A DNA stretch of 36,413 nt from the NCBI GenBank assembly GCA_017651515.1, contig JAGCCU010000004.1, positions 1 through 36,413 on the forward strand, given 5' to 3'. The DNA comes from Muribaculaceae bacterium. Lineage in GTDB: Bacteria > Bacteroidota > Bacteroidia > Bacteroidales > Muribaculaceae. Position numbers and translations under genes: made by a program. This document shows positions 1-36,413 of the stretch, piece after piece. Every line of letters starts with the position of its first letter. Positions within the stretch are counted from its first letter, which is position 1. A model generated the notes under the pieces. The model was not told where the DNA came from, ran no database searches, and saw only the letters and a program-made list of their open reading frames with translations.

Positions 1-657
1 ACCAAATCACTAAAACTCACGAAAAAGTGGCTTGACCGTGGATGGAAGAATTTCAACGAAACCAAACCACTATACGGCCACCGCAAAGAATTCTTCCCCA
101 TAGTTCAAGGCTGTGTGTATAAAGATTTACGGCAAGATGCCGCACACCACGTTGCTGACCTGGGTGCAGAAGGAAATGCCATTGGTGGACTTGCCGTAGG
201 TGAACCCACCGAGGTAATGTACGAAATGATTGAAGTGGTTAACGACATCCTACCAAAAGACAGACCTCGATACCTTATGGGTGTAGGTACACCCGCAAAC
301 ATGCTTGAAGCAATTGACCGAGGTGTTGATATGATGGACTGTGTGATGCCTACACGAAACGGGCGAAACGGAATGCTTTTCACACAACATGGCATCATGA
401 ACATGCGCAACAAAAAATGGGCCGATGACTTCTCCCCTATCCAGGAAGACGGAGCCTCAATCGTTGATCAAATCTACTCACGTGCATATCTGAGACATTT
501 ATTCATAGCACAGGAACTGTTGGCACTGCAAATTGCCAGCATTCACAACCTGGCATTCTACCTGTGGCTTATGAGAGAAGCACGCAAACATATTATCAAT
601 GGCGATTTTCCCACTTGGAAAGCCGATATGATTGAACGAGTTACACGAAGATTGTAA
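1..657 (+). CDS. tgt: tRNA-guanine transglycosylase, C-terminal part
   Basis: The frame is open from the first base and encodes the last 218 residues of a queuine/preQ1 tRNA-ribosyltransferase, the enzyme that swaps G34 for a queuosine precursor in GUN anticodons. The nucleophile region MMDCVMPTRNGRNG is present, with the catalytic Asp at about bases 337-339, as is the upstream GGLAVGEP substrate-binding block. The 5' part lies outside the window. The usual zinc site CxCxxC is absent: the aligned stretch, just before YSRAYLRHL, reads G-A-S-I-V-D, while the His of IHNL is kept. The stop lies 5 bp before the next gene, so the two are probably cotranscribed. Identity is certain; the zinc-site loss is probably a Bacteroidetes lineage trait. 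Confidence 0.96.
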   Translation, partial: TKSLKLTKKWLDRGWKNFNETKPLYGHRKEFFPIVQGCVYKDLRQDAAHHVADLGAEGNAIGGLAVGEPTEVMYEMIEVVNDILPKDRPRYLMGVGTPANMLEAIDRGVDMMDCVMPTRNGRNGMLFTQHGIMNMRNKKWADDFSPIQEDGASIVDQIYSRAYLRHLFIAQELLALQIASIHNLAFYLWLMREARKHIINGDFPTWKADMIERVTRRL

Positions 658-662
658 AGAAA

Positions 663-1820
663 GTGGAACTGGAAGACAACATAAAAGACGTACAGGCAAC
701 CGAAAACACACCTGAGCAAAAGCCTAAAGAAAAGAATTTGCGGAAGCCGTTGGTCAAGAAGTTTGATTGGTACATAATTAAGAACTTCTTGGGCACATAC
801 ATCTTTGCTATTCTGTTGCTGCTTGCAATCGTCATCATGTTTGACATAAACGAGAAACTTGATGCCGTGCTCACGGCACCGCTCAAAGCAACGGTCTTCC
901 AATATTTCATGAATTTCCTGCCGTTTGTGATGAGCCAGTTTAGCCCGCTATTCACATTCATCGCAGTGATTTTCTTTACTTCACGGCTTGCCGACCGCAG
1001 CGAAATTATTGCTATGCTTTCTAGTGGTATAAGTTTCAGACGTCTGCTCATCCCATACATGGTGAGTGCCTCCGTGATTGCTGCAAGCAGTTATGTGCTA
1101 TCGGCATACATTATTCCCCCTGCAACAGTTCAGCGTATAGCATACACAAATCGCTGGGTAAAGAACAAAGCCGTGGTCTATGGCGACAACATACAACTGC
1201 AAGTAAAGGACGGAGTCATGGCATATATTTCACGATACGACAATATATCTAAAAGCGGATTCAGATTCTCTCTAGACCAATACGACGGTAAGTCTTTGAA
1301 ATCCAAACTCACCGCCGACAATATCCACTATGAGGAAAATGGGCGCTGGAGGCTGAACTCATGGACTTTGCGCATGTTTGACGGGTTGAAAGAAACCTTG
1401 ACAAAGGGAACCACAATGGACACCCTGCTAGGTATTGAACCGCGCGACTTCTTGATTTCTAAGAATGACGAACAAACCCTAACCACACCAGAATTGAAGG
1501 AGTATATCGACCGACAACACGCACGCGGGGTAGCCAACATCAAGAACTTTGAAATCGAGTACGAAAAACGCTTCGCAATGACTGCGGCAGCATTTATCCT
1601 GACAATAATTGGCATGTCGCTCTCATCACGCAAGGTACGCGGAGGCATGGGACTAAATATCGGAATAGGACTATTGTTGAGTTTCTCCTACATCTTGTTT
1701 ATGACGGTGACCAGCACATTCTGCGTATCGGGTTACACATCGGCCCGTGTGGCAATGTGGATTCCAAACATACTCTACACAATTATTGCCATTTTCCTTT
1801 ATCTGCGAGCTGCCCGATAG
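663..1820 (+). CDS. LptF/LptG (YjgP/YjgQ) family permease
   Basis: This 385-residue inner-membrane protein belongs to the LptF/LptG family, which together with LptB extracts lipopolysaccharide from the inner membrane and passes it to the periplasmic bridge. Three hydrophobic segments (about residues 41-62, 84-110 and 129-152) precede a periplasmic beta-jellyroll region (about 155-300). Three more segments follow (about 305-325, 330-352 and 362-382), giving the family's 3+3 layout. The start is GTG at 663, because no in-frame ATG occurs before the first membrane segment. It follows tgt by 5 bp and converges with the ABC-F gene across 8 bp. Whether it is LptF or LptG cannot be decided from sequence alone; Bacteroidetes carry two such paralogues. 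Confidence 0.9.
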   Translation: MELEDNIKDVQATENTPEQKPKEKNLRKPLVKKFDWYIIKNFLGTYIFAILLLLAIVIMFDINEKLDAVLTAPLKATVFQYFMNFLPFVMSQFSPLFTFIAVIFFTSRLADRSEIIAMLSSGISFRRLLIPYMVSASVIAASSYVLSAYIIPPATVQRIAYTNRWVKNKAVVYGDNIQLQVKDGVMAYISRYDNISKSGFRFSLDQYDGKSLKSKLTADNIHYEENGRWRLNSWTLRMFDGLKETLTKGTTMDTLLGIEPRDFLISKNDEQTLTTPELKEYIDRQHARGVANIKNFEIEYEKRFAMTAAAFILTIIGMSLSSRKVRGGMGLNIGIGLLLSFSYILFMTVTSTFCVSGYTSARVAMWIPNILYTIIAIFLYLRAAR

Positions 1821-1828
1821 TACAACAC

Positions 1829-3736
1829 TTACATCTGCGCCTCTTCCCATTGCTGCATGGTATCAGCCAGTTCGGCATTTAGAGCAGCATGACGGTTATA
1901 AATATCGATATCCGTAGCATTTCCACGCGACAGTTCGTCTTCTATCTCAGCTATTTGCTGCTCAAGTTTGGTTATGCGTTCTTCAAGTAGTTTGACTCGC
2001 TTTTCAGCCTGCTTGATCTTACGCTCGCGTTCTTTTTGCTCTAGATACGACTGCTTGCCAGCCGATTGTTGTACTTTTTCCTCCACCTTTAAAGGCTGAG
2101 GTACAGCGACTTCCAGTTCTCTCAAGTTGTCAAGTTGCTTTTTCTCAAGAAACTCATAAATGCCGCATAGATGCTCTCGCACCCTATGATTACCAAACTC
2201 ATACACCTTTTCCACCAAGCCATTGAGGAAGTCACGGTCATGGCTTACCACTATGATAGTGCCGTCAAAATCGATAAGTGCCTGCTTGAGGATATCCTTG
2301 GTTCGCATATCGAGATGGTTCGTTGGCTCATCAAGTATTAGCAGGTTGATGGGCTCAAGTAGGAGTTTCAGTAGGGCAAGACGACTCTTTTCTCCCCCTG
2401 AGAGCACTTTCACTTTCTTGTCTGAGGCCTTACCTCCAAACATAAAAGCACCCAGCATATCGTTAATGCGCGAACGTATATCACCCACAGCAGCATAATC
2501 AATGGTTTCGTGAACCGTCAGCGACTCGTCAAGCAGTTGGGCCTGATTTTGGGCGAAATAGCCAATCTTTACGTTATGCCCGATTGTTAACTTACCGTCA
2601 AATGGTATCTCTCCCATGATGCACTTCACTAGGGTGGACTTGCCGGCGCCATTCTTACCTACAAATGCCACTTTTTCCCCACGCTTGATAGTGAATATAA
2701 CGTCAGAAAACACATTCAGGCTTCCATAATTCTTGCTCACCTCATCAGCAATCACTGGATAGTCACCAGAGCGAGGTGCTGGAGGAAAACGCAGTCGCAA
2801 GCGAGAGTTGTCCACCTCGTCAACCTCAATACGCTCAATCTTCTCCAACTGTTTTATACGGCTCTGCACCTGCACGGCCTTCGTGGCCTTATACCTAAAC
2901 CGCTCAATAAATTCCTCAGTATCATGAATGAGCTTCTGTTGGTTCTCATATGCACGGCGTTGCTGTTCTAAGCGTTCCTTACGAAGATCTACAAAGTGTG
3001 AATAATTCACCTGATAATCGTAGATATGACCAAGCTCTATCTCGATTGTACGGTTTGTGACATTGTCGAGGAAAGCGCGGTCATGCGATACCAATACCAG
3101 CGCACCATTCCTTGTTTTTAAAAAATTCTCTAACCACTGGATTGACTCGATGTCAAGGTGGTTCGTCGGCTCATCAAGAAGCAATACTTCAGGTTTACTC
3201 AAAAGCAACTTGGCAATCTCCACACGCATTCGCCAACCGCCACTGAACTCCTTTGTTGGGCGGTCAAAGTCAGAACGCTCGAAACCAAGTCCTAGTAAAG
3301 TTTTCTCTATCTCAGCATCGTAATTCTCACTCTGAAGCATCACTCGTGCCTCAGTCTTCATGGCGAGACGGTCAATCAGGTCTTGATATTCCGGAGAGTT
3401 GTAATCGGTACGGCTTGCAAGCTGGGCATTTAGGTCATCAATCGACGCATCAAGTTCATGCACGTGTGCAAAAGCCTGTTGCACTTCTTCGCGCACAGTG
3501 CGAGTATCAGCTAAGCGCATCTGCTGTGGCAGATAACCAATGGTGATATCGGTTGGGCGAGCCACAACTCCTGAAGAAGGGGTCTGCAATCCAGCGATAA
3601 TCTTAAGCATGGTAGACTTTCCAGCACCGTTCTTACCCACAAGGGCTATGCGGTCACGTTTGTTGACCACAAAATTGATATTTTCCAGCAGCGTGATGCT
3701 ACCAAATTCCACGTTCAGACCTTGAATTGAAATCAT
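1829..3736 (-). CDS. ABC-F family ATPase (Uup/YheS-like)
   Basis: This 635-residue soluble protein has two ABC cassettes and no membrane segments, which defines the ABC-F class that acts on ribosomes. Cassette 1 has Walker A GKNGAGKST (residues 34-42), signature FSGGWRMR and Walker B LLLDEPTNHLD. Cassette 2 repeats GKNGAGKST, then LSGGEKSR and LILDEPTNHLD. A charged inter-domain linker with many Glu/Arg/Gln residues lies between them, as in the P-site tRNA interaction motif. The C-terminal part (about 550-625) is a Lys/Glu-rich coiled coil, as in Uup. The paralogue identity is not fixed, and a resistance role is unlikely for this housekeeping-type protein. It ends 8 bp from the convergent permease gene. 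Confidence 0.92.
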   Translation of the reverse strand: MISIQGLNVEFGSITLLENINFVVNKRDRIALVGKNGAGKSTMLKIIAGLQTPSSGVVARPTDITIGYLPQQMRLADTRTVREEVQQAFAHVHELDASIDDLNAQLASRTDYNSPEYQDLIDRLAMKTEARVMLQSENYDAEIEKTLLGLGFERSDFDRPTKEFSGGWRMRVEIAKLLLSKPEVLLLDEPTNHLDIESIQWLENFLKTRNGALVLVSHDRAFLDNVTNRTIEIELGHIYDYQVNYSHFVDLRKERLEQQRRAYENQQKLIHDTEEFIERFRYKATKAVQVQSRIKQLEKIERIEVDEVDNSRLRLRFPPAPRSGDYPVIADEVSKNYGSLNVFSDVIFTIKRGEKVAFVGKNGAGKSTLVKCIMGEIPFDGKLTIGHNVKIGYFAQNQAQLLDESLTVHETIDYAAVGDIRSRINDMLGAFMFGGKASDKKVKVLSGGEKSRLALLKLLLEPINLLILDEPTNHLDMRTKDILKQALIDFDGTIIVVSHDRDFLNGLVEKVYEFGNHRVREHLCGIYEFLEKKQLDNLRELEVAVPQPLKVEEKVQQSAGKQSYLEQKERERKIKQAEKRVKLLEERITKLEQQIAEIEDELSRGNATDIDIYNRHAALNAELADTMQQWEEAQM

Positions 3737-3800
3737 AGCGCGAAATTACTGCTAATTTACCAACTAACCAAATACCACACTCTTTTGCATTCGCAAGATT

Positions 3801-3836
3801 AAAAAAGAAAGGTTGCCGATTTCCCCACGGCAACCT
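3801..3836 (-). terminator. Hairpin terminator between gdhA and the ABC-F gene
   Basis: A 9-bp perfect inverted repeat (AGGTTGCCG at 3810-3818, CGGCAACCT at 3828-3836) is followed, reading the minus strand, by TTTCTTTTTT. It lies downstream of gdhA and just upstream of the ABC-F gene, so it insulates the ABC-F gene from gdhA transcription. It is the second of two terminators in the same gap. Confidence 0.7.
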
Positions 3837-3890
3837 ACCTTTAGTCAATTGTTAAGCAATCTTCTGTTATGTGTTTTTGGATTTTCTAAG

Positions 3891-3923
3891 GAAAAGTCTA
3901 CAGGCTTTCCAAGCCTGTAGACT
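3891..3923 (-). terminator. gdhA intrinsic terminator
   Basis: A perfect 13-bp inverted repeat (AGTCTACAGGCTT at 3895-3907, its complement at 3911-3923) with a 3-nt loop starts 15 bp past the gdhA stop. It is followed on the minus strand by TTTTC. Position and symmetry make it the primary gdhA terminator. Confidence 0.8.
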
Positions 3924-3937
3924 GTGTAATTGATTTT

Positions 3938-5278
3938 TTAGATAATGCCTTGTCCCATCATGGCGTGGGCAACCTTCATGAAGCCAGCGATATTAGCGCC
4001 CTTCATGTAGTTCATGTAACCGTCAGCCTCGAGACCGTACTTGCAGCACTGATCGAAGATGTCGTTCATGATCTGGTGGAGCTTCTGGTCTACCTCTTCG
4101 GCAGTCCAATAGATGTGCTGAGCGTTCTGAGTCATTTCAAGACCAGAAACAGCAACACCACCAGCGTTAACAGCCTTGCCAGGAGCGTAAACCATCTTGT
4201 TCTCAAGGAACAGTGCGATAGCATCGGCATGGCAACCCATGTTGGAAACCTCGGCACACATCATGATACCGTTGTTCTTCATCATCTCGGCGTCCTCACG
4301 GCGAACTTCGTTCTGGGTAGCGCAAGGCATGCAGATGTCAACCTTCTGCTCCCAAGGCTTCTTGCCTGCAAAGAACTTTGCATTGGGGAACTTCTCTGCA
4401 TAAGGAGCAACGATGTCGTTGCCGCTTGCACGGAGCTCGAGCATATAGTCAATCTTCTCCTTTGTGTTGATGCCATCTGGATCATAGACGTATCCGTCAG
4501 GACCACTGATGGTAACAACCTTTGCACCAAGTTCGGTAGCTTTAGTTACTGCACCCCAGGCAACATTTCCGAAGCCAGAGATAGCAACAGTCTTGCCCTC
4601 AAATGTGGTACCCATGCGCTTAAGCATGTTCTCTACATAGTAGCAAGCACCGAAACCGGTAGCCTCAGGACGAATGCGAGAACCGCCGAACTCAAAGCCC
4701 TTACCGGTCAGAGTACCGGTGCATTCACGTTTGAGCTTCTTGTACATACCATAGAGATAGCCAACTTCGCGACCACCTACGCCGATGTCACCAGCGGGAA
4801 CATCCATGTCGGGGCCAATGTTGCGCCACAACTCAAGCATGAATGCCTGGCAGAAACGCATGATTTCAGCATCACTCTTGCCCTTGGGGCTGAAGTCGGA
4901 GCCACCCTTGCCACCACCCATAGGCAGTGTCGTAAGAGCGTTCTTGAATGTCTGCTCAAAGCCGAGGAACTTAAGAATTGAAGGAGTTACAGATGCGTGG
5001 AAACGAAGACCTCCCTTGTATGGGCCAATAGCGTTGTTGAACTGAACGCGGTAACCCAAGTTGGTCTGAACGTCACCGTTGTCATCTACCCAAGTCACAC
5101 GGAAAGTGAAGATACGATCGGGCTCAACCATGCGCTCGATGATTTTGTTCTTCTCAAATTCGGGGTGCTTGTTGTACTCTTCTTGTACGGTTTCCAGAAC
5201 CTCGCGCACTGCCTGCAAGTACTCAAGCTCGCCAGGGTGCTTAGCCTCAAGATTGGCTAGAATTTTTTCAACGTTCAT
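3938..5278 (-). CDS. gdhA: NADP-type glutamate dehydrogenase
   Basis: This 446-residue protein interconverts 2-oxoglutarate plus ammonia and glutamate, the main ammonia-assimilation step in gut Bacteroidales. The catalytic-lysine motif PMGGGKGGSDF lies at residues 119-129 (Lys124) and matches the hexameric GdhA family, as does the downstream PAGDIGVGGREVGYLYG block. The nucleotide-binding fold begins near TVAISGFGNVAWG. Length and full collinearity match the roughly 445-residue small hexameric class. NADP preference is inferred from family membership; Bacteroides also carry NAD-linked paralogues. It is monocistronic, with its own -7 box (5353-5360) and terminator (3891-3923). Confidence 0.95.
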   Translation of the reverse strand: MNVEKILANLEAKHPGELEYLQAVREVLETVQEEYNKHPEFEKNKIIERMVEPDRIFTFRVTWVDDNGDVQTNLGYRVQFNNAIGPYKGGLRFHASVTPSILKFLGFEQTFKNALTTLPMGGGKGGSDFSPKGKSDAEIMRFCQAFMLELWRNIGPDMDVPAGDIGVGGREVGYLYGMYKKLKRECTGTLTGKGFEFGGSRIRPEATGFGACYYVENMLKRMGTTFEGKTVAISGFGNVAWGAVTKATELGAKVVTISGPDGYVYDPDGINTKEKIDYMLELRASGNDIVAPYAEKFPNAKFFAGKKPWEQKVDICMPCATQNEVRREDAEMMKNNGIMMCAEVSNMGCHADAIALFLENKMVYAPGKAVNAGGVAVSGLEMTQNAQHIYWTAEEVDQKLHQIMNDIFDQCCKYGLEADGYMNYMKGANIAGFMKVAHAMMGQGII

Positions 5279-5352
5279 GATAAAATGTTTAAAAAGTCAA
5301 TTAATTTGATTTGCTTATAAAAATAAGTTGTTATCTGTTTCAATTCACGTGA

Positions 5353-5360
5353 CAAATATA
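5353..5360 (-). promoter_or_regulatory. gdhA promoter -7 box
   Basis: On the minus strand this reads TATATTTG, a full match to the Bacteroidetes -7 consensus TAnnTTTG. The -33 element is weak. The predicted start gives a leader of about 65-70 nt. The rest of the AT-rich gap from 5279 to 5696 holds only this box and the serC promoter; I see no gene in it. Confidence 0.55.
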
Positions 5361-5604
5361 AGGCAAATTTTCTGAATGAGATGAATTTTTCGGCATAAAT
5401 TTTCGCGTTTTTCGCTTTTTTCAACATATCGTATTTTCAGACACAAAAAGAGAAGATTTTCATTTTTTGCTATATTTATAACATTTGCTAAACATTTGAT
5501 GTGCAACATGAATTTTGCAATAAACAAAATATCAAATTCAAGCAAACTGAATGGCAAATTGTCACATCCATTGAAAGTTATCAAATAATAAATGTTTAGT
5601 TTTT

Positions 5605-5636
5605 TTTCTTCATATCACATAATTGTACTAACTTTG
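5605..5636 (+). promoter_or_regulatory. serC-serA promoter
   Basis: TAACTTTG at 5629-5636 is a perfect -7 box; the -33 position (about 5605) is only a T-run. The predicted transcript begins near 5643, which rules out starts upstream of that point and fixes the serC start at the ATG at 5697. Confidence 0.65.
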
Positions 5637-5696
5637 CACAAGTCAAGAACGACTATACTGATTACTTCTAATAACACATTAATAATTTTCTCAATT

Positions 5697-6767
5697 ATGA
5701 AGAAACACAATTTCTATGCAGGACCATCAATCCTGAGTCAGTACACCATTGACAATTGCGTAGATGCTATTCGCAACTTCGCTGGTACAGGTCTTTCAAT
5801 CCTTGAAATCTCACATCGCAGCAAGGAATTCACCGCTGTTATGGATGAGGCTGAGGCGCTGTTCAAAGAGCTTCTCGACATTCCCGCAGGTTATCGCGTT
5901 ATTTTCCTCGGCGGTGGTGCCAGCACCCAGTTCTGCATGGTTCCTATGAACATGCTCAAGACCAAAGCAGCTTATCTCGACACCGGCACATGGGCCAATA
6001 AGGCAATCAAGGAAGCTAAGCTTTTCGGCGAGGTTAACGTAGTAGGCTCTTCCAAGGAAGACAACTACACCTACATCCCCAAGGGTTATGAAATCCCCAC
6101 TGATGTTGATTACTTCCACATTACTACCAACAACACCATCTACGGAACCGAGATTCGTGAAGACTACGACGTTCCCGTGCGTATGATTGCCGACATGTCG
6201 AGTGACATCTTCTCTCGTCCAGTTGACGTAAGCAAGTACGATATTATATATGGTGGCGCACAGAAGAACATTGCTCCCGCAGGCGTTACCTTTATTGTAA
6301 TTAAGGAAGACGTGTTGGGTCGCATGGAAGGTGTTCGCACCATCCCCACAATGCTCAACTACAAGACTCACGTCGAAAAGAGTTCAATGTTCAACACTCC
6401 CCCTGTATTCCCCGTTTACGCTGCATTGCAGACACTCAAGTGGTATAAGGAACTCGGTGGCGTGAAGGAACTCCAGCGCATTGACGAAGAAAAGGCCGCT
6501 GTTCTTTACGATGCAATTGACTCAAGCAAGATGTTTGTTGGCACAGTTAAACCCGAAGACCGCTCTATCATGAACGTTTGCTTCGTGATGAAGCCTGAGT
6601 ACAAGGAACTCGAGAAGGACTTCCTCGACTTTGCTACCAGCAAGGGCATCGTAGGCATCAAGGGTCATCGCAGCGTGGGTGGCTTCCGTGCTTCTCTCTA
6701 CAACGCACTTCCTCTTGAGAGCGTAAAGGTTCTCGTAGATGCCATGAAGGAGTTTGAGAATAAATAA
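5697..6767 (+). CDS. serC: Phosphoserine aminotransferase
   Basis: This 356-residue class-V PLP aminotransferase converts 3-phosphohydroxypyruvate and glutamate to phosphoserine, the second step of serine synthesis. Visible marks are the N-terminal FYAGPS motif (residues 6-11), GGGAST at 72-77, and the PLP lysine in [12 protein letters not shown] (Lys190). The frame is open back to an ATG at 5592, but that extension has no family homology and contains the promoter, so ATG 5697 ([11 protein letters not shown]) is chosen. serA follows 45 bp downstream with no promoter in between, so the two form an operon. Confidence 0.95.
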
Positions 6768-6812
6768 TTCATCAAAAATCAACAACTAAGAACTAAAAAC
6801 CTAAACCAAAAG

Positions 6813-7730
6813 ATGAAGATATTAGTTGCAACCGAAAAGCCCTTTGCCCCCGTAGCTGTCCAGGGCATAAAGGAAGTAGTTGAAGCCGCCGGCCACGAAC
6901 TGGTACTGGTTGAGAAAGGCACCAAGGCCGACATGATCGCTGCCGTTGCTGATGCAGCCGGACTCATCGTTCGTAGTGACAAGATTGACAAGGAAGTGTT
7001 TGATGCAGCCAAGCAACTGAAGGTTGTGGTACGCGCAGGTGCAGGTTACGACAACATCGACCTCGCTGAAGCAACTGCTCACGGCGTGTGTGTAATGAAC
7101 ACTCCTGGCCAGAATGCCAACGCAGTTGCCGAACTCGTGATGGGCATGCTCGTCACATTGATCCGCAACCGATATAACGGCACTTCGGGCACTGAACTGC
7201 TGGGCAAGACCCTCGGCATCCATGCCTACGGCGCTGTAGGCCGCAATGTTGCCCGCATCGCCAAGGGATTTGGCATGAAGGTCAGCGCCCTCGACCCCTG
7301 GGTGAAAGATGAACAGATGGAAGCCGATGGAATTACTCCCGTTCACAATCTGGAAGATCTTTATAAGAACAATCAGTATGTGAGCCTTCACATTCCCGCA
7401 ACCGATGAAACTCGCCGTTCAGTGAATGCTAGCCTCATCGAGCTCTTGCCAAAGAATGGTGTGCTCATCAATGCCGCTCGCAAGGAAGTCATCGACGAGG
7501 AAAGCCTGGCAGCAGCGCTTGAGGCACGCGCTGACATCCGCTATGTAGCTGACGTGAAGCCCGACAATGGCGCTGAACTCGAAGAGAAATATGGTGACCG
7601 AGTGTTCTTCACTCCCAAGAAGATGGGCGCCCAGACTGCCGAAGCAAACATCAACGCCGGTCTGGCAGCCGCCAACCAGGTTGTGGCTCATCTTAAGGAC
7701 GGCTGGAACCGATTCCAGGTGAACAAATAA
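6813..7730 (+). CDS. serA: D-3-phosphoglycerate dehydrogenase, short lysine type
   Basis: This 305-residue enzyme oxidises 3-phosphoglycerate to 3-phosphohydroxypyruvate, the first step of serine synthesis, and partners SerC. It has only the substrate- and NAD-binding domains; the regulatory ACT and ASB domains of longer SerA proteins are missing. Catalytic Arg223 sits in INAARKEVIDEE. The place of the usual catalytic His (TPHxGxxT) is TPKKMGAQT, with lysines at 269-270. This is the type III lysine class known from Entamoeba and Bacteroidetes. The Rossmann loop reads A138-Y-G-A-V-G143 instead of GxGxxG. Allosteric serine feedback through an ACT domain is therefore not expected. Confidence 0.92.
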   Translation: MKILVATEKPFAPVAVQGIKEVVEAAGHELVLVEKGTKADMIAAVADAAGLIVRSDKIDKEVFDAAKQLKVVVRAGAGYDNIDLAEATAHGVCVMNTPGQNANAVAELVMGMLVTLIRNRYNGTSGTELLGKTLGIHAYGAVGRNVARIAKGFGMKVSALDPWVKDEQMEADGITPVHNLEDLYKNNQYVSLHIPATDETRRSVNASLIELLPKNGVLINAARKEVIDEESLAAALEARADIRYVADVKPDNGAELEEKYGDRVFFTPKKMGAQTAEANINAGLAAANQVVAHLKDGWNRFQVNK

Positions 7731-7741
7731 TAATCTCATCC

Positions 7742-7825
7742 TCGTAAGAATTCTCTTACGACACCATTAACAATCCCCCCCCGCATAATGTACAGCAGTA
7801 CATATGCTGGGGGGATTTTCTTTAT
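7742..7825 (+). terminator. serC-serA terminator region
   Basis: Two hairpins lie in tandem. The first is a perfect 8-bp repeat, TCGTAAGA/TCTTACGA (7742-7749/7754-7761). The second is a long stem (7772 to about 7816) with AATCCCCCC pairing to GGGGGGATT around an inner GTAC-centred helix, followed by TTTTCTTTATT. The second is the terminator. From 7826 to 8008 I see no gene. Confidence 0.8.
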
Positions 7826-8008
7826 TTATTATATAAGGTGTAAAGAATAAAAGAGAAAAATGCCATAGTAAATAATTACCAACTGCAGCATCGACAACTT
7901 TTTCATTTATCTTCTTGAGTCAAGTTAATACACATGGCAGAAATTGCTAAACAAGTTAAAAAGGCGATTCAGTTCAATTAAATTCTGCAAAAAATGGGGT
8001 GTTTGGCA

Positions 8009-8038
8009 TTGGACTTGCAAATAAAAGGTATACTTTTG
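8009..8038 (+). promoter_or_regulatory. htrA promoter
   Basis: TTGG at 8009-8012 and TACTTTTG at 8031-8038 (TAnnTTTG) are separated by close to 19 nt, the Bacteroidetes primary sigma-factor arrangement. The leader before ATG 8111 is about 65 nt. Confidence 0.6.
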
Positions 8039-8110
8039 CCGTTGAATAGCAAACGTTAATTTTAACTATTGAAAATTTTAAATCAAACAATAATTTAACA
8101 CTTCAACATT

Positions 8111-9658
8111 ATGAACAAGAAGAGTAAATTAGCACTGATGCTAATAGGAGCATCAATCATTGGTTCAGCTACAACGCTGATGACAACAACAGCACTGAAG
8201 GGTGCAGGTGTAGATGTAGATAAATTTATACCATCGAAAGAACAGACAGCAACAATTGATCCGAACGGATTTGTGACAACCTCAACGCGTACTGCTGCAC
8301 TGGGCAACGATTTCACCGTAGTTGCAGAGAACACTATCAACTCGGTGGTAAGCATCAAGAGCTTTGAAACGCCACGCCGCCAACAGATGTACGGCGGTGA
8401 CTTCGATCCATTTGAGTTCTTCTTCGGCCCTGGCTTTGGAAATGGTGGTTCGCAGCGTCGCCAGCAGCAACAACAGCAACAAAAGAGCGATCCGCAACCT
8501 AAGGGCAGTGGTTCTGGCGTGATAATCAGCGAGGACGGATATATAGTCACCAACAATCACGTTATTGACGGTGCCGAGAAACTTGAGGTAACCCTCAACG
8601 ATAACAGCACATATAATGCTACTGTCGTGGGCAGCGATGCCAATACCGACATTGCGCTTATCAAAATCAACGCTAAGGGCCTCCATCCCATCACCTTTGG
8701 CAACAGCGATGCCGTGAAGGTGGGCGAATGGTGCGTGGCCGTGGGAAATCCCTTCGGATTCAACTCGACTGTGACTGCCGGCATCATCAGCGCCAAGGGC
8801 CGCGGACTGAGCGAGGGCACCAGCATGGGCATCAAGTCGTTCATCCAGCATGATGCTGCCGTGAACCCCGGCAACAGTGGCGGAGCCCTTGTGAATACAG
8901 CAGGTGAATTGATTGGCATCAACACGATGATTTACAGCACAACTGGCAATTACAGTGGTTGCTCGTTTGCCGTTCCCAGCAACACAGTGAAAAAAGTAGT
9001 CACCGACATCAAGCAATACGGAACCGTGCAGCGTGCAGTGCTTGGTATCCAGTATCGTGAACTCAATGCCGATCTTGCCAAGGAACACAAGATTACAGCG
9101 ACCAACGAAGGTATCTACGTTGCTCAAGTGAACGACCGCAGTGCCGCAATGGAAGCTGGTCTGGAAGAGGGTGACGTAATCGTTAAGATGAATGGCGAGA
9201 GCGTGAAGAACAGCGGAGAGATGCAGGAGCAAATGAACAAATTGCGCCCAGGCGATAAGGCTGAACTTACCTACTACCGCGACAACAAGCTCCGCACCAC
9301 AACGGTGACCTTCAAGAACAACCAAGGCAGCACGAAAATGACAAAGTCGAGCGACATGATGAGTTTGGGCTGCGCTTTCAACGAACTTACCGACAAGGAG
9401 AAGAAAGACCTGAATATTTCACAAGGCCTAAAGGTCGTTGGTGTGAAAGCAGGCAAGTTCAAACGCGCCGGAGTGAAGGATGGCTTCATCATTACCGACA
9501 TCAACAACTCTCCAGTCAACAGTCGCGAGGATGTTGAAAACATCTACAACCAAATCATGCGTGCAAGCGATGCTGACAAAGTGATGTTCGTTACCGGCCT
9601 TTACCCAACCGGCAAAAAGGTTTACTATGCCGTTGACCTGAGCGACGATGAAGAATAA
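8111..9658 (+). CDS. HtrA/DegQ-type serine protease with two PDZ domains
   Basis: This 515-residue envelope protease/chaperone degrades misfolded periplasmic proteins. An N-terminal hydrophobic segment (about 7-28) acts as signal peptide or anchor. The trypsin-like domain shows the triad His150 (TNNHVI), Asp180 (DIALIKI) and Ser256 (NPGNSGGAL). PDZ1 spans about 310-400 and PDZ2 about 420-505. The stretch between strand 1 and His150 holds a long low-complexity loop: Gly/Phe-rich, then RRQ with seven glutamines, then a Pro/Gly linker. This corresponds to the LA loop that controls oligomerisation in DegP. It is monocistronic, with a promoter at 8009-8038 and a terminator at 9734-9775. Confidence 0.93.
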   Translation: MNKKSKLALMLIGASIIGSATTLMTTTALKGAGVDVDKFIPSKEQTATIDPNGFVTTSTRTAALGNDFTVVAENTINSVVSIKSFETPRRQQMYGGDFDPFEFFFGPGFGNGGSQRRQQQQQQQKSDPQPKGSGSGVIISEDGYIVTNNHVIDGAEKLEVTLNDNSTYNATVVGSDANTDIALIKINAKGLHPITFGNSDAVKVGEWCVAVGNPFGFNSTVTAGIISAKGRGLSEGTSMGIKSFIQHDAAVNPGNSGGALVNTAGELIGINTMIYSTTGNYSGCSFAVPSNTVKKVVTDIKQYGTVQRAVLGIQYRELNADLAKEHKITATNEGIYVAQVNDRSAAMEAGLEEGDVIVKMNGESVKNSGEMQEQMNKLRPGDKAELTYYRDNKLRTTTVTFKNNQGSTKMTKSSDMMSLGCAFNELTDKEKKDLNISQGLKVVGVKAGKFKRAGVKDGFIITDINNSPVNSREDVENIYNQIMRASDADKVMFVTGLYPTGKKVYYAVDLSDDEE

Positions 9659-9733
9659 ACACATTAACTAAATTATATATTAGGCTAATTCATACGCACT
9701 ACAAACTTAAAGCCTAAAATAATTCCAAAATTC

Positions 9734-9775
9734 AATATAGCGTGTTTCACAATGAAATGCGCTATATTTTTATTT
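9734..9775 (+). terminator. htrA terminator
   Basis: The stem AATATAGCG (9734-9742) pairs with CGCTATATT (9760-9768), with an inner GTTTCA/TGAAAT helix. It is followed by TTTTTATTT, and lies 75 bp after the htrA stop. Confidence 0.75.
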
Positions 9776-9832
9776 GAAAATGGACTGACAATCTAGTTTG
9801 TCGAATAAATCAAGCCATTAACTGAAAATTCC

Positions 9833-9862
9833 TTGCGTACATTACTATTATTAGTAATTTTG
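9833..9862 (+). promoter_or_regulatory. Promoter of the dockerin beta-helix gene
   Basis: TTG at 9833-9835, a 19-nt spacer, then TAATTTTG at 9855-9862. Both boxes and the spacing match the Bacteroidetes consensus. The predicted leader is about 35 nt. Confidence 0.7.
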
Positions 9863-9904
9863 CAATCCGACGACTAAAATCAACACAAATAAAAAACTAG
9901 ATTC

Positions 9905-12900
9905 ATGATTAAACGAACTTTATTGATGTGCATGACCATGCTGGTAGCTCTCGGCATGGCGGCCGACAGCTTCACATACCTGAAGCTGTCAACAGTATCT
10001 GGCGACCAAACCGTTCCAACCAGTGGACTACAGATCGTCTTCAACAACGGCAATCTGGTTGCCACATCCTCGTCGCAGACTGTGTCCAAACCACTGTCGA
10101 CGATGAATTACATGGAATTTACCGACACAGAAAGTGGTGACACCCCCAGTGTTATCGGTGACGTTACCGGCGACGGCATGGTTGACGTTGAAGATGTCAA
10201 CGCAGCCATCAACATCATCCTTAAGATGAAGACCACAGCCGATTATCCTGGAAACGCCGACCTTGACAACAGCGGTATCATTGACGTTAGCGACGTGAAT
10301 GAAATCATCAATATCATTCTCAACAAGGTTAGCAAAGCTGATGAACGCGGTGCCGGCACCCAGACGATGTGGGTGGTTACAGGCCAGATAAAGTGGGCCT
10401 TCACAACAAGTCAGCTAAGTCAGATGACCTATACCAACGGCACCACACTAACTGTGCTTGACAAGGTGTTCAACATCAGCGATATTGACCTTATCTACGT
10501 TGACAGCAACGAATGGACCGATAACAATATTAACGTGACTTACAGCACATCGAAAGCAGATGTTATTGTAGCAGGTAATATAGCCTCTCATATGACAGGT
10601 ACTGTGACCAATGCTCACGTGTGTCTGCTTCAGGATGCAACACTTGCCACCGAACCTATTTACACCCTAATGGGTACTACCAGCAATGGTTCGTTCTATA
10701 TGGATGGCAGCTACAAAGCCACATTAAAACTCAACGGCCTCACCCTCACCAACCCCGACAGCGCTGCCATAAACATTCGTGATGGCAAACGCATCGAGGT
10801 GCAAGTAATCGAAGGCACAACCAATAGTCTTGTGGATGGTTCCAATGGCACCCAAAAAGCCTGCTTCGCCATCAAGGGACATACCGAGTTCAAGGGTGCA
10901 GGTACACTTAATATAACTGGCAATACAGCTCATGGTTTCTGGGGAAAAGAATATGTCGAAATAAAGAAAACTGCTGGTACAATCAATATCCTCAAGGCCG
11001 TAGGTGATGGATTCAACGTCAACCAGTACATCAAGCAGAATGGTGGAGTCATTACAATTAATAATGTGGGTGACGACGGCATCCAGGTAAGCTTCAAGAC
11101 CGATGATGACGGCAATATTGAAGACGATACCGACAACACTGGAACAGTCACCATAGCTGGAGGGACTCTCAACATCACCACACAGGCAAATGGAGCCAAA
11201 GGCATTAAGTGTGCGAACGACATCAACATTTCAGGAGGCACGACCACAGTGAACCAAACTGGCTCTACAGTTGTTGACGGCAGCGACATTAGTTATTGTA
11301 CCGCCATGAAAGCTGATGGCGACATTAACATCACTGGTGGCTCAATAACTGTTAACAATACAGCTGATGGCGGCAAGGGTCTCAGTGCTGATGGGAATAT
11401 CGCCATTGACGAGACTGCTGGCACTACCATCATCAATATTAAAGCAAATGGCATTGGCGGCACAGTTGAGACCAGTGGAAGCGGAAGCGGAGAAACGCCT
11501 AATAGCTACAAAGTCTATGTTGCCAAAGCAAGTAGCGGCGGTTATCCTGGCGGTGGCAGTTCAAACTGGTCAAGCATATACCTCTACAAGAGCGACGGCA
11601 CCCTTGTTCAAAAACTCACCAATACCGTCACTCTGACAAGCGGATATACCTCGCTAACATTCTACTACTACGACTTTGGAGGTCCCGTTGACGGAACATA
11701 TTATTTCAGAGGCAGTAGTTCAACTTACCAAACGACAACATTCAATGCCCCAACAGGAACTGATGTGTATTACCAGATTACCAATAGTTACACAACTAGT
11801 GGCTCCACCCGTATTTACTCACTAGAAAACGTTACCAGCCAATATGGTGGCAGCAGCGAACAAAGCGAGGACAACGGCACTGGCTACAACGCTTCGGGCA
11901 TCAAGGCCGATGGCGACCTGACAATTGACGGAGGAACAATCACTGTTGAGAATAGCGGCGCCATGAGTAAGAGCATTAAGAGCAAAGCCACCGTTACTAT
12001 CAATGGCGGTGACATTACGCTCAAGCCAAGTGGAGCAATGAAGGTTATCAACAACGATGCCAGCTATAGTAGTGGTATCAAAGCTGTCAACTTCGTCATG
12101 AACGACGGTGTGTTGAAAATCAATGCCAGTGGAACAGCCGGCAAGGGCATCTCTACAACAACAATTACAACCAATGGCGGCTCCATCACCATCAACAACA
12201 GTGGAGCAGCACAGGCAGCATCTGGCGGCGACTACTACACAGCAAAAGGTTTTAAAACCGACGGTAACATTAACCTCTGGGTTGGCACAATCAATATCAC
12301 CATGACTGGCAACGGCGGTAAAGGAATAAAAACTAACGGAAACTATGTGCAAGGTAATAGTGACGGCACAGGTCCTACACTCGTTGTAAAGACAACAGGC
12401 AATGCCGCCGGTACAAGCAGCAGCGGCGGATGGGGCCCTGATGGCGGCGGTAGCGTTTCGGGTAGCGCAAAGGCTATCAAAGTGATGGGATCCATAACCA
12501 TTAATGGTGGAACCAGCGAGGTTACAACTGCTACCAATGGCGCTGAAGGTATCGAATCGAAAACCAGCATAATAATCAATGGTGGCATGCACTATTACAA
12601 GGCATATGACGACGGCATGAACTGTGCTGGCCCAATCAAGTTTGCCGGTGGTCTGACTGTAGTATTCTCAAACGGAAATGATGCCGTCGATAGCAACTAT
12701 GGCCGTAGTGGAGCTGTTGAGATAGGAAACGGATGCATAGTAGCTTACACCAGCAAAGGAGCCCCCGAAGAAGGCTTAGACTGTGACAACAACAGCTATA
12801 TTACCATTACCGGCAACGGCTATGCCGTGAGTGCAGGTGCCAGCCAAGGTGGTGGTGGCTGGGGCGGCTCCAGCGGCATTGGCAGCGCAGTACAGGGCTA

Positions 12901-13177
12901 TTACCTGAGCACCAGCTCGCTGAGTTATTCTACAGGTCGTTACTACACATTCTATAATTCAAGTGGCACCTCACTTGGCTTCACTTACAGCATGGAAGCC
13001 AGTCTGTCAAGCTCTCTCTCGCTCTTCACTGCTAAGGGCATGACCAAAAGTCAGAGTTATAATATAAAATATAGCACCACCGCTCCTACAGGTGCCACAA
13101 TGTCATGGCACGGAGTTTACTTAGGTGGAACACCACAAGGAACACAGACCAGCTTCACAAGCTTCACTGCTCAGTAA
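9905..13177 (+). CDS. Secreted dockerin plus carbohydrate-binding beta-helix protein
   Basis: This 1090-residue exported protein opens with a signal peptide (about 1-20). At 84-141 it has a type I dockerin: two F-hand calcium loops, DVTGDGMVDVEDV and DLDNSGIIDVSDV, each followed by a hydrophobic helix NxIINIIL. From about 250 on it has repeated short Gly/Asn/Thr-rich strands of the kind GGxITIxN and AIKxDGDIxI, typical of the Cthe_2159 (DUF4353) right-handed beta-helix that binds acidic polysaccharides. The helix is interrupted at about 530-660 by a different, Tyr/Ser-rich strand domain. No T9SS sorting domain is seen at the C terminus. Function as a glycan-binding surface or secreted protein is inferred; no catalytic activity is claimed. 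Confidence 0.82.
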   Translation: MIKRTLLMCMTMLVALGMAADSFTYLKLSTVSGDQTVPTSGLQIVFNNGNLVATSSSQTVSKPLSTMNYMEFTDTESGDTPSVIGDVTGDGMVDVEDVNAAINIILKMKTTADYPGNADLDNSGIIDVSDVNEIINIILNKVSKADERGAGTQTMWVVTGQIKWAFTTSQLSQMTYTNGTTLTVLDKVFNISDIDLIYVDSNEWTDNNINVTYSTSKADVIVAGNIASHMTGTVTNAHVCLLQDATLATEPIYTLMGTTSNGSFYMDGSYKATLKLNGLTLTNPDSAAINIRDGKRIEVQVIEGTTNSLVDGSNGTQKACFAIKGHTEFKGAGTLNITGNTAHGFWGKEYVEIKKTAGTINILKAVGDGFNVNQYIKQNGGVITINNVGDDGIQVSFKTDDDGNIEDDTDNTGTVTIAGGTLNITTQANGAKGIKCANDINISGGTTTVNQTGSTVVDGSDISYCTAMKADGDINITGGSITVNNTADGGKGLSADGNIAIDETAGTTIINIKANGIGGTVETSGSGSGETPNSYKVYVAKASSGGYPGGGSSNWSSIYLYKSDGTLVQKLTNTVTLTSGYTSLTFYYYDFGGPVDGTYYFRGSSSTYQTTTFNAPTGTDVYYQITNSYTTSGSTRIYSLENVTSQYGGSSEQSEDNGTGYNASGIKADGDLTIDGGTITVENSGAMSKSIKSKATVTINGGDITLKPSGAMKVINNDASYSSGIKAVNFVMNDGVLKINASGTAGKGISTTTITTNGGSITINNSGAAQAASGGDYYTAKGFKTDGNINLWVGTINITMTGNGGKGIKTNGNYVQGNSDGTGPTLVVKTTGNAAGTSSSGGWGPDGGGSVSGSAKAIKVMGSITINGGTSEVTTATNGAEGIESKTSIIINGGMHYYKAYDDGMNCAGPIKFAGGLTVVFSNGNDAVDSNYGRSGAVEIGNGCIVAYTSKGAPEEGLDCDNNSYITITGNGYAVSAGASQGGGGWGGSSGIGSAVQGYYLSTSSLSYSTGRYYTFYNSSGTSLGFTYSMEASLSSSLSLFTAKGMTKSQSYNIKYSTTAPTGATMSWHGVYLGGTPQGTQTSFTSFTAQ

Positions 13178-13195
13178 ACAGTTCACATATTCACA

Positions 13196-13231
13196 AATAA
13201 AGCGTGCGAGAGTTTTCCCGCACGCTTTATT
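13196..13231. terminator. Bidirectional terminator
   Basis: A perfect 13-bp inverted repeat, AATAAAGCGTGCG (13196-13208) and its complement (13219-13231), lies between the convergent dockerin gene and the sugar-kinase gene. A/T ends on both sides allow termination in both directions. Confidence 0.8.
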
Positions 13232-13252
13232 TATATTACCATTATATAAAAA

Positions 13253-14116
13253 TCAAGATGAGTGATAAGTCACCAACCCTGGCATAGAGTGACGTACAAT
13301 TTTCTGAACCACCACTTCATACTTCGCTGCCACCTGCAACAATATGTCGCTGAAAGTTGTCGCTACAGAGCCTACGAATGCCAATGGATACTTCTGATAA
13401 TCCTTGTACTGACAAATATTGCGTTCAAAGAAGCGTCCTAATTCTTTTTCCAGGAGTTCATAGACATACTCGTCATTAAGATGATCTGCAAGAAAGAAAG
13501 CATACGTCCTCAGGTTCCGGTTGGCACTGGAATTGTTATAAACAGAATCCATGACGTCATCGACTGTCACCTTGAACTTATCGAAGAACTCTTCAACCAA
13601 TGCCTTAGGAGCGATACCCTTCATGGCATCACCAAGGAAAATACGCCCAAGTGCAGCTCCGCTACCCTCATCACCAAGAATGAATCCCAGAGAACGAACA
13701 TTATGAACAATGGATTCTCCGTCATATAAACAGGAATTAGAACCTGTGCCAAGGATACATGCCAGACCTGTGCCGTGAATCAACAATCCACGCGCAGCCC
13801 CCAGCAAGTCACTCATCACTGTAACAGGAGTCTTGAACTGTGCCACAAGTGATGCCTCCACCGTCTTGATCTTATCCGGATTTGAACATCCTGCGCCATA
13901 GAAATATATATTGTTCCAACGGCGCTTGAAGAACTCCTTAGGAAGCTCAAGTCGAATAGTATGGCTTATGTCGCGACGCGACATGAAATAAGGGTTCAGA
14001 CCTTGTGTGAAAGCATGTTCCAAGACCTCGTCTCCTTGAACAAGCGCCCACTCCGTTCTCGTAGAACTACTTTCAGCAATTACATTAACAGGCGTCGAAG
14101 CCAAAAAATCAGCCAT
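13253..14116 (-). CDS. BadF/BadG-type kinase, N-acetylglucosamine kinase-like
   Basis: This 287-residue protein has the ASKHA sugar-kinase/ATPase fold. The phosphate-1 motif is AESSSTRTEW (14-23), where the family usually begins with Asp. The second phosphate motif is LGTGSNSC (122-129), and GDEGSGAALG (148-157) is typical of GlcNAc kinases of the BadF/BadG/BcrA/BcrD family. Short ASKHA proteins of this kind in Bacteroidetes are usually annotated as N-acetylglucosamine kinases in amino-sugar salvage. Substrate specificity is inferred. It stands alone, convergent with the dockerin gene and transcribed from a -7 box at 14192-14199. Confidence 0.85.
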   Translation of the reverse strand: MADFLASTPVNVIAESSSTRTEWALVQGDEVLEHAFTQGLNPYFMSRRDISHTIRLELPKEFFKRRWNNIYFYGAGCSNPDKIKTVEASLVAQFKTPVTVMSDLLGAARGLLIHGTGLACILGTGSNSCLYDGESIVHNVRSLGFILGDEGSGAALGRIFLGDAMKGIAPKALVEEFFDKFKVTVDDVMDSVYNNSSANRNLRTYAFFLADHLNDEYVYELLEKELGRFFERNICQYKDYQKYPLAFVGSVATTFSDILLQVAAKYEVVVQKIVRHSMPGLVTYHSS

Positions 14117-14191
14117 TAATACAAAAAGTTAAATTAAGTATTAAAACACTAATTAGTTGCCCGCATAATAACAGACAACTAATATTTCTTA

Positions 14192-14199
14192 CAAAATTA
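14192..14199 (-). promoter_or_regulatory. Promoter -7 box of the sugar kinase
   Basis: The minus strand reads TAATTTTG, a full TAnnTTTG match. The GTTTGG upstream is spaced too closely (about 16 nt) to be a good -33 element. The leader is about 70 nt. Confidence 0.4.
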
Positions 14200-14284
14200 A
14201 TAATTTAAATACAGCCAAACCTAAACCATCAAGTAGATTTCTACTCAAATTCACATAGATTAACCTACCTCTATATAAATTCAC

Positions 14285-14319
14285 AAAAATACACTCGCCC
14301 ACTATTATATGGACGAGTG
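14285..14319 (-). terminator. Terminator of the propeller-amidase operon
   Basis: On the minus strand CACTCGTCC pairs with GGGCGAGTG (14311-14319/14292-14300) with one G-U pair, followed by TATTTTTG. It lies about 30 bp after the amidase stop. Confidence 0.6.
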
Positions 14320-14348
14320 CAAACCAAATTTATTTTGAACTCAGATTA

Positions 14349-16754
14349 TTAATGTGCGACAACGACTTTATGCAATGAGATACACCCATCAACATATACT
14401 CGCATCAAATACACGCCACTTGCAATGTCACTCACATTGATATAATTAGCTGCATTTCGTGCCACACATTTCCCATTCACATCAATAAGTTCCACACCTT
14501 GAATCCATGTGTCGGCACTGGCTACTAGGTAGTCGCTTGCCGGACATGGTCCTACAGAAACATTTGCAAGACTAAGGTCTTCAATCGATGATTCTTTATT
14601 AATATAGGCACAACGGTTAATGTCGTCGAAAGCAAATGTTCCGACCGTTCCCTGCTTAGCCTTCCGGCTGTCGTCGGTTTGTTGTGACAAACGTAAGCCC
14701 ATAAGTTCAAATTCACCTCTAGAATCCACGACCACAGGCCATCGCTTCCATCCATGGAAATCGATCTCACCAACGGGGATATCAAATTCGTAGTTGTCGG
14801 TCGAAGATTTCATCACCAAAGACAACTTATTGTAGTTCATGTCGCCCCAAACATGCAGCACAACCGTATCACCATACTGTACATGGAGAGACGATGCAAA
14901 ATCAGTACGGAAATACGGCATTGATGCCTGTGTGAAGTCGTAGTCGACAGAAACTGCGCCATTGCCATACAAGTGTGAAGACGATTGAGACAAATTGGCT
15001 TCATCGTATGAACCAGACAGCGATATCTGGTCAGTGCCTTCCACCTCGAACATCGGTTGTTCTCTCTCGGTTTTTGCTGATGCATCAACCACCTTGAAAG
15101 CGACCTTTATTGGAGCTTCTAGATGAATGCCGGCTGTATCTTCCACAGCCTGGTCTATTTCCAGATAATAATCTTTATCAACAATCAAGTCATAGGTAAC
15201 CGGCAATTTTATATAACCGAATGCATCACCCCGCTTGTTGTTTTTGATTGAGCGCTTTGCCCATGCCATTACATTATTATCCTTATCAACAACTCTGATT
15301 TTGGACAACAATCCATACGAATTCAGCAGTGAATCGCTCCTGAATTCGACCAATGGCTTGGTAAAATGCACCTCTGCGCCTTCATTGGGGAATAATGACA
15401 ATACTTCAAGGTGATTACGTCCCTGAGTAGTGAATTCAAAAACGAAATCCTGTTCCATAGGGATTTCACCCCCATGCATTGCCTCTTTCTTCACCGTAAC
15501 GGTATATAACGTATTAATGTCAAAAGCATCATTGGGAGTAAATCGTAGACGATAGTTTGTATCTTCCCAGGTGAAAGTACCTTCTATGTTTGGCGTTATG
15601 GAAAAAGCTCGTTCGACGCTTTCGGTGTCCATATCCCAGTTGAACTGCAACACGATGGGGATGTTACATGCTACAGGCGCATCTCCACTTTGCCATTGAG
15701 GTGAATAATCAATGACTTCGGGGGGAGAAGTGCGTTTACGTTTCAAGTCAAAATTGCAGTAAGTTGACTGATTAGCCAATACCTCCACATCTTTAGTCAT
15801 TGTAAAGTGTTCGTCACTACTGGCTTCAACCGTATATGTTCCGGGAATCACATACTTGAACAAGTAGATGCCATTCTCGAGTTCGTCGCTATATGATACA
15901 GCCACTTCATTGCCATCTGCATCAAGCAGTCTGACCTTGGCATGATTCACTGGGCGACGTTGATCGGCACCGTTCATGTGGTAAGTAGCATCGCGCAACA
16001 ATCTATCGTCACGCACGTTGCCGGTTACGATACCCATCGTGTAATTATCGCTGCGATCAAAAAAGCGGTCGGCACCAAGCGAGATGTTCCATCCTTCTAC
16101 CCAACAATACTGGTCACTGAGCAATCGATAGGTTTCAGGATAATAGTCGTGATGAGAGCCCTCACTAAGCATCGATACCGCCCTGTTGCCTCGCAACACG
16201 CCATAGCCTTGTGTTCCCCAGTCGGAGCGGAAAGTCCAGTCTCCTACAGCTACATAGTTGCCACCATTCGACCATACCGTAGATTGATTTTTAATGAGAT
16301 AATACCCCAGGTCACTTGTCAGCTTGTCGCTACGAGGTACTTGGGGCTGCCCTGTATAACCGCGATAGATACCCAAGGGATAATTATACGGGTGGCTCTC
16401 GCCATACCCCACGGCATTACTGTGAATTGCATAAAAAACATCAGCACCGCTATTGTTGCACAGAGCAACTATTGTAGATAGACCAAGGTCGTTGGCTTCT
16501 TCATTCCTCACTCTAGAGATAGTTGTTCGGTAGCCTTTCTTGCGAAGCACCTCCTGCAATGCAAAGCCTTTTTTCAGGTTAGAGTTAGATTCCCAGAATC
16601 CAGCAGTATCACCTGCGGCAAAAGGCGGAATTACAATATTACGGTCATCGCTGCCATGACCGCCATGTCCAGGATTGATATAAACGTGTGGCACCTGAGC
16701 CTGTGCACCGATTCCCAGAAAAACAAAACAAAGAATGATATAAAGATTTTTCAT
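14349..16754 (-). CDS. T9SS-exported N-acetylmuramoyl-L-alanine amidase
   Basis: The protein has 801 residues from ATG 16754. That start is preferred over ATG 16763 because it puts a standard signal peptide (MKNLYIILCFVFLGIGAQAQ) at the N terminus. Residues 22-210 form a zinc amidase (Amidase_3): His30 in NPGHGGHG, Glu55, His111 in AIHSNA, and catalytic Glu198 in MLSEGS. It would cleave the bond between MurNAc and the stem peptide. Next come a carboxypeptidase-regulatory-like beta domain (about 255-345), an SbsA/Big-type Ig domain (about 350-455) and further beta domains. The last 75 residues (GVELIDVNG, then SGVYLMRV and a basic tail) are a type IX secretion C-terminal sorting domain. The start lies 12 bp after the propeller gene's stop, so they share a transcript. 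Confidence 0.88.
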   Translation of the reverse strand: MKNLYIILCFVFLGIGAQAQVPHVYINPGHGGHGSDDRNIVIPPFAAGDTAGFWESNSNLKKGFALQEVLRKKGYRTTISRVRNEEANDLGLSTIVALCNNSGADVFYAIHSNAVGYGESHPYNYPLGIYRGYTGQPQVPRSDKLTSDLGYYLIKNQSTVWSNGGNYVAVGDWTFRSDWGTQGYGVLRGNRAVSMLSEGSHHDYYPETYRLLSDQYCWVEGWNISLGADRFFDRSDNYTMGIVTGNVRDDRLLRDATYHMNGADQRRPVNHAKVRLLDADGNEVAVSYSDELENGIYLFKYVIPGTYTVEASSDEHFTMTKDVEVLANQSTYCNFDLKRKRTSPPEVIDYSPQWQSGDAPVACNIPIVLQFNWDMDTESVERAFSITPNIEGTFTWEDTNYRLRFTPNDAFDINTLYTVTVKKEAMHGGEIPMEQDFVFEFTTQGRNHLEVLSLFPNEGAEVHFTKPLVEFRSDSLLNSYGLLSKIRVVDKDNNVMAWAKRSIKNNKRGDAFGYIKLPVTYDLIVDKDYYLEIDQAVEDTAGIHLEAPIKVAFKVVDASAKTEREQPMFEVEGTDQISLSGSYDEANLSQSSSHLYGNGAVSVDYDFTQASMPYFRTDFASSLHVQYGDTVVLHVWGDMNYNKLSLVMKSSTDNYEFDIPVGEIDFHGWKRWPVVVDSRGEFELMGLRLSQQTDDSRKAKQGTVGTFAFDDINRCAYINKESSIEDLSLANVSVGPCPASDYLVASADTWIQGVELIDVNGKCVARNAANYINVSDIASGVYLMRVYVDGCISLHKVVVAH

Positions 16755-16766
16755 AGCGCACATTAT

Positions 16767-17657
16767 TTATGGTTCCACAATGTTTACTTCCATCTGATAC
16801 AAATACCCATCTATGGTATTATACACAATCTTACCTGCCGAAGCCGAAGGCTGCATCGTCATCGACGAGGGAGATGTCAAAGGCTTTATTAATGTCCCAT
16901 CGGCCTTGAGCAGTACAATCTGTGACGAGGTGAACTGATGTCCATCGTCAGTGGCATTCTGTGCTACTATATAATCATTGTTTAGCCATGAAGGCATTTC
17001 ATAATTACCTAGTTCAGCAAGAACCACACCCGCAAGATCTATAATCACGATTCCCTTGCCCGCAGCAAAAAATGCTATTTTTTCCCCATCGGGAGATAGT
17101 GAAGGCCACAGATAGCCAGCATCCGACTCCACTGGAGCATAACGCCGTTCCGCACCATTCCTTACAATGGCGATTTCAGAACCATAGGTATATACGGCCA
17201 GTGATTTTTTAGGAGCTTTATAAATACCACTTTCACTCTTCATGCCAGCACCCTTCGTGGCAATCATAGGATGTATTGCTCCGTGTTGAGGCTCAATAAG
17301 CATTTCGTGCTTTGAGGTAACAATATCATAAGAATGACCTGAACGGTAAATCAGGTTGTGGTCATCACGTGTCTGAGTAACGTAATAAACCTTTCCATCA
17401 TTGCCGAAAAAGGCATCAACGCCCGATCCCATTTCCTCACTCACCAACTTTACTTCTCCAGTAGCATAATCGTAAAGATATAACGATGATGCCATTTCGT
17501 CGGTAAAAAGCAATTTGTCGGCCGGAGCATTAAGCACTGGTCTATATGCCGGCTGGTCCCAAGTTGGCAGCACACGTTTCTGGTGTACCACTTCAACTTT
17601 CTGAGCCGCAACGGCTAATGCCGAAAAGCACAAAACAGTAAATAGAACTTTTTTCAT
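16767..17657 (-). CDS. Exported TolB/WD40-like beta-propeller protein
   Basis: This 296-residue protein has a clear signal peptide (MKKVLFTVLCFSALAVAAQ). Repeated strand units follow, such as SPDGEKIAFFAAGKGIVIID, that resemble TolB/DPP-IV propeller blades. It is shorter than a full TolB and has no protease residues. It is the first gene of a two-gene operon with the amidase, so it may be a binding or scaffolding partner in peptidoglycan handling; that role is inference from position only. Promoter at 17689-17696. Confidence 0.75.
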   Translation of the reverse strand: MKKVLFTVLCFSALAVAAQKVEVVHQKRVLPTWDQPAYRPVLNAPADKLLFTDEMASSLYLYDYATGEVKLVSEEMGSGVDAFFGNDGKVYYVTQTRDDHNLIYRSGHSYDIVTSKHEMLIEPQHGAIHPMIATKGAGMKSESGIYKAPKKSLAVYTYGSEIAIVRNGAERRYAPVESDAGYLWPSLSPDGEKIAFFAAGKGIVIIDLAGVVLAELGNYEMPSWLNNDYIVAQNATDDGHQFTSSQIVLLKADGTLIKPLTSPSSMTMQPSASAGKIVYNTIDGYLYQMEVNIVEP

Positions 17658-17688
17658 ATCGTAAAAATATTTTTAGATTTCTCATCTA

Positions 17689-17696
17689 CAAAATTA
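17689..17696 (-). promoter_or_regulatory. Promoter -7 box of the propeller-amidase operon
   Basis: The minus strand reads TAATTTTG (TAnnTTTG), placing the start about 25 nt before ATG 17657. No good -33 box is seen. Confidence 0.45.
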
Positions 17697-17739
17697 CAAT
17701 AAATAGCCATACTCCACACAATAATTTGATTAAAAAACA

Positions 17740-17794
17740 CGAATAAGTACTATGCACGATGTCATGGATTTAAAGCCACGGTATCGTGCATAGT
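17740..17794 (-). terminator. Hairpin downstream of folE
   Basis: A perfect 12-bp inverted repeat, ACTATGCACGAT (17749-17760) and its complement (17783-17794), has a 22-nt loop. The T-run on the minus strand (GTTTTTT) starts only about 9 nt after the stem, so termination is likely but not canonical. Confidence 0.5.
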
Positions 17795-17815
17795 TCTTAT
17801 TGTATTTAATGTCAA

Positions 17816-18394
17816 TTACTTATTTATTAGCGAGAGGAATTCTTGGCGCATGGCTTTATCTTCGAAAGCACCGCAATAATGCATTGTCACAGTCTCGGCA
17901 GTCTGCTTTTCCACTCCACGCATCTTCATGCATAGGTGTTGTGCCCGTGCAACGACTATAACACCCTTGTTGCGCAATTCCTTCGAAATGATGTCGCATA
18001 ATTCGCTTGTCATACGTTCCTGAACTTGGAGTTTTCTAGAAACGGCATCTACTACCCTACCCAACTTACTGAGTCCAACAATTTCCCCGTCGGGCAGATA
18101 TCCTATAGATACAGTGCCGAAAAATGGCAAAATATGATGTTCACACAGGGAATAAAACTCAATGTCACGCACGATGACCATTTGAGAATCCGGATGTTGG
18201 AATAATGCAGAGCGCAAATAGAACCCACCGTCTTCATTATAGCCGCGAGTATTTTCCAGCAATGCTTTTGCTGCACGCACAGGAGTTTTTACCAAGCCCT
18301 CGCGGTTGGGGTCTTCTCCCAACAAAACTAAAATCGAGCGATAGTGCTCGGCAATCTGTTCAACAAGTTTATCGTCTAATTTGATATAAGCCAT
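17816..18394 (-). CDS. folE: GTP cyclohydrolase I
   Basis: This 192-residue enzyme converts GTP to 7,8-dihydroneopterin triphosphate, the entry step to folate. The zinc ligands are visible: Cys84 and His87 in SLCEHH, and Cys155 in AQHLCMKMRG. The substrate-binding run YLPDGEIVGLSKLGRVVD and the helix QVQERMT also fit. Length is standard for the bacterial type IA enzyme. Its start is 9 bp after the SPOR gene's stop, so they are cotranscribed. Confidence 0.95.
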   Translation of the reverse strand: MAYIKLDDKLVEQIAEHYRSILVLLGEDPNREGLVKTPVRAAKALLENTRGYNEDGGFYLRSALFQHPDSQMVIVRDIEFYSLCEHHILPFFGTVSIGYLPDGEIVGLSKLGRVVDAVSRKLQVQERMTSELCDIISKELRNKGVIVVARAQHLCMKMRGVEKQTAETVTMHYCGAFEDKAMRQEFLSLINK

Positions 18395-18403
18395 GACCTG
18401 ATG

Positions 18404-19018
18404 TTATTGCCAAACGTTTATGTGATCGCGAACGATTGTCATTTCGCGAGCATAATTAGGAAAGACACTACGTATTCGCGACAAAGCAGCCTGCGCATCG
18501 CCTTGTGTCTTGAAGTCTCCCAAACGCAGTCGCCATGTAGGAGCATTGTAAGAGATATATGAGCGATACTGCGGGAACTTCATTGCTATGGCGCGCGCAC
18601 GAGCCTGTGTCGAAGCCTTTGCCGTACGATAGTTATTGTCGCTATACGCCTGAATGCGATATCCCACACTGCGGCCTTGGATGGTCTGCTGCGTAGTGCG
18701 CTCGCGCTTAGGCTGTTTGGGAGTGTCAGACTTTACTTTATCTTTGTCCTTTTCTTTAGCCTGGTCGCGTTCATCATCCATATCAGCAAACTTGTCATCC
18801 TCTGACTTCTCTGTCTTCTTATTAACTGTCTTCTTGGGTTCATTTGGACGGTCAATGGAAGAATTGCTGCGGGTTATCAGTTCTTGAGGTGCATCGACAA
18901 CCACTTGACCGCTTTGGTTCAAGCGGTTAACGATATCGGGATTAGTCTGCGCCATAGCTATCATTGAAAGCATTAGGCTGACTATCAAACTAATGAAATG
19001 TTTACTATAATGTTTCAT
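18404..19018 (-). CDS. SPOR-domain envelope protein
   Basis: The protein has 204 residues from ATG 19018; a TTG two codons upstream is rejected in favour of ATG plus signal peptide. The signal peptide (about 1-23, ending AMAQ) is followed by a long charged Lys/Asp/Glu linker (about 50-110). The C-terminal SPOR domain (about 120-190) has YRIQAYSDN and WRLRLGDFKTQGDAQAALSRIR. SPOR domains bind glycan strands stripped of stem peptides, typically at division sites. Placement between tpiA and folE is a syntenic arrangement I recall from Bacteroides. It has its own promoter, embedded in an inverted repeat. Confidence 0.85.
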   Translation of the reverse strand: MKHYSKHFISLIVSLMLSMIAMAQTNPDIVNRLNQSGQVVVDAPQELITRSNSSIDRPNEPKKTVNKKTEKSEDDKFADMDDERDQAKEKDKDKVKSDTPKQPKRERTTQQTIQGRSVGYRIQAYSDNNYRTAKASTQARARAIAMKFPQYRSYISYNAPTWRLRLGDFKTQGDAQAALSRIRSVFPNYAREMTIVRDHINVWQ

Positions 19019-19038
19019 AAACAATTATCATTAAAACT

Positions 19039-19075
19039 GGCTACAAAGATAGTACATTTTATCTTTGTAGCCAAA
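19039..19075 (-). promoter_or_regulatory. Promoter inside a perfect inverted repeat (SPOR-folE)
   Basis: On the minus strand TTTG (19075-19072), a 20-nt spacer and TATCTTTG (19051-19044) form an excellent promoter, about 19 nt before the SPOR leader's ATG. The same DNA is a perfect 13-bp inverted repeat, GGCTACAAAGATA (19039-19051) with its complement (19060-19072). It could also act as the tpiA terminator (followed by AGTTTTAA) or as an operator. Confidence 0.65.
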
Positions 19076-19116
19076 TAATTATACCGTTTCGATGTCTAAC
19101 ACCAGTTAAGAACGGA

Positions 19117-19875
19117 TTAGAATGCAGTGACTATACCGAGGAAGTCAGCTGCCTTGAGCGAAGCACCACCAATCAAACCGCCATCAATATCAGGCTTTGC
19201 AAACAGTTCTGCAGCATTGCTTGGCTTGCAACTTCCACCATAGAGGATAGTAGTGTCATCGGCAACTTGTGCACCATACTTATCAGCAATGAGTTTGCGG
19301 ATAAATGCGTGGATTTCTTCAGCCTGGTCAGCAGTAGCAGTTTCACCGGTACCAATAGCCCAAATTGGCTCGTATGCAATCACTATGTTGGCAAAAGCAT
19401 CGGCATCGAGATGGAACAACGAACCCATAATCTCTTCTTTGATAATCTCAAAGTACATGCCCGACTTGCGTTCGTCAAGGCTTTCACCACAACAGAATAT
19501 CACCTTCAGACCAGCTGCAAGCGCGAGGTCAACTTTTGTCTTGAGCATCTCGATTGTCTCATTATAGTAGCCACGGCGTTCGCTATGTCCAAGAATAGCA
19601 TAGTCAGCACCAGTGGATGCCACCATTGGAGCAGAGACTTCACCCGTATAGGCGCCTTTTTCGTGGTCAGCGCAGTTCTCGGCCGACAACAGCACCTTTC
19701 CGCCTTCCAAAACAGACTTCACAGCTGTCAGATGAGTGAATGGAACTCCCACCACAACATCACACTTCAAGTCAGCGACCTGAGCAACAGCATCCTTTAC
19801 TTCCTTGGCGAGTTGAACGCCTTCGGGAACTGTAGTATTCATTTTCCAGTTACCCGCAACGATATTTTTCCTCAT
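19117..19875 (-). CDS. tpiA: Triosephosphate isomerase
   Basis: This 252-residue TIM-barrel enzyme interconverts dihydroxyacetone phosphate and glyceraldehyde 3-phosphate. Catalytic residues are in place: Lys11 in GNWKMN, His97 in ILGHSERR, and Glu169 in [11 protein letters not shown] with the mobile loop 6. The phosphate-binding YGGS is near the end. Standard length. It has its own -7 box in the 86-bp gap after the DoxX gene, and the SPOR gene follows 98 bp later behind the inverted-repeat promoter. Confidence 0.97.
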
Positions 19876-19935
19876 AACGTACTTAAATTATTTATTTAAA
19901 ATCATTTAGTTTATTCTTTCTATTTGATTGGCTTG

Positions 19936-19943
19936 CAAAGTTA
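19936..19943 (-). promoter_or_regulatory. tpiA promoter -7 box
   Basis: The minus strand reads TAACTTTG, a perfect -7 box about 60 nt upstream of ATG 19875. The -33 element is weak. Confidence 0.5.
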
Positions 19944-19961
19944 CTCAAAAACCTTCAACTA

Positions 19962-21287
19962 CTAATCATCTTCCGACTGTTTATTCTTTTTAAACAATCG
20001 TTCATATAGGAATTTCATCAGTACATGAGTACGATTGAAAATCAACAGGGCCGCCATCAGAAGCAGATAGGCTGAAACCAATCTACGCAGGATGTCGCCG
20101 GCATTGTAGTCGCTGCTGAGTGTGGCCAAGGTCACTTTCGGGTCACGCAGTCGCTCGGCGTTTATTGAACCTAAAGTTCGTTTCCATTTCACAAAGCCAT
20201 CATTTACATAGACCACTGCAGGATTACCTCGCGCCATCATTTTTATGTCGCTGTCATCAGCATTCAGCATCGGATAGTCGGCCATAGAGATATCGTTCCA
20301 TTGATCGATCTGACTTTCAGAAGCCGATGTTATACCATAAACTGATGCTCCTTGGGCACGTGCATATTCAGTAAGTTCGTTGATAACGAACGTATGGGCT
20401 ATATTCACATCTTGGATGTCGGGGAACAACAGCAAGAGTTGTTGCTGACCAGATGCAAGTACATCGTCACTTACATCCAATCCACCATCAATCACAGCCA
20501 GCTGGTGAGTTCTCTGCTGAAGAATAATACTTGCAGTATCGGGCTTGTGTTTGATCGGACGTCTATCAACAAATTCCCATCCGTCACTCTCTTCGGGCAG
20601 ACTGTCGATAGTGAATTCAACTTCTTCGCCATCTTTGCTATAGATGAACATATACTCATCATCGGCCATTCCTGAAGAAACGGCAGTTGTCAGACGAGTA
20701 CCCACAGGATAAGGCCGGAAATCAACAAGAGGTTGAGTAAAATATCCATAAAGCCCAAGTGCAAGAGCAAAAGCAAATGTCAATGCTGCAATTATCCATT
20801 GCACGGCTGGGCCATAGAGGCCTTTGACTTTGGTATTGAAAATCAGCAGGAAAATCAATCCGAATGCCAAAGCAACATTCTTGCCGAAAGTGCCCCAGTT
20901 CGAAAGTATCAATGCGTCACCAAAACAACCACAGTCGGGCACGGCATTGGTTACTGCCAGCCATAATGTCAGAGGCAACATGAATAGCATAAACACAAGC
21001 GTCAATATTGGGGCAACGCGCCTGTAGACTCCCACAAGAATCATCACGCCAAGTATTGTCTCTATTATCGGCAAGGCAAATGCACCGCATAGCGACAGTC
21101 CTGTAAAACCGCCCCAGCCCAGTGCGAGCAAGTATTCATTGAACTTATAGAAACTGCCCCAAGGGTCTATTGCCTTTGCCAAACCCGACAAGACAAAGAC
21201 ACCGCCCACGACTATCCTCATGAGCCAGACCATTGCGGTCACCACCCACTCATTCTCGACATCAATGCTGTTTCTGTTCTTCGTCAT
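19962..21287 (-). CDS. BT_3928-type DoxX/MauE membrane protein
   Basis: This 441-residue protein has a DoxX/MauE-like N-terminal membrane domain with segments at about 18-40, 69-88, 93-111, 133-148 and 163-182. It includes the CGCFG motif of MauE-like redox-associated proteins, in PDCGCFGD. A periplasmic region (about 190-395) contains a thioredoxin-like stretch (LLLLFPDIQDV to NPAVVYVNDGFV) without a CxxC pair. A last membrane helix (about 405-422) precedes a Lys-rich tail. Biochemical function is unknown; a role in envelope thiol chemistry is inferred. Its start overlaps the end of the DUF1599 gene by 26 bp, indicating translational coupling. Confidence 0.8.
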   Translation of the reverse strand: MTKNRNSIDVENEWVVTAMVWLMRIVVGGVFVLSGLAKAIDPWGSFYKFNEYLLALGWGGFTGLSLCGAFALPIIETILGVMILVGVYRRVAPILTLVFMLFMLPLTLWLAVTNAVPDCGCFGDALILSNWGTFGKNVALAFGLIFLLIFNTKVKGLYGPAVQWIIAALTFAFALALGLYGYFTQPLVDFRPYPVGTRLTTAVSSGMADDEYMFIYSKDGEEVEFTIDSLPEESDGWEFVDRRPIKHKPDTASIILQQRTHQLAVIDGGLDVSDDVLASGQQQLLLLFPDIQDVNIAHTFVINELTEYARAQGASVYGITSASESQIDQWNDISMADYPMLNADDSDIKMMARGNPAVVYVNDGFVKWKRTLGSINAERLRDPKVTLATLSSDYNAGDILRRLVSAYLLLMAALLIFNRTHVLMKFLYERLFKKNKQSEDD

Positions 21288-21813
21288 GCTTGATCAGTGC
21301 AAAGATTGCATAATTGATCATATCCTGATAGTTGGAATCCACACCTTCGCTCACCAAGGTCTTGCCTTCATGCTTCTCAATTTCCTTCACGCGTTGGAGT
21401 TTGGTTAGGATAATGTCGGTAAAACTTGAGACGCGCATATCGCGCCAAGCCTCGCCATAGTCGGTGTTCTTATCCTCCATTAAATGCTTGGTGGCAGATA
21501 TGTAGTGGTCATAAAGCGTCAATGCCTCTTCGGTAGTCATGTCGATGTGGTCCGAAAAGCCGCGGTCAAGCTGTATGAGTCCCATGATGCCATAGTTGAC
21601 GATTGCTTCAAATTCGGGCCAGATGTCCTCGCCCACCTTTGACTCTCCGTTAATCTCAAGCGTGCGTATGCGCTTTGCCTTAATCAGCATCTGGTCGGTA
21701 ACCGATTGGGGGCGCAGGATGCGCCATGACGGACCGTAATCTTTCATCTTAAAGACAAACATCTTGCGACAACGCGATATTACCTGGTCATATTGCTTAC
21801 TTGTATCTGCCAT
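21262..21813 (-). CDS. DUF1599 protein, duplicated MazG-like all-alpha domain
   Basis: The protein has 183 residues from ATG 21813; a GTG three codons upstream is possible. It consists of two copies of one unit, at about 22-81 and 112-175. Both copies carry DYGxxWR, then TDxxLxKxxR, then an E-rich helix and NYxIxxLIxxD. DUF1599 is grouped with MazG-like and nucleotide-modification-associated all-alpha proteins, so a nucleotide-pyrophosphohydrolase activity is possible but unproven. It leads the operon with the DoxX gene, from a strong promoter at 21844-21873. Confidence 0.82.
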   Translation of the reverse strand: MADTSKQYDQVISRCRKMFVFKMKDYGPSWRILRPQSVTDQMLIKAKRIRTLEINGESKVGEDIWPEFEAIVNYGIMGLIQLDRGFSDHIDMTTEEALTLYDHYISATKHLMEDKNTDYGEAWRDMRVSSFTDIILTKLQRVKEIEKHEGKTLVSEGVDSNYQDMINYAIFALIKHDEEQKQH

Positions 21814-21843
21814 GTTTTGCACTTCTGTTATTGTTTCAAGCTA

Positions 21844-21873
21844 CAAAGTTAGTAATTAATTGATAATTGACAA
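21844..21873 (-). promoter_or_regulatory. DUF1599-DoxX promoter
   Basis: On the minus strand TTG (21873-21871), a 19-nt spacer and TAACTTTG (21851-21844) match the consensus completely. Predicted start near 21838, leader about 25 nt. Confidence 0.7.
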
Positions 21874-21909
21874 TTGAATAATTGTCATTTTTTAGATGAA
21901 TCATGTTCA

Positions 21910-22190
21910 ATTGACAGGCAAGAGCCAGTGTCCAAGGTTGGCACCGGCTCTTGTGATGGGAAAACCACATCAAAGGGATGTGATGAAACTCCGAAATAGT
22001 AAGGATTTGAGGGCTTCAGGTCTTTGTAATCCTCCGGTCCATTGCTGGAACACCTTGCGGTCGAGGCCCGCCATTGACATGAAAGCGTATCTCGGTATTT
22101 CTAATAAAAAATGAAGAGTATCCCGATCGTCTTTGATGTGGCATTATGTGTTAGAACTACAAATTACAGAATCACTTTCTTGTGAATCTG
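21910..22190 (-). ncRNA. Candidate structured non-coding RNA
   Basis: No credible gene lies between DUF1599 and dnaA, yet a strong promoter points into this stretch. Read on the minus strand, the predicted RNA starts with the hairpin CAGATTCAC/GTGATTCTG (one U-U mismatch). A 177-nt core follows, closed by a perfect 11-bp stem: CCACATCAAAG (22141-22131) with CTTTGATGTGG (21975-21965). Inside are CCGAGATA pairing with TATTTCGG, and helices capped by GCAA tetraloops (ACC-GCAA-GGT and TCCA-GCAA-TGGA). TTTTCCC follows the core, then a 12-bp stem CAAGAGCCGGTG/CACTGGCTCTTG. Core length and a long closing stem would suit a 6S-like (Bacteroidales-1) RNA, but I cannot confirm the family. It is not tmRNA, SRP RNA or RNase P RNA by their hallmark motifs. 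Confidence 0.5.
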
Positions 22191-22195
22191 CATTG

Positions 22196-22226
22196 CAAAG
22201 TTACAACAATATTGCGATGCATACAA
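22196..22226 (-). promoter_or_regulatory. Promoter of the candidate ncRNA
   Basis: On the minus strand TTG (22226-22224), a 20-nt spacer and TAACTTTG (22203-22196) are a full match to the consensus. It sits just after the dnaA terminator, and no gene begins downstream for over 370 bp. Confidence 0.6.
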
Positions 22227-22233
22227 GTTTTTT

Positions 22234-22269
22234 CACAAAAAAATCGAACCATAAAAATGATTCGATTTT
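22234..22269 (-). terminator. dnaA terminator
   Basis: A 9-bp stem (AAAATCGAA at 22240-22248 with TTCGATTTT at 22261-22269) starts about 30 bp past the dnaA stop. It is followed on the minus strand by TTTGTG, giving an uninterrupted run of seven T. Confidence 0.65.
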
Positions 22270-22300
22270 CAGTTTCTTGCCCTATTGAAAACAGCAGAGA

Positions 22301-23677
22301 TTACAAGCGCGAATGAATCTGTGCAATCTCATCCTTCAGTTTGTCTTCCACGCTCATGCGTTCCTCTATCTGTTTGCAGGCATGAAGAACCGTGGCATGG
22401 TTGCGCGACAGGCGCAAGCCAATGTTGGTGGATGACATCTGTGCTTCAATCTTGGCAAAATACATAAGTACCTGACGTGCATCGCTGATCTCGCGCTTAC
22501 GTGACTTGCCATAGATGTCATCGGTGTTGATGTTGTAGAAATCGGCTACCACATCGACTAGATAGTCGAAGGTAAGTTGGCGCTGTTTCTTGATGTGGAC
22601 ACAGTTGTCAATCACCGATGCTGCCAGTTCAACCGTAAGCTCGCTGTTCAGCACTGTAGCATGGGCCAGCAGCGAGACCATAACGCCCTCGAGTTCACGG
22701 ACACTTTCGGTTACGTTAGTGGCAATGAAATCAAGCACTTCTTCAGAAAGTTCCAAGCCATCCTGCTCGGCCTTTAACTGCAGTACTTCGCGACGCAGTT
22801 CATAGTCGGGTTTGCTCAGCTCAACGGTCATTCCCCACTTGAAACGTGAAATCAAGCGCGGCTCCATTCCATCAAGGTCACTGGGACGACAGTCGCTCGA
22901 CATGACAAGCTGCTTGCCGTTCTGGTGAAGGTGATTGAAGATGTGGAAGAACGTGTTCTGAGTGCCGGGCTTTCCAGCAAAATCCTGCACGTCGTCAAGC
23001 AGCAAAACGTCAACGCTCTGATAGAAATTGATGAAATCAGAGACCTTGTTGTTGCGTACTGCAGAAGTATACTGACTCTCAAACACGCGGGCTGGCACAT
23101 AAAGTACCCTGGAGCGTGGATTGTTTTCCTTGATGCGTATGCCTATTGCCTGAATCAAGTGTGTCTTTCCAACACCAGTGGTGCCGAACACGAAAAGCGG
23201 ATTATAGGTCTTGCACTGAGGATCGTCAGCTATGGCACGGGCTATTGTAAGAGGCAGCAAATTACACTTGCTCGAACAATAATTCTCAAAAGTGTAACGA
23301 AGATTAAGCTGAGGGTCAATATCCTCATACTCCTGACTTGCAAATGGGTTCATGGGCAGAACCGATGATGACTTTGCTGCAGATTTCAGGATAGCACTCT
23401 CTCCGGCATCGGCAACCTTCATCTGGCTGTCCTTTGCTACGCTTACCTTATAATATAGCTTGGTGTCCTTTCCAAAGACGCGGAAAATTGCACCTTTGAG
23501 CAGATTAAAATACTGCTCCTCTATACGCTCAATAAAGAACTGAGTTGGAACCATCAATGTGAGATGGTTATCATTATAGCTTACAGCTACAATGGGGTCA
23601 AACCAAGCATTGAATTGCTCGGTCGACAAGTTATCCTTGATGATTTCAAGGCATCTATTCCATTGCTGAGTAAGCAT
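22301..23677 (-). CDS. dnaA: Chromosomal replication initiator DnaA
   Basis: This 458-residue AAA+ initiator opens oriC. Domain I (1-80) carries the usual QFNAWFDPI. Domain III has Walker A GTTGVGKTH (165-173), Walker B LLLDDV (225-230) and sensor motifs around PRLISRFKWG. Domain IV keeps the recognition arginine in DARQ, but the signature loop, usually GGxDHxTVLHA, reads LSRNHATVLHA. The two glycines are lost and the base-contacting Asp is Asn426. Otherwise full length. It is transcribed alone; upstream is a 554-bp AT-rich gap with DnaA-box-like motifs. I could not find a clean TAnnTTTG promoter. Confidence 0.95.
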   Translation of the reverse strand: MLTQQWNRCLEIIKDNLSTEQFNAWFDPIVAVSYNDNHLTLMVPTQFFIERIEEQYFNLLKGAIFRVFGKDTKLYYKVSVAKDSQMKVADAGESAILKSAAKSSSVLPMNPFASQEYEDIDPQLNLRYTFENYCSSKCNLLPLTIARAIADDPQCKTYNPLFVFGTTGVGKTHLIQAIGIRIKENNPRSRVLYVPARVFESQYTSAVRNNKVSDFINFYQSVDVLLLDDVQDFAGKPGTQNTFFHIFNHLHQNGKQLVMSSDCRPSDLDGMEPRLISRFKWGMTVELSKPDYELRREVLQLKAEQDGLELSEEVLDFIATNVTESVRELEGVMVSLLAHATVLNSELTVELAASVIDNCVHIKKQRQLTFDYLVDVVADFYNINTDDIYGKSRKREISDARQVLMYFAKIEAQMSSTNIGLRLSRNHATVLHACKQIEERMSVEDKLKDEIAQIHSRL

Positions 23678-24231
23678 TATGATTTTAGTTTTTATTAGGT
23701 ATAGCTCTCAAAAAGGGGCTTATTTTCACAATACAAATTTCCCCCAAAAAAAACACATAAAAAATAGCTGGAAAAATTTGGAATTTTCACAAAAGTCACA
23801 ATCAAATTACTATCAATCATTTATCCCAAATGATAAAATCCGCACCTGTGAAAATACCATCTTACACCTCACACTTCTATATTTCAGTCAATTGTATTTT
23901 GGGTGTTTCACACCGCACATATAAACCATACAAATTCAAGCAATAGAACAGTAGGTTTTAAAGGTATTTAGAATCTACAAAACATAAAAATAGAAAGAAC
24001 GCTTTTTAGATTGAGTCTAAATAAGGCATCTACCGTTTTCAGTAAATGGATATAAAACTCATTGCCGGGCATCAATTAAAATTATGCTTAATTAATATAT
24101 AAAAGCCATGGCAAAAACATTAAGACGCAAGCATATGCCTCCGCCTAAACATCTGTTATATAGAGGTTTAATCGAACTGAAATCTATACCGATCAAATCC
24201 GGCCAGCTAGAGCCATCTCTCTATTAAACTC
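23678..24231. other. AT-rich dnaA upstream region, possible oriC or DnaA-box cluster
   Basis: This 554-bp gap holds no credible gene. The nonamer ATTTTCACA occurs three times (23722-23730, 23783-23791, and inverted at 23847-23855); each matches 8 of 9 positions of the relaxed DnaA box TTWTNCACA. TTATCCCAA at 23821-23829 is a 7/9 match to TTATCCACA. There is also a small inverted repeat TTTAGA/TCTAAA near 24007-24023. A 39-codon frame at 24108-24227 (+) has no supporting signal. An origin or DnaA autoregulation is plausible but unproven; no perfect box is present. Confidence 0.35.
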
Positions 24232-25128
24232 TTAGAACACCTTCAAATTTATGTAACGCTTCGGATGTTTCTTTATATCGATAAACAGTGAATCAAGATC
24301 GGCAATAGCCTTGTCGGCATTATTATAAAGCGACTTGTCGTTGAGAAGCAATCCAAGGCTTGAATTCTTGTCGTTAAGTTTCTCTGAAAGTGTCTGAAGA
24401 TTGGCTATTGTTGCATTCAATTGAGAGACTGTAGAGTCAATCGGCAACGACTTAATCGTTCCCGACATAACGTGAAGATTGTCGGTCGTTCCATTGAGAT
24501 TGTTTGTGATGGTATTGACGTTAGTCATGACTCCAGGCACCTGACGGTTGAGTACGGTCAACAATTGGGTCAGCTGCTTTGAGCTTTGTGCCAGTTGGGC
24601 TGTGATGGCATCAAGGCGATAAACCGATGACTGAATAGCGGGATTGGCCACTATAGCATTAACATTACCCATGATTGAATCCACCTTAGGCATAATGCCC
24701 ATCACCTGAGGCACGACATCTTTGCTCACTTTGTCCATAATGCCACCGCCTACAACACCCTCTATCTCATCGCCTACTTTATAATATGTATCACCGTCAC
24801 CCAAATTGATGACAAGCGTTGAGGCTCCTGTGAGAGACGACTGTATGTGAGCCAAACTGCCCATTGGCAACTTCAGGTCCTTGTTCAGAGCCAGCATGAC
24901 CGAAATCTGATTTGTACTATAGTCATACGTGATTTCACGCACCTGACCTACAGGAAAACCATTGATTGTAACGGGGGCTGCTTCAATCAAACCGTCAACT
25001 TTTTCAAACTTGGCATAATAGAAATTAGCCGGCTTGAACATATTGACACCCTTAAGGAATTCTATACCCCAATATAGAAGACACAGACTGGCGATAACAG
25101 TCACTGCAATGAGAATATTCTTTTTCAT
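24232..25128 (-). CDS. MlaD/MCE-family lipid transport protein
   Basis: The protein has 298 residues from ATG 25128 (MKKNILIAVTV); the open frame runs upstream to 25200, but that part lacks homology. One N-terminal membrane helix (about 5-23) anchors it. The MCE domain (about 36-115) shows FEKVDGLIEAAPVTINGFPVGQV and LPMGSLAHIQSSLTGASTLVINLGDG. A long helical region follows (about 150-280), rich in Asn/Thr/Leu heptads, as in single-MCE periplasmic proteins that form hexameric lipid conduits. The MlaE/MlaF partners are not adjacent here. Confidence 0.88.
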   Translation of the reverse strand: MKKNILIAVTVIASLCLLYWGIEFLKGVNMFKPANFYYAKFEKVDGLIEAAPVTINGFPVGQVREITYDYSTNQISVMLALNKDLKLPMGSLAHIQSSLTGASTLVINLGDGDTYYKVGDEIEGVVGGGIMDKVSKDVVPQVMGIMPKVDSIMGNVNAIVANPAIQSSVYRLDAITAQLAQSSKQLTQLLTVLNRQVPGVMTNVNTITNNLNGTTDNLHVMSGTIKSLPIDSTVSQLNATIANLQTLSEKLNDKNSSLGLLLNDKSLYNNADKAIADLDSLFIDIKKHPKRYINLKVF

Positions 25129-25228
25129 CAATACGATTTTTAAATTAGTCACCCCACTCAGCAGCATACCACTGTGGCGTAAGCAACACTCATGGAACAT
25201 TTACATGCTCACACTTATTTTCAAACTG

Positions 25229-25259
25229 CAAAGATAATACTCTTTGATGAATTGCCGAA
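25229..25259 (-). promoter_or_regulatory. Promoter of the MCE gene
   Basis: On the minus strand TATCTTTG (25236-25229) is a full -7 match. TTCG, 19 nt upstream, is a one-mismatch -33 box. The leader is about 95 nt. Confidence 0.45.
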
Positions 25260-25349
25260 CGTTTTATCACAAAAATTGATTTCTTAAATAAATATGGCTC
25301 TGCAAAAATTCAATCATAATGAAAAAACACAAAAAAATAAAGGCCAAAA

Positions 25350-25381
25350 TTTGCACAGTTCGGCAAAAGACACTAATTTTG
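25350..25381 (+). promoter_or_regulatory. tRNA-Pro promoter
   Basis: TTTG (25350-25353), a 20-nt spacer and TAATTTTG (25374-25381) match the consensus fully, about 35 nt before the tRNA's first base. Confidence 0.7.
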
Positions 25382-25416
25382 CAACGCTTTTCTGAAAAAT
25401 TCCGAAAAGCAAAGTT

Positions 25417-25491
25417 CGGGATGTAGCTCAGTCCGGTTAGAGTACGCGTCTGGGGGGCGTGGGGTCGCTAGTTCGAATCTAGTCATCCCGA
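25417..25491 (+). tRNA. tRNA-Pro (anticodon GGG)
   Basis: The cloverleaf is complete. The acceptor stem is CGGGATG (25417-25423) with CATCCCG (25484-25490) and discriminator A25491. The D arm is GCTC/GAGT. The anticodon stem has loop CTGGGGG with GGG at 25452-25454. The T loop is TTCGAAT. No CCA is encoded. It has its own promoter and terminator. It is the last chromosomal gene before the integrase, and its 3' end is the likely integration site. Confidence 0.95.
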
Positions 25492-25502
25492 CTGAAAAGA
25501 AA

Positions 25503-25550
25503 GAACGCTGATAATCAAGGTAATTGACCTGATAATCAGCGTTTTTCTTT
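25503..25550 (+). terminator. tRNA-Pro terminator
   Basis: A long hairpin has outer stem AACGCTGAT/ATCAGCGTT, one A-A mismatch, then ATCA and GGT pairing with ACC and TGAT. It is followed by TTTTTCTTT, 11 nt after the tRNA. Confidence 0.8.
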
Positions 25551-25586
25551 ATCCAAAAATGCCAGCTTAAGGTCAAAAAAAAACCG

Positions 25587-25594
25587 TAATTTTG
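25587..25594 (+). promoter_or_regulatory. Integrase promoter -7 box
   Basis: TAATTTTG is a full -7 match; no good -33 box is seen. The predicted leader is about 108 nt and contains the 12-bp tandem repeats, so integrase binding there could regulate its own expression. Confidence 0.45.
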
Positions 25595-25632
25595 TAGCAA
25601 GTTGTTGCGCTTTTCGTCAACATGAAGCATTT

Positions 25633-25680
25633 GACGAGCGACTAGACGAGCGACTTGGCGAGCGACTTAACGAGCGACAA
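25633..25680 (+). repeat. Four 12-bp tandem repeats before the integrase
   Basis: Units at 25633, 25645, 25657 and 25669 share the core CGAGCGAC with consensus GACGAGCGACTT. The first two differ only at the last base. GACGAGCG recurs at 25732 and 26887 inside the integrase gene. The array is in frame with the integrase (DERL-DERL-GERL-NERQ), but no in-frame start precedes it. Position and spacing suit arm-type binding sites for the integrase or its directionality factor. Confidence 0.8.
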
Positions 25681-25707
25681 CTTGATGCAAGTGCGTCAAA
25701 TTTGATT

Positions 25708-26952
25708 ATGGCAAACAGCAGGTTTTATCTTGACGAGCGCAAAACAAAAGCCGGCAATCCTTGTGTGCTTAAAATAGGCATTGCTCACAAGAAGATGTCC
25801 GCTTTCATCTCTCTTGATGTCAAGCTTCTCCCTAATCAGTGGGATGGAACGAGAATGCGAGTGGTCAATCATCCCGACCAGATGCTTATGAATGTCTATA
25901 TTACTGGTGTCAAGCAGCAAGTAGACACTATCATCTTAACTTTAGCAAATGAGGGAAAGCTAGGTTCTATGGGCACAGCCGAATTGAAGAACTATATTTA
26001 TTATCAGCTTAATCCCGAAAAAGCAGAGGTAAAAGAAGAAGCGAAACGCAAGGCGAATCTTTTCGCAACACGTTTCAAAAAGTTCGCCGAAAGTAGCGGA
26101 AAAAGAGAAAGTACAAAACGCTTATATAATGACACATATAAGCGAATGTATGAGTTTGCTGGAGAATCGCTTGAACAAATGACTTTTGAAGACGTAACCA
26201 AAGATTGGCTCCTTGACTTCTACGCCTATCTAGAGCCCCAATCGCCATCACGAAATGCACGGAACATTCACCTGCGTAACATTCGTGCCGTGTTCAACGA
26301 AGCGATTGATGATGAGATTACTACGGCATACCCGTTTCGCCGTTTACAGATAAAGAATGAGGCTACACGAAAGCGTAACTTAAAAGTTGAGGATTTCCGA
26401 AAGTTTATCAATTTCCCATGTGAGAAACACGCGCAGCAGTATCTTGATATGTTCAAACTGATGTTCATGCTGCTGGGTATCAATGCCATCGACCTCTGCA
26501 ACTTGAAGGAGATTGATAGCGAAGGCCGTATCAATTTCCATCGAGCAAAGACCAACCGCCTTTATTCAATAAAGGTGGAGCCGGAAGCCCTTGAAATCAT
26601 CAACAAGTATCGTGGCGAGAAATGGCTGCTCAACATTCTCGACCGCTACAATGATTACAAGGACTACACGAAGCGAATGAATCGAGCGTTGAAAAAGATT
26701 GGCCCGGTAAAGCGAGTTGGTCGAGGTGGGAAAAAGGTTTACGAACCGCTATTCCCCGAAGTATCTACGTATTGGGCTCGTCACTCATGGGCCACTATTG
26801 CGGCCTCTCTTGACATACCTAGAGATACAATTGCCCATGCGCTGGGTCATGGTGGAAACACCGTGACTGACATCTATATAGACTTTGACGAGCGCAAAGT
26901 CGATGAAGCTAACCGCAAAGTGCTGGACTGGGTTTTATATGGTAAGCGATAA
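25708..26952 (+). CDS. Tyrosine recombinase (phage/ICE-type integrase)
   Basis: The protein has 414 residues from ATG 25708; a TTG at 25702 is less likely. It has an N-terminal arm-binding domain (about 1-100, beginning RFYLDERKTKAGNPC), a SAM-like core-binding domain (about 115-215) and a catalytic domain (about 225-414). Visible catalytic residues are Arg358 in WARHSWAT, His381 in ALGHGG and nucleophile Tyr390 in VTDIYIDFD. At the place of the first active-site arginine the motif reads LLGINAIDLCNL, with Asn259. Loss of Arg I is known for CTnDOT-type integrases, where another residue substitutes. It probably integrates into the adjacent tRNA-Pro 3' end. Confidence 0.92.
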   Translation: MANSRFYLDERKTKAGNPCVLKIGIAHKKMSAFISLDVKLLPNQWDGTRMRVVNHPDQMLMNVYITGVKQQVDTIILTLANEGKLGSMGTAELKNYIYYQLNPEKAEVKEEAKRKANLFATRFKKFAESSGKRESTKRLYNDTYKRMYEFAGESLEQMTFEDVTKDWLLDFYAYLEPQSPSRNARNIHLRNIRAVFNEAIDDEITTAYPFRRLQIKNEATRKRNLKVEDFRKFINFPCEKHAQQYLDMFKLMFMLLGINAIDLCNLKEIDSEGRINFHRAKTNRLYSIKVEPEALEIINKYRGEKWLLNILDRYNDYKDYTKRMNRALKKIGPVKRVGRGGKKVYEPLFPEVSTYWARHSWATIAASLDIPRDTIAHALGHGGNTVTDIYIDFDERKVDEANRKVLDWVLYGKR

Positions 26953-26965
26953 GGGGTGCAGGGGG

Positions 26966-27242
26966 TGTTTCCTCCTGCGCTTCCTTTCATGCTTCTTAAG
27001 ATGTTTCACGCATCATTTCTTTCACCGCTTCTTTTGTGGCTTCCCACGGCGTTCTATTGGTTGTTTCCTTGACCGCTACTTGTGAAATAACCTTCCATGT
27101 TTCCTTTGGTACTTCCTCGCGTGTTTCATTAAAAGCTTCCGTGATTGTTTCTATGACAAAACACCTGCAATTTGAAGATAACCTCAAATGCAGGTGTTTC
27201 CTTATGCGCTTCCTTTGAAGCTGCCTTTATTGTTTCCTCATG
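26966..27242. repeat. Degenerate array of 12-bp units
   Basis: From 26966 to 27157 the DNA divides exactly into sixteen 12-bp units, mostly beginning TGTTTC or NGCTTC, for example at 26966, 26978, 26990, 27002, 27026, 27038, 27062, 27098, 27110, 27122, 27134 and 27146. Four more units run from 27195 to 27242. A 37-bp insert with the 27159-27199 hairpin separates the blocks and shifts the phase by one base. On the minus strand the units would read as Lys-Glu-Thr/Ala-x repeats, but stops and the phase shift break the frame. It fills the gap between integrase and tail gene; no intact gene is seen. Confidence 0.7.
27159..27199 (-). terminator. Long hairpin at the end of the tail gene cluster
   Basis: AAACACCTGCA pairs with TGCAGGTGTTT, and TTTGA with TCAAA: a 16-bp stem with one bulged A and an 8-nt loop. 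On the minus strand it ends in GTTTTG, 46 bp after the tail-gene stop. It could terminate the late operon, or be a DNA-level hairpin in the repeat array. Confidence 0.5.
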
Positions 27243-27244
27243 TG

Positions 27245-29266
27245 CTATACCACCTTGTAGAACTCGCCTTTGAGGAGATGGCTCATGCCGTTCTCGTCAA
27301 ACTGGGCAGTGATCTTGGCGCACAAGTATTTCTTGCCCTCGATGAAGAACAGGCTTCGGACATTGGGGATTTCATCGGCGAGGAAGGAGAAGGAGTACTT
27401 CTTCTTCTGGTCAACCTCGATGTAGGTTGACCGCTCGCTCCCTTGTCCGTAGGCGTTGTTGTTGATTCGCAGCGAGTAGTTGCGACCGCTGTAAATAACT
27501 CCCCAGATGATGGTGAGCTGGCTTGTGTCGGTGAGCACTGGCGGCTCGACATAGGAGTAAGTTATGTCGAAGGTGTCCGTCCACGGATGGGGCAACCGGG
27601 GCTTGCACTTTGTGTAGTCGCCCCACCAAAAGGCGACAAAGAGCTTGTCGAACACGGCACCCGACTTCTCTTTCTCCCCATCGCTTACTGCGGAGAAGGC
27701 TCCGAACTGGATAGGCACATCGGGGTCTACCTGCTCCCAGTGGCTGCTGCCACCCATATACTGATGGGTCTGATGTGACGAGTTGGAGCCGTCGTCGTCG
27801 CCCGACTCTCCGCAGTCAAGGAACACGACGTTGCCGTAGGTCTCGTCGGTCTCGTCAATCCACGCAGGTATGATGCCCATCTCCTCGATGTCATCGCTAT
27901 GCTCCCTGTCAAGAATCAGTGAGCCGAAGCGGTTCACTGGTACCAGCCTACACACATTCCCCCACTTCATGTGCTCGGCGTGAATCGTGAAGGGCGTGGT
28001 GCGGTACTCCACGCGCTTCATCACCTCGAGTACGAAGTAAGTGTCAATGTCCTGCACATAATGCAAGCCCCACTTTCCACCTGCATACTCGGCGTAGTCG
28101 CTTCGTCCGCCGCCTGTGTCGCTGACGGAATCCCCCGGCAGGTCGCTGTCGAAAAGGGCTTGCAGGTTGGGCCACACGGTACACCTGACCGTTCCGTCGG
28201 GCTTGGTCATCATGTCGATGTACCACTGGGCATTGTAGATGTTATCCAGCCTATGACCGCCCGCTGCGAAACCTTGATTGAGCATGGGCTTGTAGCCGCT
28301 CTTGTCCTCGTCGGTGGTCACTTCCACCGAGAAAGAGTCAACCACCTTGTCGATGCAGACCGTGCCGGCATCCACCACGTTCTCGCTCGTGACCGAGCAG
28401 GAGACGAGCGCCTTTGCGTGGTCGATGTCAAACTCACAGAGCAAGAGTTTTTCCAGTTCCTTGAAAAACTCGTTGACCGTCCAGTGCGGCAGCGCGGCTG
28501 CCCACTTGCTGTTGCTCCAGGCATAGGGCAAAGTGTTGACGACAAGAAGGTACTTGTAATCGCTGTTCTCCCATGTGGCGAAGTCGTAGGCGTAGCCGAG
28601 CGCATCACAGATCTTCTTTGTGAGCCAGAGAAGATTGGGTTGGAATGAGAAGCCTTTGGTGAAGTCGGTGTCCTCGTCGTTGTCGGGATTGACTTTCCAC
28701 TCATACTTGTTTGCAGAAGCGTTCCATCGGGCGCAGTTTTGCAAGTTTCCGCTATAGTTGTTCACCCACGGCAGCGCCGTGAAGTCCTGCCACTTTGCCC
28801 ACATCTGGGCAGGGGTCATATAGACCGCATCCTCCCACCCTGGGCGAGGATTGCCGCTCATCCCGCCACTGCTGATGTTGTCGGGAAAGATGTGCGGCCA
28901 TTCGCCCAAGTCCAGCTCGTCAATGTATGTCTCATCAAACTCCGGGTAGAAGTTCTGGTAGGAGCGTTTCTCCAAGAACTGCACCTTGACGGACTCATGG
29001 GTGATTCCCGTAATCACCACGGCACCACGCTTGTAAAAGTTGGTGTCCTGCAACACAGCGTCGAAGAACACCGTCTCGGTGTCGATGTCTTTGCGGGTTA
29101 TCAAGCCAAAGATGGCGATGTTCTGCTGACAGTCGGCAAGCGGCAGTTCAATCTCCAGCGAGTAATCGTCAGCGTCGGTGAACGCACGATTCTCTGAGAC
29201 ATACTCTATTGACGAGCCTTTCTTCAATGCGGCTTCCTTTCCGTCGATTTGTAGTGATATGGCCAT
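27245..29266 (-). CDS. Phage tail/baseplate-like structural protein
   Basis: This 673-residue soluble protein has no signal peptide. The N-terminal 130 residues (SLQIDGKEAALKKGSSIEY, then SLEIELPLADCQQNIAIFG) resemble a conserved Bacteroidales prophage family encoded just after the tape measure. The remainder is rich in Trp, Asp and Tyr, with long beta-rich stretches. By position it would be a distal-tail, hub or receptor-binding component; I recognise no enzyme motif. A short Ser/His-rich linker (GDDDGSNSSHQTHQYMGGSS) lies near residue 500. It is transcribed from its own promoter. Family recognition is by pattern and context, so the exact role is open. Confidence 0.65.
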   Translation of the reverse strand: MAISLQIDGKEAALKKGSSIEYVSENRAFTDADDYSLEIELPLADCQQNIAIFGLITRKDIDTETVFFDAVLQDTNFYKRGAVVITGITHESVKVQFLEKRSYQNFYPEFDETYIDELDLGEWPHIFPDNISSGGMSGNPRPGWEDAVYMTPAQMWAKWQDFTALPWVNNYSGNLQNCARWNASANKYEWKVNPDNDEDTDFTKGFSFQPNLLWLTKKICDALGYAYDFATWENSDYKYLLVVNTLPYAWSNSKWAAALPHWTVNEFFKELEKLLLCEFDIDHAKALVSCSVTSENVVDAGTVCIDKVVDSFSVEVTTDEDKSGYKPMLNQGFAAGGHRLDNIYNAQWYIDMMTKPDGTVRCTVWPNLQALFDSDLPGDSVSDTGGGRSDYAEYAGGKWGLHYVQDIDTYFVLEVMKRVEYRTTPFTIHAEHMKWGNVCRLVPVNRFGSLILDREHSDDIEEMGIIPAWIDETDETYGNVVFLDCGESGDDDGSNSSHQTHQYMGGSSHWEQVDPDVPIQFGAFSAVSDGEKEKSGAVFDKLFVAFWWGDYTKCKPRLPHPWTDTFDITYSYVEPPVLTDTSQLTIIWGVIYSGRNYSLRINNNAYGQGSERSTYIEVDQKKKYSFSFLADEIPNVRSLFFIEGKKYLCAKITAQFDENGMSHLLKGEFYKVV

Positions 29267-29287
29267 AAGTTAAGCGATTGAGATACG

Positions 29288-29318
29288 CAAAGGTAACTCA
29301 ACCGCTCTATGGCACAAA
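29288..29318 (-). promoter_or_regulatory. Promoter of the tail/baseplate gene
   Basis: On the minus strand TTTG (29318-29315), a 19-nt spacer and TACCTTTG (29295-29288) match the consensus fully, about 20 nt before the ATG at 29266. The tail gene can thus be expressed independently of the cargo genes upstream. Confidence 0.65.
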
Positions 29319-29329
29319 AGACGGGGCAA

Positions 29330-29749
29330 TTACATGTCAAACAAAAGTAGGATAACTCCTGCTTTCCAAATGCTCTCTCCACTGCCGTAACCTACTACAG
29401 TATAATGTTTGTCTTTGACTTCTCCAGTCGTTATGTTCACATAGCCTACAGTGTTATAATGACTGTCTTCGACTTTATATGTCGTTTCGGTTTGTTTAAT
29501 GATGGTGCCGGCTCTGTCATAATTCTTGTCTAAGACTTTCCCATCTGTAAACACATTACCAATCATATCGTAATGTTTGTCTTTAACAGTGCCTCCTGTA
29601 TAAGCATAACCAATGGCAGTATGCCATTTATCCATAAGAGTTGTTTCCAAATGAAGTGGCACATAATTTTCTTCGTCAAAGTCATAGTCATCGCAACTGG
29701 CCAAGACAAGCATCATTAAGATAATATGTAGAATTACTTTTGTTCTCAT
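29330..29749 (-). CDS. Repeat-containing lipoprotein (cargo gene)
   Basis: This 139-residue protein begins with a lipoprotein signal (LVLASC, lipidated Cys19). The Cys is followed by an acidic run (DDYDFDEE), like the surface-export signal of Bacteroidetes lipoproteins. Residues 38-124 are about five short repeats built around VxDKHYDxxGxV (for example 55-66, 72-83, 93-104 and 111-120). Such short beta-hairpin repeats are reminiscent of the five-fold beta-flower fold, but this is only a pattern match. It ends 63 bp before the tail gene and starts 4 bp after the membrane-protein gene. Its DNA is visibly more AT-rich than the flanking phage genes. Function unknown. Confidence 0.7.
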   Translation of the reverse strand: MRTKVILHIILMMLVLASCDDYDFDEENYVPLHLETTLMDKWHTAIGYAYTGGTVKDKHYDMIGNVFTDGKVLDKNYDRAGTIIKQTETTYKVEDSHYNTVGYVNITTGEVKDKHYTVVGYGSGESIWKAGVILLLFDM

Positions 29750-29753
29750 ATTG

Positions 29754-30047
29754 TCAATTCATAGGAACAAAGTCCATGTCGTCACCGTCGATTAACTCTC
29801 TTATTTTCTCCTTGCGCTCAAACTTCTTGACTTCTTTATATTCTTTTCTTTCGACTTCCTCATCCATGAGAGGTTTGCGCAATTGCTTTGAGAAAACCAT
29901 GAACAAGACAGGGGCCAAGATTATTGTGGCAATACCTGCCAACAATCCTGCATCCCATTTGACAAGCAAACCGACTACCACACCAACAACGATAGCTGCT
30001 GGAATTATCAATAGCCTTACGCCTGTCGTATATGGATAGTTGCTCAT
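29754..30047 (-). CDS. Small two-helix membrane protein (cargo gene)
   Basis: This 97-residue protein has two membrane helices (about 11-29 and 33-52) and a highly charged tail rich in Glu, Lys and Arg (53-97). I do not recognise a family. It is the first gene of a unit with the lipoprotein (4-bp spacing), beginning right after the tape-measure stop behind a -7 box of its own. A superinfection-exclusion or envelope role is a common theme for such prophage cargo, but nothing in the sequence proves it. Confidence 0.6.
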   Translation of the reverse strand: MSNYPYTTGVRLLIIPAAIVVGVVVGLLVKWDAGLLAGIATIILAPVLFMVFSKQLRKPLMDEEVERKEYKEVKKFERKEKIRELIDGDDMDFVPMN

Positions 30048-30094
30048 ATCTTCTTTTTATATATTTGACTTTGAATAAAGCCATTAGTTTACTG

Positions 30095-30102
30095 CAAAGT
30101 TA
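30095..30102 (-). promoter_or_regulatory. -7 box of the cargo unit
   Basis: The minus strand reads TAACTTTG, a perfect match 12 bp after the tape-measure stop. No good -33 box is seen. The predicted leader is about 40 nt. An internal promoter here is what defines a moron-type insertion. Confidence 0.5.
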
Positions 30103-30114
30103 GTGATTATTTCC

Positions 30115-33100
30115 CTACTTGCGTTTATTCTTCGGTGATTTGTTGTTCATCAGCCGCTGGTAATCATCTTGGGCTTGCTTGATGCCGAGATCACCGGTCA
30201 CGGTGTTCACGGTGACGAAAGGTTCGTTGAGCCTTTCATTCAAGCGAGCGAGGGTCTCACGCAGGGCTTTGTTCTCTTGGACAATGACTGTCGGGGCCTG
30301 GGACTGCGCCAGTACTGCGGGAGCAGTAATCGTGCGGCTCACATCGGTCTGCCTCAGACTGCCGATTGTGTTTGTCCGCTGCGCATAGTCCAGCGCCTCG
30401 ATGAGCGGGCGAGCCACCGGCGAGGCGAGCAGTCGCTGCGAAGCCACCCACTCCCCTGCGTGAACCACACCTGCGACTTCATCGGCCCTGCCTTTCGGGG
30501 TGAAGCCGCCCTCGGCGTAGCCCTGCGCTTGCGAGGCTTGCTGCTGCTTCTTGATGGCTGCGACCTGCATCACGCCTGCGGCGACAGCCATAGCAGCGGC
30601 AATAGGTGCGATGATGTAGCCCACGACAGGAATGGCGGCAGCCGATGAGTAGGCGTTGAGGGCAGCCGTTGCCGTCTGCGCCACGGCTTGTATGACCTGC
30701 ATGGCGAACAGTTTGCGGTTCGCCTCATCCTTGACCTTTGCCACCTCTTTCTGCTTCTGCTTCTCCAGCTGCTTCGTCTTGTACTTGTTGCCCTCGGCCA
30801 TAGAGACCTCACGCTCGTAGCGTTTCTCGATGGCGGCAGTCTCAATCTCCATCTCCGACTGAACGAGTGTGGAGAGCTGCGAGAAGATGCTCGACATGCC
30901 CGATGTCAGTGCCTCGACGCTCTTGGTGACGGCTTGCCCGCCGTCGCCATTGAGCCAGTCGAGCAGATCCTGGTTCATCTTCTCCAGAGCGTTGCGGTCA
31001 GCCTCACCGCCGAGTTGGTTGTATTTCTTCTTCAGGGCGAGTTTCGCCTTTTCATAAGCCTCGTCGATGCGCAGCTTCTCTTTGGCGTTGTCGCCAGCCG
31101 CCTTAACCTCGGCTTGGTAGACTTCATCGAGGCTTGCCATAGCCGCATTGTACTGCTCGAGATTCTCGGCAGCGTTGTTGCCGAAGAACTCTTCCTTGAT
31201 GCGCTTTAGCTCCTCCTGGTGCTTGCGCTCCGCTTCCTCTGCCTTACGGGCTTTCTTCTGCTGGTCTTGCACCAGTTTGTCCTGATAGGCTGCTTCCGCT
31301 GCGAGGAAGTTGTTCCACGCCTGTTCGTCTACATTTGGCTTGTCGGCATAGTACGCCTCTTGCATGAGGTGCAGGTTCTCGCCGGCTTTGCCGTCGGTGG
31401 ACACATCCACGGCGATGACCAATCCTTTGTCATCGGCCTCGAGGATGTCCTCTGCACCCTGCAGCGTCTTGTAGACGTAATCTTTCAGTTCTTTCTCTGT
31501 AAGGACTGAGCCGTCGGGCAAGATGGGCGTGACAAGGATTTCACGGACTTGTCCTGTGGAGTCCTTGATGCCGTACTGCGAGGAGTACACCGTTGCGGTG
31601 GCCTCTCCCTCGGTCTGCGGATTGCCTTTCCATCCCGCCTTTGTCAGTTCGTGAGCGTCAATGACGGGACGGTTGAGCAGGTCTACGTTTCCGTTGAACT
31701 GCGTCTGCATCAACTCAGCGGCTTTCCGCTTGGTTTCTTCCCACTCGGTGACTGGCTTGAACGCCTGTTCACTGTAGATGTCTTGAATGGCTTTCAAATG
31801 CTCCAGCTCGATGCGCTGCATCTGCTCGTTGTAGGCTTCGGTGGAGAGCTGTCCGTCGATGTACTGTTGCTGCACTTCCGACTTGCGGAGTGCGTAGTAC
31901 TTCTTCTCGTCCTCGATGGACTGCTTGTTGGCGGCCTCCGTCCTCTTGCGCAGCACCTCGTAGAGCTGTGCCTCAATCGAGATGCGCTCGTTTGCCGAAA
32001 GATCTGCGTGAGCCAGTTGCTTTCGGTAGAACGCTTCCTCGATTTCCAACATCCTGTTGGTGTACTCCTCGTAATTCTTCTGACCTGTGGCGTAGGCGAT
32101 GCGGTTCAAGGCTTCCTGGTATTCTCGCCAGTCTTTCTCCGCCTTGAACTTGTCCTCGGTCTTCGAGGAGCCGCCACGTCCGCCACCTGTGCCGCCGCCG
32201 GCACCGCCGGGACTTCCCGCTGCTCCACCCGTGCCGCCAGTGGTGTCGAGGTTCATGCCTGTGGGGTCAGACTTGGCGGCACCACGGTATGCCAGTTCCT
32301 CACGGTACTGCGTGAGGAGCTGCTTGGCCTCTGACACCGACACTTCACGATACTCACCCTGCTGGGTGCCTTGTATGAAGATGATGGCGTTGCCCGCCTT
32401 TCCGTTCTTGACAATCTTCTCCAGCTGCCCGATGGTGCCTTTGAGGTAGTAGTTGTCTATGTGCCTCAAGGGAGAAACGCCGTCTTCCATCGCGTCCAGC
32501 GCTTCCATTCCTTTTCGGTGCGTCTCGTATGCATTATACATACGGTTGACGATGGGAGCCGGCTTTCGGCTGTCGCCGCCCCAGAAGGGGTGCTGGCTGC
32601 CGCCAATCCAGTCGGGCAGCAATCTCGCTTCAATGCCTTTAGAGTAAGCATTGATTCGGTTGACATAGTTCTGTGGAATGGGCTTGCCCGCCGCCATCGC
32701 CTGACTGACGGCAGCGACAATCTCTGCGGCCTCGCGTGTTGTCGCCCCCGCTTTTTCGAGCGCGGCTTGCAGGTCAGTCAAGCCCGATGCGAGCGACTTG
32801 TAATATTCCTGGTCAATCTGCTCACGTGCGGCAGCGATTCCTCTCTCCTGGGCAGAACGCCTCACCGCCAGCGTCAGTCGGTTGTAGGCGGCTTCGAGGT
32901 TGAGAATCTGCCCTTTCTCGTCAATCAGTCCGGATAGGTACTTTCCGTACTGGTTGATGATGGCGCGTTTCGCGTCCTCGTACTCTTTCGTGCCTTTCTG
33001 GGCACCTTTGAGGCGGCCAAAGAGGATGTCGAGCTCGTGCTGTTCTTTCACGGCCTCGGCATTGAAGCCCTTTGCGGCTTTGACCGCCTCGTTGGTCTTC

Positions 33101-34911
33101 TTGGTCAGCTCGTCCGTGCGTGTGCAGAGGTTGTACAGCCCCACGCCTACGGCAGTGACGGCAGCCAGGATGATGCCCCATGGTGTCGTCTTCGTGAGAA
33201 GGTGGAAAGCGGTGTATGCCGCTTTCGCCTTTTCTATCTGCCCAGTCATGGCGTAGAAGGCTATTTTCAGAGCCAGTGTTGCCGTGCCGAGCAACTTCTG
33301 CGCTCCCTCGGTCAGCACGAGCCAGTAATAGTGAGCCTTGAAGGCGACGTTGCTTGCGCTGACCGCCACCTTGTAGGCAATCCATGATGCCGTGAAGGTC
33401 ACGATCAATCCTTTGTATTGGACAAAGAAATTCACCAGCACATTCAGGAATCGCAGCATGGCGCTTCCGCTCGTCATGATGTGCTTGTACAGCGGCAGGA
33501 GTTTCTCTCCCAGCTCAATGGCGAGTTCGTGGATGTGCTTGCGTGCCTTGTCAATACCAGCCTGTGCCGTATTGTTGAAGATGTTGTACTCTCGGGTCGC
33601 CGACGTGGCTTCCTCAAAAGCCTTGTTCGCCTCTTTCTGCTCCCACTTCACCATGTCGAGGTGAGTGGCGAGCGTGGCGAGGACCTGGGACATGCGGATT
33701 CCGTCCATTCCCAAGTCCTTGAACAAGGGCGAGAGCGCGGCCAGAGCGTCAGCCTCGCCGATCTCCTGCAACTTGCCGAGGAACATCAGCACGCCTTCGT
33801 TGGTGCTGCGGTTCAGCGTCTCGGTGAACTTTGCCACGTCAAGCCCGACGGTCTTAGCCAGCTCCTGCGGCTTCTGGAACAACATCATGATCAACCTCGA
33901 CAAGGCGCTTGCCGACATCTCCACCTTCTGGCCGTTAGCGTCAAGGGTGGCAGCGAAAGCGAGTATTTCGGGGATTGTCATCCTCGCCTGTGCGCCCACA
34001 CCGGCCATGCGTTGGGCGAACTGCACGAGGTAGGGTTTCGCCGCGGTGCAGTTCTGCGAGAGGACATTCACCGTCGAACCGACGGCAAGCATGGCGTCTT
34101 TGGTGCCCAACATCTGCTCGACACCGAAGATGTTGGTGAGTTTTGCGATGACTTGGGTCGCTCCCTCGCCCAAGTCGACGAGCGCGACGTTGATGATGTC
34201 GGCCGCCTCGACATAGCCCTGCACGGACTCACGGGTGTTCTTGCCCAGTCGTCCTGCCTCCTGCGCCAGTTCGTTGAGTTTGTCACGCCCGGTTCGGGTG
34301 TCCATACTGCGGAACGACTCGTTCATCGCCACCACCTCGTCACGGGCCATGCCGGTGTACTTGATGTTGTTGGCGATTTCCTCCTCCATCTCGGCGTAGG
34401 AGTTCACCGCCTTGCGGCCAGCCATGACAAGGCCGGTGACCAGGGCGGCGATGCCCATGAGCGAGGTCTGCCAATCGTTGAGCTTACGATTGAAGCGGGT
34501 CCAGAACGACTCCTGCGTTCGGAGTTCCGCATTGACCTTTGCGAGTTCGGCTTTCACACGTTGGATTTTGGCCACGTGGGAGTTCCAAGCCGCAGAGCCG
34601 CGCTCCATGTACTCCAGCTGTCGGTTGAGTGTTTGGAGCGTCTTGTTCAGCTCTTTGGGCGTTGCCCTGTCGAGGCGCAGCATTACCCGCTCCACCTGCT
34701 GGGTGGCGGTCTCGATTTCCCTCATCTGCCTACGGGTGTCGCCGAGTTCACGGCGCAGTTTCCGAAGCTCCACCTTGTTTCCTGCCATAGCCGCTTTAGC
34801 GATGGCATTCTCAAGTTCCATGGCACGCTGCTTCAGCTGCTGCAGGACTTGAAGTGGTTGCTGACCATTCACGGTCAGGTTGACGGTTGCTTGACTGTTT
34901 ATGTTGCTCAT
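30115..34911 (-). CDS. Phage tail tape measure protein (TP901 type)
   Basis: This 1598-residue protein sets tail length and is ejected with the DNA. Residues 1-130 are coiled coil. The TP901 core (about 160-420) has YAEMEEEIANN, LNELAQEAGRLGKN and further conserved helices. Hydrophobic stretches occur at about 500-600 and 1407-1443. A Gly-rich linker lies at about 890-917, followed by long coiled coils (about 920-1065 and 1205-1400). A compact alpha/beta segment (about 1070-1195, with DLLNRPVIDAHEL and GLVIAVDVSTDGK) is nested between the coils. The end GYAEGGFTPKGR, then VAGVVHAGEWVA, is typical of Bacteroidales tape measures. No tail-chaperone genes are seen directly upstream. Confidence 0.92.
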   Translation of the reverse strand: MSNINSQATVNLTVNGQQPLQVLQQLKQRAMELENAIAKAAMAGNKVELRKLRRELGDTRRQMREIETATQQVERVMLRLDRATPKELNKTLQTLNRQLEYMERGSAAWNSHVAKIQRVKAELAKVNAELRTQESFWTRFNRKLNDWQTSLMGIAALVTGLVMAGRKAVNSYAEMEEEIANNIKYTGMARDEVVAMNESFRSMDTRTGRDKLNELAQEAGRLGKNTRESVQGYVEAADIINVALVDLGEGATQVIAKLTNIFGVEQMLGTKDAMLAVGSTVNVLSQNCTAAKPYLVQFAQRMAGVGAQARMTIPEILAFAATLDANGQKVEMSASALSRLIMMLFQKPQELAKTVGLDVAKFTETLNRSTNEGVLMFLGKLQEIGEADALAALSPLFKDLGMDGIRMSQVLATLATHLDMVKWEQKEANKAFEEATSATREYNIFNNTAQAGIDKARKHIHELAIELGEKLLPLYKHIMTSGSAMLRFLNVLVNFFVQYKGLIVTFTASWIAYKVAVSASNVAFKAHYYWLVLTEGAQKLLGTATLALKIAFYAMTGQIEKAKAAYTAFHLLTKTTPWGIILAAVTAVGVGLYNLCTRTDELTKKTNEAVKAAKGFNAEAVKEQHELDILFGRLKGAQKGTKEYEDAKRAIINQYGKYLSGLIDEKGQILNLEAAYNRLTLAVRRSAQERGIAAAREQIDQEYYKSLASGLTDLQAALEKAGATTREAAEIVAAVSQAMAAGKPIPQNYVNRINAYSKGIEARLLPDWIGGSQHPFWGGDSRKPAPIVNRMYNAYETHRKGMEALDAMEDGVSPLRHIDNYYLKGTIGQLEKIVKNGKAGNAIIFIQGTQQGEYREVSVSEAKQLLTQYREELAYRGAAKSDPTGMNLDTTGGTGGAAGSPGGAGGGTGGGRGGSSKTEDKFKAEKDWREYQEALNRIAYATGQKNYEEYTNRMLEIEEAFYRKQLAHADLSANERISIEAQLYEVLRKRTEAANKQSIEDEKKYYALRKSEVQQQYIDGQLSTEAYNEQMQRIELEHLKAIQDIYSEQAFKPVTEWEETKRKAAELMQTQFNGNVDLLNRPVIDAHELTKAGWKGNPQTEGEATATVYSSQYGIKDSTGQVREILVTPILPDGSVLTEKELKDYVYKTLQGAEDILEADDKGLVIAVDVSTDGKAGENLHLMQEAYYADKPNVDEQAWNNFLAAEAAYQDKLVQDQQKKARKAEEAERKHQEELKRIKEEFFGNNAAENLEQYNAAMASLDEVYQAEVKAAGDNAKEKLRIDEAYEKAKLALKKKYNQLGGEADRNALEKMNQDLLDWLNGDGGQAVTKSVEALTSGMSSIFSQLSTLVQSEMEIETAAIEKRYEREVSMAEGNKYKTKQLEKQKQKEVAKVKDEANRKLFAMQVIQAVAQTATAALNAYSSAAAIPVVGYIIAPIAAAMAVAAGVMQVAAIKKQQQASQAQGYAEGGFTPKGRADEVAGVVHAGEWVASQRLLASPVARPLIEALDYAQRTNTIGSLRQTDVSRTITAPAVLAQSQAPTVIVQENKALRETLARLNERLNEPFVTVNTVTGDLGIKQAQDDYQRLMNNKSPKNKRK

Positions 34912-34939
34912 ATTCGATGTGAATTTGTCGTTATAGGCA

Positions 34940-34947
34940 CAAAATTA
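34940..34947 (-). promoter_or_regulatory. Tape-measure gene promoter -7 box
   Basis: The minus strand reads TAATTTTG (TAnnTTTG), about 22-29 nt before ATG 34911; the -33 position holds TTTT. Just upstream lies a small perfect repeat, CTCGCC-GACA-GGCGAG (34983-34998), that could be an operator. Between it and 35139 I see nothing. Confidence 0.45.
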
Positions 34948-35139
34948 CTTTTGTCTATACAGCCTATAAAAGACATTGCCGACTCGCCGACAGGCGAGCG
35001 ATTTTTGTAGAAAAACTGCTTGCAGACCTCAAGTTGTCGCCATGAAACAATAATATACAAAATAGTTCAAAATGCGACATGGCGTAAAAATACTTATATC
35101 AGCAAGTTATATAAAGCAATTTGAGGTCAGTTTTTCAAA

Positions 35140-35193
35140 CTTTTTCAATTTGTTAAGGATTGAAAAAGTCAAAAGGCTGTGTAACAGCCTTTT
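35140..35193 (-). terminator. Two tandem terminator-like hairpins
   Basis: Hairpin 1 is AAAAGGCTG/CAGCCTTTT (35171-35179/35185-35193), followed on the minus strand by GACTTTTTC. Hairpin 2 is CTTTTTCAAT/ATTGAAAAAG (35140-35149/35159-35168). They separate the hairpin-rich segment on the right from the tape-measure gene. Hairpin 1 also has TTTTCTT on the plus side, so direction is not certain. Confidence 0.55.
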
Positions 35194-35518
35194 CTTGGGT
35201 TCGGGGCTTCGCCCCGATGCAGTCTGCAAAGACCCCCCGACCGCCCTACGGAGCGATTTAGAAACTCGCCTTTTCGCCCGAGCGGAATGTGCGGTAAAAT
35301 CGCCAATGTGAGCCGATGAACCGAAAGGCACTTTCGGTTTCGGCGGCCCACTTTGGCTTCCGCTTTTGCCGAGATTTTCGGCTCGCCGAAAATCGTGTGA
35401 CGAAATCGTGCCTCGGACTCGCTTCAAGGCTTGATTTCGTGATTAGGCGATGTCGATGGGCGGTGAAGCGTAGGCAAGGTAGCAAGCGAATGATGAACGA
35501 GAGTGTGTGCCGGTGAGC

Positions 35519-35661
35519 CATAGGCGTTGACCAACGACTTGTCGAGCATTGGGCTTGTGGCGATTGTCGAATTGGGGTTGGAGCGCAGCGCATACCCCAA
35601 TGTACTCGAACAAGCAGAGCGAGCCGTATGCGCTTGGGAAACGCCGTCAATAGTGAGCCGA
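35519..35661. repeat. Structured module, copy A
   Basis: Block 1 (35519-35557) and block 2 (35621-35661) recur in copy B at 38/39 and 41/41 identity. The 63 bp between them are unlike copy B but form their own hairpin: ATTGGGGT pairs with ACCCCAAT, outside it TCGA with TCGA, and outside that GCTTGT with ACAAGC. GGCGTT in block 1 can pair with AACGCC in block 2, closing the module. Confidence 0.75.
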
Positions 35662-36057
35662 GAACCGCAGGTGTTCACACTTTCTCGACTGATTGAGCGC
35701 GACGGACGCAGCCGTAGCGGAACTGCCCAACAACATCGGGGGCTGCGGGTGGGACATTAGACGATGTGTTCACACCTCTCTGCCCGAATAGGCACTTGTT
35801 GGCGTGGGTAGCGACTGGAGAAAAAAGTGAGAGTGAAACGAGCCGCAGATTGGCGGCAGTGTGGTGCGAGTGGCCTTTCCCCTAGACCGGCGCAAACGCT
35901 TTTGCGCATAACGAAGAACCATATAGTAGCGCGTGCGGCTCACCGCCGGCGACCGACCGCAGGGCGGTTTGCCGACAGTCAGGCAGGAACTCGTCTTCCT
36001 GCGAGCCGCTTGGACTGGGCAAATGTAGTGAAAGCGAATGAGTGTGTACAGGCTCAC

Positions 36058-36198
36058 CATAGGCGTTGAGCAACGACTTGTCGAGCATTGGGCTTGCGGA
36101 GTGACTAGCGTCGGGTGTCAGCGGAACTTGTGAAGCCGATACCCGATGCAGCGTAGTGAGCCGTATGCGCTTGGGAAACGCCGTCAATAGTGAGCCGA
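36058..36198. repeat. Structured module, copy B
   Basis: Same two blocks as copy A (36058-36096 and 36158-36198), 539 bp further on. The 61-bp middle differs in sequence but again forms a hairpin: TCGGGT pairs with ACCCGA, and GGCTTGC with GTGAGCC using wobble pairs. An extra outer stem, GGCTCAC (36051-36057) with GTGAGCC (36190-36196), closes it. Copy A has the reverse complement of GGCTCACC at the matching place. Confidence 0.75.
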
Positions 36199-36413
36199 TA
36201 GCCGAAGGCGGTACACTTTCAGCAGCGCAGTGGAGTGCAGAACAGTCCAACCTGCGCCACGATTGATGAGCGGTAAGGCGCGAAGCACATAACGCAAACA
36301 ACCGCAGCGCAGCGGAGGTTGGCTTGCGTGTGAAGGCTGCCGCTTGCAAGGACACCCCATAAGCGCAGTCTTGGGGTGTCCCTGCAAGCACGAGGTCAGC
36401 CTGTTGTGCCTTG

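Follow-up and report, generated by a model that had tools for sequence, protein, structure and literature searches.

A putative family of large structured non-coding RNAs beside the tape-measure gene in phages of gut and rumen Bacteroidales

To our knowledge, few large ornate RNAs have been found in phages. The GOLLD cage is a 14-mer and ROOL forms a homo-oligomeric nanocage. HEARO, also a large structured bacterial RNA, is associated with an HNH endonuclease gene. ROOL and GOLLD are described as RNAs of prophages and phages with unsettled function, often lying near tRNA islands and forming RNA cages; the 3′ part of GOLLD is conserved and the 5′ part less so, its expression rises in lysis, and OLE is listed as a large structured bacterial RNA (PMC12286853). 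The most abundant transcript of phage ICP1 is a non-coding RNA of ∼800 nt from an orf-less gap of ∼1 kb where the lysis cluster begins, and abundant non-coding RNA is produced by the PLE satellites too (PMC7567579).

The element examined here lies near the right-hand end of the window, meaning the whole stretch of 36,413 nt from a Muribaculaceae bacterium that was analysed. Like GOLLD (PMC12286853), it appears to be a large structured RNA of prophages and phages. However, both of its ends are conserved, its body is variable and it occupies a slot between tape-measure and lysis genes. The siting of GOLLD near tRNA islands is not shared, as only one of 21 loci (L082) has an array of 18 tRNA genes within 4 kb and the rest have 0–4 tRNA genes. 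With ROOL (PMC12286853) it would share the character of a large multi-helix phage RNA without a known protein partner, but it has no Rfam match and a different context. The ICP1 transcript is similar in its orf-less gap of ∼1 kb beside lysis genes and its RNA-making satellites (PMC7567579), but ICP1 is a Vibrio phage, and the RNA of the present element is a predicted one. HEARO and OLE are comparable as large structured bacterial RNAs and differ in that the element lacks an Rfam match. No HNH endonuclease gene was seen among the proteins scanned, which made up a minority of the neighbours.

The Rfam comparison proposed in the first-pass annotation, which knew of no named element of this type, gave no match to GOLLD, ROOL, HEARO or any other family. 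Within the element no family, OLE included, reached its gathering score, and GOLLD, ROOL and HEARO were absent from the whole window at gathering score, as well as at E values up to 5 in 34900–36413 and up to 3 in eight relatives. LOOT RNA (RF03000) gave a full-length sub-threshold alignment on the leader (19.5 bits where 46.4 are needed, E 0.63); it was absent at E values up to 3 in the eight relatives and was treated as chance. Of the features that loosely define large structured phage RNAs, compensatory multi-helix structure and the absence of coding constraint were both found. The element thus resembles GOLLD, ROOL and the ICP1 transcript in kind, by analogy, while homology or membership is not supported by the tests run. 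The literature searched, in which subscription journals and preprints are thinly covered, yielded no description of a large RNA located in Bacteroidales phages between the tape-measure gene and the lysis genes. A fragment of the family could be among the candidates of 27–219 bp from human microbiomes in PMC8040213. As far as we have searched, the sequences seem to represent an undescribed phage family with a large selected RNA structure.

Organisation of the element and its repeated module

The first-pass annotation had reported a two-copy module at 35519–36198 in which two blocks are nearly invariant and the stretch between them is not. The two block pairs do agree at 79 of 80 positions, the single C/G difference lying in block 1 and block 2 being identical, and repeat detection returned the same copies with 86–87% identity over 60–69 nt. 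On the + strand, sequence and repeat search place block 1 of copy A (39 bp) at 35519–35557 and its block 2 (41 bp) at 35621–35661, with the 39-bp and 41-bp blocks of copy B at 36058–36096 and 36158–36198. Single-sequence folding predicts a variable apical hairpin in each middle, of 63 bp in A (35558–35620) and 61 bp in B (36097–36157), with the equivalent stems ATTGGGGT/ACCCCAAT in A and TCGGGT/ACCCGA in B that had been proposed. The further proposal that the blocks pair with each other through GGCGTT/AACGCC was upheld for copy A and for relatives. Copy B, when folded to minimum energy, favours a competing stem in which GGCTCAC, lying upstream, binds GTGAGCC in block 2. Single-sequence z-scores over six modules were modest (−1.2 to −3.0). 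Given this competing fold and these scores, proof of structure must come from comparison rather than from folding.

With their flanks the blocks make up module A, a three-way-junction subdomain (35505–35665, + strand), and module B (36044–36202, + strand), which score 171 and 172 bits with the covariance model R1, having themselves been among its seeds. The interval first marked takes in no more than a portion of the element, which runs from ∼35171 to beyond the contig end at 36413 and so spans at least 1.2 kb of non-coding DNA. Modules A and B are duplicated subdomains of this far larger non-coding element.

Its parts are given here for the + strand. The leader begins with a 10-bp perfect hairpin, AAAAGGCTGT-GTA-ACAGCCTTTT (35171–35193), and a second hairpin, CGGGGC-TTC-GCCCCG (35202–35216), identified from sequence and with other arms in the equivalents of relatives. 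There follow a C-box, GACCCCCCGACCGCCCTACGGAG (35231–35253), which is conserved across the wider phage family, and a leader domain, GCGGAATG...TTCCGC (35282–35363), whose inner hairpins were recognised by eye from the sequence and its relatives. The core (35446–35753) is closed by a long-range helix, helix 1 of alignment A3, and has the G-box at its end. The closing helix pairs 35446–35461 with 35725–35738 and is imperfect in the window, while relatives have up to 14 bp of perfect pairing; 97.9% of the cells of A3 helix 1 are paired, although the window core, of the 308-nt class, is outside the 27 rows of that alignment. The G-box CGGGGGCTGCGGGTGGG (35737–35753), recognised from sequence and relatives, marks the 3′ end of the core. 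Beyond it lies an extension (35754–36413) bearing module B and cut by the contig end, as judged by comparison with the copy in genome G015, which is 97% identical and runs ∼230 nt further to a GGGCGGGTTTGTGGGG motif. An inverted repeat with 94% complementarity forms a potential 18-bp hairpin near the contig end (36342–36389).

In the relatives that were fetched, the module is found within a non-coding element of about 0.9–1.6 kb with a common plan. The leader starts with a single hairpin or a pair of them and also contains a C-box of the type GACCCCCCGACCGCCCT, the sequence GCGGAATRTG and a domain of hairpins; the core opens with GGCGATG, closes with its complement and is followed by a G-box, GGGG..GGGTGGG, and within it several junction subdomains succeed one another, the duplicated module among them; and elements of the window type carry a second module in an extension after the core. 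Versions range in size from ∼0.5 kb (L138) to ∼1.6 kb (G015). In 48 of 50 elements, compared with 8% of mononucleotide shuffles, the 70 nt preceding the C-box contain a perfect hairpin with a stem of 6 bp or more. Across the 50 elements these stems have 27 different arms, many of the viral arms being identical.

Five rows of A3, from two classes (L067 and L068; L085, L086 and L090), share an insert of ∼75 nt at one joint, and G035b has it too, a pattern suggesting that subdomains have been exchanged. Such folded segments, whether duplicated or inserted at a common joint across classes, amount to a natural experiment in the evolution of large RNAs. By eye, the bodies of L104, L140 and L152 contain arrays of diverged repeats such as CGATAGTCTCACGATG... 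and AAAGGGTTTCTAATCTC.... In L078 (G101) three ORFs of 399, 318 and 351 aa lie directly upstream of the element and the leader lacks its first part, as though truncated by an insertion; the last of these ORFs looks recombinase-like at its end.

Covariation and coding potential

The first-pass annotation saw in the two copies the signature of a selected structure. In the module alignment, which was fitted to the R1 model, 51 matches gave 49 distinct rows, and 90.1% of cells formed standard pairs against 75.7% in shuffled alignments. Changes on both sides were found at 25 of 28 pairs, compared with 12.8 in the shuffles, and slid versions of the alignment were 32–44% paired. Covariation in a broad alignment thus agrees with the claim. 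Because this alignment was fitted to its own model, the core provides the cleaner test.

Alignment A3 comprises 27 cores aligned with MAFFT on sequence only, from which RNAalifold predicted 97 pairs in 21 helices. These include the long-range closure (columns 3–10 with 713–720), a second long-range helix (82–94 with 572–585) and the module. The paired fraction was 95.6% of cells against 83.9% when shuffled, two-sided changes occurred at 54 of the 97 pairs against 33.9, and the covariation score was 0.364 against 0.168, values which are favoured by predicting the pairs on the same alignment and which relatedness alone can raise above shuffles. None of 500 shuffles reached the paired fraction, the two-sided count or the covariation score. 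The weakest measure was the count of further pair types, 107 against 98.7, which 2 of 500 shuffles reached. Slid versions of the core alignment were 33–44% paired, with a maximum of 43.5%. The core comparison therefore also supports a selected structure.

It had been argued that the 2-bp difference in length between the middles puts the blocks out of frame with each other, so that protein coding could not explain the conservation. The offset is real (63 versus 61 bp). ORFs do recur on the − strand (cluster c0, 23 ORFs by blastp; cluster c3, 9 ORFs), and one − strand frame is open in 7 of 13 class II cores. In a sample of 16 class II elements, pN/pS was 0.97 for the recurrent − strand ORF and 0.84–1.11 for the other five frames. 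Variable sites were distributed 35/33/25 over the codon positions, and 13 of 14 gap runs relative to G119 were not multiples of three. With pN/pS near 1 in the c0 frame and gaps out of frame, protein coding was rejected, and we conclude from these comparisons that the element contains no protein under selection.

An ORF of 137 aa (MMEIRKIEKSDLVLFPRLQ... or close to it) was noted on the opposite strand inside the phage element at L114:4495–4908 and in L127 and L133. Directly upstream of it, at L114:4904–5014 on the − strand, is a match to the SAM-I-IV riboswitch (57.4 bits).

Carriers and gene neighbours

The window element lies, as first proposed, in a prophage beside the tape-measure gene. 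A tRNA-Pro(GGG) gene at 25417–25491 (+ strand; Rfam/ARAGORN) is probably the attachment site, with no att repeat for the prophage found at this tRNA within the sequence examined, and a tyrosine integrase gene follows at 25708–26952 (+ strand; PF13102, PF17293, phrog_1). The tape-measure gene (30115–34911, − strand; PF10145 and the PHROG tail length tape measure) has its start codon facing the RNA element. To the left of the prophage, at 21957–22143 on the − strand, there is a match of 104 bits to Bacteroidales-1 RNA, for which Rfam suggests 6S.

When 61 genomes (that of the window and those of relatives) were searched with 35440–36413, 16 had matches, and every one of the 16 belonged to the host genus. 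Model R1, built from nine modules, matched 33 of the 101 genomes examined from that genus, none of five sampled genomes from other genera of the family, and one of 393 genomes sampled across the order, namely that of the window itself. The leader pattern gave 2 of 393 in the order sample, equal to the reversed control. Phage and plasmid records contained no relatives of the window element, and phages none of the L114 element; the phage matches of a further query were mostly to endolysin or amidase genes because that query lay mostly beyond the element.

Viral contigs in IMG/VR extended the family. The tape-measure protein of the window found three contigs there, two of which (L102 and L103) bear the module, the leader pattern found 10 contigs, and relatives of the L114 tape-measure protein gave 31 loci. 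The exact block pattern and the rumen-type core pattern each had no matches in viral contigs. Of the 31 loci, 23 extend 1.9 kb or more beyond the start of the tape-measure gene on its upstream side. Several of these 23 are near-duplicates, and the element was recognisable in 20: 16 have the C-box and GCGGAATATG, one mismatch being allowed, 50–53 nt apart, L150 and L143 were recognised by eye, and L149 and L154 by R1. When 10 contigs already known (nine from the leader pattern and one from the search with the window tape-measure protein) were removed, 12 of 13 had the element. No recognisable element was seen at the slot in L144, L145 and L153. The contigs of the first two carry the leader elsewhere, as loci L107, beside lysis-type genes, and L105, an R1 match with E 2.4e-4. 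Some IMG/VR names start with an isolate genome number, from which we take it that apparent members, such as L126–L129 and L133–L134, occur in prophages of isolate genomes.

Outside the host genus R1 matched only 3 of 28 wider loci, indicating that bodies there are mostly different sequences built on the same plan. Boxes of the form GCAGGGGnnTG..GGG in L104, L108, L110, L113 and L114 resemble CGGGGGCTGCGGGTGGG of the window, and the strict G-box pattern was found in only part of these outer loci. Since the bodies mostly cannot be aligned, the link beyond the genus consists of the leader, the G-box, the slot and the plan.

Within the host genus the tape-measure cluster c1 adjoins 11 of 39 elements, as it does in L102 and L103. 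Seven of these 11 have cluster c2 on the opposite side, all on the − strand; of the other four, G000 and G012a stop within the element, and different genes stand there in G035 and G077. The c2 product is a small membrane protein that resembles spanins in appearance only, and cluster c11 beside it is an endolysin (phrog_435). The carriers are thus phages of gut and rumen Bacteroidales, in several lineages, with the element in the slot between tape-measure and lysis genes.

Further copies are on loci here called tRNA-anchored islands, whose status as phage satellites is putative. These elements lie 3′ of + strand genes for DUF3987 (PF13148) and PriCT_2/BT4734-like proteins (PF08707, PF08800), and some follow + strand ORFs with the look of a DnaC-type loader. 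In the islands read, the element stood behind replication-type + strand genes and no tape-measure gene was present in the stretch. A tRNA-Leu(GAG) gene was present in the stretch at 9 of 21 scanned loci. No attachment-site repeats were found at 15 tRNAs in the stretches examined. Copies on phages and islands were compared for signs of concerted evolution and none was seen: five pairs from the same genome are 79–95% identical, and in the three pairs checked the nearest relative was a copy from another genome and not the partner.

The array of 18 tRNA genes mentioned above (L082:2453–3968) is ∼2–4 kb downstream of the element in G025. It is whole only in that genome, pieces occur in other genomes of the genus, and G034, G081, G107 and G122 have many short matches to it, which suggests a mobile tRNA array. 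Its position beside one element was taken as incidental.

Strand and possible function

The first-pass annotation left open whether the structure was one of RNA or DNA. For the cores the consensus energy was −79.2 on the + strand and −51.9 on the − strand, and the single-sequence energy was lower on the + strand in 27 of 27. Double changes from one Watson–Crick pair to another occurred at 28 of 58 pairs predicted on the + strand only, compared with 7 of 24 on the − strand only, 39 pairs being common to both predictions. Five aligned Prevotella-type bodies gave −131.7 on the + strand and −113.1 on the − strand. At the predicted + strand pairs the core had 252 G.U cells against 22 A.C (252 of 2586 counted cells being G.U) and the module 84 against 5, counts which overstate the evidence for strand because the prediction of the pairs had itself used the + strand. 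A fairer test took the 49 pairs that both strands yield when G.U is disallowed in the prediction, and gave 24 G.U against 14 A.C. As this strand-neutral test is weak, the call rests on the energies and the plus-only pairs, which narrow the choice towards RNA from the + strand; this is favoured but not proven.

In temperate Bacteroidales siphophages the element thus probably encodes a large structured non-coding RNA of modular build, read from the + strand, opposite to the flanking tape-measure and lysis genes, and acting late in trans. A promoter of its own, placed before the tape-measure gene, would drive its transcription, and the RNA would accumulate late in infection and act in trans, by a structural or a sequestering role, in virion assembly or lysis. 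The late role in trans is drawn from analogy with GOLLD, ROOL and the abundant lysis-side transcript of ICP1, and on this analogy a trans-acting late structural RNA is the most likely form.

An element acting in cis on the late operon would be either a control region on the − strand for processing, translation or transcription, or a + strand antisense RNA or collision damper. Where both neighbours are seen they lie on the − strand, which means that transcripts of the late operon would run through the gap, and the − strand folds too. Nevertheless the + strand folds better in every core and has more covarying private pairs, the island copies lie behind + strand genes of replication type with no tape-measure gene in the stretch, and the length and modular complexity would exceed what a cis spacer needs. 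We therefore regard a role in cis as unlikely.

We give equally little credence to an extended form of the trans-acting RNA. This would be a giant-RNA family common to Bacteroidales phages and to islands resembling phage parasites, rebuilt by subdomain swaps, in which the chain of junction modules is closed like a ring by the end-to-end helix. Such an RNA may self-assemble into an RNA-only late particle, and the look-alikes from islands might join or disturb helper assembly or lysis.

A site acting as DNA, whether a replication origin, packaging site or recombination hot spot with hairpins in single strands, is quite improbable. GNA triloops, which are stable in DNA, number 20 against 8.7 expected on the + strand of 13 related cores, that of the window (35446–35753) included. 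Of the 20, 17 are GCA; the enrichment is about twofold over shuffles and confined to that strand, and GNRA tetraloops are not enriched in the same cores, a pattern that would fit a role as single-stranded DNA. The presence of the element in phages and in islands with PF08707 and PF13148 genes, and the insert at one joint in several elements, would suit such a site. On the other side, the G.U pairs, about one in ten of the counted cells even if biased upwards by prediction on the + strand, are usual in RNA but costly in DNA hairpins, and long-range helices over ∼550 nt with compensations are RNA-like.

A mobile, MITE-like non-coding element or a repeat assembly artefact with structure as a by-product is very improbable: 12 of 36 elements are within 1.6 kb of a contig end, as assembly repeats would cause, and several genomes have two copies, but the slot recurs in distant phages with compensatory changes, the one-contig genome G062 has a full-looking element, and a search for repeats of tRNA ends gave none.

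For the favoured trans-acting RNA, the recurring slot and the apparent members in isolate prophages would make induction, RNA-seq and deletion feasible in a gut anaerobe that grows in culture. Phages of the Prevotella type have, between the leader and the start of the tape-measure gene, a palindrome-like sequence, AATAGTTA-AGTTAA-TAACTATT, with varying arms, which was seen ∼120–140 nt before GCGGAATATG in L111, L113 and L114 and also in L104, L108 and L112. Many rumen-type elements have GTAAAAATACnTATATCAGCAAGTTA in its place. Either site is a possible candidate for a promoter or operator.
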